From NCBI RefSeq assembly GCF_000208385.1, contig NC_015436.1, positions 372,001 to 436,000 on the forward strand: a stretch of 64,000 nt of DNA, in the 5' to 3' direction. Positions 1 through 64,000 of the stretch are shown in pieces. Source of the stretch: Parasphaerochaeta coccoides DSM 17374 (lineage in GTDB: Bacteria; Spirochaetota; Spirochaetia; Sphaerochaetales; Sphaerochaetaceae). The position numbers were made by a program, and so were the translations under genes. The notes under the pieces are model-generated. The model had not been told where the DNA came from. It saw only the letters and a program-made list of their open reading frames with translations, and did not search any database. Numbering within the stretch: the first letter of the stretch is position 1; every line of letters starts with the position of its first letter.

Positions 1-170
1 ATGCCTGCCGCGGCGTCGCTATAGCCTAGCTTGGTCGTCAGGTAAAGCACCATGAAGGGAAATACGAACGTCCCTATGCCATTGATTGTGGTCGCGGCAA
101 AGAGAACGTACACCTCACGGGGCAAGCCTCCGTATATCTCCCATGGCTTCCAACTTTTCTTGTCCGTCAT
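1..170 (-). CDS. MFS transporter, N-terminal fragment (runs off window)
   Basis: Only the first 56 codons lie in the window; the open frame continues past base 1. It begins MTDKKSWKPWEIYGG and then has one long hydrophobic segment (about residues 20-46, including FAATTINGIGTFVFP), typical of the first helix of a major facilitator transporter, followed by a short polar loop. Its ATG overlaps the stop codon of the upstream HAD gene (ATGA), so the two are very probably co-transcribed and translationally coupled. The substrate cannot be told from this piece. Confidence 0.7.
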   Translation of the reverse strand, partial: MTDKKSWKPWEIYGGLPREVYVLFAATTINGIGTFVFPFMVLYLTTKLGYSDAAAG

Positions 171-991
171 TTTTCATCCAGCAACAGCTTCATGATGGCC
201 GCTGCCACGCCATCGTCATCATTTGATGCCGTCACATAGTCAGCGGCATCTTTTACTTCCTGCGGTGCATTGCCCATTGCTACGGCAAACCCTGAATCAC
301 GGAACATGCCCAAATCATTATAATAGTCTCCAATGGACATGACTTGGGGGGAATTTATTCCCAAATATTCCATCAGGCGACGGACTCCCGTCCCTTTGTC
401 AGTATGGGGAGGCATGATTTCCAAATAGCGTGGACCTGAAAGCATGGGAAATGCCTCATCTTCCGTAAATTCCAGTGACAATTCAGAAAACCCCGTGCTT
501 ACCAAGGATGTGTCAAGGCTCATAAGCAGAACTTTATTAGGTAAATGGTCTTCCAGTTCCCATTGCTCAAGGATGCTGTCGAAATTGACTATTTTCCCCG
601 GAATCCGTGTAACATGTTCCGCATAGTCGTAACACCAGTCCCGTTTCTCCGCGTACCAACAGGCGCCTCTATAAAGAAAGGCTGTCAGTCCTTTTTCATG
701 GGCATATGCAATGCTTCTCCGTGCGACGGAAGGGGAAATCGTGCGGGAAAGAAGAACCTGCTCACCGTCACTCACGTATGCTCCGCCGTAGGATACCAAT
801 GGCCCGTCTATGCCCAGTTCTTTCTGTTCCATGGCAAGGTTGGAAGGGATACGTCCGGAAGTCAGCGCAACGATGATATTTTTTTTCTCACGCGCCCAAC
901 GTACCGCAGTACGGACTGCCGGGGTGATAATATGTTGTGAATCATGCAATGTTCCGTCAATGTCCAGACAGAGTAGTTTGAAATGAGACAT
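167..991 (-). CDS. Cof-type HAD-IIB family phosphatase
   Basis: A 274-residue cytoplasmic haloacid-dehalogenase-superfamily hydrolase. Motif I is DIDGTL near residue 10 (the nucleophile and acid/base aspartates), motif II is TSGR, motif III is the lysine in HTDKG, and motif IV is GDYYNDLGMF. The long insert between motifs II and III is the C2 cap of the Cof/YidA class, which dephosphorylates sugar phosphates and flavin or pyridoxal phosphates. The substrate is unknown. The start has a good ribosome site (AAGGA four bases before ATG). The gene overlaps the following MFS gene by 4 bp. Confidence 0.9.
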   Translation of the reverse strand: MSHFKLLCLDIDGTLHDSQHIITPAVRTAVRWAREKKNIIVALTSGRIPSNLAMEQKELGIDGPLVSYGGAYVSDGEQVLLSRTISPSVARRSIAYAHEKGLTAFLYRGACWYAEKRDWCYDYAEHVTRIPGKIVNFDSILEQWELEDHLPNKVLLMSLDTSLVSTGFSELSLEFTEDEAFPMLSGPRYLEIMPPHTDKGTGVRRLMEYLGINSPQVMSIGDYYNDLGMFRDSGFAVAMGNAPQEVKDAADYVTASNDDDGVAAAIMKLLLDEK

Positions 992-1149
992 GTTTTCCTT
1001 CTTTCAGATAGGCACGGGAGGGAGTATACCATGCGTCGGTTGTCACGACAATGGGACGAACAGGGATGTCAGGAAAAGGGATATTGCAAAAGTGTGAAAA
1101 CTTTGGGCAATGACCCCTGATTAAAAGCGGAAGGAAGAAGGGAAGACAG

Positions 1150-1196
1150 ACCGGCGCAACGGAACGATTTATCAATCGGTTGGCGTGTGCGCCGGT
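1150..1196 (-). terminator. Stem-loop terminator after lipoprotein gene 1
   Basis: ACCGGCGCA (1150-1158) and TGCGCCGGT (1188-1196) are perfect 9-bp inverted arms. Between them is an inner hairpin (CGATT/AATCG). The structure lies 17 bases beyond the stop codon at 1214. There is no good T-run, so it may be a weak or processed 3' end. A homologous hairpin follows lipoprotein gene 3. Confidence 0.55.
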
Positions 1197-1213
1197 TTCC
1201 TCCTGTTTTCTAG

Positions 1214-4066
1214 TTAAAAAATAATCTGTACAGGCGTTGTTCTTACGGAGGTATCGCCGCCGTTACCCAGTTGAGCAAAATTGTTCCGTCCTGTCGCCCA
1301 GAGCGTGCCGTCCTTTTTCAAAATCATCGTATGGAACCTTCCGGTGGAGACATCTGCAACATCATTACCCATGGAGGTAATCTGCACGGGTATGCTTCTG
1401 GAAGTTTCCGAACCGCTGTCACCCAGGCCCAGCTGACCAAATTCGTTGCCTCCAGTCGCCCAGAGCGTGCCGTCCTTCTTCAGGATCATCGTGTGATACA
1501 TTCCGGCGGAGGCAGCCTTGACATCAGTCATGAACCCGACTCCACCAGAACCCTTGACCTGCACAGGCATGTTTCTGTTATCCGTAGTGCTGTCACCCAG
1601 TTGACCAAATCCGTTGTATCCAGTCACCCAGAGCGTGCCGTCCTTCTTCAGGATCAACGTGTGATTGCCTCCGGCGGAGACAGCCGCGACATCAGTCCCC
1701 ATGGACGTGACCTGCACGGGCGTGCTTCTGTCGGTCTGAGTGTCGTCACCCAATTGCCCAGAATAGTTGCGTCCAATCGCCCAGAGCGTGCCGTCCTTCT
1801 TCAGAATCATCGTGTGATCGTCTCCGGTGGAGACAGCCGCGACATCAGTCATGAAGTCGTTAAGAGTGGTACTAGCCTTGACTTGCACGGGAGAAGTTCT
1901 GTTGCTCGTAGTACCGTCACCCAGTTGACCATAGCTGTTGAATCCAGTCGCCCAGAGCGTGTCATCCTTCTTCAGAATCATCGTATAGGAGTGTCCGGTA
2001 GAGACAGCCGCGACATCAGTCCCCATGAACGTGACCTGTGTGGGCGTGCTTCTGTCGGGTTCTTGGCTACCCAGGCCCAGTTGACCAAAATAGTTTTTTC
2101 CAGTCGCCCAGAGCGTGCCGTCCTTCTTCAAAATCATCGTATGACGCTCCCCGGTGGAGACAGCCACGACATCAGTCATGAAGTCGTTAAGAGTGGTACT
2201 AGCCTTGACTTGCACGGGAGTATATCTGTTGATCAGAGTGCCGTCACCCAGTTGACCATAGGTGTTCTGTCCAGTCGCCCAAAGCGTGCCGTCCATCTTC
2301 AAGATTATCGTGTAATAATCTCCGGCGGAGACTGCCTTGATCTTCACCAGCCACTGTGCATACAACGTCACATCATCGGCGGGCATGGTGAAGGACTCAC
2401 CAGCGACATATGAATCCCCACTGCTATCAATCTCGGTATTCCATCCGTAGAAGTAATGGATGTCCTTTTCCAATGTTCCCGGAGTCGGCAGTGTGACTTT
2501 GCATCCTTTATAGGTGACTACCCGTTCCGGTTCGTCTCCGCTCGTGGCTCCGTTGCCATCAAAGGAGACGCTGTATTGGTTCTCCACCCAGATTGCATAT
2601 AGTGTCACATCCTGTCCAGGAATCACGAAGGAGTCTCCGGCGGCATATGAATCTCGGCTGCCATCAATCTCAGTATTCCATCCGGCAAAGAAATAACCGC
2701 TCTTTTCCAGTGTTCCATTGCCCGGCAGCGTGAGCTGGCTTCCCTCATGAGCATACATCCGTCCCGGCGAACTGCCTCCCGTGGCTCCGCTGGCATCAAA
2801 GGAGATGCTGTATTGGTTCTTCTCCACCCAGATTGCATAGAGTGTCACATCCTGCCCAGGAATCATGAATGTATCACCAGCGGCATACTGGGTTCCGCTG
2901 CCATCAGCCTCGGTATTCCATCCGGCAAAGAAATAGCCGCTCTTTTCCAGTGTTCCGCTGCCCGGCAGCGTGATTTTGCATCCTTCATAGGTGACTACCC
3001 GTTCCGGTTCGTCTCCGCTCACGGCTCCGTTGGCATCAAAGGAGATGCTGTATGAAGTGGCATCTTCCCAGTTTTCACGGGCGCAGTCATCCCACGCCAC
3101 GATTCCCATGTCAATCGCGGCAACGGCGACATGGGATGTCGTGGTAGTGAGCATCATGTTGTAGACATGCTGCTTGCCCGCGTCAAAGTGAATCAGGGTT
3201 TCCTTGTTCTCCGCTACGGAAGACGGTGTCCATGTGTATGTAGTGCTGCTACCCCTGGCATCAGTGAGGACAAACTCCAGCTCCAAAGCATCCAGCAACT
3301 CCCGCGTGTGAGCCATAGGTATCAGCACGGCCTCGAACCTGCGCTTTCCCGCATTCTGGTCAGCTTGGCTGAGGGTGTCGGAAATATCCTTCATGTGAAT
3401 GGACGCAGCATCATCACCACGAGGAGTCACTGTCCCGGTATTCAGATTGATCGCAGCGTGCGTGGTGACGCCTTTGACCGTAGCCGTGAGCGTGGCGCCA
3501 TCTTCAGTAATGATAGCCTTATCGATGCTGTCGCTTGGGGCAATGTTGACAACCACGTGGGAGAGTATGTGGTCAAGCTTCAGCTGTACCATTGGCGTAT
3601 TGTTCTGTACAGTGTCGGTGTGTCCCCACAGGAAGTCAGCCTTTCCCGTATCCTGTTCCCCAAAATCCGGATAGACATCTATGGGCAGAGCCGAGGTGTC
3701 AGAGATGGATGACACATAAGGATAGTAGGAGATGAAGTCGAACGTGCTGTCCGCGCCAGCAGCGAAGTCATCCCACGTCAAGGTATTGGCATCATCGACA
3801 GGGGAGAAGCCGGAAATCGGACTGGAAGCATCGGCCCTGTACGCTTTATTGGCACGGGTGTCACTGGCGGCCAAGGCACCATGTTCTACCATGTAGATGC
3901 CGACTTCATCACCGGCTTGCCATGCGGAGTCAGCCATGACCTTGCGTCCGATCTCCGTGGTGAAGCGCACGTTGCTGGCGTGCGGAACCTCTACTTCGCC
4001 GGAACATGCAACAAAAACGAAAAGCATCAGGAAGATGCTTACGAACACACTAGCGTTCTTTCTCAC
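1214..4066 (-). CDS. Surface lipoprotein 1: fimbrillin-like domain, 3 InlB repeats, 7 RCC1 modules
   Basis: A 950-residue exported lipoprotein read from a GTG at 4066. This start is preferred over the upstream ATG at 4105 because AAGGAG lies six bases before it and it gives a normal signal peptide (MRKNASVFV, hydrophobic core, VFVAC lipobox). Residues ~25-335 resemble the Mfa-like/fimbrillin family of Bacteroidetes surface proteins ([24 protein letters not shown], and the VYNMMLTT segment). Residues ~339-575 hold three ~79-residue Listeria-Bacteroides (InlB B) repeats (SFDANGA, GWNTEADG, DVTLYAIW). Residues ~576-950 hold seven RCC1 modules ([19 protein letters not shown]). It is probably an adhesin or ligand-binding surface protein; the ligand is unknown. 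It is the last of three tandem paralogues and the longest. Confidence 0.85.
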   Translation of the reverse strand: MRKNASVFVSIFLMLFVFVACSGEVEVPHASNVRFTTEIGRKVMADSAWQAGDEVGIYMVEHGALAASDTRANKAYRADASSPISGFSPVDDANTLTWDDFAAGADSTFDFISYYPYVSSISDTSALPIDVYPDFGEQDTGKADFLWGHTDTVQNNTPMVQLKLDHILSHVVVNIAPSDSIDKAIITEDGATLTATVKGVTTHAAINLNTGTVTPRGDDAASIHMKDISDTLSQADQNAGKRRFEAVLIPMAHTRELLDALELEFVLTDARGSSTTYTWTPSSVAENKETLIHFDAGKQHVYNMMLTTTTSHVAVAAIDMGIVAWDDCARENWEDATSYSISFDANGAVSGDEPERVVTYEGCKITLPGSGTLEKSGYFFAGWNTEADGSGTQYAAGDTFMIPGQDVTLYAIWVEKNQYSISFDASGATGGSSPGRMYAHEGSQLTLPGNGTLEKSGYFFAGWNTEIDGSRDSYAAGDSFVIPGQDVTLYAIWVENQYSVSFDGNGATSGDEPERVVTYKGCKVTLPTPGTLEKDIHYFYGWNTEIDSSGDSYVAGESFTMPADDVTLYAQWLVKIKAVSAGDYYTIILKMDGTLWATGQNTYGQLGDGTLINRYTPVQVKASTTLNDFMTDVVAVSTGERHTMILKKDGTLWATGKNYFGQLGLGSQEPDRSTPTQVTFMGTDVAAVSTGHSYTMILKKDDTLWATGFNSYGQLGDGTTSNRTSPVQVKASTTLNDFMTDVAAVSTGDDHTMILKKDGTLWAIGRNYSGQLGDDTQTDRSTPVQVTSMGTDVAAVSAGGNHTLILKKDGTLWVTGYNGFGQLGDSTTDNRNMPVQVKGSGGVGFMTDVKAASAGMYHTMILKKDGTLWATGGNEFGQLGLGDSGSETSRSIPVQITSMGNDVADVSTGRFHTMILKKDGTLWATGRNNFAQLGNGGDTSVRTTPVQIIF

Positions 4067-4080
4067 TTTTTTCTCCTTAT

Positions 4081-4336
4081 CTTTCCCTGAAAAACCAAAA
4101 GTCATTCATCAAAACATAATGAAATGATGGGTTACTCTGGAAAAGTATGATGAATTGATGAGTTAATGTAGGGGATATCGGTGATGATTGGCGATTACCC
4201 GAAAGTATGATTTTGACGAAAAAGCATATAGTACTTTCGGGTTACTCGAATCTAAAGATGCGGATAGTGTCGCCTATGTTCCGTTTCAAACATGTGTAAC
4301 GCAAGAAAGCAAGAAATGGGAAGATTGTGAGAATGG
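4081..4336 (-). repeat. Upstream repeat element, copy A (leader of lipoprotein gene 1)
   Basis: About 256 bp almost identical to copies B (6760-6983) and C (8978-9192), each directly upstream of one lipoprotein paralogue. It runs from just upstream of the ribosome site through a dyad (4197-4242) to a purine-rich end. Copy A is joined directly to the 3' flank of gene 2. The conservation of noncoding sequence suggests either a shared promoter/leader or recent duplication. Confidence 0.85.
4197..4242 (-). promoter_or_regulatory. 11-bp inverted repeat in leader copy A
   Basis: ACCCGAAAGTA (4197-4207) and TACTTTCGGGT (4232-4242) are perfect inverted arms around a 24-base loop. The dyad is conserved in all three leaders. 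It could be a regulator-binding site or an RNA hairpin in the leader. No T-run follows it in the direction of transcription, so it does not look like a terminator. Confidence 0.6.
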
Positions 4337-4384
4337 AGACGACCTGTTGGTTGGCGTGTACGCCGGTATCTCCTCATGTTCCGG

Positions 4385-6745
4385 TCAGAAAACTACCTGT
4401 TCGGGCGTGCTTCTGTTGGTATTATCACTGACACCCAGTTGGCCGTTAGTATTAAATCCAGTCGCCCAGAGCGATCCGTCCTTCTTCTGGATCAACGTGT
4501 GATTGTATCCAGCGGAGACAGCCGCAACATCAGTCCCCATGAATGCGACCTTCACGGGAGTCTTTCTGTCGGTCTTATTGCCGACACCCAGTTGACCAAA
4601 ATTGTTCCGTCCAGTCGCCCAGAGCGTACCGTCCTTCTTCAGGATTATCGTGTAATGCAGTCCGGCAGAGACGGCCACGACATCAGTCATGAACCCGACA
4701 CCACTAGAATCTCTGACCTGCACGGGCGTGCTTTTGTTGTTCGTTATACCCGAAGTGCCGTCACCCAGTTGACCATATTGATTCCGTCCAGTCACCCAGA
4801 GCGTGCCGTCCTTCTTCAAAATCATCGTGTGGAAGCCTCCGGCGGAGACGGCCTTGACATTAGTCATGAAGTCGCCAAAAGTGGGACTGGCCTTGACTTG
4901 CACGGGAGTCGTTCTGCTGGTCGTAGTGCCGTCACCCAGTTGACCATCATAGTTACGTCCAGTCGCCCAGAGCGTGCCGTCCTTTTTCAAAATCATCGTG
5001 TGATAACTTCCGGCGGAGACAGCCTCGACATCAGAACCCATGGCCAAAACCTGCACAGGCGTGCTTCTGTCGGTTCCCGAACTGCTGTCACCCAGACCCA
5101 GTTGACCATCATTGTTCTGTCCAGTCGCCCAGAGTGTCCCGTTCTTCTTCAGAATCATCGTGTGGGAGGCTCCGGTAGAGACAGCCGCGACATCAGAACC
5201 CATGGACGAAACCTGCATGGGCGTGCTTTTGTCGATTCCCGAATCACTGTCACCCAGGCCCAGTTGACCATATTTGTTCTCTCCAGTCGCCCAGAGTGTG
5301 CCGTCCTTTTTCAAAATCATCGTATGCTTCTCTCCGGCGGAGACAGCCGCGACATCAGAACCCATGGACGAAACCTGCACGGGCGTGCTTCTGTCGGTAT
5401 TATCACCGACTCCCAGTTGACCAGCTTTGTTCTCTCCAGTCGCCCAGAGAGTACCATCAGTCTTCAGAATCATTGTGTGATAATATCCGGCGGAGACTGA
5501 CTTGATCCCCTTCACCAGCCACTGTGCATACAACGTCACGTCATCGGCGGGCATGGTGAAGGACTCACTGGCGGCATAGTGGCTTCCGTTGCCATCAGGC
5601 AGGGTATTCCATCCGTAGAAGTAATGGCTGTCCTTTTCCAATGTTCCAGGAGTCGGCAGTGTGACCAGGCTTCCCACATGAGCATACATCCGTCCCGGCG
5701 CACTGCCTCTCGTGGCTCCGTTGTCCCCAAAGGTGAGGCTGTATGCCTTTTCCGCTGCCCCGTTCACCTCGCTTCCGGTGTTCCAGTCCACTATCCCTAT
5801 GAGAATCTCCGCGACGGCGACTTCATTAGTATTCGTATTGAGCGTCATGTTGTAGACATGCGTCTTGCCGCTCTCCAAGACAATCCTGTACTCATCGGAG
5901 GACGCTACGCTGGAAGCAGCCCATTCATATGTCTCGCCCCCCAAGGTGAAACGCAGACCAAGAGAGGACAGGGCGGTAGTGTTGTCCGTCGGTATCAGCA
6001 CGGCCTCATAGCGCCGCTTGCCCGCAGTCCTCTCCGCATCCGTGAGCGTGCTGGAGATGTCCTTCATGACGACATCAATGTCGCTGGGGACGACAGGAGC
6101 CACATCTCCGCTGTCCAGGTCGATTGTTGCCTGCGTGTTCATGCCCGTGACCGTGGCGACAAGCGTACCGCCCGTGATGGCATCCTTATCAACGGTGGTA
6201 CTTGGCCCAACGTTGACAACAAGACGGGAGAGGGCATGACTGAGCGTCAGGCTGACCGTAGAGGTATTGTTCTGGACACCAGCCTTCTTCCCCCACAGGA
6301 AGTCAGCCTCTCCGGTATCCTGTTCCTCGGAACCCGGATAGACATGTATGGGCAGAGCCGTGGTATCAGCGATGGAAGACACGTAAGGATAATAGGCGAT
6401 GAAATCAAAGTATGTGATGGCAGGGGTGGAGATGTCATCCCATTTCAAGGGGTTGGAGGCGTCAACAGGGGAGAAGGCGGAGAAGTTGATGTCCGCCGTA
6501 TCCGCCACATACTTCACATTGTCACGGTCGGTCGTGGCGACAGTAGCCACGTCCTCACTGGCCTTAACCATGTAGATGCCGACTTCATCCCCGATACTCC
6601 AGCCGGAGTCAGCGGCGGCCTTGCGTCCTATCTCCGTGGTGAAGCGCACGTCGTCGGCGTGTGAAACACATAGGTTGCCGCTGCATGAAGCAAAGACGAA
6701 AAGCACCATGAGGATGCTTACAAGCACAATACTGTTCTTTCTCAC
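4385..6745 (-). CDS. Surface lipoprotein 2: fimbrillin-like domain, 1 InlB repeat, 7 RCC1 modules
   Basis: A 786-residue paralogue of the flanking genes, read from a GTG at 6745 with AAGGAGG six bases before it (an ATG at 6784 is also in frame). Signal peptide [10 protein letters not shown] with lipobox VFASC, then a fimbrillin/Mfa-like region to about residue 330, one InlB B-repeat (~335-412) and seven RCC1 modules to the C-terminus, which ends TPEQVVF. The three-fold InlB array of gene 1 is reduced to a single copy here. The terminator hairpin seen after genes 1 and 3 has lost its left arm, so read-through into gene 1 is likely. RCC1 modules normally form a beta-propeller blade each; seven would close one propeller. 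Confidence 0.85.
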
Positions 6746-6759
6746 TTTCCCCTCCTTAT

Positions 6760-6983
6760 CTTTCCATGAAAAACCAAAAATCATTCATCAAAATTTAATG
6801 AAGTGATGGGTTAATGTAGGGGATATCGGTAGTAGTGACGATTACCCGAAAGTATGATTTTGACGTAAAAAGATATAATACTTTAGGGTTACGCGAATCT
6901 AAAGATGCGGATAGTGTCGCCTGTATTCCGTTTCAAACGTGTGCAACACAAGAAAGCAAGAAATGTGAAGATTATGAAAATGG
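6760..6983 (-). repeat. Upstream repeat element, copy B (leader of lipoprotein gene 2)
   Basis: Second copy of the leader element. It lacks 33 bases present in copies A and C. The missing segment lies between the near-identical short repeats GATGGGTTA and GATGAGTTA, so it looks like a slippage or recombination deletion. The dyad is kept with one mismatch. Confidence 0.85.
6844..6889 (-). promoter_or_regulatory. Inverted repeat in leader copy B (one mismatch)
   Basis: ACCCGAAAGTA (6844-6854) faces TACTTTAGGGT (6879-6889). Ten of eleven positions pair; the single C-to-A change is in the right arm. Spacing between the arms is again 24 bases. Confidence 0.55.
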
Positions 6984-6997
6984 GGATGCCTACACGT

Positions 6998-7021
6998 CAT
7001 CAGTCCATCAGTCCATCAGTC
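6998..7021. repeat. Tandem 8-bp repeat, three copies
   Basis: CATCAGTC occurs three times head to tail in the gap between lipoprotein genes 3 and 2. The rest of this gap (6984-7154) shows no gene or other recognisable signal. Confidence 0.8.
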
Positions 7022-7154
7022 GGCTGACGTCCGTTCAAGTGAAGGCAATTGTGCGAAAAATTCTTGGCGGTACTAAAAAGTTCAGGCAATGTCTTTTAAT
7101 CATATACAAGAAACAGCAAACAGCCGAGCACGAGGAACATTGCTATGGGGATGA

Positions 7155-7197
7155 ACCGGCGCAACGGAACGACTTGTTGGTCAGCGTGTGCGTCGGT
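7155..7197 (-). terminator. Stem-loop after lipoprotein gene 3
   Basis: ACCGGCGCA (7155-7163) faces TGCGTCGGT (7189-7197), eight Watson-Crick pairs and one G-T type mismatch. It lies 17 bases after the stop and is homologous to the hairpin at 1150-1196. No T-run follows. Confidence 0.45.
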
Positions 7198-7214
7198 ATC
7201 TCCTCATGTTCCGG

Positions 7215-8963
7215 TCAGAAAACTACCTGCATGGGCGTGCTTCTGTGGGTTCCCGAACCGCTGTCACCCAGACCCAGTTGACCGCAAATATTCTGTCCAG
7301 TCGCCCAGAGTGTGCCGTCCTTTTTCAAAATCATCGTATGCTTCTCTCCGGTGGAGACGGCCACGACAGGATTGCCCGGATCAGTATTCATGGATGTGAC
7401 CTGCACGGGTGTGTTTTTGTCGGTTCCCGAACCGCTATCACCCAGACCCAGTTGACCATGCTGGTTGAATCCAATCGCCCAGAGCGTCCTGTCATTCTTT
7501 AGAAGCATCGTATGATAGGCTCCGTTAAAGACAGCCGCGACATCAGTCATGAACCCGACCCCACCAGAACCCTTGACCTGCACGGGCGTGTTTTTGTCGG
7601 TTCCCGAACCGCTGTTACCCAGACCTAGTTGACCATAATAGTTTTCTCCAGTCGCCCAGAGCGTACCGTCCTCTGCCAGAATCATCGTGAAATTGTATCC
7701 GGTGGAGACTGACTTGACCTTCACCAGCCACTGCGCATACAACGTCACGTCATCTGCGGGCATGGTGAAGGACTCACCGGCGGCATAGTGGCTTCCGTTG
7801 CCATCAGGCAGAGTATTCCATCCGTAGAAGTAATGGATGTCCTTTTCCAATGTTCCAGGAGTCGGCAGTGTGACCAGGCTTCCCACATGAGCATACATCC
7901 GTCCCGGCGCACTGCCTCTCGTGGCTCCGTTGTCCCCAAAGGTGAGGCTGTATGCCTTTTCCGCTGCCCCGTTCACCTCGCTTCCGGTGCCCCAGTCCAC
8001 TACCCCTATGAGAATCTCCGCGATGGCGACTTCATCCGTCTTCGTATTGAGCGTCATGTTGTAGACATGCTGCTTGCCTTTGTCAAAGTGAATCAGGTGT
8101 TCATCAGAAGAAACTACGGAATCCGCTGTCCATGTGTATGTACCAGCACCAATACCACCGGTCAGGACAAACTCCAGGCTCACGTTATCCAGGGCAAACG
8201 TGTTGTCCACAGGTATCAGTACAGCCTCAAAACGGCGGTTCCCTGCGGTTCTTTCCGCAGCCGTAAGGGTGTCGGAAATGTCCTTCATGACGACATCAAT
8301 GTCGCTGGGGATTACAGGGGTCGCATCTCCGCTGTTAAGGTCGATTGTTGCCTGAGTGTTCAAGCCTCTGACCGTAGCAGTAAATCCACCGGTGGCATCA
8401 TTGATAGCCGTAGCATCGACGGTCGTGCTGGGAGAGATGTTGACAATCAGGCGGGAGAGCATGTGGTCAAGCTTCAGATGCACCGTCGAGGTATTGTTCT
8501 GTACATTGTCGGTGCGTCCCCACAGGAAGTCAGCCTTTCCGGTGTCCTGTTCCCCGGAACCCGGATAGACATTTATGGGTAGGGCGGTGGTATCAGTGAT
8601 GGATGATACATAGGGATAGTAGGCGATGAAGTCGAAGTGTGTGATGGCAAGGGTGGAGATGTCATCCCACTTCAAAGGGTTGGAGGCATCTGCTGCGGAG
8701 AAGTTGATGCCCGCCGTATCTGCCACATACTTCACATTGTCACGGTCGGTCGCGGCGACAGTATCCACGTCCTCACCAGCCTCCACCATGTAGATGCCGA
8801 CTTCATCCCCGATACTCCAGCCGGAGTCAGCGGCGGCCTTGCGTCCTATCTCCGTGATGAAGCGCACGTCGTTGGTATGTGGGACATATAGGTTGCCGTT
8901 GCATGAAGCAAAGACGAAAAGCACCATGAAGATGCTTACAAGCACAATACCGTTCTTTCTCAC
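7215..8963 (-). CDS. Surface lipoprotein 3: fimbrillin-like domain, 1 InlB repeat, 3 RCC1 modules
   Basis: A 582-residue paralogue, first in transcription order. The GTG at 8963 matches the starts of the two sister genes; its ribosome site (AGGGGGG) is weaker, and an ATG at 9002 is also in frame. It has the same lipoprotein signal (FASC), fimbrillin-like N-terminal region with GDEVGIYMV and YYPYVSS, and one InlB repeat almost identical to that of gene 2. Only three RCC1 modules follow, too few to close a seven-bladed propeller. The protein ends TPMQVVF. The paralogues therefore differ mainly in the number of repeat modules, as expected from recombination between homologous modules. Surface exposure is inferred from the lipobox and domain types. 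Confidence 0.85.
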   Translation of the reverse strand: MRKNGIVLVSIFMVLFVFASCNGNLYVPHTNDVRFITEIGRKAAADSGWSIGDEVGIYMVEAGEDVDTVAATDRDNVKYVADTAGINFSAADASNPLKWDDISTLAITHFDFIAYYPYVSSITDTTALPINVYPGSGEQDTGKADFLWGRTDNVQNNTSTVHLKLDHMLSRLIVNISPSTTVDATAINDATGGFTATVRGLNTQATIDLNSGDATPVIPSDIDVVMKDISDTLTAAERTAGNRRFEAVLIPVDNTFALDNVSLEFVLTGGIGAGTYTWTADSVVSSDEHLIHFDKGKQHVYNMTLNTKTDEVAIAEILIGVVDWGTGSEVNGAAEKAYSLTFGDNGATRGSAPGRMYAHVGSLVTLPTPGTLEKDIHYFYGWNTLPDGNGSHYAAGESFTMPADDVTLYAQWLVKVKSVSTGYNFTMILAEDGTLWATGENYYGQLGLGNSGSGTDKNTPVQVKGSGGVGFMTDVAAVFNGAYHTMLLKNDRTLWAIGFNQHGQLGLGDSGSGTDKNTPVQVTSMNTDPGNPVVAVSTGEKHTMILKKDGTLWATGQNICGQLGLGDSGSGTHRSTPMQVVF

Positions 8964-8977
8964 TTTTTCCCCCCTAT

Positions 8978-9192
8978 CTTTCCCTGAAAAACCAAAAATC
9001 ATTCATCAAAACATAATGAAATGATTGGTTAATCTGGAAAAGCATGATGAATTGATGAGTTAATGTAAGGGATATCGGTAATAGTGACGATTACCCGAAA
9101 GTATGATTTTGACGTAAAGAGATATAGTACTTTCGGGTTACGCGAATCCAAAGATGCGGATAGTGTCACTTAAGTTCCGTTTCAAGCGTGCA
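8978..9192 (-). repeat. Upstream repeat element, copy C (leader of lipoprotein gene 3)
   Basis: Third copy of the leader, full length through the 33-base segment missing from copy B. Similarity fades at about 9192. The stretch 9193-9311 beyond it shows no gene. Confidence 0.85.
9093..9138 (-). promoter_or_regulatory. 11-bp inverted repeat in leader copy C
   Basis: ACCCGAAAGTA (9093-9103) and TACTTTCGGGT (9128-9138), perfect arms with a 24-base loop, the same geometry as in copies A and B. Confidence 0.6.
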
Positions 9193-9311
9193 TGAGTAAG
9201 GAAATGGAAAACATAAGTGTAAAGATGCATGAACTTTTACAACATCCCCTGGATTTACCGGAAAGATTTTTTTGTGAGATGATGTCATGGTACATCCTTC
9301 TCATCCTTAAT

Positions 9312-9329
9312 TTTGTTAACGATAACGCA
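9312..9329 (+). promoter_or_regulatory. Auxiliary LacI-type operator upstream of the ara transport operon
   Basis: TTTGTTAACGATAACGCA matches 15 of 18 positions of the perfect operator at 9483-9500. The centres are 171 bp apart, a distance that would allow looping between two repressor-bound sites. This is inferred from sequence only. Confidence 0.5.
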
Positions 9330-9441
9330 AGAGAAGGAGAAAAATACTAAGAAATATCATCAGATTCGAGATGTTCACGTGTACGTATAAAGATATGCCT
9401 GTCAAATAAAAAACTGGCGAATATAAAAGCAATAAAAAAAC

Positions 9442-9470
9442 TTGACAGTTTCTCCAAACGATAGGAGAAT
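9442..9470 (+). promoter_or_regulatory. Sigma70-type promoter of the arabinose transport operon
   Basis: TTGACA (9442-9447), a 17-base spacer, then GAGAAT (9465-9470). The main operator starts 12 bases after the -10, so a bound repressor would sit at or just past the start of transcription. Confidence 0.65.
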
Positions 9471-9482
9471 AATAACAAATAG

Positions 9483-9500
9483 TGCGTTAACGTTAACGCA
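9483..9500 (+). promoter_or_regulatory. Perfect LacI-family operator
   Basis: TGCGTTAACGTTAACGCA is a perfect 18-bp palindrome with the central CG step typical of LacI-family sites. The same sequence with one mismatch lies before araA at 18808-18825. The likely ligand-responsive protein is the LacI-family gene at 17535-18590. Confidence 0.8.
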
Positions 9501-9521
9501 TTTTATCATCAGGAGGTTCAT

Positions 9522-10511
9522 ATGAAAAAACAATGGTTGTTTTTGCTGGTTCTTTTCTTCGTTGCCAGCAGCATGGTTTTTGCGGGAGGAGCAAAGGAAC
9601 CCGCCCCGGCTACAGGCAGCGACCTGATTGTGGTCGGCTATGCCCAGGTTGGCGCCGAGAGTGATTGGAGGACTGCCAATACGGAATCTTTCAAGAGTAC
9701 TTTTGTTGAGGCAAACGGATACAAGCTGATTTTTGATGATGCCCAGCAGAAACAGGAAAATCAGATTAAGGCTATTCGTAATTTCATTCAGCAGGACGTG
9801 GATTATATTGTCGTAGCGCCTGTTGTTGAAACCGGTTGGGAGACAGTACTTCAGGAAGCGAAGAACGCAGGTATCCCTGTCATTCTTTCTGATCGCCAAA
9901 TGAAGCTTTCCGATGAAAGCCTCTATGTCGCATGGGTCGGTGGCAACTTCCTCAAGGAAGGTGATGACAGTGTCACGTGGTTGAACACCTATCTCAAGAG
10001 TGTCGGTCGGGATAATGAAGACATGAACATCGTTCTCTTGCAGGGAACTATTGGTTCTTCCGCTCAAGTAGGACGAACCCAGGGTATTGTTGAAGGACTG
10101 GCAAAGAACCCTCACTACAAATTACTCGCCAGGCAGACAGGTGAATTTACCCAGGCCAAGGGTCAGGAAGTGATGGAGTCCTTCCTTAAGGCGTATCCAG
10201 ATATCGATGTCGTCTTTGCTGAAAATGACAATATGGCTTTTGGTGCCATCGATGCAATCAAAGCAGTAGGAAAAGTACCCGGAAAGGACATCATCATAAT
10301 TTCTTTTGACGCTGTCCGTGAAGCATTCAACAAGATGATTGCCGGAGAACTGAACGCTGCCATCGAATGTAATCCTCTCCATGGGCCGCGTGTGGCGGAA
10401 ATCATCCAGACACTTGAAAAGGGCGGCACTGTCGCGAAAATCCAGTATGTCGTTGAAGAAGTGTTTGACCAGGCCAATGCCGCGGCAAGATTTCCAACCC
10501 GTATGTACTGA
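9522..10511 (+). CDS. ytfQ: ABC sugar (furanose) substrate-binding protein, YtfQ-like
   Basis: A 329-residue periplasmic binding protein with a signal peptide ending VFAGG-AKEP, a form common in spirochaete sugar-binding proteins. The mature part matches the YtfQ branch of the ribose-type family (VGYAQVGAESDW, QQKQENQIKAIRNF, APVVETGWE), known in E. coli for binding galactofuranose and arabinofuranose. AGGAGG lies five bases before the ATG. It is first in an operon with the ATPase, two permeases, the FGGY kinase and the GH51 enzyme. Given these neighbours its ligand is probably L-arabinose in the furanose form or a short arabinofuranoside. Confidence 0.88.
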   Translation: MKKQWLFLLVLFFVASSMVFAGGAKEPAPATGSDLIVVGYAQVGAESDWRTANTESFKSTFVEANGYKLIFDDAQQKQENQIKAIRNFIQQDVDYIVVAPVVETGWETVLQEAKNAGIPVILSDRQMKLSDESLYVAWVGGNFLKEGDDSVTWLNTYLKSVGRDNEDMNIVLLQGTIGSSAQVGRTQGIVEGLAKNPHYKLLARQTGEFTQAKGQEVMESFLKAYPDIDVVFAENDNMAFGAIDAIKAVGKVPGKDIIIISFDAVREAFNKMIAGELNAAIECNPLHGPRVAEIIQTLEKGGTVAKIQYVVEEVFDQANAAARFPTRMY

Positions 10512-10529
10512 TTATCATGTATTCTTTGA

Positions 10530-10551
10530 GCAGGAGGGTAATTCCTCCTGC
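10530..10551 (+). other. Intercistronic hairpin between binding protein and ATPase genes
   Basis: GCAGGAGG and CCTCCTGC form a perfect 8-bp stem with a six-base loop, 18 bases after the ytfQ stop. No T-run follows. Hairpins here often protect the binding-protein part of the message and so give more of it than of the membrane parts; that role is inferred. Confidence 0.6.
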
Positions 10552-10592
10552 TTGCCAGGTACTAAAGAACAAGTGTCTTTTCAGGGGGAATC

Positions 10593-12125
10593 ATGGGAGA
10601 GGTTTCGACAGTCCTTAGCATGCGGCATGTCAATAAGACATTCCCAGGGGTTAAAGCCCTGGATGATGTGGATTTTACCTTAAGAAAAGGAGAAATCCAT
10701 GCTCTGATGGGAGAAAACGGTGCCGGAAAGAGTACACTCATCAAAGTGCTCACTGGTGTCCATGCAATGGATAGCGGTGAGATTTTTGTAGATGGTATCA
10801 ATCATCCAGTCCTCAATCATTCTCCGCAAGAAGCGCAGAAGAACGGAATCAGCACGGTATACCAGGAAGTCAACCTGTGTCCTAATATCTCCGTAGCGGA
10901 AAATATTTTTATTGGAAGACAGCCGCTATCACCAGTCCGGACAATTCAGTGGAAGAAAATGAATGCTGCCGCTGAGAGGGCATTGTCCAATGTCGGACTG
11001 CAATCAGTTGATGTCACGCGTGCTTTGGAAGACTATTCCATTGCTGTCCAGCAGATGGTTGCCATTGCCCGTGCCGTGGACATACAGTGCAAGGTCTTGG
11101 TTCTTGATGAACCGACAAGCAGCCTTGATGAACATGAAGTGCGGAAACTTTTTGAAGTGATGAGGAATCTCCGGGAGAGAGGCGTCGGAATCATTTTCAT
11201 CACGCATTTTCTTGAGCAGGTCTATGAAGTCTGTGACGCTATCACGGTTCTCCGCAACGGCAGGCTCGTAGGAGAATATCCCGTATCACAGCTCTCGCGT
11301 ATCCAGCTTGTATCCAAAATGCTGGGACATGACTTTGATGACCTTGCTTCCATACGGTCTTCCGTCAGAAATTCAACCGTTTCTCTTGCCAGTCCTTCCG
11401 TCATCAAGGCAACAGGACTGGCGCATGCGGGAACTATCCAACCGTTCGACATTGAAATCCATAAAGGGGAAGTCATCGGTCTAAGCGGTCTTCTCGGTTC
11501 CGGTAGATCAGAACTTGCCCGAACCATCTATGGGGCTGACAGGGCTGACAAAGGAGAGCTGGTTGTACATGAGGAACCGCTGAGTGTCCATGACCCTATT
11601 GATGCCATCAAGAAGGGCATGGGTTTTCTTCCGGAAGACAGAAAGGAAGAAAGTATCATCGCGGAATTGTCGGTCAGGGAAAACATGATTATCGCCCTGC
11701 AAGCAAAAACAGGCATCTTCCGGCTTCTTCCCCTGGCAAAACAGAATGAACTTGCCGATAAATATATCAAAGCTCTCAGAATCAAGACACCTTCGCCAGA
11801 GACTCCCATCAAACAATTGTCAGGGGGTAATCAGCAAAAGGCAATCCTGGGCAGATGGCTCATTACCAATCCACAGTTCCTTATTCTTGATGAACCTACC
11901 CGTGGCATTGATGTCGGGACAAAGACTGAAATACAGAAACTCATTCTTCAGCTTGCCGGAGAAGGCATGGCAATCATGTTCATCAGCAGCGAGATTGATG
12001 AGATGCTGAGGACAGTCAATCGGTTGTGCATCCTGCGGGAAGGACGCAAGGTCGGCGAATTGGAGAATACCAATCTTACCCGTGAAGAAGTAATGACGGC
12101 TATAGCAGGAGGCTACGAAACATGA
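10593..12125 (+). CDS. ytfR: ABC sugar transporter ATP-binding protein, YtfR-like (double ATPase)
   Basis: A 510-residue protein with two fused ATPase halves, as in RbsA/MglA/YtfR. The N-terminal half has Walker A GENGAGKST and Walker B LVLDEPTS. The C-terminal half has a degenerate P-loop (GLLGSGRSE), a good signature LSGGNQQK and Walker B LILDEPTRG, the usual asymmetry of this class. It powers the two permeases encoded next, whose first gene overlaps its stop by 4 bp. AGGGGGA precedes the start. Confidence 0.92.
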   Translation: MGEVSTVLSMRHVNKTFPGVKALDDVDFTLRKGEIHALMGENGAGKSTLIKVLTGVHAMDSGEIFVDGINHPVLNHSPQEAQKNGISTVYQEVNLCPNISVAENIFIGRQPLSPVRTIQWKKMNAAAERALSNVGLQSVDVTRALEDYSIAVQQMVAIARAVDIQCKVLVLDEPTSSLDEHEVRKLFEVMRNLRERGVGIIFITHFLEQVYEVCDAITVLRNGRLVGEYPVSQLSRIQLVSKMLGHDFDDLASIRSSVRNSTVSLASPSVIKATGLAHAGTIQPFDIEIHKGEVIGLSGLLGSGRSELARTIYGADRADKGELVVHEEPLSVHDPIDAIKKGMGFLPEDRKEESIIAELSVRENMIIALQAKTGIFRLLPLAKQNELADKYIKALRIKTPSPETPIKQLSGGNQQKAILGRWLITNPQFLILDEPTRGIDVGTKTEIQKLILQLAGEGMAIMFISSEIDEMLRTVNRLCILREGRKVGELENTNLTREEVMTAIAGGYET

Positions 12126-13210
12126 ACCCGACGACTATTGACTATAAACGTGTTATGGAACGGGTAACGAAAGGACATTTGTTCCTGCCTGTTTTTGCCT
12201 TGGCCTTGGTTCTGCTGGTGAATCTCATCCAGACTCCTACCTTTTTCAAGATTTCGATTGAAAACGGAGTCTTGTACGGGTACACGGTGGATATAATCAA
12301 CAGGGCAAGCGAGCTTGTCATCCTGGCGGTCGGAATGACCTTGGTCGTCGCGTCTTCCAGTGGAGCCGACATTTCCGTTGGTGCAGTCAGTGCCTTGGCC
12401 GCCGCCGTCTGCGTCAGGCTTCTGGGCTCCAGTTATGAGACATACGCTGTTCCATTATTCGCCAGCGTCATCTTTTGTCTGCTTACGGGGCTTGTCTGCG
12501 GTTCTTTCAATGGATTTCTGGTGGCAAAGATGAAGATACAGCCAATGGTGGCGACCTTGATTCTCTTTACAGCAGGACGCGGCATTGCGCAATTGGTCAG
12601 TGCCCGCGAAATCAATGGTACCATGGTATCAGGACAGATACTCTATGTACGTATGGATTCGTTTCGTGATATCGGAGGATTCCTTCCGGGAGTCGTTGTT
12701 CCTACGCCGGTTTTCATCGCGGCGGGAGTAGTGCTTCTTGTGCATCTCGTCCTGCGGAAAACAGCGTTCGGTCTCTATGTCAAGACAGTAGGAATCAACA
12801 GCAAGGCAGGAAGATTGGTCGGAATCAACTCATCACGTATCATTTTCCTGACATACGCATTGTGTGGTCTGATGGCTGGCGTCGCGGGACTCATCGCTTC
12901 CAGCCGCATATATTCCAGTGACGCAAACAACATTGGCCTGAACATGGAACTTGACGCCATCCTTGCCGTGGCTTTGGGAGGCAATAGTCTTGGGGGAGGA
13001 AAATTCAGTCTGTCCGGTTCCGTCATAGGAGCTATAACCATACAGGCTTTGACGACAAGCCTGTATGCAATGGGTATCACCGCTGACCAGATACCGGTTT
13101 ATAAAGCTGTTGTGGTCGTGCTGATTGTCTCAATGCAATCGGATGAATTTAAACGTTGGATGACTGTGCTTAGAGCAAAAGGATCAATGGAAAAGGCGGT
13201 GACACAATGA
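12122..13210 (+). CDS. ytfT: ABC sugar transporter permease 1, YtfT-like
   Basis: A 362-residue polytopic inner-membrane protein of the branched-chain/ribose permease family (BPD_transp_2). The opening region (TPTFFKISIENGVLYGYTVD) matches YtfT closely. The family motif after the second helix reads GADISVGAVSA. It overlaps both neighbours by the ATGA arrangement, so ATPase and permeases are translationally coupled. It presumably forms a heterodimer with the next permease. Confidence 0.9.
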   Translation: MNPTTIDYKRVMERVTKGHLFLPVFALALVLLVNLIQTPTFFKISIENGVLYGYTVDIINRASELVILAVGMTLVVASSSGADISVGAVSALAAAVCVRLLGSSYETYAVPLFASVIFCLLTGLVCGSFNGFLVAKMKIQPMVATLILFTAGRGIAQLVSAREINGTMVSGQILYVRMDSFRDIGGFLPGVVVPTPVFIAAGVVLLVHLVLRKTAFGLYVKTVGINSKAGRLVGINSSRIIFLTYALCGLMAGVAGLIASSRIYSSDANNIGLNMELDAILAVALGGNSLGGGKFSLSGSVIGAITIQALTTSLYAMGITADQIPVYKAVVVVLIVSMQSDEFKRWMTVLRAKGSMEKAVTQ

Positions 13211-14247
13211 ACAGCGTAGTGTACGACACATTGAGAAAGAAAGCTGGTGGGCCGAATTTTCTTTTGTTCATCACCGTCGTGATGTTCTTCTTCATGTATA
13301 TCATAGGGGTTGCCATTTATGGCTCACGCGGTTTTGGTAATGTCCAGACATTGATGAATATGCTTATTGACAATGCCGGACTGATAATTGCAGCCTCCGG
13401 CATGACCTTGGTCCTGATTACAGGGGGGATTGATATTTCCGTCGGGTCATTGGTCGGATTGGTATGCATGATGCTTGCCAGCATGATGGAACTGAGCGGC
13501 GTGAGTACTTCTGTTGCCATCACGGTCGTGCTGGTATTCGGCATTGTCTTTGGCTTCGTCCAGGGGTGGTTGGTCTCGTATCTGAAATTACAGCCGTTCA
13601 TCGTGACTTTGGCAGGCATGTTCTTTTGTCGTGGACTTACGGCTATCATCAGTGTCGAACAAATTGCCATCAAAGCAAATGAGACATTCCTTGCCTTGGC
13701 GCATAAGAACATATACCTGCCATTCGGAGCTACAATGAACAAGAGAGGAATACTTTTGTATCCCTTCATACATCCGAGTGTCCTGATTGCACTGGCGGCT
13801 TTAGCGGTAGTCTGGTATATCTGCAAGTACACCAGGTTCGGTCGTTCTCTCTATGCAGTCGGGGGTAATGAGACCTCGGCTCTTCTCATGGGCATCAATG
13901 TCCGGAGAACAAAATTGTTCGCATACATCTTAAATGGGTTCCTTGGTTCGCTCGCTGGCTTCGTATTCTGTCTCAACACTACGAGCGGCTTTGTCGAGCA
14001 GGCACGTGGATTTGAGATGGAAGCAATTTCTTCAGCGGTCATTGGAGGAACATTACTGACAGGAGGAGTCGGCAATGTCATTGGTACGTTCTTTGGCGTT
14101 CTCATCAAGGCAACGATTGAAACATATATAAGAAGCGATGGTACTTTGTCTTCTTGGTGGAATAAGATAGTATTATCTGCGTTATTATGTTTCTTCATTG
14201 TACTTCAAAGCGTCTTTGCTTCATTGAAGCAAAAGAAAAAGCAGTAA
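13207..14247 (+). CDS. yjfF: ABC sugar transporter permease 2, YjfF-like
   Basis: A 346-residue polytopic membrane protein paralogous to the preceding permease, with the canonical GGIDISVGSLVGL motif and the LAGMFFCRGL segment seen in YjfF. Start overlaps the previous stop by 4 bp. With the YtfQ-, YtfR- and YtfT-like proteins it completes a furanose-type importer with two different permeases. Confidence 0.9.
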   Translation: MNSVVYDTLRKKAGGPNFLLFITVVMFFFMYIIGVAIYGSRGFGNVQTLMNMLIDNAGLIIAASGMTLVLITGGIDISVGSLVGLVCMMLASMMELSGVSTSVAITVVLVFGIVFGFVQGWLVSYLKLQPFIVTLAGMFFCRGLTAIISVEQIAIKANETFLALAHKNIYLPFGATMNKRGILLYPFIHPSVLIALAALAVVWYICKYTRFGRSLYAVGGNETSALLMGINVRRTKLFAYILNGFLGSLAGFVFCLNTTSGFVEQARGFEMEAISSAVIGGTLLTGGVGNVIGTFFGVLIKATIETYIRSDGTLSSWWNKIVLSALLCFFIVLQSVFASLKQKKKQ

Positions 14248-14261
14248 AAAAGGATGGGAAT

Positions 14262-15845
14262 GTGGCACAAGAACCAATTGATATGCGCAAGGCATCACTG
14301 GGCATTGAACTGGGATCTACTCGTATCAAGGCAATGCTTGTTGACGAAAGGGGAACGCCTCTCGCTTCCGGTGGATATACATGGGAGAACCGTTTCATCA
14401 ATGGATATTGGACCTATGCCATGGAAGATGTCACACATGGCCTACAGGTGTGTTATGCCAGCCTGAAAAAGGATGTGAAGGAGAAATATGGAATCATCCT
14501 TACATCTGTCGGCGCAATCGGCATATCCGGGATGATGCATGGATATCTTGCTTTTGATGTCCATGACAACCTGTTGGTTCCGTTCCGGACGTGGCGCAAT
14601 ACTACCACAACGGAAGCCAGCACGCGCTTGTCTCAGCTCTTTGGGTGCAACATACCATTGCGCTGGAGCATCTCCCATCTCTATCAGGCAATATTGGACA
14701 AAGAGCCGCATGTTCCCCATATCGCGCGTATAACCACGCTTTCAGGATATGTGCATCATCGTCTGACCGGACGGAAAGTTCTTGGCGTAGGCGATGCCAG
14801 CGGTATGTTCCCCATAGATTCAGAAGCAGGCACTTACAATGCCAGAATGGTGGACGCTTTCACCGCATTGACCGCCGGATATGGTTTTCCCTGGAAATTT
14901 GAAAATATCTTTCCCACGGTTCTGACAGCAGGGGAGTCGGCGGGTTTCCTTACTGAAGACGGGGCACGTTTCCTGGATCCTGAAGGCGACCTTACGGCAG
15001 GAATCCCGTTCTGTCCGCCGGAAGGAGATGCCGGTACTGGCATGACGGCAACAAACAGCGTGAGACCCGCCACCGGAAACATAAGCGCGGGAACCAGTAT
15101 CTTTGCCATGGTCGTCCTGCAAAGACCCCTTGCAGGTTTTCATCGGGAAATTGATGTCGTGACGACGCCCGCCGGAGTCCCTGTCGCCATGGTTCATTGC
15201 AACAACGGTACTGGAGATATTGACGGATGGGTCAATCTGTTCGGACAGATGCTGGAGTGCGCAGGCGCAAGCGTCCCTAAGCATAAGTTGTATGATGTTT
15301 TCTATGGCAAGGCATTGGAGGGTGATGAAGACTACGGAGGGTTGGCGGCTTGTAACTATATGGCCGGAGAACCCGTCGCCAACGTGGAAAGCGGACGTCC
15401 CTTGTTCGTGCGTGTGCCCGGAGCTCGGTTTACCGTGGAGAATTTCTGCCGGGTACATCTTTTCAGCGCCATGGCTCCTTTGCGCATGGGAATGGACATC
15501 CTCATGAAGGAAGAAAAAGTACAGCTGGAGCGTCTGTGGGCTCATGGAGGATTCTTCAAGACGGAAAAAGTCGGTCAGAAAATAGCAGCTTCTGCTTTGG
15601 GTATTGATGTGTCCGTTACGCAGACCGCCTCGGAGGGTGGCGCGTGGGGCATGGCTTTGCTGGCATCCTACATGCTTAAGAAAAACCTGGGTGAGAAAAT
15701 AGAAGAATATCTGGACAGGAAAATCTTTTCTGACGCGGATGTGAAATCCGAAGCTCCGGATTCGGAGCTGACAAAAGCATTTGATGCTTTCATGGAACAA
15801 TACCCCAAGGTGCTTGAGGTCGAAAGAAGCGCGAGAAGGTTGTAA
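14262..15845 (+). CDS. araB: FGGY-family carbohydrate kinase, probable L-ribulokinase
   Basis: An FGGY kinase of ~527 residues from the GTG at 14262, chosen because AAGGA lies seven bases before it and the longer frame would overlap yjfF by 60 bp; an ATG at 14283 is also possible. The N-terminal phosphate-binding segment is LGIELGSTRIKAMLVDERG; GISGMMHGYLAFD, FRTWRN and the C-terminal AHGGFFKTEKVG follow the FGGY fold. It resembles the short-substrate ribulokinase/xylulokinase-like group rather than classical E. coli AraB. Its place between the ara importer and GH51, and the absence of another kinase in the regulon, argue for ATP-dependent phosphorylation of L-ribulose to L-ribulose 5-phosphate. 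The symbol rests on context. Confidence 0.75.
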   Translation: MAQEPIDMRKASLGIELGSTRIKAMLVDERGTPLASGGYTWENRFINGYWTYAMEDVTHGLQVCYASLKKDVKEKYGIILTSVGAIGISGMMHGYLAFDVHDNLLVPFRTWRNTTTTEASTRLSQLFGCNIPLRWSISHLYQAILDKEPHVPHIARITTLSGYVHHRLTGRKVLGVGDASGMFPIDSEAGTYNARMVDAFTALTAGYGFPWKFENIFPTVLTAGESAGFLTEDGARFLDPEGDLTAGIPFCPPEGDAGTGMTATNSVRPATGNISAGTSIFAMVVLQRPLAGFHREIDVVTTPAGVPVAMVHCNNGTGDIDGWVNLFGQMLECAGASVPKHKLYDVFYGKALEGDEDYGGLAACNYMAGEPVANVESGRPLFVRVPGARFTVENFCRVHLFSAMAPLRMGMDILMKEEKVQLERLWAHGGFFKTEKVGQKIAASALGIDVSVTQTASEGGAWGMALLASYMLKKNLGEKIEEYLDRKIFSDADVKSEAPDSELTKAFDAFMEQYPKVLEVERSARRL

Positions 15846-15943
15846 TGACTGGTTTTCCCGTGGAGAAAACGCCTGTGGAGAAGATACTCGGCAAAGAAGG
15901 GAATCAGAAATAACGACTTGCCGTACTGTGGAGGGAGACGCAA

Positions 15944-17437
15944 ATGGATGAAGTCCGTGTGTGCGTTGAAAAAGCATTCACGCTTGCCCAGGTAGATGAG
16001 CGTTTGTTCAGTTCTTTCATCGAGCATCTCGGAAGGGCAATTTACACAGGTATCTATGAGCCGGGACATCCCTTGGCGGATGAGCAAGGGTTCAGGACGG
16101 ATGTCATTGATTTTGTCAAGGATCTTAGAGTCCCTCTTATACGTTACCCTGGCGGAAACTTTCTTTCAGGATATCGATGGATGGACGGCATAGGGCCAAA
16201 GGAAAAACGACCGGTCAGGCTTGACGTGGCATGGAAGACCCTGGAACCCAATGAAATCGGCATAGGGGAGTTTTACGACTGGACCCGAAAGGTCGGAAGT
16301 AAGGTCATGGGTTCGGTGAACATGGGTACGGGAACCGTCCAGGATGCGGCTGATTTTTTTGAATACTGCAATTATCCCGGTGGAACATACTTGAGTGACC
16401 TGCGCAGGCAGAACGGTCATGACGCGCCTTTTGATATCCGTACATGGTGCATCGGGAATGAAATGGACGGTCACTGGCAGATTTGTCATCTTGATGCCGC
16501 AGATTACGGCAAGAAAGCACTTGAGACAATCAAGATGCTCAAATGGATTGACCCGCAGAGTGAAGCAGTCGTCTGTGGAAGTTCTTCCGGATTGATGAAA
16601 AGTTTTCCTGAATGGGACAGGATTGTGCTGGAACATACCTATGAGAAGGCCGACTTCATCTCATTACATCGTTACTACGAAAACTTTGATAACGATGACG
16701 ATTTCTTGGCTTCCTTCGTGGAGCTTGGTACATACATCAAGGCGGCCATAGCCACTGCGGACTATGTAAAGGCTTTGAAACGCAGCGCAAAGACCATGTA
16801 CCTTTCCCTTGACGAATGGAATGTCTGGTACCAACGCCGCCAGGAACCCCATGACTGGCAGAAAGCTCCTTCCATACTTGAAGATCATTATTCCTTGCTG
16901 GATGCTTTGGTCGTCGGAGGGCTTGGCCTTACGTTGCTCAACAATGCCAACAGGGTGAAGATTGCCTGCCTTGCGCAATTGGTCAATGTCATCGCCCCAA
17001 TTTTCACAAAAGAAGGCGGTTCGGCTATCCGGCAGACTATCTACTATCCTTTCCGTGATATTTCTCTCCATGGGAGGGGAGTTGTCCTGACTCCTGTCGT
17101 GCATGGGCCGAAGAAAGAAACGAAGTACGGAGATTGCCCCCTCGTCGAGACTGCGGTCATCCATGATGAGGAAGGGAAGACGGTCACTGTCTTCTGCCTG
17201 AATACAGGAAAGAATGACCTTGTGGAATTTACACTTGACATGAGATCATTCGGGAAGCTGCGGATGTCTTTCTGGACGTGTCTGACCGGAAAGGATCTTT
17301 CCGCGGAGAATACTTTCGAGAAGCCCAATGCGGTCAACCCCCGAAACATGCCGGTTGAAAAGACAGCGGCATCCACTTTTTCCATTACGCTGCCGCCATT
17401 GTCCTGGAACGTGATGAAATTCGCTATCGTGAGCTGA
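15944..17437 (+). CDS. abfA: GH51 alpha-L-arabinofuranosidase (cytoplasmic)
   Basis: A 497-residue glycoside hydrolase family 51 enzyme. The first residues contain FSSFIEHLGRAIYTGIY, then RYPGGNFLSGY, the acid/base E173 in WCIGNEMDGHW and the nucleophile E291 in LSLDEWNVWY. There is no signal peptide, so it releases terminal alpha-L-arabinose from oligosaccharides already imported. Length matches intracellular bacterial members (~500). GGAGGGA precedes the ATG. It is the last gene of the operon that starts at ytfQ; 98 bases separate it from the kinase gene. Confidence 0.92.
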   Translation: MDEVRVCVEKAFTLAQVDERLFSSFIEHLGRAIYTGIYEPGHPLADEQGFRTDVIDFVKDLRVPLIRYPGGNFLSGYRWMDGIGPKEKRPVRLDVAWKTLEPNEIGIGEFYDWTRKVGSKVMGSVNMGTGTVQDAADFFEYCNYPGGTYLSDLRRQNGHDAPFDIRTWCIGNEMDGHWQICHLDAADYGKKALETIKMLKWIDPQSEAVVCGSSSGLMKSFPEWDRIVLEHTYEKADFISLHRYYENFDNDDDFLASFVELGTYIKAAIATADYVKALKRSAKTMYLSLDEWNVWYQRRQEPHDWQKAPSILEDHYSLLDALVVGGLGLTLLNNANRVKIACLAQLVNVIAPIFTKEGGSAIRQTIYYPFRDISLHGRGVVLTPVVHGPKKETKYGDCPLVETAVIHDEEGKTVTVFCLNTGKNDLVEFTLDMRSFGKLRMSFWTCLTGKDLSAENTFEKPNAVNPRNMPVEKTAASTFSITLPPLSWNVMKFAIVS

Positions 17438-17484
17438 ATGAAACCGTACCGTACGAGCCGCCTCCTGTCTCCGGTTCCGGTTTT

Positions 17485-17520
17485 CGTGTGCAGGGGGACT
17501 GTCGTGTGCAGGGGGACTGT
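17485..17520. repeat. Two tandem copies of an 18-bp sequence
   Basis: CGTGTGCAGGGGGACTGT occurs twice head to tail, with the first six bases of a third copy, in the 97-base gap between the convergent GH51 and lacI genes. No clear terminator hairpin was found there. Confidence 0.85.
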
Positions 17521-17534
17521 CGTGTGAGGGTGTT

Positions 17535-18590
17535 TCAGGAATCTTTTCTTGTGACGTGTGACAAAAATTCAGGAGAGGATGAGACGGGAAGATTCTCCGG
17601 CAGGATGATATCAATAGGGATTTCTGTGCTTACATCGGGAGTCTGATTCAATACTCCCTTGCGGTATAGTTGATAAACCGCTGTATGACCTTGGAATTCG
17701 GGACGCTGGGATATCAGGCAATCAACTTTCCCGTCTGTTATTGCCTGCCGGTTCTGGGCAATCAAATCAAATCCGATGATTGTTGTCTGCGGCCTGCGGC
17801 CTATGAGGGAAACATGCTGTGCAATCCTATGCACAGAATCATTGACGACGAATATCCCGGCTATGGTTTTCCCGGCATCATACAGGGCTTCTAGCTGTGA
17901 CTCCCATTTTTCAGTGAAATCCAATTCCAGTTCATGCGTGTCCATATCCCCGTGCATGGCACAGTACTCAGTGAAGCCTCTGACACGTTCTACGCTATTG
18001 AAGGCTTTCTTATGTGTCTGTATGGCCACGTATAGTCCCGCGTGAGGACTCAGCAGCTGCATCATGCGTCCGGCGAGATAACCCGCTTTATACGGATCCT
18101 GGGCTACTGTGGCTACGGGATTCGTATCTGGCAACGCGGAATCGATGAACGTGTAATTCAGGTTTTTCTGTAATGCCAGTACCTGACGCGCTTCCATTGG
18201 ATTCACTGGAGCAAGGACTACGGCGTCGGCATGCCGTGCCAACATTTTTTTTCCTCTTTCAAAGCATGAGCCTTCTTGCATTCTGTCAAATTCATATACG
18301 TCTATGGTGACGGTAAGATCGGAAAGTTCTTTGGCGGCTTTTACGATTCCTTGGTATATGAGGCTCCAATAACCGTATTCGGAATGGAGCAAGGGTAGCA
18401 GGACTCCTATGCGAAAGGCTTTGTTAAGTTTCAAGTTCCTTGCAAAAGCGTTGGGTTTGTAATCGTGAGCCTTGATGATTTCCAGGATTTTATCCTTTGT
18501 TTCCGGAGAGACTCTCCCACGGTCGTGAAGGACTCTATCGACCGTACCTATTGATACCTTGGCAATTTTTGCAATTTCAGTAATGGTCAT
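17535..18590 (-). CDS. LacI-family transcriptional regulator of the arabinose regulon
   Basis: A 351-residue repressor from the ATG at 18590 (GAGG eight bases before it; the longer frame to 18635 adds a non-homologous tail). The helix-turn-helix is at residues 2-25 (TITEIAKIAKVSIGTVDRVL) with the hinge-helix region following. The rest is a periplasmic-binding-type sensor domain related to the ribose-binding family (GVLLPLLHSEYGYW, AVVLAPVNP). It lies divergent from araA, next to the ara operon, and three operator-like sites flank it. It is therefore the probable repressor, released by arabinose or a metabolite. Bacillus AraR carries a GntR-type DNA-binding head; this protein has a LacI-type one. 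Confidence 0.85.
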   Translation of the reverse strand: MTITEIAKIAKVSIGTVDRVLHDRGRVSPETKDKILEIIKAHDYKPNAFARNLKLNKAFRIGVLLPLLHSEYGYWSLIYQGIVKAAKELSDLTVTIDVYEFDRMQEGSCFERGKKMLARHADAVVLAPVNPMEARQVLALQKNLNYTFIDSALPDTNPVATVAQDPYKAGYLAGRMMQLLSPHAGLYVAIQTHKKAFNSVERVRGFTEYCAMHGDMDTHELELDFTEKWESQLEALYDAGKTIAGIFVVNDSVHRIAQHVSLIGRRPQTTIIGFDLIAQNRQAITDGKVDCLISQRPEFQGHTAVYQLYRKGVLNQTPDVSTEIPIDIILPENLPVSSSPEFLSHVTRKDS

Positions 18591-18611
18591 GTCTTGTGCC
18601 TCAAGAAAGAA

Positions 18612-18625
18612 GGTAACGATAACAT
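18612..18625 (-). promoter_or_regulatory. Operator-like site in the lacI leader
   Basis: GGTAACGATAACAT shares the TAACGATAAC core with the auxiliary operator at 9312-9329. It lies 22 bases before the lacI start and directly after a TATAGT hexamer (complement of 18627-18632), so it could mediate autorepression. The match is partial. Confidence 0.4.
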
Positions 18626-18766
18626 CACTATACAATAAATTAACAGGAAGATATATAGATATCGTGGATGCGTGGACGAATACATGAATGGTTCAGGAAA
18701 GTGTCCGGAGATGGGAACAGAATAATTTATTCTTCACATAGAAAATACAAAAAGTTAGAATAAAAC

Positions 18767-18795
18767 TTGACATATCATGAAACAAGGGAGATGAT
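18767..18795 (+). promoter_or_regulatory. Promoter of araA-araD
   Basis: TTGACA (18767-18772), 17 bases, GATGAT (18790-18795). The layout copies that of the ytfQ promoter, including the 12-base gap to the operator. Confidence 0.6.
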
Positions 18796-18807
18796 AAAAT
18801 TCGTAAA

Positions 18808-18825
18808 TGCGTTAACGTTAACGCC
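18808..18825 (+). promoter_or_regulatory. LacI-family operator before araA
   Basis: TGCGTTAACGTTAACGCC, identical to the palindrome at 9483-9500 except for the last base. It starts 12 bases past the -10, the same as at ytfQ. Confidence 0.78.
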
Positions 18826-18947
18826 AAAAAGATACACGAATGGTGGAGAAAAGGAGAGATTTTCTCTGGGACGGCGTCGTGTGATTCATATGGGGAAAAG
18901 CCGGAAAGCATATGTGATTACAAATTAAGCAAGGAGCAAATACTATA

Positions 18948-20432
18948 ATGGGAAAAAAGATTTTTAGCGATTATGAATTCTGGTTTGTCGTTGGCTCCCA
19001 GTTTCTCTATGGAACTGAGACCTTGGACAAAGTGGCGGAACATGCGCAGGTAATCGCCCGCGGGCTTGATGGTTCGCGCCATGTGCCGGCGCGTGTGGTA
19101 TATAAAGCTACAGTCAAGACTCCCGATGAAATCACCACTGTGGTCAAGGAGGCGAATCACACAGACTCCTGCGCGGGGCTGATTGTCTGGATGCATACAT
19201 TTTCACCATCAAAAATGTGGATAAACGGCCTATCCCTGCTCCAGAAGCCGTATGCGCACCTGCATACCCAATTCAACCGCAATATACCGGACGAAGACAT
19301 AGACATGGATTTCATGAATCTCAACCAGAGTGCCCATGGCGACCGTGAACATGGCTTCATTGCCGCACGCATGCATTTGAAGCGGAAAATCATTGTCGGA
19401 TATTGGGCAGATGATGATGTCATGACGAGCCTTGGCACCTGGATGAGGTCAGCCATTGGCGCGGTGGAAAGCCGCAAGCTCAAGGTCGTCCGCTTCGGAG
19501 ACAACATGCGTAATGTTGCAGTCACGGAAGGGGACAAGGTTGGAGTCCAGATACAACTGGGATGGCAGGTGAATACATGGCCTGTCGCCGAGCTGGTTCA
19601 TGAGATGGGGAAAGTGACGGAAAAAGAAATAGACGCCCTGCTTTCCGAATATACGGAGCTGTACGACATGGCGACAGATGACAGTGCGGCGGTTCGTTAT
19701 CAAGCACGGGAGGAAATGGCCATAAGGAGATTCCTGGACAGGGAAGGAGCCTTGGCATTCAGTAATACATTTGAAGATTTGAGTGGTATGGAACAGCTTC
19801 CCGGACTGGCCACCCAACATCTCATGGCGCAAGGTTACGGGTATGGCGGGGAAGGGGACTGGAAAGTTTCGGCCATGACAGCACTTCTCAAGCTGATGAC
19901 CCGCGGCTTGAAGGGCGGCACAGCGTTCATGGAGGATTATACCTACGATTTGGAACCGGGACATGAGTTCTCATTGGGAGCGCATATGCTCGAAGTATGT
20001 CCCTCCCTGGCAGCTTCGCGGCCACGCATTGAAGTGCATCCTCTCGGAATTGGCGGAAAAGGAGATCCCGCGCGTCTTGTATTCGAAGGGATGCCAGGCA
20101 AGGGCATTGTCGCCTCATTGGTCGATATGGGAGGCCGTCTGCGTCTGATTGTCCAGGATATCGAAGCGGTGAAACCTATTTACAGGATGCCTAATCTTCC
20201 TGTCGCCCGCATCATGTGGAAGCCTGAACCTGATTTCAAGACAGGTGCGCATGCGTGGATTCTTGCGGGAGGCTCCCATCATACCGTACTGTCATTGTCC
20301 GCGACACCTGAAATGCTGGAAGATTGGGCGGAAATCATGGACATGGAATTTGTCCATATCACCAAGGAAACGACTATCAAAGGATTGAAGCAACAGCTCT
20401 TTCTGTCCGATCTTGCGTGGAAACTGAAATGA
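18948..20432 (+). CDS. araA: L-arabinose isomerase
   Basis: A 494-residue cytoplasmic enzyme converting L-arabinose to L-ribulose, Mn-dependent. The family's catalytic and metal residues are visible: the glutamates in YGYGGEGDWK and FMEDYTYDLEPG, and the histidines in GAHMLEVCPS and AGGSHHTVLS. Length is normal (~500). AAGGAG lies 11 bases before the ATG, a rather long spacing. It heads a two-gene operon with araD under a LacI-type operator. Confidence 0.96.
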   Translation: MGKKIFSDYEFWFVVGSQFLYGTETLDKVAEHAQVIARGLDGSRHVPARVVYKATVKTPDEITTVVKEANHTDSCAGLIVWMHTFSPSKMWINGLSLLQKPYAHLHTQFNRNIPDEDIDMDFMNLNQSAHGDREHGFIAARMHLKRKIIVGYWADDDVMTSLGTWMRSAIGAVESRKLKVVRFGDNMRNVAVTEGDKVGVQIQLGWQVNTWPVAELVHEMGKVTEKEIDALLSEYTELYDMATDDSAAVRYQAREEMAIRRFLDREGALAFSNTFEDLSGMEQLPGLATQHLMAQGYGYGGEGDWKVSAMTALLKLMTRGLKGGTAFMEDYTYDLEPGHEFSLGAHMLEVCPSLAASRPRIEVHPLGIGGKGDPARLVFEGMPGKGIVASLVDMGGRLRLIVQDIEAVKPIYRMPNLPVARIMWKPEPDFKTGAHAWILAGGSHHTVLSLSATPEMLEDWAEIMDMEFVHITKETTIKGLKQQLFLSDLAWKLK

Positions 20433-20470
20433 AAATTCTATGGTGAGAGAATGCTATTGGGGAGAAACAC

Positions 20471-21166
20471 ATGCTTGAAAAACTGAAAAAAGAAGTATGT
20501 TATGCCAACCAGAGTTTGCCCCGGTATCATCTGGTGACATTCACGTGGGGAAACGTTTCCGCGTATGATGTGAAAAGTGGGCTGATGGTCATTAAGCCGT
20601 CCGGCGTGGAGTACGACACCATGGAACCGGAGCAGATGGTCGTGATGGAAGTGTCCACGGGACGAAAGGTTGAAGGATTGCTGAAACCTTCTTCTGATGC
20701 TCCGACGCATATGGAATTATACAAGACGTTTCCCGGAATCGGAGGCATCACGCATACCCACAGCAGATGGGCGACTATCTTTGCCCAGGCTGGTCGGGGC
20801 ATTCCGGCTTACGGTACGACCCAGGGAGATTATTTCTACGGGGAAATCCCCTGTACGCGAAAGATGACTCCGGCAGAAATCAGAGGTGAATACGAGAAGG
20901 AAACCGGGACAGTCATCATTGAGGCATTCAAAGAACTTGACCCATTATCTGTTCCTTCTGTCTTGGTTCACAGCCATGGCCCTTTCAGTTGGGGGAAGGA
21001 TGCCCAGGAATCGGTACATAATGCTGTTGTCATGGAAGAATGTGCCATGATGGCGTGGCATGCGTTCATGCTTTCCGGAGGACATCTTGACCCGATGCAG
21101 CAGGAACTGTTGGACAAGCACTACCGGCGCAAGCATGGCAAGGACGCGTACTATGGTCAGAAATAG
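20471..21166 (+). CDS. araD: L-ribulose-5-phosphate 4-epimerase
   Basis: A 231-residue class II aldolase-fold epimerase that makes D-xylulose 5-phosphate from L-ribulose 5-phosphate. Visible motifs: [28 protein letters not shown], the zinc ligands in THTHSRWAT and the histidine in VLVHSHGPF. It lies 38 bases after araA with GGAG before its start. It ends the arabinose branch leading into the pentose phosphate pathway. Confidence 0.95.
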
Positions 21167-21247
21167 GTGTCAAGGTTCCAGATAAGGTACAAGGGGACAT
21201 GCCTGTATTTTCCATAGATAACAGACAAAAAGCCACCATGACAGAAT

Positions 21248-21290
21248 GAACTGACCCCCCAAGAGTTCTCCAACTCTGGGGGGTCAGTTC
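21248..21290. terminator. Strong hairpin between convergent araD and adhE
   Basis: A ~19-bp stem (GAACTGACCCCCC... / ...GGGGGGTCAGTTC) with one bulged A and the loop CTCC. It lies between two genes that converge and could end both transcripts. There is no T-run on either strand. The C-run ending resembles some insertion-sequence ends, but nothing else supports a mobile element. Confidence 0.6.
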
Positions 21291-21325
21291 AGAACATGGC
21301 GGCCATTGTTTTGGGCTGGGTCGTC

Positions 21326-24013
21326 TTATTTTACGACCTGTTCCTGCCATCTGCGACCGTAGAACGAATCCAGGTAGAGCTGCTTGATTTCGCTGATAAG
21401 CGGGTAGCGCGGATTGGTTCCGGTGCATTGGTCATCAAACGCCTTGACGGACAACTCATCAACCGCTGCCAGGAACTCCTCCTCGTTCACACCCCATTCC
21501 TTGATGGATTTCGGGACATCCAGCTCATTCTTCAGCTTCTCAATCGCACTGACAAGATCCTCGACTTTCTCTTGCATCGTCGCGCCATCTTTGATGGAGA
21601 TGTACGGCGTGTTCTTCTGTTCGTTGACAATCATGTTGATGTAGTCGGCGGCACGGGCGTAGCGACTCACGGCAGAAGGAAACTCGTACTGAGGGAAGGA
21701 CGCCTGCTTGGTCGGAACATCGGTAGCATTGTAGAGAATGACATTGGTAAGCAAAAGGGCGTTGGCCATGCCATGCGGAACATGGAACCGGGCACCCAGC
21801 TTGTGCGCCATCGAATGACACACGCCAAGGAACGCATTGGCAAATGCCATGCCGGCGATTGTCGATGCATTGTGAACTTTTTCCCTTGCTTTCTTGTCAT
21901 TCTGTCCGTCATGGTAGGCACGCGGGAGATACTTGAAGATTACCCTCATAGCTTCCAGGGACAGCCCGTTCGTGTAGTCGGAACTCATAGATGAAGCCAA
22001 TGCTTCCAATGCGTGGGTCAGGACATCCAGGCCGCAGGAGACGGTGAGTCCCTTGGGCTGTCCCATTGCAAGCTCACTGTCCACAATTGCCATGGAGGGG
22101 GTGAGGGAATAGTCGGCAATCGCCCACTTCATCCCCGTAGTCTCATCAGTGATGATGGAGAAGGGCGTGACCTCGCTCCCTGTACCGCTGGTGGTGGGTA
22201 TGCAGACCATCTGCGCTTTCTTGCCCATGTTGGGGAAGGTGTAGATGCGCTTGCGAATGTCCATGAAGCGCAGTGCAAGCCCTTCGAACTTCACTTCGGG
22301 ATGCTCGTAGAGCAGCCACATGATTTTGGCTGCGTCCATCGGAGACCCACCGCCCAGACCTATCAGGACATCAGGCTTGAATGCGTTGAGAGCCTCCATG
22401 CCCGCGTTGATTGTCTGCAAGGTCGGATCCGGCTTGACTTGGTGGAAGCATTCGCTTTCAATGCCAAGCTGATCAAGCGTCTCGGTGACCTTTTCAACCA
22501 TTCCACTGTTGAAAAGGAAGGAGTCGGTGATGATGAAGGCCCGTTTCTTTCCTTCCAGCTCCTGCAAGGCTATGGGAAGACAGCCATATTTGAAATAAAT
22601 TTTCGGGGGAAGCTTGAACCACAGCATGTTTTCTCTCCTTGCGGCGACAGTCTTGATGTTCAGAAGATGCTTGGGACCCACATTTTCGGATACTGAGTTG
22701 TTGCCCCAGCTGCCACACCCCAAGGTCAGGGAAGGTTCGAGACGGAAATTGTAGATGTCTCCAATGGCTCCTTGGCTTGCCGGCATATTAAGCAGGACGC
22801 GTGATGTCTTGACCTCTTGGCTGAATAAGTTGATTTTCTCGTTTTCCGTCCCCTCCACATACAGTACCGACGTATGGCCGAAACCACCGTGAGCGACCAA
22901 GGTCTCCGCCATGGCGGTTCCTTCCTTGAAGGTGGAGCATTTGTACATACCCAGGACGGGAGAAAGTTTTTCATGGGCGAAAGGCTCGGCGGTGGAAACA
23001 TCCGTCACTTCACCAATCAGTACCTTGCTGCCTGCGGGGACTTTGAATCCGGCGATTTGGGCGACCCTTTCAGCCGGTTGTCCGACAATGGCAGGATTGA
23101 CCGTGCCTCTTTGCGGATCCAGGATAACAGCGCCGAGCTTCTTCTTTTCTCCATCCGTCAAGAAATAAGCCCCTCTCTGAATCAGTTCGGTTTTCACGGC
23201 ATCATAGATGTCTGCAAGGCAGATGATTGCTTGTTCTGAGGCACAGACGACGCCGTTATCGAAGGTTTTGGACATGAGGATTGAGCTGACCGCCGTCTTT
23301 ATATCGGCAGAGGAATCGATAAGGGCAGGAGTATTGCCTGAACCAACGCCTATGGCGGGCTTGCCTGATGAGTATGCGCTCTTGACCATGGCCGGTCCGC
23401 CCGTAGCCAGGATGATGTCCACCAGGGGGTGCTTCATCAGATATTCAGTCTTGGCGAGTGTCGGCTCGTCAATCCAACCTACTATGTCGTGGGGAGCTCC
23501 CGCCTTGACCGCCGCGTCACGGATGATACGCGCCGCTTCGCAGGTACATGTCTTGGCACGGGGATGTGGACTGAAAATGATGGCGTTGCGTGTCTTCAAG
23601 GCAATCAGGGCCTTGAAGATGGCCGTGGAGGTCGGGTTTGTCGTCGGAATGATGCCACAGACAACACCAATCGGTTCCGCAATCTTCTCTATGCCGAAGG
23701 TCTTGTCGTGTTCGACAATGCCGCATGTCTTATCGCTCTTGTACTTGTTGTATATGTACTCCGTAGCAAAATGATTCTTGATTACCTTGTCTTCGACAAT
23801 GCCCATTCCGGTTTCCTGGACTGCTTGCTGGGCAAGGGTGATGCGGGCATTGTTCGCTGCTATGGCCGCCGCACGGAAAATTTCATCTACCTTTTCCTGG
23901 GAAAACAGGGAAAATACCTTCTGGGCATTCTTCACCCGCTCAATCAAAAGCTGAAGATCCTTTTCTCCTGGAAAGGCTTCAGATACCGTTGTCTCTTTTG
24001 CTGAAGTTGCCAT
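21326..24013 (-). CDS. adhE: Bifunctional acetaldehyde-CoA / alcohol dehydrogenase
   Basis: An 895-residue fusion. The N-terminal half is a CoA-acylating aldehyde dehydrogenase with the catalytic cysteine in DNGVVCASEQ and PTTNPTSTAIFKA. The C-terminal half is an iron-dependent alcohol dehydrogenase with the GLGGGSPMDAAK nucleotide loop and the iron-site histidines in LTHALEAL and FLGVCHSMAHKLGA. It reduces acetyl-CoA to ethanol with two NADH and regenerates NAD during fermentation. AAGGAG lies six bases before the ATG. A TTGACT hexamer at 24109-24114 (minus) may be its -35, but the -10 is poor. I did not find a convincing Rex site. Confidence 0.97.
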   Translation of the reverse strand: MATSAKETTVSEAFPGEKDLQLLIERVKNAQKVFSLFSQEKVDEIFRAAAIAANNARITLAQQAVQETGMGIVEDKVIKNHFATEYIYNKYKSDKTCGIVEHDKTFGIEKIAEPIGVVCGIIPTTNPTSTAIFKALIALKTRNAIIFSPHPRAKTCTCEAARIIRDAAVKAGAPHDIVGWIDEPTLAKTEYLMKHPLVDIILATGGPAMVKSAYSSGKPAIGVGSGNTPALIDSSADIKTAVSSILMSKTFDNGVVCASEQAIICLADIYDAVKTELIQRGAYFLTDGEKKKLGAVILDPQRGTVNPAIVGQPAERVAQIAGFKVPAGSKVLIGEVTDVSTAEPFAHEKLSPVLGMYKCSTFKEGTAMAETLVAHGGFGHTSVLYVEGTENEKINLFSQEVKTSRVLLNMPASQGAIGDIYNFRLEPSLTLGCGSWGNNSVSENVGPKHLLNIKTVAARRENMLWFKLPPKIYFKYGCLPIALQELEGKKRAFIITDSFLFNSGMVEKVTETLDQLGIESECFHQVKPDPTLQTINAGMEALNAFKPDVLIGLGGGSPMDAAKIMWLLYEHPEVKFEGLALRFMDIRKRIYTFPNMGKKAQMVCIPTTSGTGSEVTPFSIITDETTGMKWAIADYSLTPSMAIVDSELAMGQPKGLTVSCGLDVLTHALEALASSMSSDYTNGLSLEAMRVIFKYLPRAYHDGQNDKKAREKVHNASTIAGMAFANAFLGVCHSMAHKLGARFHVPHGMANALLLTNVILYNATDVPTKQASFPQYEFPSAVSRYARAADYINMIVNEQKNTPYISIKDGATMQEKVEDLVSAIEKLKNELDVPKSIKEWGVNEEEFLAAVDELSVKAFDDQCTGTNPRYPLISEIKQLYLDSFYGRRWQEQVVK

Positions 24014-24267
24014 ATGTCGCTCCTTGCAATGGTTGTTTTCCTGTGCGGTTCACTACGGTGACGCAGGGGTTCCTAATATTCCAAACCCTAGTGGAAATGA
24101 TGAACTTAAGTCAATAGAATTTTAATAAAAATATATTATGATGAAATATTAAATTGCAAATATACATGCAAATCTTGATTTGTTATTATTTAATTCACAT
24201 TATTTGCGCTATTTTCCGCAAAATATCATTTGAAACTTGAGAGAAAGATATTATATGATTTTTTCTT

Positions 24268-25527
24268 TCAGATGCCCCTGAAAATTACGGGAAGGGTATA
24301 AAGGACAAGGATTGTCAGAACAGCCGCAATCGGGAAACCACTGGTTTTCCCTGCATGGGCGGTGATTCCGGAAGCTGCCGCCGGGCTTTCTTCCGACTCC
24401 CAGGATGCTTCGCAAAGGATGGTGTCTATTGTCTTGAGAAGCGACATGTATGTTTTCTTCCTATGGGAAGAATTGGTTTTGGAAGAATCTTTGCCGCGGG
24501 AAGTCCATCCTCCCGAAAGCTGTCCAAAATAGGAAAGCTGGGTGCTAATCAACTTTCCTGCCGTACCGGGCAGGGAAGGACGCCCACTGGTCATGTACAG
24601 GCTGACATAAATTAAAGAGACAAGGAGCATCGCCTTGCTCCATCCCTGGATAAGGGCATCACGGGTAATCTGGATGATTCCCCAGTGGAAAAGTATCTCC
24701 CCTGATGGCTGGAGGAGGCTCAGGAAAAGCATGGAGAAAACCAGCAAAAGAGGTGGCATGGGACGGAACTTGCGACCGGATGACAGGGCAAGCAGAAGGC
24801 ATGCGGCCATGGAGAGTGTCTGGACTCCCGCGTTTTGCTGGAGAAACAGGGGAGGAAGCATTGCCAGCCCCATGATGACAGGTATGATTGAGCGATTCGG
24901 TTTCCATTTCCGGTCGGTGGAAAGCTCACGGGAGTAGCGTGATGGCAGCAATCCCTCACTGTGGACGCGTGCATACCAGATGCTGGAGCGCATGAAAGCG
25001 GACGCGGCCAGTCCGACCAGAAGGGAAGTGGCCAGTCCCAGTGCGAAAAGCGGCGGGGCGACCAGCCAGATTGAAGGACCGAAAAATAACATCTGAGCCA
25101 CGGCAAGCTGGGCGATGTTGCTGGAAATAGCACCGCATATGCTGATTCCTATGGGACTGATCCATGGCTTTTTCTGCCCGCGTATCATCCAAAGAAGTCT
25201 CATCAAAGGTCCCGAAGCAAGAGTGCTGGCAGCAGATAGTGCAATCTGGAAGGAGAACAATGTGCCATTAACCAGTCCTTGCCCCAGTGTTTTCAAAAGC
25301 ATGAGCCAGAGGTAATCCTTCCATCCCAGCAAAGGCAAGCCAATGAGCAGGGGGAGATTCGCCAACCCCAGACGGAAAAAGGGGAGAGGTTTGGGAATGA
25401 GCAGTTCCAAAGAGGAGCAGAACAAAGAGATGGCCGCAAGGAAAGCGGTCAGTTCAAGACGATTTTTTGCTGTATCTTGGCCAGAAGAATCATCATGATT
25501 CATCGGCGTGGACGGTAGGGAAGTCAT
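24268..25527 (-). CDS. Gx transporter family membrane protein with extended C-terminal membrane domain
   Basis: A 419-residue polytopic membrane protein. Residues ~25-190 match the Gx / heptaprenyl-diphosphate-synthase-component-I family (PF07456), with LGLANLPLLI, GQGLVNGTLFSF and GAISSNIAQL. This family is now viewed as an ECF-type S-component-like transporter; the old enzyme name is probably wrong. Typical members are ~170 residues. Here a second membrane region (~220-330, LLLALSSG, LIQGWSKAMLLVSLIYVSLY) recalls the EcfT/CbiQ transmembrane subunit, followed by a charged tail and a final helix. That similarity is my reading, not a search result. The start ATG lies seven bases after a good -10, so the message may be leaderless. 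Confidence 0.65.
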   Translation of the reverse strand: MTSLPSTPMNHDDSSGQDTAKNRLELTAFLAAISLFCSSLELLIPKPLPFFRLGLANLPLLIGLPLLGWKDYLWLMLLKTLGQGLVNGTLFSFQIALSAASTLASGPLMRLLWMIRGQKKPWISPIGISICGAISSNIAQLAVAQMLFFGPSIWLVAPPLFALGLATSLLVGLAASAFMRSSIWYARVHSEGLLPSRYSRELSTDRKWKPNRSIIPVIMGLAMLPPLFLQQNAGVQTLSMAACLLLALSSGRKFRPMPPLLLVFSMLFLSLLQPSGEILFHWGIIQITRDALIQGWSKAMLLVSLIYVSLYMTSGRPSLPGTAGKLISTQLSYFGQLSGGWTSRGKDSSKTNSSHRKKTYMSLLKTIDTILCEASWESEESPAAASGITAHAGKTSGFPIAAVLTILVLYTLPVIFRGI

Positions 25528-25534
25528 AGCGGGG

Positions 25535-25563
25535 AGTATATCAGCGGCATTTCCGTCTGTCCA
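25535..25563 (-). promoter_or_regulatory. Promoter giving a likely leaderless message for the Gx gene
   Basis: On the minus strand: TGGACA (25558-25563), 17 bases, TATACT (25535-25540). The ATG at 25527 follows the -10 by seven bases, so transcription should start at or next to the first codon. No ribosome site precedes the ATG. Confidence 0.6.
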
Positions 25564-25936
25564 TCTTCCGGTGTGCGGGGTGGTTTGCAGAGATTGCAGC
25601 AGCGGCAGCGGGCTGCGCGGGAGTAAGCCCAGGTTCTTGCGTTAAAGCAGCCGCAACGCGGACGTGACAAGGATGACAGGGGCATCGTCGGCAGACAGGT
25701 GGAAAAGAAATAGGGATAAAACGGTAGTTCAGGTGATTTGCATTGGTGGTATGTGGAGAGGAAATACACTTTTAGAAAGGGAACTTTCCTCAATATAGTC
25801 TTTTTAAAAAGATTCCGTGTAATTCATGCGAAATAAATGTATAATCAATAAAGAAGCCATGAAGAAAATGTGTCTTTGTGCGGAATGGCTTTTTCTTGGC
25901 TTGTGTACTATCGGGTATTGGGAGGATAGTTGATTC
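25564..25936. other. Intergenic region with GC-rich inverted repeats, function unknown
   Basis: About 370 bases between the divergent Gx and response regulator genes. The stretch 25590-25680 is GC-rich and can form small stems (GGGCT...AGCCC; GCGTT...AACGC). I compared it by eye with SRP RNA, tmRNA and RNase P signatures and saw none. The part from 25780 on is AT-rich and probably holds the promoter of the two-component operon. Confidence 0.35.
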
Positions 25937-26716
25937 ATGAAACAGATATATCTTGCGGATGAACAAGAGATGGATCGCCTTGGAATCCGTCAGTTCCTTG
26001 AACTTTCGGAATATAGCGTGCATGAGTTCAATGACCTGCATTCCTTGCAGTTGTCTATTTCCCGTCAGCTTCCTGACCTTTTGATCTTGGCGATTACATT
26101 CTCTGATGGTGACGGTTTTTCCTTTTTGAAGAAACTACGGGCGACATATAGTTTCCCCGTCATCTTCGTGACTTCACGCGGAGCCGAGAGCGACCGCATC
26201 CTGGGCTTTGAGCTGGGAGCCGATGACTATGTGGTCAAGCCTTTCTCCGCAAAAGAGCTGGTGCTCAGGGTGAGAGCCATATTCAGGAGGCTGGAGGGAA
26301 CGACCCAACTGAACAGGGGAGGTTCCAGCTGGGTTCTCGACGGTTCTGTCTTGTTGCTCGATGAAGTGTCCCATCTGTTTACCATTGATGGAGACCTGAT
26401 TCCCCTTACAGCCGCTGAATGGCGCATCATGAGTTATCTTGTCAGCAATGCCGGAATCCTGATAACCCGTGCGCAGGTTCTTGAAAACTGTTTTGATTAT
26501 TCATTTGAATTTTACGATAGGATAGTTGACACACATATCAAGAACATTCGTTCCAAGCTAGGAGCGTTAGGAAGCCAATGGATTGAGACCGTGCGCGGTT
26601 ACGGTTACCGTTTTGCCGGACGCCCCACGGACGGACGTCCGACTCATGGGAATGTGGAGGGCAAATCCAGTGAGGCGGCTTTCGCGAGCCACGAAGTCAT
26701 TGCCGCGCGTTCCTGA
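25937..26716 (+). CDS. OmpR-family response regulator with degenerate receiver (no phospho-acceptor Asp)
   Basis: A 259-residue protein with a receiver domain (1-120) and a winged-helix DNA-binding domain (~135-230, LTAAEWRIMSYL, VDTHIKNIRSKLG, IETVRGYGYRF). The acidic pair D8-E9, the switch threonine (FVTSRG) and the lysine (VVKPFS) are present, but the acceptor position is alanine: DLLILA(52)ITFSDGDG against DLLIQD(52)VMLPDGDG in the next gene. It therefore cannot be phosphorylated in the usual way and may act constitutively or by heterodimerising with its neighbour. A ~30-residue polar tail follows the winged helix. It is first in an operon with a second regulator and a histidine kinase. 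Confidence 0.88.
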   Translation: MKQIYLADEQEMDRLGIRQFLELSEYSVHEFNDLHSLQLSISRQLPDLLILAITFSDGDGFSFLKKLRATYSFPVIFVTSRGAESDRILGFELGADDYVVKPFSAKELVLRVRAIFRRLEGTTQLNRGGSSWVLDGSVLLLDEVSHLFTIDGDLIPLTAAEWRIMSYLVSNAGILITRAQVLENCFDYSFEFYDRIVDTHIKNIRSKLGALGSQWIETVRGYGYRFAGRPTDGRPTHGNVEGKSSEAAFASHEVIAARS

Positions 26717-26755
26717 CACGCGACAGCCGGTGATGGGTGACCAAGGAGAAAACCC

Positions 26756-27484
26756 GTGAAGATAATTTACATCGTAGAAGACCATGAGGCTATCAGGGAA
26801 GGAGTTGCAAAGTATCTCCGGATGAGTGGATATGAAACGAAGACTTTCGGGACTCTTGCCGAAGCAAAGAATGCTTTTGAAAAGATGGAACCGGATTTGC
26901 TTATCCAGGATGTCATGCTTCCGGACGGGGATGGCTTCACTTTTGTCCGCGACATACGTATGAGCAGCGACTGCCCAGTAATTTTCATGACAGCCCGCAT
27001 CACTGAAAGCGACCGTATTTTCGGCTTTGAGCTGGGAGCTGATGACTATATCACCAAGCCCTTCAGTCCCAAGGAAATGGTGCTTCGCATAGAAGCAGTC
27101 TTCAGGAGGGTGGATGCCGCATCTTCTCCTGTCGTATCATCCGTGGATGTCTCTGTCTGGATGTTGGACGGTTCAGTGATGAAAATGAATGATACCGCCC
27201 ATCAACTGTTGATTGACGGGTCAATCATCTCCTTGACGGTCGCTGAATGGAAAGTATTGGGCTATCTGGCAAGGAACGCGGGCTCGGTAGTCAGCCGGGA
27301 CATGATTATCCAGAAATGCTTCGGATACTCCACGGATTCTTACCGCAGGGTGGTGGACACCCATGTAAAGAACCTCAGAACCAAGCTGGGTGACGCCCGT
27401 GAATGGATTGAAACAGTACGCCGTTACGGATATAAGTTCATTGGTGTTCCCGCAGGTTGCAAGGACGGAACGGTGGAAGCATGA
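26756..27484 (+). CDS. OmpR-family response regulator (intact receiver)
   Basis: A 242-residue response regulator starting at a GTG with AAGGAG upstream. The receiver has E8-D9, acceptor D52 (IQDVMLPDGDGF), the threonine in FMTARI and the lysine in ITKPFS. The C-terminal winged helix has LTVAEWKVLGYLA and VDTHVKNLRTKLG. It is clearly a tandem duplicate of the preceding gene (ESDRI-GFELGADDY shared). The kinase gene starts within its stop codon (ATGA), so this is the probable phosphorylated partner. Targets are unknown. Confidence 0.92.
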   Translation: MKIIYIVEDHEAIREGVAKYLRMSGYETKTFGTLAEAKNAFEKMEPDLLIQDVMLPDGDGFTFVRDIRMSSDCPVIFMTARITESDRIFGFELGADDYITKPFSPKEMVLRIEAVFRRVDAASSPVVSSVDVSVWMLDGSVMKMNDTAHQLLIDGSIISLTVAEWKVLGYLARNAGSVVSRDMIIQKCFGYSTDSYRRVVDTHVKNLRTKLGDAREWIETVRRYGYKFIGVPAGCKDGTVEA

Positions 27485-29085
27485 AGAAGCTGTTTCTCAA
27501 GATGTTCCTGAATATCATTGGCATCATGCTTATCGTCTTGATATTCCAGTGCATCATTCTGTTTGTCGCCAATATCAGCGCGAAGGAACAATGGAAGAAG
27601 TCCGTGGTTGAGGCATATGTGGGACGTCTTCAGGAGACTTTGCTCCAGAACATGCCAGATGAAGGATGGTCTTCATCTACGATTACTTCGGCATTCATGA
27701 CTGCCAATGACGACCGGGTCAGCGGGATTCTGGTCAGTGATGCACAGGGTACTCCCCTCATGACTTTGGGCAAGGATCCACGGGGAGTCCTTCTATCTCA
27801 TCCGGACGGGCAGACGCTTGAGACAGTCAGCGTGAAATCACATGTACCTGTGTACGATGTGTACCTCACGCAACGCCAAAGCGGGTGGGCTGTGCAGATT
27901 GACGTAGAATCTGTACCGGGAAGGGCGCATTCTGGTCGGCGTGTGCCTGTGATGGTCAGGAGTGCGGATGTAGCAGGGTCGGTCATGCTTCATGTGAACG
28001 GGACGCCTTTTGTCGCGGTGGATGTCCTTACCTTCGATCCCTTTACCTATGCCCAGACTGCCAAGCTCTTTACGTCCCTGCTGGGTGTGTTTTTCTGGAC
28101 CTTGCCCTTGTCCTTGCTGATTGCCTTGGTGCTTGGCAGCATGGTCTCCCGACGCAATACCCGTTATGCTACGGAAATATCCAGTGCCTTGGGGGAGCTT
28201 GCATCAGGAAAGCATCCCATCAAGCTTCCAGCTCTCAAAGGGTCGGAGTTCATGTACATTCGAAAGGCTCTTGCTGAACTCGACAGGGAGCTGCTCCAGA
28301 ATGAAAGGACGCGCAATGCTTGGATACAGAGCATCAGCCACGACCTGAACACTCCCGTATCCGCCATGAAGTTGTTGTTGGAGGGCATCTCAGACGGAGT
28401 CTTTGCTCCGGATGCATCGACAATCTCAGCGATTTCCAATGAAAATGCTACTTTGGAGAAACGCATCAAGTCCGTCATAACGTATGCCTCGCTCCAGTCT
28501 CCTGATACCGCCCTGAACATGCAATGGATTGATGTGGATTCCTTTGTCAGGGATGTCCTGTCCGTCTTTGAAGAAAGGCAGGCGGCACGCATCACGGTCG
28601 AGTCCTATGTGACCCGTTTCACAGGTGACGCGTCTTTGGTGCGCATGGCCTGCCATGAAGTGCTGGACAATGCGTTGAAGGCTTCAGCCGCTCCCGTACT
28701 CTGGCGTTTTGAGATAGTTCCGGGAAAGAAGGTTGAAGAAAAATCCCGCAGGAAGAAAATAATCCGTGATGATTCTCCTGACCATGTCGTCCTCACGGTC
28801 ATCAATGAAGGCGAGTTGCCTGCGCAGGAGGAAGATTTCTTTGAACCATGGTCAACCGGACGAAAGGGGCGTTCCGGTCATGGAGGCAGCGGTCTTGGAC
28901 TTGCCATCACGGGAAGCATCGTCCGTCTCCACAAGGGTACTATGGTACTCAAGCAGATGAATAGCAGGGGAGAACGGCCTTACGTAGTGTTGACGCTCAG
29001 GCTGCCATTGACTCCTCCGGAAACCATGGGTATCCACAATCTGCCTGCGGTCCTTTCGGCTGTTTCATTTCCTGTTTGGGAATGA
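27481..29085 (+). CDS. Membrane sensor histidine kinase
   Basis: A 534-residue kinase from the ATG at 27481, which overlaps the regulator stop by 4 bp. N-terminal helix (~5-30), an extracytoplasmic sensor region (~31-195) of no recognised family, a second helix (~200-222), a HAMP-like linker, then the dimerisation domain with H287 in SISHDLNTPVSAMK and the ATPase domain with the N-box HEVLDNALKAS and G-boxes (WSTGRKGRSGHGGSGLGLA). A lysine/arginine-rich insert (~420-432) precedes the G-boxes. The signal sensed is unknown. Confidence 0.9.
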   Translation: MKKLFLKMFLNIIGIMLIVLIFQCIILFVANISAKEQWKKSVVEAYVGRLQETLLQNMPDEGWSSSTITSAFMTANDDRVSGILVSDAQGTPLMTLGKDPRGVLLSHPDGQTLETVSVKSHVPVYDVYLTQRQSGWAVQIDVESVPGRAHSGRRVPVMVRSADVAGSVMLHVNGTPFVAVDVLTFDPFTYAQTAKLFTSLLGVFFWTLPLSLLIALVLGSMVSRRNTRYATEISSALGELASGKHPIKLPALKGSEFMYIRKALAELDRELLQNERTRNAWIQSISHDLNTPVSAMKLLLEGISDGVFAPDASTISAISNENATLEKRIKSVITYASLQSPDTALNMQWIDVDSFVRDVLSVFEERQAARITVESYVTRFTGDASLVRMACHEVLDNALKASAAPVLWRFEIVPGKKVEEKSRRKKIIRDDSPDHVVLTVINEGELPAQEEDFFEPWSTGRKGRSGHGGSGLGLAITGSIVRLHKGTMVLKQMNSRGERPYVVLTLRLPLTPPETMGIHNLPAVLSAVSFPVWE

Positions 29086-29220
29086 GGGTCATAAGGGTTC
29101 CGCTGAACATAATTCCGGAGACCATGAAAATTCTCCTTCAGTACATGAATAGCTTACATTAATGTTCTTTTATGGTTTAAACTGATGCTGGAATCTAGAA
29201 ATAATATGAGGACCCCATAT

Positions 29221-30639
29221 ATGAGAAAGACCAAGATCATTTGCACCATGGGACCTGCCTTGGATGATGAAACCAAGCTGCGCAAGGTCATGCAACAAGA
29301 CATGGATTGCGCCAGGTTCAACTTTTCACATGGGAACCATGCGGAGCAGAAAACACGCATGGATCGGGTGCGCAGGATACGGGAAGAACTTGACCTGCCC
29401 ATAGCGCTTCTCCTGGATACAAAAGGACCGGAGATGCGGGTTCGCAAGTTCGCTGAATCACAGATTACCCTTGAGGCCGGGATGACCTTCACCCTGTATG
29501 CCGATGATTCCATCATGGGCGATACCTCCGGCGTTTCCATTACATACCCGTATCTCGCTGAAGAAGTCAGCATTGGAACGCGGATTCTGCTTGATGATGG
29601 CTTGATTGAATTGGGCGTGAGCAAGATAGAGGGCAAGGATGTGATTTGTACAGTCATCTCCGGTGGGCCTCTGTCCAATAATAAGGGGATTAACATTCCC
29701 GGTATTAACCTTGACGTTCCTTATATCAATGAGACCGACAGGGCGGACATTCTTTTTGGCATAGAGCAGGATATAGATTTCATAGCTGCTTCTTTTGTCC
29801 GTACTGCGGACGATGTACGCAAGTTGCGCCGGTTGCTTGATGCCAACGGAGGCAAAAGGATAAAGATTATCAGCAAGATTGAGAACCGTTCCGGCTTGGA
29901 CAATCTTGACGAGATACTTGCCATCAGCGATGGCATCATGATTGCCCGTGGCGACATGGGTGTCGAGATTCCCTTCCCAGAGCTGCCCCCTGTCCAGAAG
30001 GACATAATCAAGAAATGCTACAGGGCGGGAAAATTCAGTGTCACGGCTACGCAGATGCTTGAATCAATGACGCACAATCCCCGTCCGACACGAGCCGAAG
30101 TCTCTGATGTGGCCAATGCTATCTACGATGGAACTACCGCCATCATGCTGAGTGGTGAAACTGCCGCCGGAAAGTATCCTGTGGAGGCTGCCCGTACCAT
30201 GGCGACCATTGCCGAATATACCGAACAACAGATTGACTACAAGAAAAGATTTGCGACCAATCATCTGACTTTATCCCAGGATATTCCCAATGCCATCGGG
30301 AGCGCGGCGTGTGAATCCGCGTATTTCCTGGATGCCAAGGCAATCGTCAGCATGACGATGACCGGACGTTCCGCTCATATGATTTCGCGCTACCGTCCCG
30401 CTTGTCCCATAATCGCGGCGGTTTCCGATCCCGTTGCCGCCCGGACCCTGAACTTGGCTTTCGGCGTCAGGCCAGTCTTGGCGGAAGTTCAGCCGACGGT
30501 ATCCGCCACGCTTGAGCATGGCGTCGAGCTGGCATTCAAGACTGGACTGGTGAAAAAAGGTGATCTCATTATCCTGACAAGCGGGAACGTCATAGACACT
30601 CAGACAGCCGCCGATACCATGCATATCCGCGAGGCATAA
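29221..30639 (+). CDS. pyk: Pyruvate kinase
   Basis: A 472-residue glycolytic enzyme converting phosphoenolpyruvate and ADP to pyruvate and ATP. Start chosen at 29221 (MRKTKIICTMGPA), where homology begins; GAGG lies nine bases upstream, while an in-frame ATG at 29185 gives an unusual extension. Motifs: FNFSHGNH, LDTKGPEMRV, the active-site region KIISKIENRSGLDNLDEI, MIARGDMGVEIP and MLSGETAAGKYP. The C-terminal domain is complete. No operon partner is evident. Confidence 0.96.
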   Translation: MRKTKIICTMGPALDDETKLRKVMQQDMDCARFNFSHGNHAEQKTRMDRVRRIREELDLPIALLLDTKGPEMRVRKFAESQITLEAGMTFTLYADDSIMGDTSGVSITYPYLAEEVSIGTRILLDDGLIELGVSKIEGKDVICTVISGGPLSNNKGINIPGINLDVPYINETDRADILFGIEQDIDFIAASFVRTADDVRKLRRLLDANGGKRIKIISKIENRSGLDNLDEILAISDGIMIARGDMGVEIPFPELPPVQKDIIKKCYRAGKFSVTATQMLESMTHNPRPTRAEVSDVANAIYDGTTAIMLSGETAAGKYPVEAARTMATIAEYTEQQIDYKKRFATNHLTLSQDIPNAIGSAACESAYFLDAKAIVSMTMTGRSAHMISRYRPACPIIAAVSDPVAARTLNLAFGVRPVLAEVQPTVSATLEHGVELAFKTGLVKKGDLIILTSGNVIDTQTAADTMHIREA

Positions 30640-30720
30640 GACAGGGTACGGTTGCACGTTTTATGTGTTTTTGATTTTTTGACTCTTTTAGATAGATAGC
30701 AATTGATTTTATACAAGAAA

Positions 30721-30740
30721 AGGGGGGTCAGCCCCCCCCT
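30721..30740 (-). terminator. Terminator of the flavin reductase gene
   Basis: On the minus strand an eight-G run, loop CTGA, six-C run and then TTTTCTTG, 34 bases past the stop at 30774. G-C-only stem followed by a T-rich tract, a good rho-independent signal. It may also slow transcription from pyk on the other strand. Confidence 0.75.
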
Positions 30741-30773
30741 GATAATTTATTTATCTATTATTTTATTTGCCCA

Positions 30774-32567
30774 TTATTTCTGGCTCAGTGCTAACGTGGC
30801 AGCCTGCTCACCGGCAATCTTACCGAACACCGTGATGTCAGCCACTGCGTTTCCGCCCAGACGATTGGCGCCATGGACACCACCCACAACTTCACCTGCG
30901 GCAAAAAGACCTGCTACAGGAACTCCTGAAGTATCAAGAACATGCGTCGTGGGGGTAATCTTCACACCGCCCATGGTATGATGCACGGCAGGTCCTACCT
31001 CAACAGCGTAATAGGGACCGGTTGCCAGGGAACGCGGCATTTCGTCGGCTTTACGACCAAAGTCAGGGTCAGCTCCATTGGCGACATAGCCGTTATAGGT
31101 GGTTATCGTTTCCTCAAGGGCAGCGGCAGGCATACCAAGTTTCCCGGCAAGTTCAGAAACTGTCGCCCCTTCCGTAAGAAGTCCCTGGCTATAGTATGTT
31201 TCTATGGCTTTCAGGGATTCTCTCACTCCGTGGTCAAAGAGAAGATATGCTGTCTTTCCCGTCTGTTCCAATATGGCGGAGGACATGACATCACGCGTGG
31301 CCATCTCGGAGTTGAAACGCTTGCCTTCACGATTGACCATGATAGCTCCATTTCCACGAACCGCTTCGGTAATCATCAGGTTCTGTACAGGCACGACCGT
31401 AGGATGGGTCTGAATCTGCTCCATGTCTACCAAAGCTACCGAGAAAGGTTTCACCAAATCAAAAGCATCACCCGTAGCGCCGGAGTGATTGGTAGTGCCA
31501 AAGCCTTCCAGTCCCGGTTTGAGAGAGACGAGAAGATCAGGATTGGCTCCAAAGCCGCCCGTAGCAAGAACGACAGTCGGCGCAAGGATGAGATATGTTC
31601 CGTTGGGAGCCTGGACTCTGACTCCGGCTACCGTATTAGTCCCATCCTGTGCCTTGAGGATGGTGATAACTTTGCTGTTGTACCGGATTTCCGCGCCAGA
31701 ATCCAAGGCGGATTGTACCAGGACTTCGACGAGATGTCCGCCTACAGCTGCGCCGCCGGCAGGACGATGGGTGCGGGAATTTGATGAACCGGCCATCTTG
31801 CCGACATCGGTCAGGTCAGCACCCAAGCCAAGGAGCCAATCGACAGTTTCAGCGGAATTGATGACCATGGCGTCAACCAAGGCGGGGTCGTTGATATTCT
31901 GGCCTCCCTTCATGGTGTCGTCATAGAAAGACTGGTTGGAATCCTGTATGCCCAGCTTGGCCTGTACGGAGGTTTCCGAAGCATTCAGTCCGCCTGTCGC
32001 GTAGTTCGTATTTCCTCCTGCTATCGGCATCTTCTCAAGGACAATGACCTTGGCTCCCAGAAGGGCGGCCTGGGTAGCCGCGGAAAGACCCGCGCCTCCG
32101 GCTCCAATGACTACTACATCGGCATTCGTGGTTACTGCCGCAGGGAGAGATGAGACAGGAGCCGCTTCACCTTTTGCTATGGCTATGGCGTTCTGAATGG
32201 CCGCTATGACACCCTTGGAAGTAAATGAAGCTCCGGCGACGACATCAAGGGCATCTGCTGTTCCCTTTGACTTAGCCTGATTTATGATTGTATCTACCGC
32301 GGGACGGGAGAAATCAGAATCGGAGAGTTCCAAGAGTTTTACATCAGCTATTTTTCCACCAGAGATGGATACTTGAACCTTGAGAGGACCGGCAAATCCA
32401 TTGGCTTCCCCGGTGAACGTACCGTCGGGGATAGATGAGGCCGCTGACGGGCTCGTCGTACTTCCTGCCGTTCCGGATGTTTTTCCGGAGCAACCTGCTA
32501 TCAGAGCCACGGCCATGAGGGTTGCGACAGCTATGATCATCATGGGAATGATGCGATTTTTTTTCAT
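30774..32567 (-). CDS. Exported FMN/FAD fumarate-reductase-like lipoprotein
   Basis: A 597-residue protein from the ATG at 32567 (AAGGAG nine bases upstream). Signal peptide with lipobox IAGC, a low-complexity Ser/Thr linker, then an FMN-binding domain (~40-120). That domain has VVAGASFTSKG, the kind of site at which ApbE attaches FMN to Thr/Ser. A fumarate-reductase/succinate-dehydrogenase-type flavoprotein follows (from VVVIGAGGAGLSAATQA to GGNAVADITVFGKIAG). No haem motifs. Members reduce organic acceptors such as fumarate or urocanate outside the inner membrane, taking electrons from membrane flavin carriers. No apbE or electron-delivery gene is in the window, and the substrate is unknown. 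Confidence 0.87.
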   Translation of the reverse strand: MKKNRIIPMMIIAVATLMAVALIAGCSGKTSGTAGSTTSPSAASSIPDGTFTGEANGFAGPLKVQVSISGGKIADVKLLELSDSDFSRPAVDTIINQAKSKGTADALDVVAGASFTSKGVIAAIQNAIAIAKGEAAPVSSLPAAVTTNADVVVIGAGGAGLSAATQAALLGAKVIVLEKMPIAGGNTNYATGGLNASETSVQAKLGIQDSNQSFYDDTMKGGQNINDPALVDAMVINSAETVDWLLGLGADLTDVGKMAGSSNSRTHRPAGGAAVGGHLVEVLVQSALDSGAEIRYNSKVITILKAQDGTNTVAGVRVQAPNGTYLILAPTVVLATGGFGANPDLLVSLKPGLEGFGTTNHSGATGDAFDLVKPFSVALVDMEQIQTHPTVVPVQNLMITEAVRGNGAIMVNREGKRFNSEMATRDVMSSAILEQTGKTAYLLFDHGVRESLKAIETYYSQGLLTEGATVSELAGKLGMPAAALEETITTYNGYVANGADPDFGRKADEMPRSLATGPYYAVEVGPAVHHTMGGVKITPTTHVLDTSGVPVAGLFAAGEVVGGVHGANRLGGNAVADITVFGKIAGEQAATLALSQK

Positions 32568-32886
32568 GAGAAATTTCTCCTTGTCCCTGATCAGATATTT
32601 CAATCAGGCTTCATTCTTATTGTTATCACATTATACAATGTATATTCAATATAGCCATATTTCGTTATTGACGTTTGAAGCAAAAAAGTGAAAGAAAATA
32701 AGTTTTATGAAAAATAATCAGGTTTTGTTCACATAAAAAATTCCTGGGTCAAGGATGTCTTTGTCTTGTTTCTTTTCCTTGCTTCTTTACCATGTCATGT
32801 CGGGACATATCATGCCTGTCACCATATTCATCATGGGCGCGGCGTGATATACTGGACGACATCTGAATATCAACACAGAGGATCTT

Positions 32887-34020
32887 ATGGTACGTTTTTC
32901 ATCATCCCGTATTCTTTTTGTGGCAGGCATCATCCTGCTTTTCATGCTCATGATTGTTCCCGGCTGTTCCCGTGATTCTGGCTCCGCAGTCGCCGTCACA
33001 TCCAAAGACGATAGCCACGGCACTACTGATGCTCCTTCCATGCCTGTGGAAGTGGAGAAAACTCCGGCGATTGCGCAGAGCGAACCTGAACTTTTTGCTG
33101 CCGCCGTGTATTCTCCGTCCGTTTCCAAGCCACATCTCCGTGTCGCTGTCCTTAATGGGCCAACTGGTCTGGGCATGGTCAAGTTGATGCAGGAAGCCAA
33201 GGATGGCGTTTCAAAGAACGACTACGATTTCACCCTTTTGAGCTCACCGGATGAGATGGTTGCGCAGATTACCAGCGGAGCTGCTGATATTGCCGCCCTG
33301 CCGTCAAATCTTGCAGCGGTTCTTGTCCAAAGGACATCAGGAGCCATCCAGCTTGCGGCGGTCAACACCTTGGGAGTTCTTTCCATTGTAAGTACTGATT
33401 CCAGGATTACGTCCTTGGAGGACTTGAGGGGAGGGAGCATATCGGCAACTGGTCAAGGGGCAGTTCCTGAATATGCCCTGGACTTCATCCTGGCTTCCCA
33501 GGATTGGCAAGGAGCGGACGCTCTCAGCGTAGAATACAAAGCCCAGCATGCCGAGCTTGCCACTGCCCTGATTGCAGGAACTGTGGCTACAGGAATGTTG
33601 CCAGAACCCTTTGTCACCCAAGTCATGCTAAAGAGACCTGATGCCCATGTTGTGGCGAATCTGACCGAGGAATGGGACAAGGCCGTCCAAGGAGAGGGCG
33701 CGTTGGTGATGGGTACTATCGTGGTGACACGTAAAGCTGTCCAGGATGATAAACAGGCGGTGGATACGTTCCTTGATGAATATAAGGCGTCCACGTTGTT
33801 CGCTGCCACCCACGTCGATGAAACCGCGCGTCTTGCCAACGGATTCATGGGTATGCCCGTAGAGACTGCCCGCGTCGCAATCCCCCGGTGCAACATCACC
33901 TTTGCTGAAGGGGGAAAGATGAAAGCCTTGGTCGCGCCGTTCTATGAAGTGCTGTTCGCCGCCAATCCCAAATCAATCGGTGGGCGTCTGCCTGATGATT
34001 CTTTTTACTATGAGAGATGA
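32887..34020 (+). CDS. ABC transporter substrate-binding lipoprotein, NitT/TauT (NMT1-like) type
   Basis: A 377-residue exported protein: hydrophobic signal with lipobox VPGC, a Thr/Ser/Pro-rich linker to about residue 75, then a two-domain binding fold with VAVLNGPTGLGMVKLM, AQITSGAADIAALPSNLAAVL and LEDLRGGSISATGQG. This pattern is that of the sulfonate/nitrate/pyrimidine-precursor class. Coupled to its permease gene by an ATGA overlap. The ligand is not clear; I see no riboswitch upstream. Confidence 0.85.
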   Translation: MVRFSSSRILFVAGIILLFMLMIVPGCSRDSGSAVAVTSKDDSHGTTDAPSMPVEVEKTPAIAQSEPELFAAAVYSPSVSKPHLRVAVLNGPTGLGMVKLMQEAKDGVSKNDYDFTLLSSPDEMVAQITSGAADIAALPSNLAAVLVQRTSGAIQLAAVNTLGVLSIVSTDSRITSLEDLRGGSISATGQGAVPEYALDFILASQDWQGADALSVEYKAQHAELATALIAGTVATGMLPEPFVTQVMLKRPDAHVVANLTEEWDKAVQGEGALVMGTIVVTRKAVQDDKQAVDTFLDEYKASTLFAATHVDETARLANGFMGMPVETARVAIPRCNITFAEGGKMKALVAPFYEVLFAANPKSIGGRLPDDSFYYER

Positions 34021-34832
34021 GAAAAAAAGGTATGAAAGGCGAGAAGAATGCTGAAGACAAGGGGAATAAGGCCGGAAATCTTCCGGCTGCCATTCTTCGC
34101 GGTGCAATTTCCGCTATCTTCTGGATTCTGGTCTGGTATGCGGCATATCGGCTTACCGGACAGGATATCCTGGTAGCTTCTCCCTCACGGGTTGCCGGGC
34201 GTCTTTGGTTTCTTGCCGGAACTTCTTCGTTTTGGCTGACCGTGTTGGTTTCATTCCTCCATGTCGCTGAAGGATTAGTCACCGGTTGTGTCGCTGGCAT
34301 CGTGCTGGCTGTCCTGACGTGGCGGTGCAGGCTCTGCGATATTGTCGTAAGACCGGCGATAGGAATAATCAAGGCGGCTCCCGTGACATCCTTCATCATT
34401 CTGGCGTTGTTCTGGCTGGGGAGGGAAAGCGTCGCGCCCCTGATTACCATGCTCATGGTTCTTCCCATTGTCTGGGGTAATGTCACCGAAGGGCTGGGAA
34501 CCTTGGATCGGAACCTGATGGTCATGGCACGGACATATCGTTTTGGGCGTGGGAAAACACTGAGGTTTGTTATTGTTCCATCCCTCATGCCATATTTTAT
34601 AGCTGCACTGAGTTCCGCCATAGGCTTTGCCTGGAAAGCCGGCATAGCCGCCGAACTCCTTGCCAATGATGGCAGGGCGGTTGGCGGCAGGATTAACCAG
34701 GCCAAGATATATCTTGAGACGGAAGATTTGTTTGCATGGACCATCGTAGTCATAGTGCTGAGCATCATCCTGGAAAAAAGCACAGTGCATTTCCTTGGAC
34801 GGGTACGCATGACGGAGGCAGAGAAAAGATGA
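34017..34832 (+). CDS. ABC transporter permease, SsuC/TauC-like
   Basis: A 271-residue inner-membrane protein with about six helices and the BPD_transp_1 coupling loop (TEGLGTLDRNLMVMARTYRFG, shortened here to its core EGLGTLDRNLM). It opens with a polar, lysine-rich cytoplasmic stretch. Overlaps the binding-protein stop and the ATPase start by 4 bp each, so the three proteins are made together as one importer. Confidence 0.88.
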   Translation: MRKKGMKGEKNAEDKGNKAGNLPAAILRGAISAIFWILVWYAAYRLTGQDILVASPSRVAGRLWFLAGTSSFWLTVLVSFLHVAEGLVTGCVAGIVLAVLTWRCRLCDIVVRPAIGIIKAAPVTSFIILALFWLGRESVAPLITMLMVLPIVWGNVTEGLGTLDRNLMVMARTYRFGRGKTLRFVIVPSLMPYFIAALSSAIGFAWKAGIAAELLANDGRAVGGRINQAKIYLETEDLFAWTIVVIVLSIILEKSTVHFLGRVRMTEAEKR

Positions 34833-35461
34833 ACATACGTCTGGAACATGCCTGCAAAAGATACGGCGAAAAAGATGTCCTGAACGATTTTAACCATAGC
34901 TTCCCTTCACATGGAGTGGTTTGGATCAGCGGGGCTTCCGGTTGTGGCAAGACGACGCTCCTGACGTGCATTGCTGGCGCGGAGAAACTTGATTCCGGTT
35001 CCATATCTATTCCGGACTCCCGGAAGATAGTCTGCCTGTTCCAGGAAGACAGGCTTCTGCCCTGGGAAACTGTCCTGGGCAATGTCGCCATCCCCTTGTC
35101 CGGTCATCGCCGGGAGGTCGAGGACAAGGCCGCTTTCTGGTTGGAAAGGGTAGGACTTGGCGGCGAGTTATCCAGTTATCCGTCTCGGCTGAGCGGAGGG
35201 ATGAAACGACGGGTAGCCATTGCCCGGATGCTGGCCTACGGCGGAGACATCTATTTGCTTGATGAACCGTTCGCGCCGCTTGATCGGCGGCTTCGTGACA
35301 GCATATGGGAACTTTTCATGGAACAATGTGGCAATGCCTTGGTCATAGTCGTGTCCCACGGCGCGTCAGACCTTGCTATGGGTCAAACGCATGTCACCAT
35401 GCTCACCGCTACCGGCTTGCCGCTGAGGATTCAGGAGATTCCGGAAATCCCTCACCCCTGA
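34829..35461 (+). CDS. ABC transporter ATP-binding protein, SsuB/TauB-like
   Basis: A 210-residue ATPase from the ATG at 34829, which overlaps the permease stop; the longer frame to 34736 lies inside the permease gene and is not credible. Walker A GASGCGKTT, Q-loop LFQEDRLLPW (the LLPW form is typical of the nitrate/taurine class), signature LSGGMKRRVAIARML, Walker B IYLLDEPFAPLD and the switch histidine VVSHGASD. It is short for the class (~240-260) because the C-terminal tail is reduced. Confidence 0.9.
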   Translation: MNIRLEHACKRYGEKDVLNDFNHSFPSHGVVWISGASGCGKTTLLTCIAGAEKLDSGSISIPDSRKIVCLFQEDRLLPWETVLGNVAIPLSGHRREVEDKAAFWLERVGLGGELSSYPSRLSGGMKRRVAIARMLAYGGDIYLLDEPFAPLDRRLRDSIWELFMEQCGNALVIVVSHGASDLAMGQTHVTMLTATGLPLRIQEIPEIPHP

Positions 35462-35526
35462 TATATCGGGGATGCCGTAAACTTAACTTTTTCAGCACCA
35501 TATTTTTCTTTTTATTGTATATAATT

Positions 35527-35568
35527 AAGGGATTGTTGCTCTAGTTTTCACTTTTGCAACAACCCCTT
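35527..35568. terminator. Bidirectional hairpin between the ABC operon and the hydrogenase gene
   Basis: AAGGGATTGTTGC and GCAACAACCCCTT pair over 13 positions with one mismatch, loop 16 bases. It lies between two convergent genes (stops at 35461 and 35592). Downstream sequences are AT-rich on both strands without a clean T-run. Confidence 0.55.
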
Positions 35569-35591
35569 CATATTATTTCACAGGAACACCA

Positions 35592-37325
35592 TCAGGAATG
35601 CTGTGGCATCTCCCATGCATGGTGGTCGGTGTGGAGAAGCTCATGACACTTGTGCCCCAAGGGTTTTCCAAAGAAACTCTCATATGCTTTCAGTACCGAA
35701 GGGTTCTCATGGGAAAAGCGGAGGTTATCCACTTTGTCCAGTCCATAAAGGACATCGGCTCTGGTAGACGCCAGTTCCTCTCCGTCCCAGATGGGCTGGC
35801 CACCGCCACCGACACATCCACCGGGGCAGGCCATTACTTCCACAAAGTCATAGGAGCTTTTGCCCGACCGGACATGCTCCATCAAGCGGCGGGTATTAGC
35901 CAGTCCGCTGACCACGGCAACCCTGACCGGAATGCCGGCAATGTCGAATGTTGCTTCCTTCCAGCCATCCATGCCACGGACATCACGGAAAGCGTCTGCT
36001 TCGGGATTCTTTTTGGTTACAAGATAGTAAGCAGAACGCAATGCCGCTTCCATCACGCCTCCGGTCGCTCCGAAAATTACGCCAGCTCCCGTTCCGACTC
36101 CCAGAGGAGAATCAAATTCTTCTTCCTCCAGACTTTTTACATCAATTTTCTCCGCTCGGATCATCCTGACAATCTCACGGGTAGTGAGGACAAGATCGAC
36201 ATCCTGCGCGGCTTCCGCATCGTTCATGGTCGGAAGCTCAGCTTCAGATTTCTTTGCGACGCAGGGCATGATGGAAACACTGAAGATGTCGGCAGGATTT
36301 GCACCGAGAAGCTGAGCGTAGTAGGTTTTGGCCACTGCGCCGAACATCTGCTGTGGAGACTTTGCTGTTGAAAGATTTTCCGTCATGTCGGGATATTGAG
36401 ATTTGATGAAACGTACCCATCCTGGGCAACAGGATGTGAACATCGGCCATGGATGGTCATTGCGTCCGGCAAGCCGTTCAAGGAATTCGTGTCCTTCCTC
36501 CATGATGGTGAGGTCGGCGCTGAAGGTAGTGTCAAACACATAGTCGAAGCCTATTTTCCTTAATGCCGCGACCAGTCGCTTGACCGTTGCTTTTTCACGT
36601 GGGAGACCGAGAGCCTCACCCCATGCTGCACGGACTGCCGGAGCAATCTGGATTACAGTGATTTTCTTGGGATTAGCGATGGCCTGGAACATCCTCTGTG
36701 TGTCGTCCCTCTCTCGTAAAGCGCCGACAGGACAGTGTGTGATGCACTGGCCGCACAAGGCGCAGTCCGCATCAGTTATCTTTCTGCTGAACGATACATC
36801 GACAGTAGTGCGGGAACCTGTACCTACCAAGTCCCAGATGTTCAGTCCCTGTATCTTATCGCAGACTTGGATGCAGCGCATGCACTTGATGCACTTGGCG
36901 GCATCGCGGAACAAGGGGAAGGAATGATCCCATTTTGTGGGAGCCGGACGCCGTTCATAAGGAAGTTCAAGGATTCCCAAATCATTGGCGACCTTCTGTA
37001 GGGCGCAGTTGCCGCTTCTCACGCAGGTGGCGCAGAAGCAGTCATGTTCGCTGAGTATCAGCTCCACATTGGTTCGGCGAGTCTGGCGTACACGGGGACT
37101 GTTGGTCAGGACGACCATTCCCTCGCGCACACGGTTGTTGCACGCTGAAGCCAACTTGTCCACTCCCTCAATTTCAACCACGCAAACACGGCATGCGCCG
37201 ATTTCATTGATGTCCTTGAGGAAGCAGATGGTAGGAATGTGGATGTTCACCAACGCAGCAGCTTCAAGGATTGTCGCGCTCTCTGGCGCTTGTACGGGCA
37301 AGCCGTTGATTGTCAAGTTTACCAT
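35592..37325 (-). CDS. hydA: [FeFe] hydrogenase catalytic subunit
   Basis: A 577-residue group A hydrogenase from the ATG at 37325 (homology starts MVNLTINGLPV; the longer frame runs into the upstream gene). Order of domains: N-terminal [2Fe-2S] (IPTICFLK, ACRVCVVE), the His/Cys [4Fe-4S] site (EHDCFCATCVRSGNC), two ferredoxin clusters (CIKCMRCIQVC and CALCGQCITHC), then the H-cluster motifs TSCCPGWVRF, MPCVAKKSEA and EVMACPGGCVGGGGQP, all intact. A small-subunit-like tail ends the protein. It evolves or oxidises H2. Maturases HydEFG are not in the window. Its start overlaps the end of the partner gene by 7 bp. Confidence 0.96.
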   Translation of the reverse strand: MVNLTINGLPVQAPESATILEAAALVNIHIPTICFLKDINEIGACRVCVVEIEGVDKLASACNNRVREGMVVLTNSPRVRQTRRTNVELILSEHDCFCATCVRSGNCALQKVANDLGILELPYERRPAPTKWDHSFPLFRDAAKCIKCMRCIQVCDKIQGLNIWDLVGTGSRTTVDVSFSRKITDADCALCGQCITHCPVGALRERDDTQRMFQAIANPKKITVIQIAPAVRAAWGEALGLPREKATVKRLVAALRKIGFDYVFDTTFSADLTIMEEGHEFLERLAGRNDHPWPMFTSCCPGWVRFIKSQYPDMTENLSTAKSPQQMFGAVAKTYYAQLLGANPADIFSVSIMPCVAKKSEAELPTMNDAEAAQDVDLVLTTREIVRMIRAEKIDVKSLEEEEFDSPLGVGTGAGVIFGATGGVMEAALRSAYYLVTKKNPEADAFRDVRGMDGWKEATFDIAGIPVRVAVVSGLANTRRLMEHVRSGKSSYDFVEVMACPGGCVGGGGQPIWDGEELASTRADVLYGLDKVDNLRFSHENPSVLKAYESFFGKPLGHKCHELLHTDHHAWEMPQHS

Positions 37326-39166
37326 TTTGCTATCCGTCCTCCCTTGAAGATGCCAAATCCGAAATGGTCGCAACGCAAGCAGCGTCCCGATTCCTGGTCG
37401 GCTTCCTGGCAAGTCATGCCACACTCGATTTGTGCAAAGTCATGTGCCCTCTCATGCGCCTCCCTCTCGGTCAGGTTCACCCGTCCGCACGGGGTTCTGT
37501 CATCCAAGGTAGGCAAGGGGATGTCTACATCCACAGATATCTCATGGTTGAAGCCAAGGAAATTGTCGATGTTCGCGGCGGCAGCTTTACCCGCGGCTAT
37601 TGCCTTGATTACTGTCGCAGGTCCGCTTACGCAGTCTCCACCAGCAAACAGGTTGGGGATGCTCGGTATGTTCTCGACCTTACTGGAGGATGAAGCATGT
37701 ATCGTGCCACGGCTGACCGGTACCCCGGCATCCTCGAAGCCTCTGTATTCGACATTCTGCCCGATGGCGACAATGATGATGTCGCACGGTACGGCTTTCT
37801 CAGGTTCCTGGGAATCGACGGGGCGGGGGCGTCCCGAAGAATCAATCTTGCCGACAATTTGCGGCTTGACCCACAGAGCTGTGACAATTCCTTCTTTTGA
37901 AGCTTCTACCCTGACCGGGGCATAAAGGCTCAGCACTTCACAACCTTCCCCTATGGCACCCTCGACTTCTTCAGGAAGGGCAGTCATGTCCACCTGCCTG
38001 CGCCGATAGACAATGGAGACAGTGCTGGCACCCAGTCGAACCGATGAGCGGGCAGCGTCCATGGCGACGTTCCCGCCGCCTACCACTATGACGCGCTTGC
38101 CGGTGAAGTCAGGCATGTCACCATTGCCAATATGCCTGAGCATCTCGACGGCGGAAACTACGCCTATGCTGTCTTCTCCGGGAAGTCCGAGCTTCCTGTC
38201 AGAATGAGCTCCGATGGCCAGGTATACTGCGTCATATTCCGATGTCAAGCGGATGAAATCATCACTATCATTGATATCAGCCGATGTCCTGACCTGTATG
38301 CCGCCTGTAGCTATGATGGCATCTATGTCATCCTGCAATCTTTCGCGGGGCAGTCGGTAGCTGGGTATACCGTAACGAAGCATACCGCCAAGGTGGGACT
38401 GCTTCTCCATGACAGTGACATGATGTCCCATCAGGGACAGGTAATATGCCGCGGTGAGTCCTCCCGGCCCGCCTCCGACGACAGCGACTTTCTTTCCTGT
38501 GGAAGCCGAGCGGCTGGGCGGAGGTACTGTTCCCGCATGATCGACTGCATACCGCTTGATTGCCCTGATGTTGATGGCACCATCAATCATATTGCGACGG
38601 CATCGTATTTCACAGGGATGCTCGCAGATGAAGGCGCACGAGGTGGGGAAGGGGTTGTCCTTGCGAATCAAGCGAACTGCATCAGCGTATTTCCCAGCAT
38701 GGACAAGAGCGGTATATCCGGGGACATCCACTCCGGCGGGACAAAGAGAGACACAGGGAACCGGTTGGCTGAGAGCGCTTGAACACCGGTGGTTCCGGAT
38801 ATGCTCAATGAAATCTTCCCGACACCCTCTGACGCTTTTGAGAACCATGGAGGCGGCCTCATAGCCAATGGCGCAATCGGAGCTTTCCGCTATCACTTGG
38901 GCAGTGTGCTCCAGCTCTCCTATCATTGCCATATCCCCATGATTGTCCAGAATTGCTTCAAGCATCAACTCAAGCTGGACAAGACCGACACGGCAGGGTA
39001 CGCATTTGCCGCACGTCTGCGCCCGGCACATCTTGAGGAACGATGCCGACATATCAATGGGGCAGAGTCCGGGAGGACTAGCCACGATGCGCCGTTCCAA
39101 GTCACGATACAATCCTTCGACAACCTGTTGTGATTTATCAGGAGTCATGATTTCCAATCTGCTCAT
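37319..39166 (-). CDS. Hydrogenase partner: NuoF-type Fe-S domain fused to GltD-like NAD(P)H flavoprotein
   Basis: A 615-residue protein, start taken at the ATG 39166 (a TTG at 39172 is in frame). Residues ~40-120 match the C-terminal [4Fe-4S] domain of NuoF/HydB (TCGKCVPCRVG ... DCAIGYEA), but the NuoF FMN/NADH-binding domain is missing. From ~130 on it is a glutamate-synthase-beta/NfnB-type unit: N-terminal double Fe-S segment (CVSLCPAGVDVPGY, CAFICEHPCEIRC), FAD loop VVGGGPGGLTAAYY, NAD(P)H loop VVGGGNVAMDAARS and the C-terminal FAD motif LFAGGDCVSG. A cysteine-rich tail (CGMTC, CLRCDHFG) ends it. It probably passes electrons between NAD(P)H and the HydA clusters. The operon order (partner, then hydA) and the 7-bp overlap support one complex. 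Confidence 0.85.
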   Translation of the reverse strand: MSRLEIMTPDKSQQVVEGLYRDLERRIVASPPGLCPIDMSASFLKMCRAQTCGKCVPCRVGLVQLELMLEAILDNHGDMAMIGELEHTAQVIAESSDCAIGYEAASMVLKSVRGCREDFIEHIRNHRCSSALSQPVPCVSLCPAGVDVPGYTALVHAGKYADAVRLIRKDNPFPTSCAFICEHPCEIRCRRNMIDGAINIRAIKRYAVDHAGTVPPPSRSASTGKKVAVVGGGPGGLTAAYYLSLMGHHVTVMEKQSHLGGMLRYGIPSYRLPRERLQDDIDAIIATGGIQVRTSADINDSDDFIRLTSEYDAVYLAIGAHSDRKLGLPGEDSIGVVSAVEMLRHIGNGDMPDFTGKRVIVVGGGNVAMDAARSSVRLGASTVSIVYRRRQVDMTALPEEVEGAIGEGCEVLSLYAPVRVEASKEGIVTALWVKPQIVGKIDSSGRPRPVDSQEPEKAVPCDIIIVAIGQNVEYRGFEDAGVPVSRGTIHASSSSKVENIPSIPNLFAGGDCVSGPATVIKAIAAGKAAAANIDNFLGFNHEISVDVDIPLPTLDDRTPCGRVNLTEREAHERAHDFAQIECGMTCQEADQESGRCLRCDHFGFGIFKGGRIAKW

Positions 39167-39172
39167 TTTCAA

Positions 39173-39506
39173 CCGCCATTTTTGTTTTCAGCTCACAGGT
39201 CATTCCTGTTATAAAAAAAGCAAGAATACCCAAAACATTAGTATATGTTTATTACCTGAAAGTACAATCATTTTTTTGAAAAACGATAAAAAAAGTACAG
39301 TAGCGTCGTGTCGTTCGTTCAAACCGATGATTTTATATTTTATTTCCCCGGTGCTACCCTTTGCAGGTATAATGTCATTTGCAGTTTTCTCATTCTTTAA
39401 GAGTGTTCCCGCTTGGCGATGTCTCTCCTGAAGGTCTTGTGTTCGTGCCAGCGTCCCAGAGTCCGACAGAATTTCCGTTGGTACGTGCGGCACGACGGAG
39501 GAAGCG
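39173..39506. other. Intergenic region upstream of the hydrogenase operon
   Basis: About 330 bases, AT-rich in the half next to the operon (39180-39360) and GC-richer near the DUF975 stop. It must hold the hyd promoter and the DUF975 transcript end. I found no convincing hairpin or consensus promoter and no credible gene. Confidence 0.4.
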
Positions 39507-40094
39507 TCAGACGGCGGCGTATTCCTGTGAGCTCGCTTTATTCTTGATATCCTCGTAGAAACTGGCAGTCGCCGTTTCCATGTAGGGAATAAGCCAAAGT
39601 TCGCCTATGCCGAATGTCAGGCAGGCGAGCAGTGCCCATCCAAAGAAAGAGAGTTGCAAGCAGAACAGACGCCATTTGTTGCCATGCATCATGGCGCGGC
39701 TTGCGGTTATGGCATCCAGTGCTTTCATGTTCGGGTGATCAGCCAGGATATACGGAGCCATGGAATAGGAAAAAGCCTTGATGATTCCGGGGATGACCAG
39801 CAGCAGTGACCAGAAAAAGACGAACAGGAAAGAGAGGGCGCTCATAGCCCATATTTTCCCGAAATAGTTGAAACCGACGAACAATCCCTGCGCTTCAATT
39901 TTCTTCCTTCTCAGGGCAGCGAGGAAAATGATGGAGAACGACCATGAAATGACAGGCATGACGACGATTCCTGCCAAGACGAGGCTTCCTAGTGCGGAAA
40001 TGACCATCATCAGGAATGTTACGAGTACTGCTGATCCCCAGGAACCAGAGAGAGCCGTGCGGGCAGAAGCACGGAAATCCTTTGCGTACATCAT
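39507..40094 (-). CDS. DUF975 family membrane protein
   Basis: A 195-residue integral membrane protein with five or six helices, matching the DUF975 family (YAKDFRASARTALSGSWG at the start, LVIPGIIKAFSYSMAPYILADHP in the middle, shortened here to its core GIIKAFSYSMAPYILAD, and IPYMETATASFYEDI at the end). The role of the family is unknown. GAGG lies eight bases before the ATG. A broken XRE regulator lies just upstream on the same strand. Confidence 0.85.
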   Translation of the reverse strand: MMYAKDFRASARTALSGSWGSAVLVTFLMMVISALGSLVLAGIVVMPVISWSFSIIFLAALRRKKIEAQGLFVGFNYFGKIWAMSALSFLFVFFWSLLLVIPGIIKAFSYSMAPYILADHPNMKALDAITASRAMMHGNKWRLFCLQLSFFGWALLACLTFGIGELWLIPYMETATASFYEDIKNKASSQEYAAV

Positions 40095-40193
40095 GTTATC
40101 ACCTCATGTTTTGGTTTTGTCGGACTACGGAAAATCACCTTCATGATATGACCGGGTACACGGATAGTCAATCCGTGATGTGGAACTCCCGAT

Positions 40194-40331
40194 TTAACGT
40201 TCTTCCATGATGCATTCAAAGACATCTCCGATAGGAACATTGAAAACATCGGCAATCCGGAAGGCCATTTCCAATGATGGCGTGTATTTTCCTGCTTCCA
40301 ACGCTATGATGGTCTGGCGGGAGGCTCTCAT
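40194..40331 (-). pseudogene. Truncated XRE/Cro-type regulator remnant
   Basis: The 45-residue frame MRASRQTIIALEAGKYTPSL... FNVPIGDVFE is the second half of a small HTH_3 regulator (normal form ...LGVSRQTI-ALE-GKY-PSL-LAF-IA-VF). The first ~20 residues of the fold, with helices 1-2, are absent. A strong ribosome site (GGGAGG) lies before another ATG at 40351, which reads MTRKQKI and stops within ATGA at the start of this frame. This looks like an internal deletion plus frameshift that joined a short 5' end to the 3' half. It is unlikely to bind DNA. Confidence 0.65.
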
Positions 40332-40415
40332 ATTTTTTGTTTTCTTGTCATATCATTTCCTCCCTTGGTTTTGTATGATGGACGTGTTCATGACCAGAGG
40401 GGAGGCGCGTGTATC

Positions 40416-41024
40416 ATGAGGTTGCCAAGGGAATTTTATGACAGGGATGCCTTGTCCGTAGCGCGGGAACTGCTGGGAAAAGTGCTTGTCCATGAGATTG
40501 ATGGGCAGAAACTTGCCATGAGAATTGTAGAAACCGAAGCGTATGTAGGCAAAGAAGACAAAGCTGCGCATTTTCATGGAGGAAGAAGAACGTCCCGGCT
40601 CGAAGTGATATATGGCGCTCCCGGATTTTCCTATGTTTTCCTTGTCTACGGCATGCATCATTGCTTCAATGTCGTTACCAGCGGCAAGGATGATCCTCAA
40701 GCTGTCTTGGTCAGAGCTGGTCAGCCCGTATTAGGGCTTGAGGCAATGGCGCAAAGACGATACACCAAGACTTTCGGCGAATTGACCGGCAAACAAATCA
40801 TTGGACTGACCAATGGGCCGGGTAAACTGTGCCAGGCACTTGACATCGACCGGAGTCTCAATGGAGCTGACCTATGCGGAGAGGGGCTGTATCTTGAAGA
40901 AGGAGAGGGCGTGGATTTCCGCATCATCACCACAAAGCGGGTGGGTATTGATTACGCGGAGGAAGCCAAGGATTTTCCTTTGCGTTTCTATAGTGAAGGC
41001 AATGCATATGTGTCTGTGAAATGA
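40416..41024 (+). CDS. mpg: 3-methyladenine DNA glycosylase (AAG/Mpg family)
   Basis: A 202-residue base-excision repair enzyme that removes alkylated purines. Start at 40416 (MRLPREFYDRDALSVARELLG), where homology begins; AGGGGAGG lies 10 bases upstream. Motifs: MRIVETEAYVGKEDKAAH (the catalytic glutamate is in ETEAY), VYGMHHCFNVVT, AVLVRAG, LTNGPGKLCQAL. Length is normal. It stands alone, divergent from the XRE remnant. Confidence 0.94.
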   Translation: MRLPREFYDRDALSVARELLGKVLVHEIDGQKLAMRIVETEAYVGKEDKAAHFHGGRRTSRLEVIYGAPGFSYVFLVYGMHHCFNVVTSGKDDPQAVLVRAGQPVLGLEAMAQRRYTKTFGELTGKQIIGLTNGPGKLCQALDIDRSLNGADLCGEGLYLEEGEGVDFRIITTKRVGIDYAEEAKDFPLRFYSEGNAYVSVK

Positions 41025-41077
41025 GCCAAAGGAAAGGATACATGTATTCCTATCATTGCACCTGTTTCCAACCCATT

Positions 41078-43327
41078 TTAGCTCTCATTGTTCTGTGCGT
41101 CCGTTATGAACCCCATCCGATAGTTTGAAGGGAGCAATCCGAAACGCTTGGTGAAAGCCCTCCTGAATGTCTGTGGATTTGCATATCCACAGGAGAACGC
41201 AATTTCATTGATGTTTTTTTCTGAATCTGTAAACAGTTTTTCTTTTGCCTGCTTGAGCCTGTACTCCTCAAGATACTGAGAAAAACTTGTATCCATCCTT
41301 GTTTTCATAAAATAATATAAATAGTTTTCGCGTTGCTTGAATGCAACGGACATGGTAACCAAGGTAAGGTCTGGATCATGGAAATGTTCATGGATATATG
41401 AAGTGATGCTTGAAATCATTTCTTTTTCCCTGTCTGGTTTTGAACGAAAGGCATCACCCGTCAGGGATAGAAAAAATTCTGATACCTCGGAAAATAGGGT
41501 AAAGTGTCTGGGTAACGAGGTTATATTCACTTTCTGACAATACATAAGCGCCGTATTGTACAACGCCTTGAAAAGTAGCAGGATTTGATCAGGAGGCAAC
41601 TTGCGTTGCATGAAATTGGTATCATGGATTTTTTGCAACAGAATCCGGACAGCGTACTCATCCTGTTTCATGCAGTTGGAAATCAGGGCCTGTTCACTCT
41701 CCTTATCAAAAAAAGCAGAATCCCCTCGCTCCGTCAAATCTGAATATCTTCTGATTGTATTCCGGAGATTTTCATTGATGATGCTGTGCGCAGTAAGATT
41801 GCATTCATGTGGTGCGCCTTGCATGGTACTGACCGTGTGATTAACATGGGAGATGGAGATTGATGTCTCGTATGGAGTGATTTTCTTGAAAGCTAACCAA
41901 AAAGCGGTGATATTCTTGTTCAGAAGATTCCTGTTTTCATCCCAGAGAAGGAGCCAGATATTCAATTCCAGATCCATGTAAAGATAGTAGTTCTTGTTGA
42001 ATATCCGTTCCGCTTCCTTTGCGGCGACTATCCGCGAGAAATCCAGATCATCAAGGCTTGATGCCTCGTAAACGTTGTGCCAGATGATCTTGGCCATAGC
42101 AACGACCATGTCGGAACCTATGGGAAATCCTTGCCCTGTTCGTTCCATCATGTCGTTAACTTCTTCAGGAGTTATATTTTTTCCATGAATCAATCGGCGG
42201 AAAAACGTCTCGGTCATGAAAGGAATTTTGCCGCCATGCGCCTCATTTTCAGCCTGTTGTTCCGTGATTGACTTGATGGTCTCATACACTTTCTCGTAGG
42301 TGACGTTGTTCGGGAATGTCTGCCCATCGCTCAACATTGCTTTCAGCCTGGACCAGTTTTTCTGGTGTGTATACGCTGAAACCAAAATAATGCAACAGCA
42401 AATTATCAACGCAATGATAGCGCTTAAGGAAAATATGCCCCATACGGGAATCTGTGTGGCTTGAAGCTCTTTATAGGGCAAAGCAGAGAAAAATCTCAGA
42501 CGGCTCTCTGCGCTGGAAACAATGGAAATCAGATAACGTACCCCATCATGGCCTATTATGTCATATTGACCATCGGACATGTCCGTATAGTTCCACATGA
42601 TGTCTCCGTTGCTGATGATGATCGTGTTGTCGCTGTCTGTAATGCAATATCTGCCACGATTGCCTATTTCCAGTCCCGAAAGCAGTTCTTCAAGCAAGTC
42701 GGCATTCAGCAGGAACATAAGTTTTCCGGCATTTTCCAAAGGGTTGGAGAGGGGAAAAGATTGAATATAGGGTATTATCCGTTTTTTCTGACCATCTACA
42801 GTCGCTATGACAGTGGGATGAAACGAGTCCGTACCGCCTGACCGTAGATATTTTGATTGCCATTGTCCGCTGTTCATGTCTTGGAACTCAATGAGCGCGT
42901 ACATCCTGTCTATGTCAAATATGGCATTGCGGCTATTCATGAGATATCCGCTGAACCTGGAATAGACATATACTTCTTCGAGCATGGGATTGACTGAACG
43001 CGTGGCGGGAAGCTGAGCCTGTGCGTCAATGATTGTCTGGATCTCACTTGAACCCTCGGAAATTTTGCCCTGATAGATGAACCTGGTCATGTTCTTGTTC
43101 AAAAGCAACAACTGAGCCAGTTTTTGTGTCTGGACAATGTAGGAATCCACAATGGTTTGGGTCAGTTCCAGGACGGTCATGTTCTTTTCAAGTACATAAT
43201 TTTGCATTTGCCTGAGAAACCATGACTGGCTGACTATGAGACTGGAAATACAGATTGCAATCACAATGGACAGAGTGATGATTGGTTTTCTTGCCAGCAC
43301 ACCGTTTTTTCTGATATTTACCAACAT
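41078..43327 (-). CDS. Membrane-anchored AraC-family regulator
   Basis: A 749-residue protein from the ATG at 43327. Helix ~15-35, an extracytoplasmic sensor region of ~250 residues (VYVYSRFSGYLMNS, LMFLLNADLLEELL; Cache-like layout), a second helix (~285-310, ALIICCCIILVSAY), a long cytoplasmic linker, and a C-terminal AraC-type double helix-turn-helix (LTLVTMSVAFKQRENYLYYF, INEIAFSCGYANPQTFRRAF). This architecture is common beside Lpl/Ytc-type oligosaccharide ABC systems, so it probably controls the sulfatase/fucosidase locus that follows. A TATACT hexamer (43334-43339, minus) ends six bases before the ATG and no ribosome site is seen, so the message may be leaderless. Confidence 0.82.
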   Translation of the reverse strand: MLVNIRKNGVLARKPIITLSIVIAICISSLIVSQSWFLRQMQNYVLEKNMTVLELTQTIVDSYIVQTQKLAQLLLLNKNMTRFIYQGKISEGSSEIQTIIDAQAQLPATRSVNPMLEEVYVYSRFSGYLMNSRNAIFDIDRMYALIEFQDMNSGQWQSKYLRSGGTDSFHPTVIATVDGQKKRIIPYIQSFPLSNPLENAGKLMFLLNADLLEELLSGLEIGNRGRYCITDSDNTIIISNGDIMWNYTDMSDGQYDIIGHDGVRYLISIVSSAESRLRFFSALPYKELQATQIPVWGIFSLSAIIALIICCCIILVSAYTHQKNWSRLKAMLSDGQTFPNNVTYEKVYETIKSITEQQAENEAHGGKIPFMTETFFRRLIHGKNITPEEVNDMMERTGQGFPIGSDMVVAMAKIIWHNVYEASSLDDLDFSRIVAAKEAERIFNKNYYLYMDLELNIWLLLWDENRNLLNKNITAFWLAFKKITPYETSISISHVNHTVSTMQGAPHECNLTAHSIINENLRNTIRRYSDLTERGDSAFFDKESEQALISNCMKQDEYAVRILLQKIHDTNFMQRKLPPDQILLLFKALYNTALMYCQKVNITSLPRHFTLFSEVSEFFLSLTGDAFRSKPDREKEMISSITSYIHEHFHDPDLTLVTMSVAFKQRENYLYYFMKTRMDTSFSQYLEEYRLKQAKEKLFTDSEKNINEIAFSCGYANPQTFRRAFTKRFGLLPSNYRMGFITDAQNNES

Positions 43328-43385
43328 GAAAACAGTATAGCACAAAAACTTATGATGAACGGAGGTTTCATGATAGAATGTTGCA

Positions 43386-43952
43386 ATGAAGAAAAACATA
43401 CTCGTGATGGCGGTATCGGTGGTTCTTGTCCTTATCCTGGCTTCCTGTGCTTCCACAGTAATACAGAACAATGTTCCGATAGACATGACTTTCGAGGACA
43501 TGCTTCAAGGGAAGTGTTTTTATGCGGATGGAAGACCAGCTCTGCTGTCTTCTGATTATTATCTCATCTATTACGCCGCGGACTGGTGTCCGTATTGCAA
43601 GGAATATGAGCCTCTGCTGAAGAAGACATATGAGAATCTGATTAGGATGTACGGGAACGTGGAGATTATTTTTGTGGGGCATGAGAGGGATGTTTCCAAT
43701 GACAACCTGGTTTCCTTCATGGAGCAGGGAGGATATTCATTCCCTTATCTGAAATTTGAATATCGTGAGGAAACTGGTATCATGCATCTGGTCGATGTCC
43801 CGAAATTCTACATTCCCGGATTTGTCCTTGTGGACAAGCAGGGCAAAGTACTGGCTTCCTCAAACGGGGAGACGGCGGATGACTATTCCCGCGATTATCC
43901 CATACAATATTATACGACTTTGCAGATATGTGATTGCTTCGGGGAAGAATAA
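43386..43952 (+). CDS. Thioredoxin-fold lipoprotein
   Basis: A 188-residue exported protein: signal peptide with lipobox LASC, then a thioredoxin-like domain with the redox motif ADWCPYCKEYEPLL and the cis-proline region DVPKFYIPGFVLVD. It is likely a periplasmic disulfide oxidoreductase anchored to a membrane; direction of catalysis is unknown. The ATG lacks a close ribosome site. A GGAGG at 43361-43365 fits better an ATG at 43370 in another frame, so translation may start by re-initiation. It is divergent from the AraC-like gene with 58 bases between them. Confidence 0.8.
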   Translation: MKKNILVMAVSVVLVLILASCASTVIQNNVPIDMTFEDMLQGKCFYADGRPALLSSDYYLIYYAADWCPYCKEYEPLLKKTYENLIRMYGNVEIIFVGHERDVSNDNLVSFMEQGGYSFPYLKFEYREETGIMHLVDVPKFYIPGFVLVDKQGKVLASSNGETADDYSRDYPIQYYTTLQICDCFGEE

Positions 43953-44028
43953 CAGAGCTTCATCGGCATCTTTTATTTGGGCGTCTGTTCCGACATCTGT
44001 TCGGGCATTTCCCGTGAAGCATGAGCCA

Positions 44029-44192
44029 TGACAGGAAGGTCGTGACAGGAAGGTCGTGACAGGAAGGTCGTGACAGGAAGGTCGTGACAGGAAGGTCGTG
44101 ACAGGAAGGTCGTGACAGGAAGGTCGTGACAGGAAGGTCGTGACAGGAAGGTCGTGACAGGAAGGTCGTGACAGGAAGGTCGTGACAGGAAG
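44029..44192. repeat. 14-bp tandem array, 11.7 copies
   Basis: TGACAGGAAGGTCG repeats eleven times without a single change (44029-44182), followed by a ten-base partial copy. The array ends on the base next to the sulfatase stop codon (44193-44195). Perfect identity implies recent expansion, so the copy number probably varies between strains. The minus strand has no stop codon in any frame within the array. Confidence 0.97.
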
Positions 44193-45668
44193 TCACATGT
44201 CCTCAAGCCATCTTACCGTGTCCCAGATTTGGTTCCCGTCATTCTTCTGCCGTGTTCCTGGAGTGCTTCTTCCGTTGCGGATATGTTCCGTGAGCCGTTC
44301 CCTCAATGTCATAAAGACATCCGGGTGGGACATGATCACATTGGTTGTTTCTCCTATGTCCTTGTTCAAGTTATAAAGTTGGAAGGAGGGGAGTGATGAG
44401 GTATCATCCACGCCAGGGCGGGGATATGACCATCCTCCTGAACCCGGACACATCTCCAACTTCCATGTACCCATGCGTATGGACAGGGAGCCGTCAATGC
44501 TCTGATGGATGAGATCATCCCGTACTTCCGGGTGGTTAGGATTGAGCCAGAGAGGAAGATTGCTGACTGAGTCTTCTCCCATGTCGTCAGGAAGCCGAAC
44601 GCCAAGCAGATCCGCCATGGTCGCAAGGAAATCGGCAAGACAGACAATGCGATTGCACACTGTCCCGGCCTTTATCCTGTCCGGCCATTGGATGATCAAA
44701 GGAACCCTATGGCCTCCTTCGTAGATATCTGCCTTTGTTCCACGAAACACATGACTGGGATTATGTCCCTTCTCCAGAAGTTCCTTGTAGTCTGCCATGG
44801 GGGAGCAACCATTGTCCGATGTGTAGACGACAATTGTATTTGAGAGCAGTCCCAAGGCCTTCAGCTTTGAAGTGATTCTCCCCACTACATGATCGCAATG
44901 CAAGACGAAATCACCATATTCATTCGTGCCGGATTTACCTTGGAACTCCAATGAGGGAAGTATTGGGGTATGAGGGGCGGGCAGGGGGAAATACAGGAAG
45001 AACGGGTCATTTTTTTCCGTGGACTGCTTGTCGAGTACATCAAGGGCCTTGTCAGTCAGGTGGTCAAGGACTTCGCTGTGGACAAAGTCTTTTGCGGTAG
45101 GGCCGGGTCGCCAGAATCCTTTTCCGTTTCCTTGGGATATGTGGTCGGGCAGCGCGGTGAATTGATCATTTTCAATATAAACATAAGGAGGCATGTCCAA
45201 GGAGGCACTGATGCCATAATAATAATCAAAACCGTTTTCAATCGGAGAGCGGGCAATCTTTCCTGAATAGTCAATGCCGTCACTGGCGGCAAAATCCGGA
45301 GCCTCACTGAAACATGAACTCTTGGAAAATTGCATCCCCAGGTGCCATTTTCCAATTGCAAATGTCCGATATCCTTGTTCCCTGAGCATATGTGCTACGG
45401 TTTTGCGTCCAGGAGCGATGAGCGGCTCGGAATATCCGCCTATCACGCTGGATTTCAGGAGGGAACGCCAGTTATACCTGCCGGTAAGCAATGAATACCG
45501 TGAAGGCGTACAGACAGCCGAGGTAGCATGGGCATCAGTGAAACGCATACCTGAATCACACATTTTGTCGAGATGAGGTGTCAGGAAGGGACATTGTCCG
45601 TTGTTCCTGGAAATGTCCCCGTATCCCATGTCATCAGCGAGGATATAAATCACATTAGGTTTTTTCAT
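44193..45668 (-). CDS. Type I sulfatase (cytoplasmic)
   Basis: A 491-residue sulfatase of the formylglycine class. Metal-site aspartates D12-D13 (ILADDMGYGD), the modified cysteine C53 in the CTPSR signature (SAVCTPSRYSLLTGR), GKWHLG and the substrate-site segment VYTSDNGCSPMADY. There is no signal peptide, so it acts on imported oligosaccharides. The cysteine-type motif needs an anaerobic sulfatase-maturating enzyme, which is not in the window. It is the last gene of the importer operon; a 14-bp tandem array follows its stop directly. The ribosome site is weak. Confidence 0.92.
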   Translation of the reverse strand: MKKPNVIYILADDMGYGDISRNNGQCPFLTPHLDKMCDSGMRFTDAHATSAVCTPSRYSLLTGRYNWRSLLKSSVIGGYSEPLIAPGRKTVAHMLREQGYRTFAIGKWHLGMQFSKSSCFSEAPDFAASDGIDYSGKIARSPIENGFDYYYGISASLDMPPYVYIENDQFTALPDHISQGNGKGFWRPGPTAKDFVHSEVLDHLTDKALDVLDKQSTEKNDPFFLYFPLPAPHTPILPSLEFQGKSGTNEYGDFVLHCDHVVGRITSKLKALGLLSNTIVVYTSDNGCSPMADYKELLEKGHNPSHVFRGTKADIYEGGHRVPLIIQWPDRIKAGTVCNRIVCLADFLATMADLLGVRLPDDMGEDSVSNLPLWLNPNHPEVRDDLIHQSIDGSLSIRMGTWKLEMCPGSGGWSYPRPGVDDTSSLPSFQLYNLNKDIGETTNVIMSHPDVFMTLRERLTEHIRNGRSTPGTRQKNDGNQIWDTVRWLEDM

Positions 45669-45733
45669 GGTGGTTCATGATGAATGTCCTGCTTCTGTCA
45701 AAAGACATCCACAGGACATTCTCTCAGCATTGT

Positions 45734-47434
45734 TTATTTATACTGACGGTCATAAGCGGTCTGCATCAGATCCAATACTTTGGAGAGTTGCAGTCTTTCA
45801 AGATTCGCAAGGTAATCATTCCAGACTTTGTCATTGTTCACATCAAGAGTACCAACCATGAACTTGACAGCACTCTGGCGGATGAAGTTCGCCAGCTCAC
45901 GCTTTACCGTCGAGAACTTTTCATTTTCCTCAGCGGTGTATTTGAGGGTCGGTACTTCCAGTTCAGGATGCGCATATGGTTTGTACAGCTTGGCCGTCTC
46001 ATCATACAAAGTCTTCTCATTATTGGACGGCAGATAGTAGGCTGGATCATCAGCTCCCGGAGCATTGTTGGCAAGGCCGTTCTTCAGGTCGAATGTCATT
46101 GCGCCAATAAGGACTTGTATCCACGTATCGTTCTGGGGATCCTTGTCGTTCCATAGCCGCAGCTGTTCCCAAATAGCAGGATTGCCATCCAGTCCGACCT
46201 GGTTGGATTTTGCCCAATCCCATGCTTCTCCAATGAAGCCGTTGCGCTGCATCAAGGTTCCTTCCTGGGAATACATGTAATCAAAATAACGGATGATTGC
46301 CTCCGCATACTCACTGTCTGCCGAAATGACCAGCTTTCCTATTTCAGGATTCGCCAGGAAGTTAGGAGTTTCCTGCACACCGTTGGGCCCCTTCAAAGGA
46401 GCAATGGCCTGGAACTGGCTGAAACGCTCTCCGCCAATTGTCGAGAACTGACCTCTCCAACCGCCGGCCACGAAGCCCATGACAGGTTCCTGTGAGCTTT
46501 CCACAAGTTGCGTGAGCTGACTGGAATCCTGGGTGAAGGAGCCGTTATAAATCAATCCTTCCCGGTAAAGCTTGTTGACATATGCAAGACCTTCTCTGTA
46601 GGCATCCTTGTTTACTGATGTATCGACTTTCTTGCCGTTCATCATGTATCCGACATTGTCTTCCGCATTCTGGTTGATGTCAGTGGTCAGGTCACTGTAG
46701 ATGAAAGAGTTGAGGATGAATCTTTCCACCTCGTTGCCCCAGCCTATGATTGAACCAGCAAGAGGTATTTCATCAGGTTTGCCGTTACCATTGGGATCCT
46801 GAGCCTTGATTGTTTTCAACACCTGATAGAATTCCTCGGTAGTGGTGGGAACAGGCAGACCCAACGCATCAAGGAAGGGGCGGTAGACATACATCTTGGC
46901 CATGTTGGTACAGTGGAAACAGCCTTCCAGACGTGGCAGGGAATAAATGTTCCCATCAATATTGGTCATGTAGCCAAGCCCGCCAGGATACTGGTTGAGA
47001 GCAGCCGTCAGATGCGGCATCCATTCCTTGGTATAGTACTTGTTAAGCGGCATGAACAGATGCTCTTGGGCCCCGTAGGTAGCTTCAAGATCATTTTTAA
47101 TGTTGAAGCCAAGGAAAGCATCAGGATAATCTCCTGACGCAAGGGTCAGGGCAAGCTTCTCCGTAGCCGCCTGTTCAGGAACCATGATGTAATTGACTTT
47201 GATTCCTGTCTTTTCTTCCATGTACTTGGAGAATCGATTGGTGTTGTAATCTTCTACACATGGTGGCTGGGCGACCATGATATCCACGGTGATCGGAGTC
47301 TTTACAATAGGATACGTCCCATTAGGGGTATATTCGACAGATACCTTCCTGGGTTGTTCCTTGCCTCCTCCGGCGAACAAAACGGTCGGGACGATGCATG
47401 CTGTCACCAGCAGTGCGACGATGATTTTCTTCAT
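45734..47434 (-). CDS. ABC oligosaccharide-binding protein (LplA-like)
   Basis: A 566-residue family-1 extracellular binding protein with a signal peptide ending VLFAGGGKEQP. The mature protein has the large Lpl/YtcQ-type fold (NRFSKYMEEKTGIKVNYIMV, LASGDYPDAFLG, DPNGNGKPDEIPL). Members of this class bind complex oligosaccharides. GGAGG lies seven bases before the ATG. It follows two permease genes; no ATPase gene is nearby, so the system presumably uses a shared MsmK-like ATPase. Confidence 0.88.
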   Translation of the reverse strand: MKKIIVALLVTACIVPTVLFAGGGKEQPRKVSVEYTPNGTYPIVKTPITVDIMVAQPPCVEDYNTNRFSKYMEEKTGIKVNYIMVPEQAATEKLALTLASGDYPDAFLGFNIKNDLEATYGAQEHLFMPLNKYYTKEWMPHLTAALNQYPGGLGYMTNIDGNIYSLPRLEGCFHCTNMAKMYVYRPFLDALGLPVPTTTEEFYQVLKTIKAQDPNGNGKPDEIPLAGSIIGWGNEVERFILNSFIYSDLTTDINQNAEDNVGYMMNGKKVDTSVNKDAYREGLAYVNKLYREGLIYNGSFTQDSSQLTQLVESSQEPVMGFVAGGWRGQFSTIGGERFSQFQAIAPLKGPNGVQETPNFLANPEIGKLVISADSEYAEAIIRYFDYMYSQEGTLMQRNGFIGEAWDWAKSNQVGLDGNPAIWEQLRLWNDKDPQNDTWIQVLIGAMTFDLKNGLANNAPGADDPAYYLPSNNEKTLYDETAKLYKPYAHPELEVPTLKYTAEENEKFSTVKRELANFIRQSAVKFMVGTLDVNNDKVWNDYLANLERLQLSKVLDLMQTAYDRQYK

Positions 47435-47500
47435 AGCGTAACCTCCAATATTTTTGCATATTTTTCAATATGGTTTACTCAATATGGTCTGCGCAGTTTT

Positions 47501-48412
47501 TCAGCCTTTCACTGATCCAATCATGACCCCCTTCACAAAAAACTTCTGGACGAATGGATAGATGATCAACAGGGGAGCGCTTGCGATGACAATCAACGCA
47601 TACCGAATTGTTTCGGAAAGTCCTTGCGCTCTCGCGGCTGCCGCTACATCGGTCATCATGCTGGGTGTATTCTTGTTGATGATGAGGATATTCCTCAACA
47701 CTATCTGCAATGGATACAACTTTTGGCTTTGCAGATAGATCAAGGCATCGAAATACTTGTTCCATTGCGAGACGGCATAGAACAGTGCCAATACAGCAAT
47801 GATGGCCTTGGATAAAGGAAAAACCATCTGGAACAAAAAACGGATATCGGAACATCCATCGATTTGCGCGGCATCATACAGTTCATCGGTGATGTTTTCC
47901 TGAAGAAAAGTCCTGGCAATGACGACATTCCAGACCGTTACGGCATTGGGCAAGAGCATCGCCCAGCGGCTGTCATAGATACCCAGATTACGGACGACCA
48001 GATAGAGGGGAATGGTTCCTCCCGTGAACAACATGGTGAACATGATCAACTTTGTGACTGTCTTTCTGCCGTAGAACTCTTTCCGTGAAAGAGGATAGGC
48101 AAGAAGCATGGTCAATATGACGCTGGTGATTGTTCCGAATGCTACGTAAAACACTGAGTTGAAATATCCGATTCCAATCTGTTTGTTCGTGAACACGGCT
48201 TTGTAGGCTGTCAGGTCGAAATTCACAGGAAACAACCATACCTTGTGAGCCATCACGTCATGCGCGTTGCTCAGGGAGCTGGATACAATGTAAATCAGAG
48301 GATACGATACGACAAGAAAGCAGAACAAAAGGAATATGTTGTTCACGATGTCAAACATCCTGTCGGCACGCAATTCTTTTTTTCTATATGCAGCATGTTT
48401 GTTCCTTACCAT
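47501..48412 (-). CDS. ABC sugar permease (LplC-like)
   Basis: A 303-residue inner-membrane protein with six helices and the EAA coupling loop ELYDAAQIDGCSDIRFLFQM. MVRNKHAAYRK at the start and the SYPLIYIVSSSLSN segment are typical of the CUT1 LplC/AraQ group. Overlaps the preceding permease gene by 7 bp. Confidence 0.9.
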   Translation of the reverse strand: MVRNKHAAYRKKELRADRMFDIVNNIFLLFCFLVVSYPLIYIVSSSLSNAHDVMAHKVWLFPVNFDLTAYKAVFTNKQIGIGYFNSVFYVAFGTITSVILTMLLAYPLSRKEFYGRKTVTKLIMFTMLFTGGTIPLYLVVRNLGIYDSRWAMLLPNAVTVWNVVIARTFLQENITDELYDAAQIDGCSDIRFLFQMVFPLSKAIIAVLALFYAVSQWNKYFDALIYLQSQKLYPLQIVLRNILIINKNTPSMMTDVAAAARAQGLSETIRYALIVIASAPLLIIYPFVQKFFVKGVMIGSVKG

Positions 48413-49353
48413 AAGCCGCCATCCTTGTCCTTGAGTTTCGCAAGTTTGTTGAAAAGTAAAATCAGACAGATGTTTATGATTGAATTGATGAGATCAATTG
48501 CCGTTGAATAGCTGAAATCGCTGTTGATCAGACCCATTTTATAAACATATGTAGACATGATTTCCGAAGTTTCCAAATTCAGCGCGTTCTGCATCAGGAA
48601 CGCTTTTTCAAATCCAATGCTCATTACGTATCCCATGTTCATGATGAACATGATGATGATGGTAGTCTTGATGCAGGGGATATCGACATGGCGGATCTTC
48701 TGCCATTTATTGACACCATCGACCCGTGCGGCTTCATAAAGCTCAGGGTTGATGCCTGTAAGCGCCGCAAGATAAATGATTGCATTGTAGCCTGTGTTCT
48801 GCCACAGTGCGGACCATACGTAAATATGCCTGAATTTTTCAGGACTTCCCATGTAATTGATTGTTTCCAATCCCACGAGCCGGCGTATTGTGTTGAATAT
48901 GCCCAAGGCGGGATCCATGAATTGCATCAATATTGCTACCATGACGACAGTAGATATGAAATATGGCGCATACGTGACCATCTGTACCGACTTCTTCCAT
49001 CTGGTGGATTTTGTTTCGTTCAGAGCTATCGCCATGATGACGGCAAGAGGGATTGATGCAACCAGCGCGTAGATGCTCAACGAGAAAGTATTCCACATGA
49101 TTCTCAGTGATGAAGGATTTGAAAAAAACTTCTGGAACTGATATAGACCGACCCACGGACTTCCCCATATCCCCTGTGATACCCGGTATCTTTTGAAGGA
49201 GAGAAGTATCCCATACATAGGCACGTATTTGAACATCAGGAAATACAACATCGGTAATGCGACGATCAGATAAAATTGCCAATGTTTCGTCACCTTTTGC
49301 ATGAATGTTTGTGAATGCCTATTCATTCTCATCAGGTTTTTTTCATTTTTCAT
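48406..49353 (-). CDS. ABC sugar permease (LplB-like)
   Basis: A 315-residue inner-membrane protein with FKYVPMYGILLSFKRY near the first helix and the coupling loop ELYEAARVDGVNKWQKI, as in LplB/YteP proteins. It is first in the operon permease-permease-binding protein-sulfatase. The 218 bases before it are shared with the divergent fucosidase gene and should hold both promoters; no consensus could be assigned. Confidence 0.9.
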   Translation of the reverse strand: MKNEKNLMRMNRHSQTFMQKVTKHWQFYLIVALPMLYFLMFKYVPMYGILLSFKRYRVSQGIWGSPWVGLYQFQKFFSNPSSLRIMWNTFSLSIYALVASIPLAVIMAIALNETKSTRWKKSVQMVTYAPYFISTVVMVAILMQFMDPALGIFNTIRRLVGLETINYMGSPEKFRHIYVWSALWQNTGYNAIIYLAALTGINPELYEAARVDGVNKWQKIRHVDIPCIKTTIIIMFIMNMGYVMSIGFEKAFLMQNALNLETSEIMSTYVYKMGLINSDFSYSTAIDLINSIINICLILLFNKLAKLKDKDGGLW

Positions 49354-49571
49354 ACTTCACTGTAGCTATACGACAGAAAAACACGAAAGAGTAACTTTTG
49401 GCAAAAAGCGGTCGTTCATCTGGAATACAGGCGTAAAATTCTGAAAACACCGGGAAAAAAATCAAAAACGACGCTTCTATCCTTGCTTTCTGGAGCTATT
49501 TCCTGATTTTGCCTCTTTTTTCCCCCTCCGCGGCATATTACGCTTCCACTTAAGAAAACAAGGGAGGCAGG

Positions 49572-50972
49572 ATGAAAAAAGAATGGTATTCGCAACAGAG
49601 GCTTGCGGCGATACAGAAATGGAAAGACCTGGCATATGGGATGTTTGTTCATTTCGGATTATATTCCTTGTGCGGCGGCGTATGGGACGGGGAAAATGTT
49701 AAGGTTGGCTACAGTGAGCAAATCCTTTCCCATGGGCCTGTTCCGCAGGATTCCTATGAGGCACTTAAACATTCTTTCTCGATAGAAAATTTTGATGCTG
49801 ATGCAATAGCTTCGCTGGCTGTGGCGGCCGGCATGCGGTATATCGTCCTGACTGCCAAGCATCATGATGGGTTCTGCCTTTTTGATACTGCCACTACTGA
49901 TTACTCCACCATGCATTCCCCCTGTAGGAAAGATATTGTCGCGGAAATGAGTCGTGCATGTTCTACGCATGGACTTGGTTTCGGGCTCTATTATTCCTGG
50001 ATTGACTGGCATTTCCCCTATGCTTTGCCGATTAGCCCTCACAATTCTGATGCAATTCCGCTGGAGCATATGGATTACACCATGGCGCAGCTTACGGAAC
50101 TGCTTACTGGTTATGGTGAGATTTGCGAGCTATGGATGGACATGGGAGCCCCGACGCGCGATCAATCACGGCACGTGGCGGATTTGGCTCACTCCTTGCA
50201 GCCGAATATCATGGTGAATGGGCGTGTTTGGAATGATTGCGGGGATTTCCTGACCATGGGCGACAATCAGTTTCCTGAGCATGAGCTGCAAATGCCATGG
50301 CAGACACCTGCGACCATTTACCATGAAACGTGGGGTTATCGGAGCTGGCAGGAAAGAAAAGATGCGCAAGGGAAGGTTTTCCAATTGTCTTCCGCTTTGT
50401 TTTCCGTTCTGGACGGAGGAGGAAACTATCTTTTGAACATAGGCCCCACGGGCGATGGTTCCATAGTGCCGTTTGAGCGTGAGGTTCTGGAAGGTATTGG
50501 AAGGGAAGTCCGTAAAAGAGGCTTATCCCGGAATCCGCAAGGTACAGTCATAGCGGAACGGATCGAAAAAAACGAGACAGTCCATGAACTGGGAGGCGCC
50601 ACGAAGCAATACAGGTACACGGGAGGCGATTATTATTCGTTTCATCCTATCGTTACAGCTTTGTCATGGAAAATTGAACTGGAACGGGACGCTGTGTATG
50701 AGGTTGCGTACCGCTTGTCTGCTCATCTTGAGAAAGAAATGAAACTATGCCTTGATTGGGAACATGATGGCGGAGCCTCCGATGATGATTCAGATGGCAC
50801 GTTCATTTTTACTTTGAAGCGAGGTCATCAGGAGTCCATTATTTTCACGAATATGGTTATGCGTGCAGGAATCACTACGCTGACGCTCCATACTGTTGGC
50901 AGTCCAATAAAACGTCCTGAGCTGGAAGGTGAAGATATAATCTTGCTTTTGAGAAAACAGAGGAAGGAATGA
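49572..50972 (+). CDS. GH29 alpha-L-fucosidase (cytoplasmic)
   Basis: A 466-residue glycoside hydrolase family 29 enzyme. Signature parts: YGMFVHFGLYS, LTAKHHDGFCLFDT, GLYYSWIDWH and the nucleophile D190 in ICELWMDMGAP; TWGYRSW and NYLLNIGPTGDG follow. No signal peptide, so it removes fucose from imported oligosaccharides. A C-terminal beta-sandwich completes the fold. GGGAGG precedes the ATG, and the next sulfatase gene overlaps its stop, so the two act together. Confidence 0.93.
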   Translation: MKKEWYSQQRLAAIQKWKDLAYGMFVHFGLYSLCGGVWDGENVKVGYSEQILSHGPVPQDSYEALKHSFSIENFDADAIASLAVAAGMRYIVLTAKHHDGFCLFDTATTDYSTMHSPCRKDIVAEMSRACSTHGLGFGLYYSWIDWHFPYALPISPHNSDAIPLEHMDYTMAQLTELLTGYGEICELWMDMGAPTRDQSRHVADLAHSLQPNIMVNGRVWNDCGDFLTMGDNQFPEHELQMPWQTPATIYHETWGYRSWQERKDAQGKVFQLSSALFSVLDGGGNYLLNIGPTGDGSIVPFEREVLEGIGREVRKRGLSRNPQGTVIAERIEKNETVHELGGATKQYRYTGGDYYSFHPIVTALSWKIELERDAVYEVAYRLSAHLEKEMKLCLDWEHDGGASDDDSDGTFIFTLKRGHQESIIFTNMVMRAGITTLTLHTVGSPIKRPELEGEDIILLLRKQRKE

Positions 50973-52363
50973 ACATGTCTGAAAAAGCTCCCAATATCCT
51001 TTTCATTGTGACAGATGATCAGCGGTACGACACAATCAACGCTTTGGGCAATGAGGAAATCATTACACCGAATTTCGACCGCCTGGTTTCGGAAGGAACC
51101 AGTTTTCTCAATGCGTATATTCCGTGTGGATTGACCGGTGCTGTCTGTATGCCTTCCCGTGCCATGATCCATACAGGAAAAGGCTTGTATGGGCTTCAGG
51201 GCAATGGAGAGGATATTCCTTGTCAGGATACTTTGCTTGGAGAGCATTTGATCAGGCATGGCTATCATGCTTTTGGCACTGGGAAATGGCACAATGGCCC
51301 GTCTTCATACACCCGTAGCTTCACGGAAGGTGACAATGCATTCTTTTCAGGCATGTGGGATCACTGGAATGTCCCTGTCTGCAAACATGATCCTACGGGA
51401 GAATATGACAACGTAATCAACTTTGTGATGGATTTCTATAATGCCAAGGACGTGACGAAAATCTACTGTGATTCATTCAATCCGGGGATTCATTCTTCAA
51501 ATCTTCTTGCTGATACGACCATCCAGTTTTTGGAAAACTATGAAGGTACAGCTCCTTTTTTCTGTTATACCGCGTTCCTTGCTCCTCATGATCCCCGTAC
51601 TATGCCACAGGAATTCCATAATATGTATGATGGTCGGAAAGTATCCGTCCCAGCGAATTTCTTGCCTGAGTATCCTGTCTCATACGGAGATGGGCGTATC
51701 CGGGATGAAATGCTGGCTCCATACCCCAGAACCCCGGAGCGCATCATTGCCGAGCTGACCGACTATTATGCCATGATTACACATGTGGATCATGAAATAG
51801 GCAGGATTCTCGATGTCCTGAGAAAGAAAGGATTGTATGAAGATACACTGATCATCTTTTGCAGTGACAATGGCCTGGGACTGGGAAGTCACGCGTTCAT
51901 GGGAAAACAGAATCATTTTGAACATTCCATCAAAGTTCCCCTTATCTTTGCAGGTTCAGGGATTCCCCGTGGCCGAACTGTCACCGCGAATGTTTATCTG
52001 CACGATATTTATCCGACATTATGTGAGTTGCTTGGCTTGGATATCCCGGCATCTGTGGAAGGACGAAGTTTCCTGAAATGTTTTTCCACGAATGTCCAGC
52101 ACAGGGAAGAACTGTATTATTCTTACGGTTCGACAATCCGTTCCATCCGTAGCGGAGATTATAAGTTGATGGAATACATTGGATTGAACGGGGAGCGTTC
52201 AAGTCTGCTGTACGATATTGCCCATGATTCCATGGAACTTCATGATCTTTTTGCTCCTGATGAGCCGCTAGTTGCTGAACTGCGTACCAGACTACTGGTG
52301 GTGAGGGAGCAGGAGGGTGATGTCAACCGTCCGGAATCAAGAATGTTCTGGGAGAGATATTGA
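50969..52363 (+). CDS. Type I sulfatase (cytoplasmic), second copy
   Basis: A 464-residue formylglycine-class sulfatase unrelated in detail to the one at 44193-45668. Metal aspartates in FIVTDDQRYD, modified cysteine C60 in AVCMPSRAMIHTGK, GTGKWHNGP, and CSDNGLGLGSHAFMGKQ. No signal peptide. The first ATG overlaps the fucosidase stop (ATGA); an ATG six bases on (50975) has the better spacing from AGGAAGGA. Being co-translated with a fucosidase, it probably desulfates fucose or a neighbouring sugar before or after defucosylation. Confidence 0.92.
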   Translation: MNMSEKAPNILFIVTDDQRYDTINALGNEEIITPNFDRLVSEGTSFLNAYIPCGLTGAVCMPSRAMIHTGKGLYGLQGNGEDIPCQDTLLGEHLIRHGYHAFGTGKWHNGPSSYTRSFTEGDNAFFSGMWDHWNVPVCKHDPTGEYDNVINFVMDFYNAKDVTKIYCDSFNPGIHSSNLLADTTIQFLENYEGTAPFFCYTAFLAPHDPRTMPQEFHNMYDGRKVSVPANFLPEYPVSYGDGRIRDEMLAPYPRTPERIIAELTDYYAMITHVDHEIGRILDVLRKKGLYEDTLIIFCSDNGLGLGSHAFMGKQNHFEHSIKVPLIFAGSGIPRGRTVTANVYLHDIYPTLCELLGLDIPASVEGRSFLKCFSTNVQHREELYYSYGSTIRSIRSGDYKLMEYIGLNGERSSLLYDIAHDSMELHDLFAPDEPLVAELRTRLLVVREQEGDVNRPESRMFWERY

Positions 52364-52392
52364 TGATTCGCTATATAAGGGGAACCGGATAT

Positions 52393-52431
52393 AAAAAAAG
52401 CAACTAATTACTTATATAGTAACTAGTTGCT
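52393..52431 (-). terminator. Rho-independent terminator of tRNA-Val
   Basis: On the minus strand AGCAACTA...TAGTTGCT arms (8 bp, extended by an inner TTACT/AGTAA stem) followed by seven T. It starts four bases after the tRNA 3' end. Confidence 0.88.
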
Positions 52432-52434
52432 AAA

Positions 52435-52506
52435 TGGGCGATGCCAGGATTGAACTGGCGACTTCCACCATGTCAAGGTGGCACTCTCCCGCTGAGTTAA
52501 CCGCCC
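52435..52506 (-). tRNA. tRNA-Val (anticodon GAC)
   Basis: Full cloverleaf on the minus strand: acceptor GGGCGGT/ATCGCCC with discriminator A, D-arm with AGCGGGAGA, anticodon stem CCACC/GGTGG around loop TTGACAT (anticodon GAC, reads GUC/GUU), and T-arm GTTCAATCC. The CCA end is not encoded. Standard length of 72 bases. Confidence 0.95.
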
Positions 52507-52581
52507 GTAAACCATATACCCGCATCACGCAGGCGAAAATTACCTTACGATATAATTCCAATTCTGTCTAGTAGAAATACA

Positions 52582-52613
52582 AAACAAGACGAAACAAGAC
52601 GTGAAACAAGACG
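52582..52613. repeat. Three near-tandem 10-bp repeats
   Basis: AAACAAGACG occurs at 52582, 52592 and 52604, upstream of tRNA-Val and of the divergent envelope gene. Nothing else was recognised between 52507 and 52758. Confidence 0.75.
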
Positions 52614-52758
52614 CAAGACAAACCTCATCCGCCATTAGTTGTCGTCATCAGTTCAGTGTAGTATGATGGACTTCGTATCTCATTGCCTCAAGCAGGAAAG
52701 ACATTGGTCAATCTCCGGTAACAAAGGCTTTGGAAAAAAAAGGAAAATTGAGAACAAC

Positions 52759-54600
52759 ATGAGTGACAAGAAAGAAACAAACCGCTGGCTCAAGAAAGGT
52801 ATTTTCATCATAGGATTGCTGTTCATCTGTGCATCCGGCCTCATGGCCGCTTCACGGAGCATTACGTGGAAGTGGACAGCGACAGAACCACGCGTCTCTC
52901 ATTTCCGTTACCAGCTCGACGGGGAAGATGAGGGGAAATGGACGGTCATTGATGCCGCCCCAGAGATGTCCTATACCCTTGAAGACGCGCAGGAAGGACG
53001 GGATTATATCCTCTACATCCAACAGTCATATAATGGTCATCGATGGAGTGCATCCCAGCTGAATCCAGTTTCACTGGCAGGGGTAGAAGACGTTGCAGCC
53101 AGCATTACCTCTGCCGCGTCTGACATAGAAACAGCTCCGGCACAAGACGTGGATACGACTGCATCTGCATCAGTTTTTGCGGATAGCGAGCATGAAGAAG
53201 CAGCTCCGGCACAAGAGGTGGATACGGCTGCATCTGCATCAGTTTTTGCGGATAGTGAACATGAAGAAGCAGCTCCGGCGCAAGTCGTGGATACGGCTGC
53301 ATCTGCATCAGTCTTTGCAGATAGTGAGCATGAAGAAACAGCTCTGGCTCAAGACGTGGATACGGCTGCATCTGCATCAGTCTTTGCAGATGGCGAACAT
53401 GAAGAAACAGCTCCGCAACGTGCCGAAGAACAGCAAGGAGCAATAGACTTCATACTTGAAATTGGGGAAACCTCCCCGCAGACAGAACCGCAGAGTGTGG
53501 TAAAAGACACGGAAGAACCTGCTGACGAGTCCCATGATGAAACGGAAGATTTGCCACAAGCGGCACAAGAAGTCGTCCTGGTGACGGAAGAAGCCGATGA
53601 AACTGTCCCTGACTACTCTGATGTTCCGCTGACGCCTGCTGATGAGCTTTCCGATGGGGAACAAAGCGGGCAATACGTGGATTCAGAAGAAACACTTGCG
53701 ATACTTCCGGTTGACGCAGAAGCTTCTGTTGCTTCCGAACAAGAAGCTCCAGCAGAAGAAACCCTTGCAACGGACTTCCCGGTTCCTGACACGACAGATG
53801 AAGACGCTGTGACCGTAGGAAGTACGGAAAGTGAAGATATCAGTGATGAGTTCTTTGCCAAAGATGTCGAAGATAGTGCAACTTTAGAAACAGCTTTGGA
53901 CTCCCAGGAGCTTACAACGGTATCCACTGATGAGAGTGTAACGGCTACCATGGAAGAAGAACCTCCTGCTGACCTGCCTGCTGACATATCCGTCAATGTT
54001 CCGTCTGATACCTCTGATGTGTCTTCCGGCACGCCTGTCGTTCCCCAGAAGACAGAAAGTAAGACAAGAGCCTCGGTATCCCTGCGTTTTTCCGGGGGTC
54101 TTCAGTTCTCTGTCAGAGATAACGATGATGTCAAAGATAACAAAGGTCAGGCACTTTTCACGCTGTATGAGAAGACCGTACCGGAATTCACATTAGGGCT
54201 TGTTTTCGACAATATCATGCCACTAAGTAATTCGGTGGGAATTGGCATTGGGATGTATGGAGCCTATCAACCATATGTCCTCCCAAGCACCACCGGCAAC
54301 GAAATCCTGCATGTGCTTGGGATAGGCGTGATGTCGAGGCTTCGCTTTGACATAGGTGCTGTCTCCTTATATATCAACGGAAGCATGGACACACTCTCCA
54401 TCCCTTTGAGAAAGGAACAGAACCAGAAGTACTCCGGAGTCTTTTTCTCGTTCTTCTCTCCTGTATGGAGCGTCGGCGCGGGAGTTGCGGTTGAAGTCCA
54501 GAAGAATGTATCCGTGGGACTTGAAGGAACGTGGGTCTACCATCAGAATGACTATCGTAACTATGCCGGGGCGCGGCTTTTTGTCGAGTCACGCCTTTAG
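52759..54600 (+). CDS. Envelope protein with 23-residue tandem repeats and C-terminal barrel-like domain
   Basis: A 613-residue exported protein from the ATG at 52759 (the longer frame to 52639 is not supported). Signal peptide GIFIIGLLFICASGLMA, then a short fibronectin-like fold (SITWKWTATEP, FRYQLDGEDEGKW, SYTLEDAQEGRDY). A very acidic Ala/Glu/Asp/Thr-rich region (~115-430) contains four 23-residue repeats. The last ~185 residues alternate hydrophobic and polar residues with many glycines (VSLRFSGGLQFSV, GIGIGMYGAY, SVGAGVAVEVQ), which fits an outer-membrane beta barrel. Together this suggests a barrel with an acidic periplasmic or surface stalk. No functional family is recognised. Confidence 0.7.
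   Translation: MSDKKETNRWLKKGIFIIGLLFICASGLMAASRSITWKWTATEPRVSHFRYQLDGEDEGKWTVIDAAPEMSYTLEDAQEGRDYILYIQQSYNGHRWSASQLNPVSLAGVEDVAASITSAASDIETAPAQDVDTTASASVFADSEHEEAAPAQEVDTAASASVFADSEHEEAAPAQVVDTAASASVFADSEHEETALAQDVDTAASASVFADGEHEETAPQRAEEQQGAIDFILEIGETSPQTEPQSVVKDTEEPADESHDETEDLPQAAQEVVLVTEEADETVPDYSDVPLTPADELSDGEQSGQYVDSEETLAILPVDAEASVASEQEAPAEETLATDFPVPDTTDEDAVTVGSTESEDISDEFFAKDVEDSATLETALDSQELTTVSTDESVTATMEEEPPADLPADISVNVPSDTSDVSSGTPVVPQKTESKTRASVSLRFSGGLQFSVRDNDDVKDNKGQALFTLYEKTVPEFTLGLVFDNIMPLSNSVGIGIGMYGAYQPYVLPSTTGNEILHVLGIGVMSRLRFDIGAVSLYINGSMDTLSIPLRKEQNQKYSGVFFSFFSPVWSVGAGVAVEVQKNVSVGLEGTWVYHQNDYRNYAGARLFVESRL
53131..53406 (+). repeat. Four in-frame 69-bp repeats
   Basis: Units at 53131, 53200, 53269 and 53338, each coding for a version of APAQDVDTAASASVFADSEHEE. 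Close identity at DNA level allows slippage without loss of frame. Confidence 0.95.
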
Positions 54601-54645
54601 GATGTCCTGTTCGGCTGGTATCAGATAACAGCGGAGAAAGAAAAT

Positions 54646-55089
54646 ATGAAAAAAGGAGTGAGGGTTCTGCTTGCACTATGCGGCGTACTTCTGGCGGGCA
54701 TCGGGGCAATGGGTATTTTTATTCCGGTGCTGCCGACCACTCCTTTCATCCTGCTTGCATCTGTCTGCTTCTCATCTTCATCCCCTCGCATCCATGCCTG
54801 GCTGCTGAGGAATCGGTTTTTCGGACCCTATATAGAAAGATACAAGGGTGGGGAACCGGTGAGTCGGAGCATCACGGTGAAAGCTACTATCTTCGTATGG
54901 TCAGGACTTGCCATCTCCGCCATTCTCATAAGAAAACCGTGGGCTGCCTTCCTGTTCATGGGCATCGGAATCGGGGTAAGCATACACTTGGACGCGCTGT
55001 CCCGCAGTCCACGTAAAAAGAAAACCGGCTCAGCAGAACCGGCATCCTCCGTCACACCTGAAGATTATGACAATGACAAACAAGCGTGA
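54646..55089 (+). CDS. DUF454 (YbaN-like) membrane protein
   Basis: A 147-residue inner-membrane protein with three or four helices and the family signature GIFIPVLPTTPFILLA, then ASVCFSSSSPRIHAWLL and FGPYIERYKGG. The role of the family is unknown. A polar C-terminal tail of ~35 residues is longer than usual. It lies 45 bases after the envelope protein and may share its transcript. Confidence 0.87.
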   Translation: MKKGVRVLLALCGVLLAGIGAMGIFIPVLPTTPFILLASVCFSSSSPRIHAWLLRNRFFGPYIERYKGGEPVSRSITVKATIFVWSGLAISAILIRKPWAAFLFMGIGIGVSIHLDALSRSPRKKKTGSAEPASSVTPEDYDNDKQA

Positions 55090-55135
55090 AATGGGTTTGG
55101 ATAATTTCACGTAAGAACGTTTTTACATCCATATT

Positions 55136-56479
55136 TTAGTTACTGGTAATCGACGGCGGGGCGCCAACTTCACCGGCAGATTCTTCTTGGGGTTTTGTTC
55201 CTGTGTCGGAGGGGCTTTCCTGTTCCGCACGGAGAAATGCTTCCCACGTGCTGTCCTTGTCCAGATTCCGCACTGAAGGAGGGATGACGAACAGCAATGT
55301 AATCAAGGTGACGCTTATCCCGGACAGCAGGAAGAAGACATTAACCCCCAATATCTCAGCGAACAGACCGGAAAGAATCAAGCCGAAGGGAGCTGACAGG
55401 GAAAAAGTCGTGGTTGACAGACTCATGATGCGTCCAAGGTATTGAGATGGAATACGTTCTTGAAGAAGGGCTGTGAAGGGACCATTGTAGAATGGTGTCA
55501 TGAAACCCAGCAGCCCAGTCAGGATTGCGAATGCCACGAAACCGGCTGGAGAGAGAAGCCCGCAGGACAGAAGAAACGCGCCGGAGAGCAGGTTTGCAGC
55601 GCCCATCGAGACAATGCGATTTTTCGTTCCTCCCCAGATTCCCAGTACCAGACCTCCAAGCAACATGCCGACGGAGAAAGCAATCTCGACAATGCCCGCT
55701 TCAATGGTTGTCTTACCCAGGTAGGACATTGTCATGAGGGGGAATATGGCTGCGACAGGGAGGAATACTACACCAAAAAGGAAACTTCCGAGGAAGATGA
55801 GTCCCAAGCCTTTGAAACGATGCACAAGGGCAATCCCATCAATCATTTCACGGAAAAGTTGGGCGGGAGAAGCATTCAACGGAGTCTCGTTCTCTATTTT
55901 TTTCCTTTTGGGGATGCGGGCAATGATGACTGTCAGCGTGCCGCAAACAGCACCAGCTACATCCAGCAAGATAATCCATTCAAGCGGCCACACGGAGAAC
56001 AAGGCAGCGGCAAGGGCCGGGCCGGCAATCAGGGAGACGGACAGGACAGCCTGTGCGTACCCTGCGCTTTTCGTCAGCATATGGGGAGGGACGACCTCTG
56101 CTACAATGACTTGAAGGGTCGGCTCGTGGAAAGCCGTTCCCAATGAACGGAAGAAAGCAGCAATGAGAATCAGCGGGATAGGGATGGAACCGATGCGACC
56201 GACGACGAACACCAGGGAAAGACTTGTCAGGGCAACGAAAACATCAGCACAAATCATGATGAGCTTGCGTTCGGTACGGTCAATGACACTTCCCGCCAAT
56301 GGTCCGAACAGGATGCGTGGCAGGAAACTCATGAAAGTGGTCAATGAGAGCATAGCCGCCGACTGTGTTTCTTTTGTCACATACCAGATGATTGCATAGC
56401 CTAGCACCGAGCTGGTGATGATGGATATGGCCTGCCCAGTGTAGATGGTGATAAAAGTTTTCTGCCATGAATGTTGCAT
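55136..56479 (-). CDS. MFS efflux transporter, MefA-like
   Basis: A 447-residue twelve-helix transporter from the ATG at 56479 (GGAGG ten bases upstream; the longer frame lacks homology). The sequence follows the macrolide-efflux MefA group: IYTGQAISIITSSVLGYAI, FLPRILFGPLAGSVIDR, RSLGTAFHEPTLQVI, LTKSAGYAQAVLSVS, FYNGPFTALLQERI. A Ser/Glu/Pro-rich tail ends it. Members export macrolides or other amphiphiles by proton antiport; many genomic relatives are uncharacterised, so resistance is not implied. It stands alone. Confidence 0.85.
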   Translation of the reverse strand: MQHSWQKTFITIYTGQAISIITSSVLGYAIIWYVTKETQSAAMLSLTTFMSFLPRILFGPLAGSVIDRTERKLIMICADVFVALTSLSLVFVVGRIGSIPIPLILIAAFFRSLGTAFHEPTLQVIVAEVVPPHMLTKSAGYAQAVLSVSLIAGPALAAALFSVWPLEWIILLDVAGAVCGTLTVIIARIPKRKKIENETPLNASPAQLFREMIDGIALVHRFKGLGLIFLGSFLFGVVFLPVAAIFPLMTMSYLGKTTIEAGIVEIAFSVGMLLGGLVLGIWGGTKNRIVSMGAANLLSGAFLLSCGLLSPAGFVAFAILTGLLGFMTPFYNGPFTALLQERIPSQYLGRIMSLSTTTFSLSAPFGLILSGLFAEILGVNVFFLLSGISVTLITLLFVIPPSVRNLDKDSTWEAFLRAEQESPSDTGTKPQEESAGEVGAPPSITSN

Positions 56480-56690
56480 GGTGATATGTCCTCCGACCTC
56501 TTCTTTCCCTGATAGATGGCGTAAGAAATTAAGTATGTCATGCATCTGTCTTTTTTGTCCATATGGACTAGACCTGACAGGGTTCAGACGTAACAGCGAC
56601 AGACACAACCGGAAGATAGAAGGAAAGTAAAACGGGAAAATCGGAGAACTGTAAAAAGATTTTCATATGTACCTTTCGCACAAAAAGGAG

Positions 56691-56728
56691 TATATTGGAC
56701 ATGATACCACCCTACGGGGGGTGTGGTA
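56691..56728 (+). promoter_or_regulatory. copZ-copA promoter with CsoR-like operator
   Basis: A TATATT hexamer (56691-56696) is followed by a dyad at 56705-56728: TACCAC, twelve bases (CCTACGGGGGGT), GTGGTA. The CCTACGGGG core inside inverted arms is the form of CsoR-type copper operators. Placed just past the -10, a bound repressor would block initiation. No csoR gene is in the window. Confidence 0.65.
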
Positions 56729-56742
56729 CGAAGGAGCCCACT

Positions 56743-56970
56743 ATGTTCGGTTTTGGAAAAAAAACAGTTGAAACGTCATTACATACAAGCGGCATGAGCT
56801 GCAACCATTGTGAAATGCGTGTCATGAATGCCCTGAAAGCAATCAAAGGAGTCAAGGACGTACAGGCACGCGCTGCCACTGGCATAGTGACCATTCGGCA
56901 TGAAGATGGCGTCAGCCTTGACGCTCTGAAAGATGCCGTCACGGAAGCGGGGTACACGGTTACGAACTAA
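56743..56970 (+). CDS. copZ: Copper chaperone, CopZ-like (HMA domain)
   Basis: A 75-residue single heavy-metal-associated domain from the ATG at 56743 (AAGGAG six bases upstream; the longer frame starts inside the promoter). Metal site GMSCNHCE. The rest (MRVMNALKAIKGVKDVQA, AGYTV) is standard ferredoxin-like HMA fold. It carries Cu(I) to the pump encoded 52 bases downstream. Confidence 0.9.
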   Translation: MFGFGKKTVETSLHTSGMSCNHCEMRVMNALKAIKGVKDVQARAATGIVTIRHEDGVSLDALKDAVTEAGYTVTN

Positions 56971-57022
56971 AAACTGAGTTTGAAGACAGAGCCTAAAGGC
57001 GTCAGGCCAAAGGATAGTCACC

Positions 57023-59338
57023 ATGAAGAAGGAAGTCGTCGGCATTGGCGGCATGACATGTGCCGCATGTAGTGCCGCTGTGGAAAAAGCATTGAAAAAA
57101 CTGCCGGGGATGATGGCCGCCCACGTCAATCTTGCCACAGAAAAAGCTATACTGGAATACGATGAATCCCTCGTCGATACGGCCAAGGTACGCAAAGCGG
57201 TCGAACATGCCGGATATTCCTTGATTGGTGTAAGCGTGGAGGAAGAAGAAGCCGAGAAGCTGCGGAAGGAAAAAGCTTACCGTGGGCAGCGTCTCCGTTT
57301 GATTCTGGCCGTTGCATTCACCGTCCCGCTGCTGTACATTGCCATGGCTCCCATGCTCGGATTGCCGGTGCCGTCCGCCATCACCATTCACCATGCGCCA
57401 CTGACCAATGCCATTGTCCAGTTTGCCCTTTGCCTGCCGGTCATGTTCTTCGGGTATACCTTCTTCACCAAGGGTTTTGCAAATCTGTTCCGCCTCAACC
57501 CGAACATGGATTCCTTGGTGGCAGTCGGCACATCTGCCAGTTTTCTTTTCAGTGTCTGGAACCTCCTGTTGATTCCACAGGGAGGACATCTGATGGTTCA
57601 TGAGGGATTGTATTTTGAAGGCACCGCCACAATCATCACGTTGGTGATGTTCGGAAAGTTCCTTGAAATCCGTTCCAAAGGACGCACGGGTGAAGCTGTC
57701 AAGGCACTCTTGTCACTTACGCCGCCTACCGCTACGGTGGTGCGTAATGGTATCTACTATGTAATTTCTGTTGATGAAGTGAATGTCGGGGACATCATCT
57801 TAGTGAAACCAGGGGAAAGACTTCCGGTCGATGGTGTGGTGACGGACGGGGTTTCCTCGATTGATGAGAGTATGCTGACAGGGGAAAGCCTTCCGGTTGA
57901 GAAAGCGGTGGGAAGCCTTGTCTATGGAGTAACAATTAATGGGACGGGAGCTCTGCATTACCGTGCGACAAAGGTCGGAGCCGATACTGCCCTCAGCCAG
58001 ATTGTTCGCATGGTTCGTGACGCTCAGGGTTCCAGGGCACCCATAGCCCGGTTGGCTGATACAGTGTCAGGATATTTCGTCCCCGTCGTCATGGGCATTG
58101 CCCTCATTACGTTCCTGCTCTGGCTGGCGACCGGCCATGAGCTTTCCTTTGCCTTGACCACGGCTGTCTCAATTCTTGTCATTGCCTGTCCCTGCGCTCT
58201 CGGACTGGCGACTCCCATTGCAATCATGGTGGGGACGGGGAAAGGCGCGACCTATGGCATCCTTTTCCGACAGGCGGCTGCCCTTGAGATGTTGCGCAAG
58301 GTAGACACCATTGTCTTTGACAAGACTGGTACACTCACACGGGGCAAGCCACAGGTCACTGATGTGTTGGTTCTGGACGAAAAAAAGTATTCCTCCAACA
58401 GGGTGCTTGCTCTGGGAGCAGCCGCCGAGCTTCGCAGTGAACATCCCTTGGCTCTGGCCATCCTTGAGAAGGCGGAGGAAAATAAACTTACGCTGCCTGA
58501 TGTCGCATCCTTTGAGGCAATCCCTGGGAAGGGCATCGTGGCTTCCGTTGACTCCCTTTCTCTCCGCTTGGGCAATGCTCGTTTCATGGAGGAGACTGGT
58601 GATTTCCCAGATGAGATACGTGAAAAAGGGGATGCGTTTTCCCGTGACGGCAAGACTCCCCTGTATGTTGCCGATGAAAAGACAGTACTAGGTATCATCG
58701 CTGTGGCGGATATGTTAAAGGATGAGAGCGTGGGAGTTGTCCATGACTTGAAGAAAGCGGGAATCCACACAGTGATGCTTACGGGTGACAATGAGACGAC
58801 TGCCAAGGCTGTCGCGGCTCAGGTAGGCGTTGATGAGGTCATAGCCGGGGTCCTGCCATCACGCAAGGCAGAGGAAATCACGCGTCTAATGGCTTTTGAG
58901 CGACCTGTGACCCGCAAAGGCGAGGGCAAGGCAGTGGCGACCCATACCGTTGCAATGGTTGGAGACGGTATCAACGATGCTCCCGCACTTGCCAAGGCTC
59001 ATGTAGGCATTGCCATTGGCACTGGTACGGATGTTGCCATAGAGAGCGCGGATGTAGTGCTGGTACGCAGCGACATGCGTGATGTGCTGACGGCGGTCCG
59101 GCTCAGTCATGCAACCATGCGGAACATCAAGGAAAACCTTTTCTGGGCGTTCTTCTACAATATCCTTGGTATACCAGTCGCCGCCGGTCTGCTCACGCTT
59201 TTCGGGGGGCCGCTGCTTAATCCCATGCTTGCTGCTCTGGCCATGAGTCTTTCATCTGTATCCGTAGTGACAAACGCCCTGCGGTTGAACCGCTTCAAGC
59301 CCGCAAAGGGAAGCAAGGCATTTGCTACGGTGAAGTAA
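57023..59338 (+). CDS. copA: Copper-exporting P1B-type ATPase
   Basis: A 771-residue pump with one N-terminal HMA domain (GGMTCAACS), eight membrane helices, the actuator loop ([13 protein letters not shown]), the metal-binding helix motif [11 protein letters not shown], phosphorylation site [18 protein letters not shown] of the nucleotide domain, [12 protein letters not shown] and [15 protein letters not shown] plus the C-terminal [20 protein letters not shown] identifies the Cu(I) type. Exports Cu(I) from the cytoplasm. Its stop lies one base from the stop of the convergent oxidoreductase gene. Confidence 0.95.
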
Positions 59339-59339
59339 G

Positions 59340-60644
59340 TCATGAAGTAAAATGCTTTTCCGACTTTTTTTCCCCTGGTGCCTTTTCCCGCAGATGCGCG
59401 TCAGTAGGGAAGTGCGTGGAGATGTAGTCATCCATGGCATCAGCTACACGGCGTGACACTTTGACAGCCTCTACGACAGTCCGTGCGCCTGTTACAACGT
59501 CTCCTGACGCAAATATGCCATCGTGAGTGGTTCTACCGGAATCATCCACATTGACCAAGCCTTTGTCAGATACCTCTATGCCGGGGGTACTGTCCACGAT
59601 CACTGAACGGGGGCCTTGCCCAATTGATACAATCACGCTGTCAGCGGAGAAAAGGCGTTGGCTTCCTTCAACTGTCCTGACAATAGGACGGCCTCCTTCT
59701 TGATCCTCGACAATGGTATCGGCGACTATGACGCCTCCATCAACAAAGGCTATCGGCTCAGTATTGAAAAGGAACGTGGCTCCGTCAATCTTTGCGTAGG
59801 AGACTTCAACTTCACGGGCGGACACGTCCTGTTCCCTCTTTGCGTACAGGACGTAGACATTCTGGCTGCCATGGCGCAGGGCTGTGCGCGCGGCATCCAT
59901 GGCTACATCACCCGCTCCGATTACCGCTACGGTATTGCCCAGTCTATAGACTTCAGGATTGCGCAGGTAATCAATGGCAAAATGGACATGTCCCAACGTT
60001 TCTCCTGGCAGGTTGAGCTTGCGGGGTTTCCAGACACCAGTTCCCATGAATACCGCCCGGTATGCATCCCGAAAGAGGTCTTCTATCGTCAAGTTAGTGC
60101 CAATGCTGGTGTTCGGCCTGATTGTGACGCCGCTGGCGCGGAGCATGTCGCTCATCCTGTCCAATATGGGCTTGGGCAAACGGAAGTCAGGGATGCCGTA
60201 GCGCAAGACTCCGCCGATTTTGTCATAACGTTCAAAAATGGTAACGTCATAGCCGCGTGACGAGAGGTCAAAGGCAATGGTGATGCCTGCCGGTCCGCTG
60301 CCGATGATTGCGACTTTCCCTTTGTCCTTGCGGGAAGGGAGTGGGTCGAACAGGTCGATATAGTAGCCGCTGATGTAACGCTCAATCTCACTGAAAAGGA
60401 TGGGTGAGCCTTTTTTTCCTAAGACACAATGCCCTTCGCACTGGTTTTCCTGGGGACAAACATGAGCACAGACAATGGAGAGGGGATTGTTTCCGAACAG
60501 TAACTTTCCGGCCGCTTGTATCTTATTTTCCTTGAGCAGGCTGATGGCTTCGGGGATAGGAGTGTTCACCGGGCACCCTTGGCGGCATAAAGGCTTCTTG
60601 CATTGCAAGCATCTGTTCGCTTCATCAATGACGTGGAGACTCAT
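59340..60644 (-). CDS. NAD(P)H-dependent GltD/NfnB-like oxidoreductase
   Basis: A 434-residue flavoprotein of the glutamate-synthase small-subunit family. N-terminal Fe-S segment (CLQCKKPLCRQGCPVNTPIP, VCAHVCPQENQCEGHC), FAD loop IIGSGPAGITIAFDL, GGVLRYGIPDFRLPK, NAD(P)H loop VIGAGDVAMDAARTA and the C-terminal GIFASGDVVTGA. No large glutamate synthase subunit and no NfnA partner is adjacent, so it is a stand-alone member; sulfide dehydrogenase or transhydrogenase-like roles are possible. AGAGG precedes the ATG. Confidence 0.85.
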   Translation of the reverse strand: MSLHVIDEANRCLQCKKPLCRQGCPVNTPIPEAISLLKENKIQAAGKLLFGNNPLSIVCAHVCPQENQCEGHCVLGKKGSPILFSEIERYISGYYIDLFDPLPSRKDKGKVAIIGSGPAGITIAFDLSSRGYDVTIFERYDKIGGVLRYGIPDFRLPKPILDRMSDMLRASGVTIRPNTSIGTNLTIEDLFRDAYRAVFMGTGVWKPRKLNLPGETLGHVHFAIDYLRNPEVYRLGNTVAVIGAGDVAMDAARTALRHGSQNVYVLYAKREQDVSAREVEVSYAKIDGATFLFNTEPIAFVDGGVIVADTIVEDQEGGRPIVRTVEGSQRLFSADSVIVSIGQGPRSVIVDSTPGIEVSDKGLVNVDDSGRTTHDGIFASGDVVTGARTVVEAVKVSRRVADAMDDYISTHFPTDAHLREKAPGEKKSEKHFTS

Positions 60645-60905
60645 AGGTGTTCCTCTTGTTTATTTTCTGTATATTAAAATAATATTCTTTTACGGACATT
60701 ATAGTCTGAATATGGAAACAAAACAAGATAGATATTGAAGGCATTTTTTTGATGTATATGCCACTTTCACACGTATACCTTATAATATATGCCCTTGTTC
60801 TGTGTAGGAAAAGAGTACCGATAGAAAGAAAACATGAAAAGAAAAACATGGGCATCGAGTTGAATTTCATCGACTTTTTTTCTATCTTCTTTTCAAGAGG
60901 TCATC

Positions 60906-61472
60906 ATGCCAAGACTTTTGTTTGCCAGTGATATCCATGGTTCCGCATCCGCCATGAGGCGGTTGGTTGAAGCGTACAGGGTGGAAAAGGCTTCCCGCTT
61001 GATACTTCTGGGAGACTTGCTCTACCACGGCCCCCGCAACGACCTGCCTGATGAATACGCCCCCAAACAGGTGATTGAGATGCTCAATGAGCTGAAAGAT
61101 GATATTTTGGTGGCGCTCAGGGGCAACTGTGATGCAGAGGTAGATCAGATGGTGCTCAATTTCCCCATGATGGCTGATTACGCGCCTCTTTTTCTTGATG
61201 ATCTGGGGGGTAGGGTGGTGTATCTCACCCATGGACATGTATATGGGGCAGACAACCTTCCGCCTTTGAAGCCGGGTGATGTCCTGATGCAGGGTCATAC
61301 ACATGTTCCTTTCATGGGAAAAAGGAATGGCACGATGGTCTTGAACCCCGGCAGCGTGGCTCTGCCGAAAGGCGGGAGCGTTCCTTCTTACATGACATAT
61401 GAAAATGAAGTCTTTACATTGAAGGCGCTGGATGGTAAAATACAAGAAGAATTGAACTTACGAGGTTTTTGA
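60906..61472 (+). CDS. yfcE: Metallophosphodiesterase, YfcE family
   Basis: A 188-residue calcineurin-like phosphodiesterase. Metal-binding motifs: SDIHGSA, LGDLLYHGPRN, LRGNCDAE, LTHGHVYG, QGHTHVPF, then LNPGSVALPKGG. These match YfcE/MJ0936 proteins, which cleave phosphodiesters such as bis-p-nitrophenyl phosphate; the natural substrate is unknown. AAGAGG lies seven bases before the ATG. The 261 bases upstream are AT-rich and show nothing else. Confidence 0.93.
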   Translation: MPRLLFASDIHGSASAMRRLVEAYRVEKASRLILLGDLLYHGPRNDLPDEYAPKQVIEMLNELKDDILVALRGNCDAEVDQMVLNFPMMADYAPLFLDDLGGRVVYLTHGHVYGADNLPPLKPGDVLMQGHTHVPFMGKRNGTMVLNPGSVALPKGGSVPSYMTYENEVFTLKALDGKIQEELNLRGF

Positions 61473-61497
61473 CATTTTTGTGTAAAATGACAATAAA
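61469..61497 (+). promoter_or_regulatory. Candidate promoter of the outer-membrane protein gene
   Basis: TTGACA (61469-61474), 17 bases, AATAAA (61492-61497), overlapping the stop of yfcE. It would give a leader of ~215 bases. The leader contains inverted arms AACCTACA (61517-61524)/TGTAGGTT (61560-61567) and a hairpin GTGTGGA/TTCACAC. A second possible promoter is TTGTGT-18-TATATA near 61566-61595. Confidence 0.5.
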
Positions 61498-61719
61498 AAG
61501 TATGAACGGGTTCCGTAACCTACACCAAATGTTCATATTCTATTAATTTTGTCTCTATATGTAGGTTGTGTGGAGAGAACTTCACACGGTATATATAAAA
61601 CCTATATTCGCCACATGAAAATCCATCGTTCTGATATATTTTCTCCATTCTGTGAACATATGTCGCTGGCATACTTTTATATGCTAATAAAAAAACTCAC
61701 GCACAATGGAGAGACAAGC

Positions 61720-63078
61720 ATGAAAAAGTTTATTTCACTTCTCTTGGTTCTTGCACTGGTTTCTGGCGCGGTGTTCGCTGGATTCAGTGGCAATGCGAAA
61801 GTCGAGCTCGGATATGATCTTGAGACCACCGCGTATGGTTTAAAGAATTCAAAAGCGTTCTCTGTAGATGTCAATTTCCTTGAACAACTGGTTGGTGAAG
61901 CCAAGGGTGAAGGTGACATCTATGCCGAAATCAAGGCCACTTTGAAGTTCAACCTGAATAATGGTGATGAAGCGGGTATTGATACAAATGGTCACAAATC
62001 AATCGAAGGTATTGCCGCACTGACGAGCTGGTCTGCCAAGATCATCGGTGATGGCTGGTATGTTGGAATCCTTGAGGCTCCCCGTGCTGCTAACTTCGCC
62101 ACGTCCGCTATCGACTCCAAGGATTTCCCGCAGTCAACAAATGATTCTGGCTATGACCGGGATGACAAGACTTACTATGCGGACGTTCGGCCTCGCGACT
62201 ACTTTGATCGCATTTCTTCGCCGAATGCCGGTATTGAAATTGGCGTAGCTGGCGCAAAGATTGGTCTGGGTCTTATTGGTCAGACTTCTTCTGAAATGAT
62301 TAATCTCTTTGGTTCTGTTGTTTCTCCTGAGTTTGAAGTTGCTGATGGCATCAAGCTCACCGCTGGCGCATCTGGTAGTTACAATGCTCAAAAATCGGGT
62401 ACTCAATTTGAGAAGACTGGCGCGTCTTTCTCCCTTAAGGGTGCATATGCTGTTGATGATATCAAGGCTTCTGTCGCGGCTGACCTTGTATACTTCAATA
62501 ACAAGGGCGTGACTGCTGATGATGACAAGATCAACGCTGACGTTGCTTTGAACGTCCAGGTCGCTCCTGTCGCTCTTGATGTGTACTATGCAACTGAGCT
62601 AAGTTACAAAGAAGCTGATTCTACTTTTATTCCCACTGTTGACAACCTGCTTTCCGCAAAGGCTGTCGCTGACCTGAACGGCTTTGACGTTCCTGTGAAG
62701 GTGACTGTGACCGGTAAGGATCTTATCAACAGCCAGGATCTGAGCCTTGCTGCTGCTATCTCCCTCGGCGACGGTTTGACTGTTACCCCGAAGGGTGGTT
62801 ATGTCCTCAAGTCCAAGGTTTGGAACGTTGGTGCGGATGTTGAATACAAGACTGACGCTTACACCGCTAAGCTCGGAACCAAGTATTCTGCCACTGCTGG
62901 AACTGATAATACTTCCAGACTGCAACTGACTGCTTCCGTCGAGTCTTCTGCTATCATCAACGGCGCGACTTTGGCACTTGCCTATACTGACGCTGACCGT
63001 TCTCAGAACCTGTTTAATGGAAATGCTACGGCTAAGGATCTTGGAAGTATCGTTGCTTCCGCAAAGATTGCTTTCTAA
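61720..63078 (+). CDS. Outer-membrane beta-barrel protein (porin-like)
   Basis: A 452-residue exported protein from the ATG at 61720 (GGAGA seven bases upstream; the longer frame is not credible). Signal peptide MKKFISLLLVLALVSGAVFA, cleaved after AGAVFA-type sequence, then a mature chain of alternating strands with frequent Gly, Lys and Asp and no cysteine. It ends IVASAKIAF with a terminal phenylalanine, the usual signal for barrel insertion. It lies after a strong promoter and before a strong terminator, which fits an abundant surface protein; similar proteins are multi-copy in Sphaerochaeta-type genomes. Substrate unknown. Confidence 0.8.
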   Translation: MKKFISLLLVLALVSGAVFAGFSGNAKVELGYDLETTAYGLKNSKAFSVDVNFLEQLVGEAKGEGDIYAEIKATLKFNLNNGDEAGIDTNGHKSIEGIAALTSWSAKIIGDGWYVGILEAPRAANFATSAIDSKDFPQSTNDSGYDRDDKTYYADVRPRDYFDRISSPNAGIEIGVAGAKIGLGLIGQTSSEMINLFGSVVSPEFEVADGIKLTAGASGSYNAQKSGTQFEKTGASFSLKGAYAVDDIKASVAADLVYFNNKGVTADDDKINADVALNVQVAPVALDVYYATELSYKEADSTFIPTVDNLLSAKAVADLNGFDVPVKVTVTGKDLINSQDLSLAAAISLGDGLTVTPKGGYVLKSKVWNVGADVEYKTDAYTAKLGTKYSATAGTDNTSRLQLTASVESSAIINGATLALAYTDADRSQNLFNGNATAKDLGSIVASAKIAF

Positions 63079-63107
63079 GTTAAAGACTTTACACCAAGTT
63101 ATGAATG

Positions 63108-63135
63108 GCGGACTGTTTCGGCAGTCCGCTTTTTC
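63108..63135 (+). terminator. Rho-independent terminator of the outer-membrane protein gene
   Basis: GCGGACTG (63108-63115), loop TTTCGG, CAGTCCGC (63122-63129), then five T and a C. Perfect 8-bp GC-rich stem 30 bases past the stop. Confidence 0.92.
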
Positions 63136-63281
63136 ATATCCCCAGGTTTTCTTTTTTCAACCTTGTGATGAGATTTACATTTCATATATGAATACGGTAT
63201 ATTCATGCAATCGGTCGCGCTTGTTGACTGCGAAGAAAGAGCTTATGTTGAAAGCGGCCCGCAAAAGGAGTAACCCACATC

Positions 63282-64000
63282 ATGCATGAATATGTCTCCC
63301 GGATTCTGGAAGGGGTCATTCGCCGCGACCCTGAGCAGAAAGAATTTCATCAGGCTGTTACAGAATTTTTGAAGTCAGTGGATTCCATCATTGACCAACT
63401 TCCCCGTCTACGTTTTGAGAAGATTCTTGAACGCATGGTAGAGCCGGAACGCATTGTTCAGTTCCGTGTGCCATGGGTGGATGACAGCGGTTCTCTGCAA
63501 ATCAACCGTGGATACCGTATCCAGATGAGTAGTGCGCTTGGCCCTTACAAGGGAGGTTTGCGTTTCCATGCTTCGGTCAATCTGTCCGTCTTGAAGTTCC
63601 TGGCTTTCGAGCAAGTCTACAAGAACAGCCTGACCGGTCTGTTGCTTGGAGGCGGCAAGGGGGGAAGTGATTTTTCCCCTCGTGGCAAGAGTGACCGAGA
63701 AGTCATGGCTTTCTGCCAGAGTTTCATGACCGAGCTTACCCGCCATATAGGTCCTGACACCGATGTCCCTGCTGGTGACATTGGCGTAGGAGCGCGTGAA
63801 ATCGGCTACATGTTCGGTCAGTACAAACGTCTGGCAAATGAGTTTACCGGCGTATTCACCGGAAAATCCCCGGTATGGGGAGGTTCCTTCATACGTCCCG
63901 AAGCCACAGGCTATGGCTTGGTCTACTTTGCTGAACAAGCCCTGATGGACGCTGGTCTTTCCCTTTCTGGTTCGACGTCCCTGGTTTCAGGGAGCGGGAA
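63282..64000 (+). CDS. gdhA: Glutamate dehydrogenase, N-terminal part (runs off window)
   Basis: The first 239 codons of a hexameric Glu/Leu/Phe/Val-type dehydrogenase. AAAAGGAG lies 11 bases before the ATG. Visible parts: [43 protein letters not shown], the catalytic-lysine motif [28 protein letters not shown] and [10 protein letters not shown] with the start of the nucleotide-binding domain. The pattern is that of the NADP-linked, ~450-residue biosynthetic type that fixes ammonium into glutamate. Confidence 0.95.

Follow-up and report, generated by a model that had tools for sequence, protein, structure and literature searches.

A paired 19-bp DNA site as a probable activator operator shared by a fimbrillin-like lipoprotein family in Parasphaerochaeta coccoides

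Three paralogous lipoprotein genes of Parasphaerochaeta coccoides (also Sphaerochaeta, Spirochaeta) DSM 17374, a coccoid spirochaete from the termite gut, are each preceded by a noncoding leader that carries the same dyad, which raises the question of whether the dyad is a DNA site for a shared regulator or a hairpin of a leader RNA, the two readings offered in an earlier note. The genome is a single contig of 2,227,296 bp (2.23 Mb), and the window, the 64,000-nucleotide stretch analyzed here, comprises its bases 372001–436000. All three genes lie on the minus strand, at 1214..4066 (copy 1), 4385..6745 (copy 2) and 7215..8963 (copy 3), and their products share the fimbrillin-like domain Mfa_like_1, the Listeria-Bacteroides repeat List_Bact_rpt (three in copy 1) and RCC1 repeats. 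The likely start codons, read from the sequence, are GTG, with AAGGAG upstream in copy 1 and AAGGAGG in copy 2; in copy 3, the ribosome-binding site AGGGGGG (8975–8969) and the GTG codon (8963–8961) together occupy 8961..8975 of the minus strand. A literature search found no paper on the P. coccoides genome, nor any that deals with spirochaete lipoproteins of the fimbrillin-like kind.

The core dyad, ACCCGAAAGTA and TACTTTCGGGT separated by 24 nt, was present in all three window leaders with a single change in one arm, at plus-strand positions 4197–4207/4232–4242 (copy 1), 6844–6854/6879–6889 (copy 2, which carries the change) and 9093–9103/9128–9138 (copy 3). The earlier note had described exactly this spacing and this one change. 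Arms with at most one mismatch matched nine times in the window, compared with a mean of 0.55 and a maximum of 3 in shuffled sequences, and the full pattern had two exact matches against 0.00 expected. The leaders could be aligned over ~210–260 bp, in agreement with the common leader reported before, with a stretch of ~31 nt missing from copy 2. The 11-bp core was only part of what is conserved: the conserved unit of each arm is ~19 bp, TWACCCRAARGTATKATWT. On the minus strand, the gene-proximal and distal sites of this extended form occupy 4195..4213 (core 4207–4197) and 4226..4244 (core 4242–4232) in copy 1, and 6842..6860 (core 6854–6844) and 6873..6891 (core 6889–6879, changed to ACCCTAAAGTA on the gene strand) in copy 2. 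In copy 3, the proximal site (9091..9109) has the core TACTTTCGGGT at 9103–9093 with GGGTAAT toward the gene, and the distal site (9122..9140), inverted with respect to the proximal one, has the core ACCCGAAAGTA at 9138–9128.

When the copy-3 leader was compared with its own genome, at least 40 places were matched; 11 were long matches, and most of the others were confined to the dyad. The half-site ACCCRAARGTATTAT with at most one mismatch was found at 80 places genome-wide, 75 of which fall in the 650 bp that precede one or other of 49 Mfa_like genes, regions that together make up ~1.3% of the genome. With up to two mismatches allowed, 97 matches were obtained versus 17 for a reversed-pattern control. 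An upstream site pointing toward the gene precedes 41 of the 49 Mfa_like_1 lipoprotein genes, which are scattered round the chromosome, and the orientation of the proximal site is constant in 41/41; the genome-wide half-site search placed no site upstream of the other eight. The search for further copies and their downstream genes that the earlier note had called for thus revealed the dyad throughout the genome, and the motif is distributed as expected of a regulon, upstream of many co-functional genes and rare elsewhere.

The arrangement of the sites varies. Among 36 inverted dyads in the genome stretches round the copies, the spacer is 24 nt in 22, 34 nt in 13 and 23 nt in one. A single, inherited insertion of 10 bp appears to account for the 34-nt spacers; therefore, the helical phasing of 24 and 34 nt was not counted as independent evidence. 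In a divergent lipoprotein group (genes 1570438, 1847683 and 2170111), the same site is used as direct repeats 33–34 bp apart: the spacing is 34 bp before 1570438 and 33 bp before 1847683, and four direct repeats exactly 33 bp apart lie upstream of 2170111. Elsewhere, the site at 2192335 precedes a gene for a 485-aa lipoprotein in which no Mfa_like domain was detected, and that at 1177924 precedes a short fimbrillin-like remnant of 115 aa. The dyads at 1919058 and 1166095 have no fimbrillin-like gene downstream, the latter also lacking a −10 at the usual distance, and both are probably relics.

The position of the proximal site was fixed with respect to a predicted promoter. A −10-like TAnnnT begins 25–27 nt after the GGGT of the proximal site in 16 of 18 sequence clusters, and the same spacing was seen behind distal arms in one of 15, counts and spacings that are not fully independent because the clusters are paralogues. 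At both proximal exceptions, 1166140 and 2119065, a downstream family gene is missing. In the window genes, the predicted −10 is TACATT on the minus strand, at 4165..4170 in copy 1 (26 nt after GGGT), 6813..6818 in copy 2 (25 nt) and 9062..9067 in copy 3 (25 nt); the large subfamily has TATACT or TACACT, and other clusters have TATATT, TAAAAT, TACTAT, TATTTT, TACGTT or TACAGT. A fixed position and orientation toward the promoter, itself predicted, therefore holds for 16/18 clusters and 41 genes. If −12 is taken as the first base of the hexamer, the end of the proximal site falls at ~−38, at the position of a −35 box. No −35 consensus was seen at the predicted promoters, and a sigma70 scan of the gene strand of the copy-3 leader gave no promoter scoring at least 9/12. 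A divergent promoter driven from the distal arm was considered and rejected, since no −10 occurs at the corresponding distance.

Could the dyad simply have been carried along without a regulatory role, by recent duplication or gene conversion or as a mobile or recombination sequence? That the genes were duplicated is clear, and the leaders of subfamily 1 are ~90% identical, as such carriage would predict. Between the two dyad subfamilies, however, the arms are 92 and 86% identical, whereas the adjacent flanks on both sides are 23–34% identical, near chance. Moreover, where no family gene follows the site, the −10 spacing is lost, and the divergent group has direct repeats yet keeps the orientation and spacing of the proximal site. 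Absence of any regulatory role is hardly credible in the light of these findings.

A second explanation places the dyad in the transcript, where it would form a leader RNA hairpin and serve as an attenuator, a riboswitch-like element or a stability element. Single copies do fold well (z −4.0 and −4.1 versus shuffles for two dyads). In 25 distinct dyads, however, 337 of 425 cells were paired, compared with 337.07 ± 0.81 after the arms were randomly re-dealt, which indicates that there is no covariation between the arms. The commonest variants break pairs, namely A.C at arm position 8 in 13/25 distinct dyads and T.C at position 13 in 15/25. Where the same site occurs as direct repeats, the hairpin cannot form, and those leaders fold no better than shuffles (z −1.1 and +1.4). 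No poly-T follows the stem. In the Rfam search, nothing exceeded the gathering score except a tRNA elsewhere, with weak matches at E 2.1 and 5.6; thus, neither compensatory changes nor a known RNA family support a structured leader, and the statement of the earlier note that no known regulator motif matches agrees with this comparison, which covered Rfam only.

The location of the promoter bears on the same question. The likely −10 is found on the gene side of the dyad, so that transcription would start between the dyad and the gene; the dyad itself is then probably left out of the transcript and would be a DNA control sequence rather than leader RNA. A transcription start upstream of the dyad could be provided by a block, TTgAAA-N16/17-TATT/TATC-CATC, which is partly conserved and in both subfamilies precedes the distal site by ~50 bp (for example, window 9163–9185), with 48% identity between them. 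Its TTGAAA in copy 3 lies at 9180..9185 on the minus strand, and the block might be a second promoter, in which case the dyad would fall inside the transcript. Taken together, these results make the leader RNA hairpin very unlikely. Of the two roles proposed earlier, that of a shared regulator site is strongly supported by the genome-wide regulon, the fixed −10 spacing, the use of the site in inverted and direct arrangements and the conservation of the arms above their flanks, and that of the hairpin is not sustained.

We therefore favor a regulator operator. A pair of ~19-bp DNA sites would be bound by one putative sequence-specific regulator that jointly controls the large fimbrillin-like surface lipoprotein family. 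The predicted transcription start would lie ~38 bp beyond the end of the proximal site, which would take the usual place of a −35 box; farther upstream would be the second site, either inverted, the 11-bp cores being 24 or 34 nt apart, or as a direct repeat at 33–34 bp. Because ~41 related genes have the site upstream of their predicted promoters at a constant distance, one regulator probably switches the whole set. A −10-like hexamer without a recognizable −35 makes an activator most likely, and we infer that the regulator recruits RNA polymerase from the −35 position. We consider it probable that the dyad is the operator of such an activator, and we hold its role as a DNA site with greater confidence than the direction of control.

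The opposite sign of control, in which the sites bind a repressor or a xenogeneic silencer that keeps an acquired lipoprotein family off, was also weighed. A site beside the −35 region can block polymerase as well as recruit it, and the positions occupied by a repressor or a mixed regulator would be much alike. Helically spaced paired sites suit looping repressors, as in the case of NadR and its operators at nadA of the meningococcus (PMC2791445). The lack of a −35 consensus in the predicted promoters fits dependence on an activator instead. In addition, the group-3 gene 1996312, which has no site, carries a perfect TATAAT at the aligned −10, as expected if a stronger core promoter compensates for the missing site; this one case is consistent with the other genes depending on an activator. 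Repression or silencing is unlikely on this evidence, and activation remains the preferred mode.

As to the regulator, the genome encodes 17 AraC-type helix-turn-helix proteins, four of OmpR type and one clear protein of CRP/FNR type. The 19-bp asymmetric matrix, the occurrence of the site in inverted and direct arrangements and its distance of 25 nt from the −10 are as expected of AraC-type sites, and the architecture, asymmetric half-sites that are either inverted or direct, most resembles that of AraC-family activators. None of the 17 AraC-type genes is linked to the site. One of them, 64819, combines a LacI-type sensor with an AraC domain and lies between two lipoprotein loci, upstream of ABC-transporter genes. 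A CRP/FNR regulator was tried and, on the one clear protein, rejected: this protein has the FNR-like recognition helix ETLSR, which by the generally known helix-to-motif rule for this family is unlikely to fit the motif. A second match barely exceeded the cut-off (28.7 versus 27 bits). FNR sites have the form TTGAT-N4-ATCAA and differ from the 19-bp site.

Outside this genome, the exact dyad was found in none of 138 other genomes of the same family, and only two of these have Mfa_like genes, with no site nearby. A dyad scan of ~85,000 species, from which this genome's own records were possibly excluded, returned only unrelated inverted repeats, in 25 stretches mostly from Pseudanabaena. They were rejected as members on half-site scores of at most 17, versus at least 24 for members. 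Inverted repeats of the form ACCCRAARGTA-N20-40-TACYTTYGGGT recur in several Pseudanabaena genomes and are perhaps a repeat element of these cyanobacteria.

A further level of control may act within the genes themselves. Twenty-four genes with the dyad begin with ATG(AG)n, where n is 9–47 (for example, 1097420, 1222619 and 1708057); a 25th gene with n of 4 was excluded because another in-frame start is present, and the three window genes have no such tract. Genome-wide, overlapping (AG)8 matches number 240 on the forward and 84 on the reverse strand, which equal the sums of n − 7 over the 24 genes, indicating that the genome holds no further (AG)8 tract. All 24 tracts of (AG)8 or more thus start genes of the fimbrillin-like lipoprotein family. 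The lipoprotein can be read in frame from the ATG in 6/24 genes and not in the other 18/24, and the three frames are represented by 6, 9 and 9 genes. Repeats in the coding region that shift the frame are therefore present in 24 genes of this one genome of the genus, and their confinement to start codons of the family with 6/24 in frame makes translational phase variation by slipped-strand mispairing of (AG)n likely. The tracts would turn translation on or off at random, gene by gene; internal starts might still permit expression of out-of-frame genes.

Other repeats were noted in the family. In genes 1847683 and 1996312, a long octanucleotide repeat, (CCCAGAGT)n, occupies the start of the reading frame and might serve as a second kind of phase-variation tract. 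The ribosome-binding site of copy 3 contains a run of 6 G (window 8969–8974), and the subfamily-1 copies at 1654077 and 244324 have 8 and 9 G in or beside theirs; slippage of such runs at subfamily-1 ribosome-binding sites could vary translation. The placement of the genes is also uniform: of the 34 inverted-dyad genes, the 10 below 0.6 Mb are all on the minus strand and the 24 above 0.9 Mb are all on the plus strand. Given that dnaA lies at 1.2 kb and that the GC skew changes sign between ~0.5 and 0.9 Mb, 34/34 are head-on to replication; four genes of the direct-repeat or lost-site group are co-directional with it. Head-on placement perhaps speeds variation of the 34 genes.

We tentatively suggest, as one real possibility, that this commensal spirochaete has a two-tier antigen switch, in which the regulator turns on ~41 genes and the (AG)n tracts pick the translated members at random. 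If so, each cell would present a different surface. A local oddity of three leaders has in any case become a testable genome-wide regulon of one motif, one putative regulator and ~41 paralogous surface proteins, many of them with a repeat tract of their own, and the 19-bp motif offers a direct bait in a search for the regulator. Most known cases in which a large variable surface family is controlled jointly come from pathogens; here such control would operate in a spirochaete whose relatives lack the motif and, for the most part, the gene family.

The candidate operator can be compared with several known systems. RhaS binds with its proximal half-site over the −35, and direct repeats are found among its relatives in the AraC family. 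As with RhaR and RhaS of E. coli, two asymmetric half-sites stand in inverted repeat here. RhaR recognizes two 17-bp half-sites that are inverted and 17 bp apart (PMC3870299), whereas the spacer between the extended sites is ~12 or 22 bp in P. coccoides, the motif is unrelated, and the putative regulon consists of dozens of surface lipoproteins. Class II activator promoters of CRP/FNR, with the site at −41.5, are similar in that the weak symmetry axis of the proximal site would fall at ~−42.5 if the −10 starts at −12, again with no −35; unlike those systems, the only clear CRP/FNR protein here has the ETLSR helix, and the motif is not of FNR type. The nadA gene of Neisseria meningitidis encodes a phase-variable adhesin whose promoter has several NadR operators, so that a surface protein is subject both to a regulator that recognizes a specific sequence in several operators and to switching by a repeat tract, as would be the case here (PMC2791445). 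There, however, the repeat lies between the promoter operators and NadR represses one gene, whereas in P. coccoides it is found at the start codon, and ~41 paralogues have a common site. Closest to the repeat tracts are oipA and other genes of Helicobacter pylori, in which dinucleotide CT repeats at the 5' coding end switch the frame of outer-membrane proteins at the cell surface (PMC10564699); in P. coccoides, by contrast, the genes encode fimbrillin-like spirochaete lipoproteins, (AG)n follows directly after ATG, and a common candidate operator lies upstream.

Follow-up and report, generated by a model that had tools for sequence, protein, structure and literature searches.

A tandem pair of OmpR-type response regulators that looks like a split of labour between a pseudo-receiver and its phosphorylatable paralogue

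The genome of Parasphaerochaeta coccoides DSM 17374 carries two adjacent OmpR/PhoB-type response regulator genes, here RR1 and RR2, in front of a single sensor histidine kinase gene. We analysed them within a stretch of 64,000 nucleotides (the window; Table 1). The receiver of RR1 has Ala at position 52, the place of the phospho-acceptor Asp, while the receiver of RR2 is complete, and the pair looks like a real, testable split of labour. Comparison of sequences shows loss of the acceptor site in RR1, its recurrence among relatives, purifying selection on RR1 and reciprocal conservation of the two proteins.

Table 1. Features of the two-regulator locus in window positions (RR1 and RR2 are given through the stop codon)
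Feature	Positions	Strand	Evidence
RR1, OmpR/PhoB-type response regulator with pseudo-receiver (D8 E9 Ala52 T79 Y98 K101); ATG start, 259 aa	25937..26716	+	ORF, Pfam, alignment
RR1 codon 52, GCG, Ala replacing the phospho-acceptor Asp	26090..26092	+	sequence
RR1 winged-helix DNA-binding domain, residues 155-226, the better conserved within the pair	26399..26614	+	Pfam, identity comparison
RR2, OmpR/PhoB-type response regulator with complete receiver site (E8 D9 D52 T79 K101); GTG start, 242 aa	26756..27484	+	
Sensor histidine kinase (HisKA, HATPase_c); likely ATG start, ATGA overlap with the RR2 stop	27481..29085	+	
Divergent PF07456 gene beside RR1, in the same place in relatives	24268..25527	-	

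RR1 and RR2 share about 46% identity and align without gaps well beyond residue 60, the point up to which an earlier note on this DNA had matched them residue for residue. The note placed Ala52 (GCG) in RR1 and Asp52 in RR2 correctly. It also took the remaining receiver residues of RR1 to be intact, which holds for T79, Y98 and K101 but not for the acidic pair (D8-E9 in RR1 versus E8-D9 in RR2), nor for positions D+4 and T+1, where Ser56 replaces Pro and Ser80 replaces Ala. Thus RR2 has all residues of a canonical phosphorylatable receiver (acidic pair, acceptor Asp, Thr/Ser and Lys), whereas RR1 departs from this set by Ala52. Pseudo-receivers are described as receivers by sequence that are devoid of one or more of five key residues (PMC12548384, PMC12632262), and RR1, with its Pfam receiver match and Ala52, falls under this definition as an aspartate-less receiver. 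Both domains lie above the Pfam cut-offs in both proteins, with E values for Response_reg of 6e-19 (68.6 bits) in RR1 and 3e-27 in RR2 and for Trans_reg_C of 2e-19 (70.1 bits) and 3e-21, respectively, which bears out the view that both DNA-binding domains look intact. The one kinase said to follow the regulators is there, with an H-box (ISHDLNTP), an N box and a G box.

The predicted structure of RR1 (mean pLDDT 88.9) agrees with the OmpR/PhoB-type assignment, showing complete receiver and DNA-binding folds and an uncertain linker and C-terminal tail. Its fold matches are OmpR-type regulators such as KdpE, PrrA and RpaA, with HP1043 (2hqr) at rank 41, and comparison of its receiver with that of an activated YycF homologue gave a TM of 0.95. 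Reading an active or inactive state from the model was rejected, as both activated and other receivers match. Several relatives share a TGTG-centred block upstream of RR1, and the window DNA at about 25840-25900 can be aligned with it; this stretch is a possible operator.

Among 139 whole genomes searched in the window's family, 127 matched an RR1 profile at E <= 1e-40, the matches including RR2-type proteins, and stretches were read from 120 of these (left out: G081, G095, G126, G135, G138, G139 and G157). Residue 52 was readable in 42 RR1 copies, each from a different genome. It is not Asp in 32 of them (26 Glu, 3 Ser, 2 Ala and 1 Cys) and Asp in 10; many copies come from close relatives, so the counts do not stand for separate events. 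A 70-row tree requires at least four changes between Asp and non-Asp and nine changes of letter at this position. The second Ala52 copy is found in a different genus (G067). RR2-type regulators, a group that takes in the kinase-linked regulators of genomes without RR1, have Asp52 without exception (113/113), and all 69 rows of the first residue table also have E8, D9, T79 and K101. Single-copy RR1-like regulators of other genera have Asp52 in six of six readable cases. The residue-52 counts exclude an RR1-like fragment missing its N terminus (G003), a fragment with residue 52 unread (G098) and a remnant of 96 aa (G061); L041 and L250, apparently one contig, were counted once. The first copies of two g10 pairs (L170, L171), both with Asp52, fell into neither group of the first tree and were not counted as RR1; with them the figure becomes 32/44. 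Unlinked RR1 copies may have been missed where only the kinase locus was fetched.

Relatives with the same operon carry RR1 versions ED/D, DD/D, DG/D, DG/E, DP/E and DE/A (acidic pair/residue 52). All 31 non-Asp52 copies with a readable residue 9 are also without Asp9, six copies are without Asp9 yet have Asp52, and the four with Asp9 all have Asp52. Residue 9 thus seems to have been lost before residue 52. The RR1 proteins of these four genomes (G020, G124, G004 and G023), whose acidic pair ends in Asp, may still be phosphorylated. One close pair of genomes differs at RR1 residue 52, with Glu in G127 and Asp in G022. Since GCG is one base from the Glu codon GAG, a step from Asp to Glu and on to Ala would be a short path. 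The relatives thus provide a natural series in which the roles of the acceptor and of the metal acid can be tested, and in which one can ask whether a competent partner replaces both.

For eight RR1 pairs with a whole-gene dS below 1, dN/dS ranged from 0.005 to 0.104, which by sequence indicates purifying selection. The two proteins were compared in 13 non-redundant genomes out of 24 with both genes (leaving out G142, whose RR2 is a fragment, and G132 and G140, with no RR2 on the fetched stretch). Regions were taken from the known receiver fold; they were fixed ahead of the bootstrap, when the identities had already been inspected once. Mean identity in RR1 and RR2, respectively, was 0.69 and 0.96 for the active-site shell, 0.58 and 0.75 for alpha1, the segment that normally docks the kinase, 0.85 and 0.66 for the DNA-binding domain, and 0.87 and 0.90 for the alpha4-beta5-alpha5 dimer face. 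Column bootstraps of the difference excluded zero for the shell, alpha1 and the DNA-binding domain but not for the dimer face, and the identities change little without the window sequence. By this pattern RR1 and RR2 have specialised reciprocally, RR2 keeping the active-site shell, RR1 the DNA-binding domain and both the dimer face. In a control with 17 of 80 pattern-found loci and two other regulators of the same genome, the dimer face was nearly as similar in unrelated OmpR-family regulators, so its conservation is not specific for a heterodimer; the comparison is biased, because the pattern used to find the 17 loci lies within the face itself.

Within the window, the DNA-binding domain is 0.81 identical to its orthologues in RR1 and 0.51 in RR2. 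The window RR2 sits on a long branch (0.95 versus a median of 0.22 in the 70-row tree), and its recognition helix carries Arg at a position that is Asp or Glu in most relatives (YRRVVDTH versus YDRIVDTH or YERVVDTH). Because of the branch and this Arg, it may recognise DNA with a specificity unlike that of its relatives.

The window's sister genera and several g15, g12 and g17 genomes show the same gene order, in which the divergent PF07456 gene, a transporter gene, is followed by RR1, RR2 and the kinase. In the 70-row tree most RR1 copies, including that of the window, form one clade (98/93) and RR2 copies another (98/95), while the RR1 copies of G020 and G014 lie outside the RR1 clade. A quick 121-row tree separates the g12, g15 and g17 RR1 copies from the RR1 of the window and of its sister genera. 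As several branches are long and some RR1 copies are placed apart, we are unsure of the date of the duplication and of whether it was a single event. Near the PF07456 gene, window positions 30774-32603 encode a predicted flavoprotein (FMN_bind and FAD_binding_2) with a lipoprotein-like start.

Our explanation, which we hold with some confidence as a whole, is that RR1 and RR2 arose long ago by tandem duplication of a regulator gene preceding a single kinase gene, and then would have divided the work. RR2 would have kept the phosphoryl switch and receive the kinase signal. RR1 would have lost the switch, apparently the second metal-binding acid first and then Asp52, and retained T79, Y98 and K101 together with its fold, its dimer face and a DNA-binding domain better conserved than that of RR2; by its sequence it should dimerise and read DNA. 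We infer that RR1 is unphosphorylated, that it binds DNA without phosphate, and that it is coupled to the kinase via RR2, so that its output would follow the kinase only through RR2. In the CmrRST system, the E53A exchange in CmrT had little effect while D9A and K102A had an effect (PMC12548384). Because CmrT tolerates this exchange and RR1 keeps D8 and K101, Ala52 need not abolish RR1 function. Against the split count the 10 of 42 RR1 copies that keep Asp52 and the RR1 copies of some genomes that are not linked to the kinase (L172, L196 and L200), an arrangement for which RR2 is not required. For the coupling, heterodimers of RR1 with phosphorylated RR2 are our most likely candidate, tentatively put forward. 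The earlier note had already proposed such a partnership: family-wide loss of D52 in RR1 only backs a phosphorylation-independent partner, and the heterodimer itself is compatible with a dimer face that is kept in both proteins but is not specific. In its fullest form, with RR2 as phosphoryl switch, RR1 as the main source of DNA specificity, the heterodimer as active species, and sister genomes in which the stages of the change survive (both regulators competent, then the metal acid lost, then the acceptor Asp lost as well), the scheme is possible but less likely than not.

Alternatively, coupling could run through dosage. RR1 would then be a constitutive homodimer, and phosphorylated RR2 would set only its dose via the operon promoter. 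The operon layout and the occurrence of unlinked RR1 copies fit this arrangement, which has been put forward as one model for CmrRST (PMC12632262). On the other hand, Ala52 has no charge to mimic a phosphate, and neither a direct-repeat scan nor an alignment of the DNA upstream of RR1 established a convincing operator. We regard dosage as quite possible, and the sequences do not separate it from heterodimers. The altered receiver might instead sense another input, such as a ligand, redox state or another kinase; RitR (5u8m), a streptococcal redox sensor derived from a receiver, is among the fold matches of RR1. This idea has a slim chance, as no conserved new site was seen and residue 52 is free to be Asp, Glu, Ser, Ala or Cys. 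Still slimmer is the chance that RR1 acts as a decoy, binding the kinase and thereby lowering phosphotransfer to RR2, one sense that could be given to the constitutive competitor of the earlier note. The receiver fold predicted to be kept and the position of the gene next to RR2 and the kinase would suit a decoy, whereas the lower conservation of alpha1 and of the active-site shell, the kinase side of RR1, beside a DNA-binding domain that is its best kept part, disfavours it, as do the unlinked copies.

That RR1 is merely a decaying spare copy is very improbable in view of the low dN/dS, a DNA-binding domain better conserved than that of RR2, and long open frames in nearly all RR1 copies; a few do look damaged, one spread over two frames (L231) and one short, with Cys52 and Ser at position 101 (L192). 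The split in L231 (positions 1177-1864, the RR1 of G089) involves two overlapping frames and is likely a frameshift or an assembly error. An error or strain-specific change behind Ala52 is hardly credible. The earlier note would have drawn this conclusion from orthologues with Asp52. Such orthologues exist, the RR1 of the nearest relative G020 among them, and the genomes searched included no second one of the window's genus (g1), but the inference is contradicted by 31 RR1 copies besides that of the window without Asp52, and E9, Ser56 and Ser80 are changed as well. Furthermore, two bases must change to turn either Asp codon into GCG, and the genome forms one contig of 2,227,296 bases, so one wrong base call cannot explain Ala52. 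Judged by these sequences, Ala52 is not a sequencing error, and the arrangement recurs across the family.

The closest known case is CmrRST of Clostridioides difficile, which resembles the window in architecture and substitution pattern; its order of regulator, kinase, regulator, given by the operon name, is unlike that of the window. Both loci have one kinase with two OmpR-family regulators, one competent and one with a pseudo-receiver, in CmrRST within one operon (PMC12548384) and in the window adjacent to each other. CmrT, with Asp-Gly, Glu53, T80 and K102, has the same pattern as the DG/E copies of the sister genomes (PMC12548384), while the window RR1 differs by Ala52 and Glu9. When the RR1 receiver was matched to solved structures, the CmrT receiver (2qzj) came no higher than about rank 58, so close common descent is not indicated. 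BldM and WhiI of Streptomyces are likewise atypical regulators acting as a heterodimer (PMC4125116, PMC12632262), but they are described as not co-transcribed (PMC12548384), and neither belongs to a plain pairing of a competent with a pseudo copy next to a single kinase. HP1043 and ChxR share with RR1 an OmpR-type fold in which Asp phosphorylation is reported not to be used; HP1043 has been described as an orphan, whereas RR1 belongs to a kinase operon and has a competent paralogue next to it. In AtvR of Pseudomonas aeruginosa, as in RR1, the changes are limited to the acceptor and a single acid of the pair, in AtvR with Asp to Glu (PMC12548384), but AtvR belongs to the NarL family, and the account given there mentions no tandem competent twin. 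No earlier description of the present operon appeared in the titles or abstract openings found in the open-licence PMC literature. A recent review calls it still a mystery how bacterial pseudo-receivers are turned on and off (PMC12632262).

RR1-type genes and related pairs also occur in other surroundings. Two g10 genomes have a tandem pair whose receivers are both complete (L170, L171) and, at another locus, one more copy linked to a kinase (L212, L213); the kinase of L171 is followed by efflux-pump genes. Two g12 genomes have an unlinked RR1-type regulator with Ser52 (L172, 3001-3702; L196, 2495-3196) that adjoins an AcrB-type pump gene, the pump gene being in two frames in L172 and one open frame in L196. 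In a g17 genome (G112; L200, 2714-3406 and 4791-5525) an outer-membrane efflux gene has near it a regulator with a complete receiver and, on the other strand from that regulator, an unlinked Glu52 RR1-type regulator. The neighbours of the unlinked copies give no more than a lead towards an envelope or efflux role.
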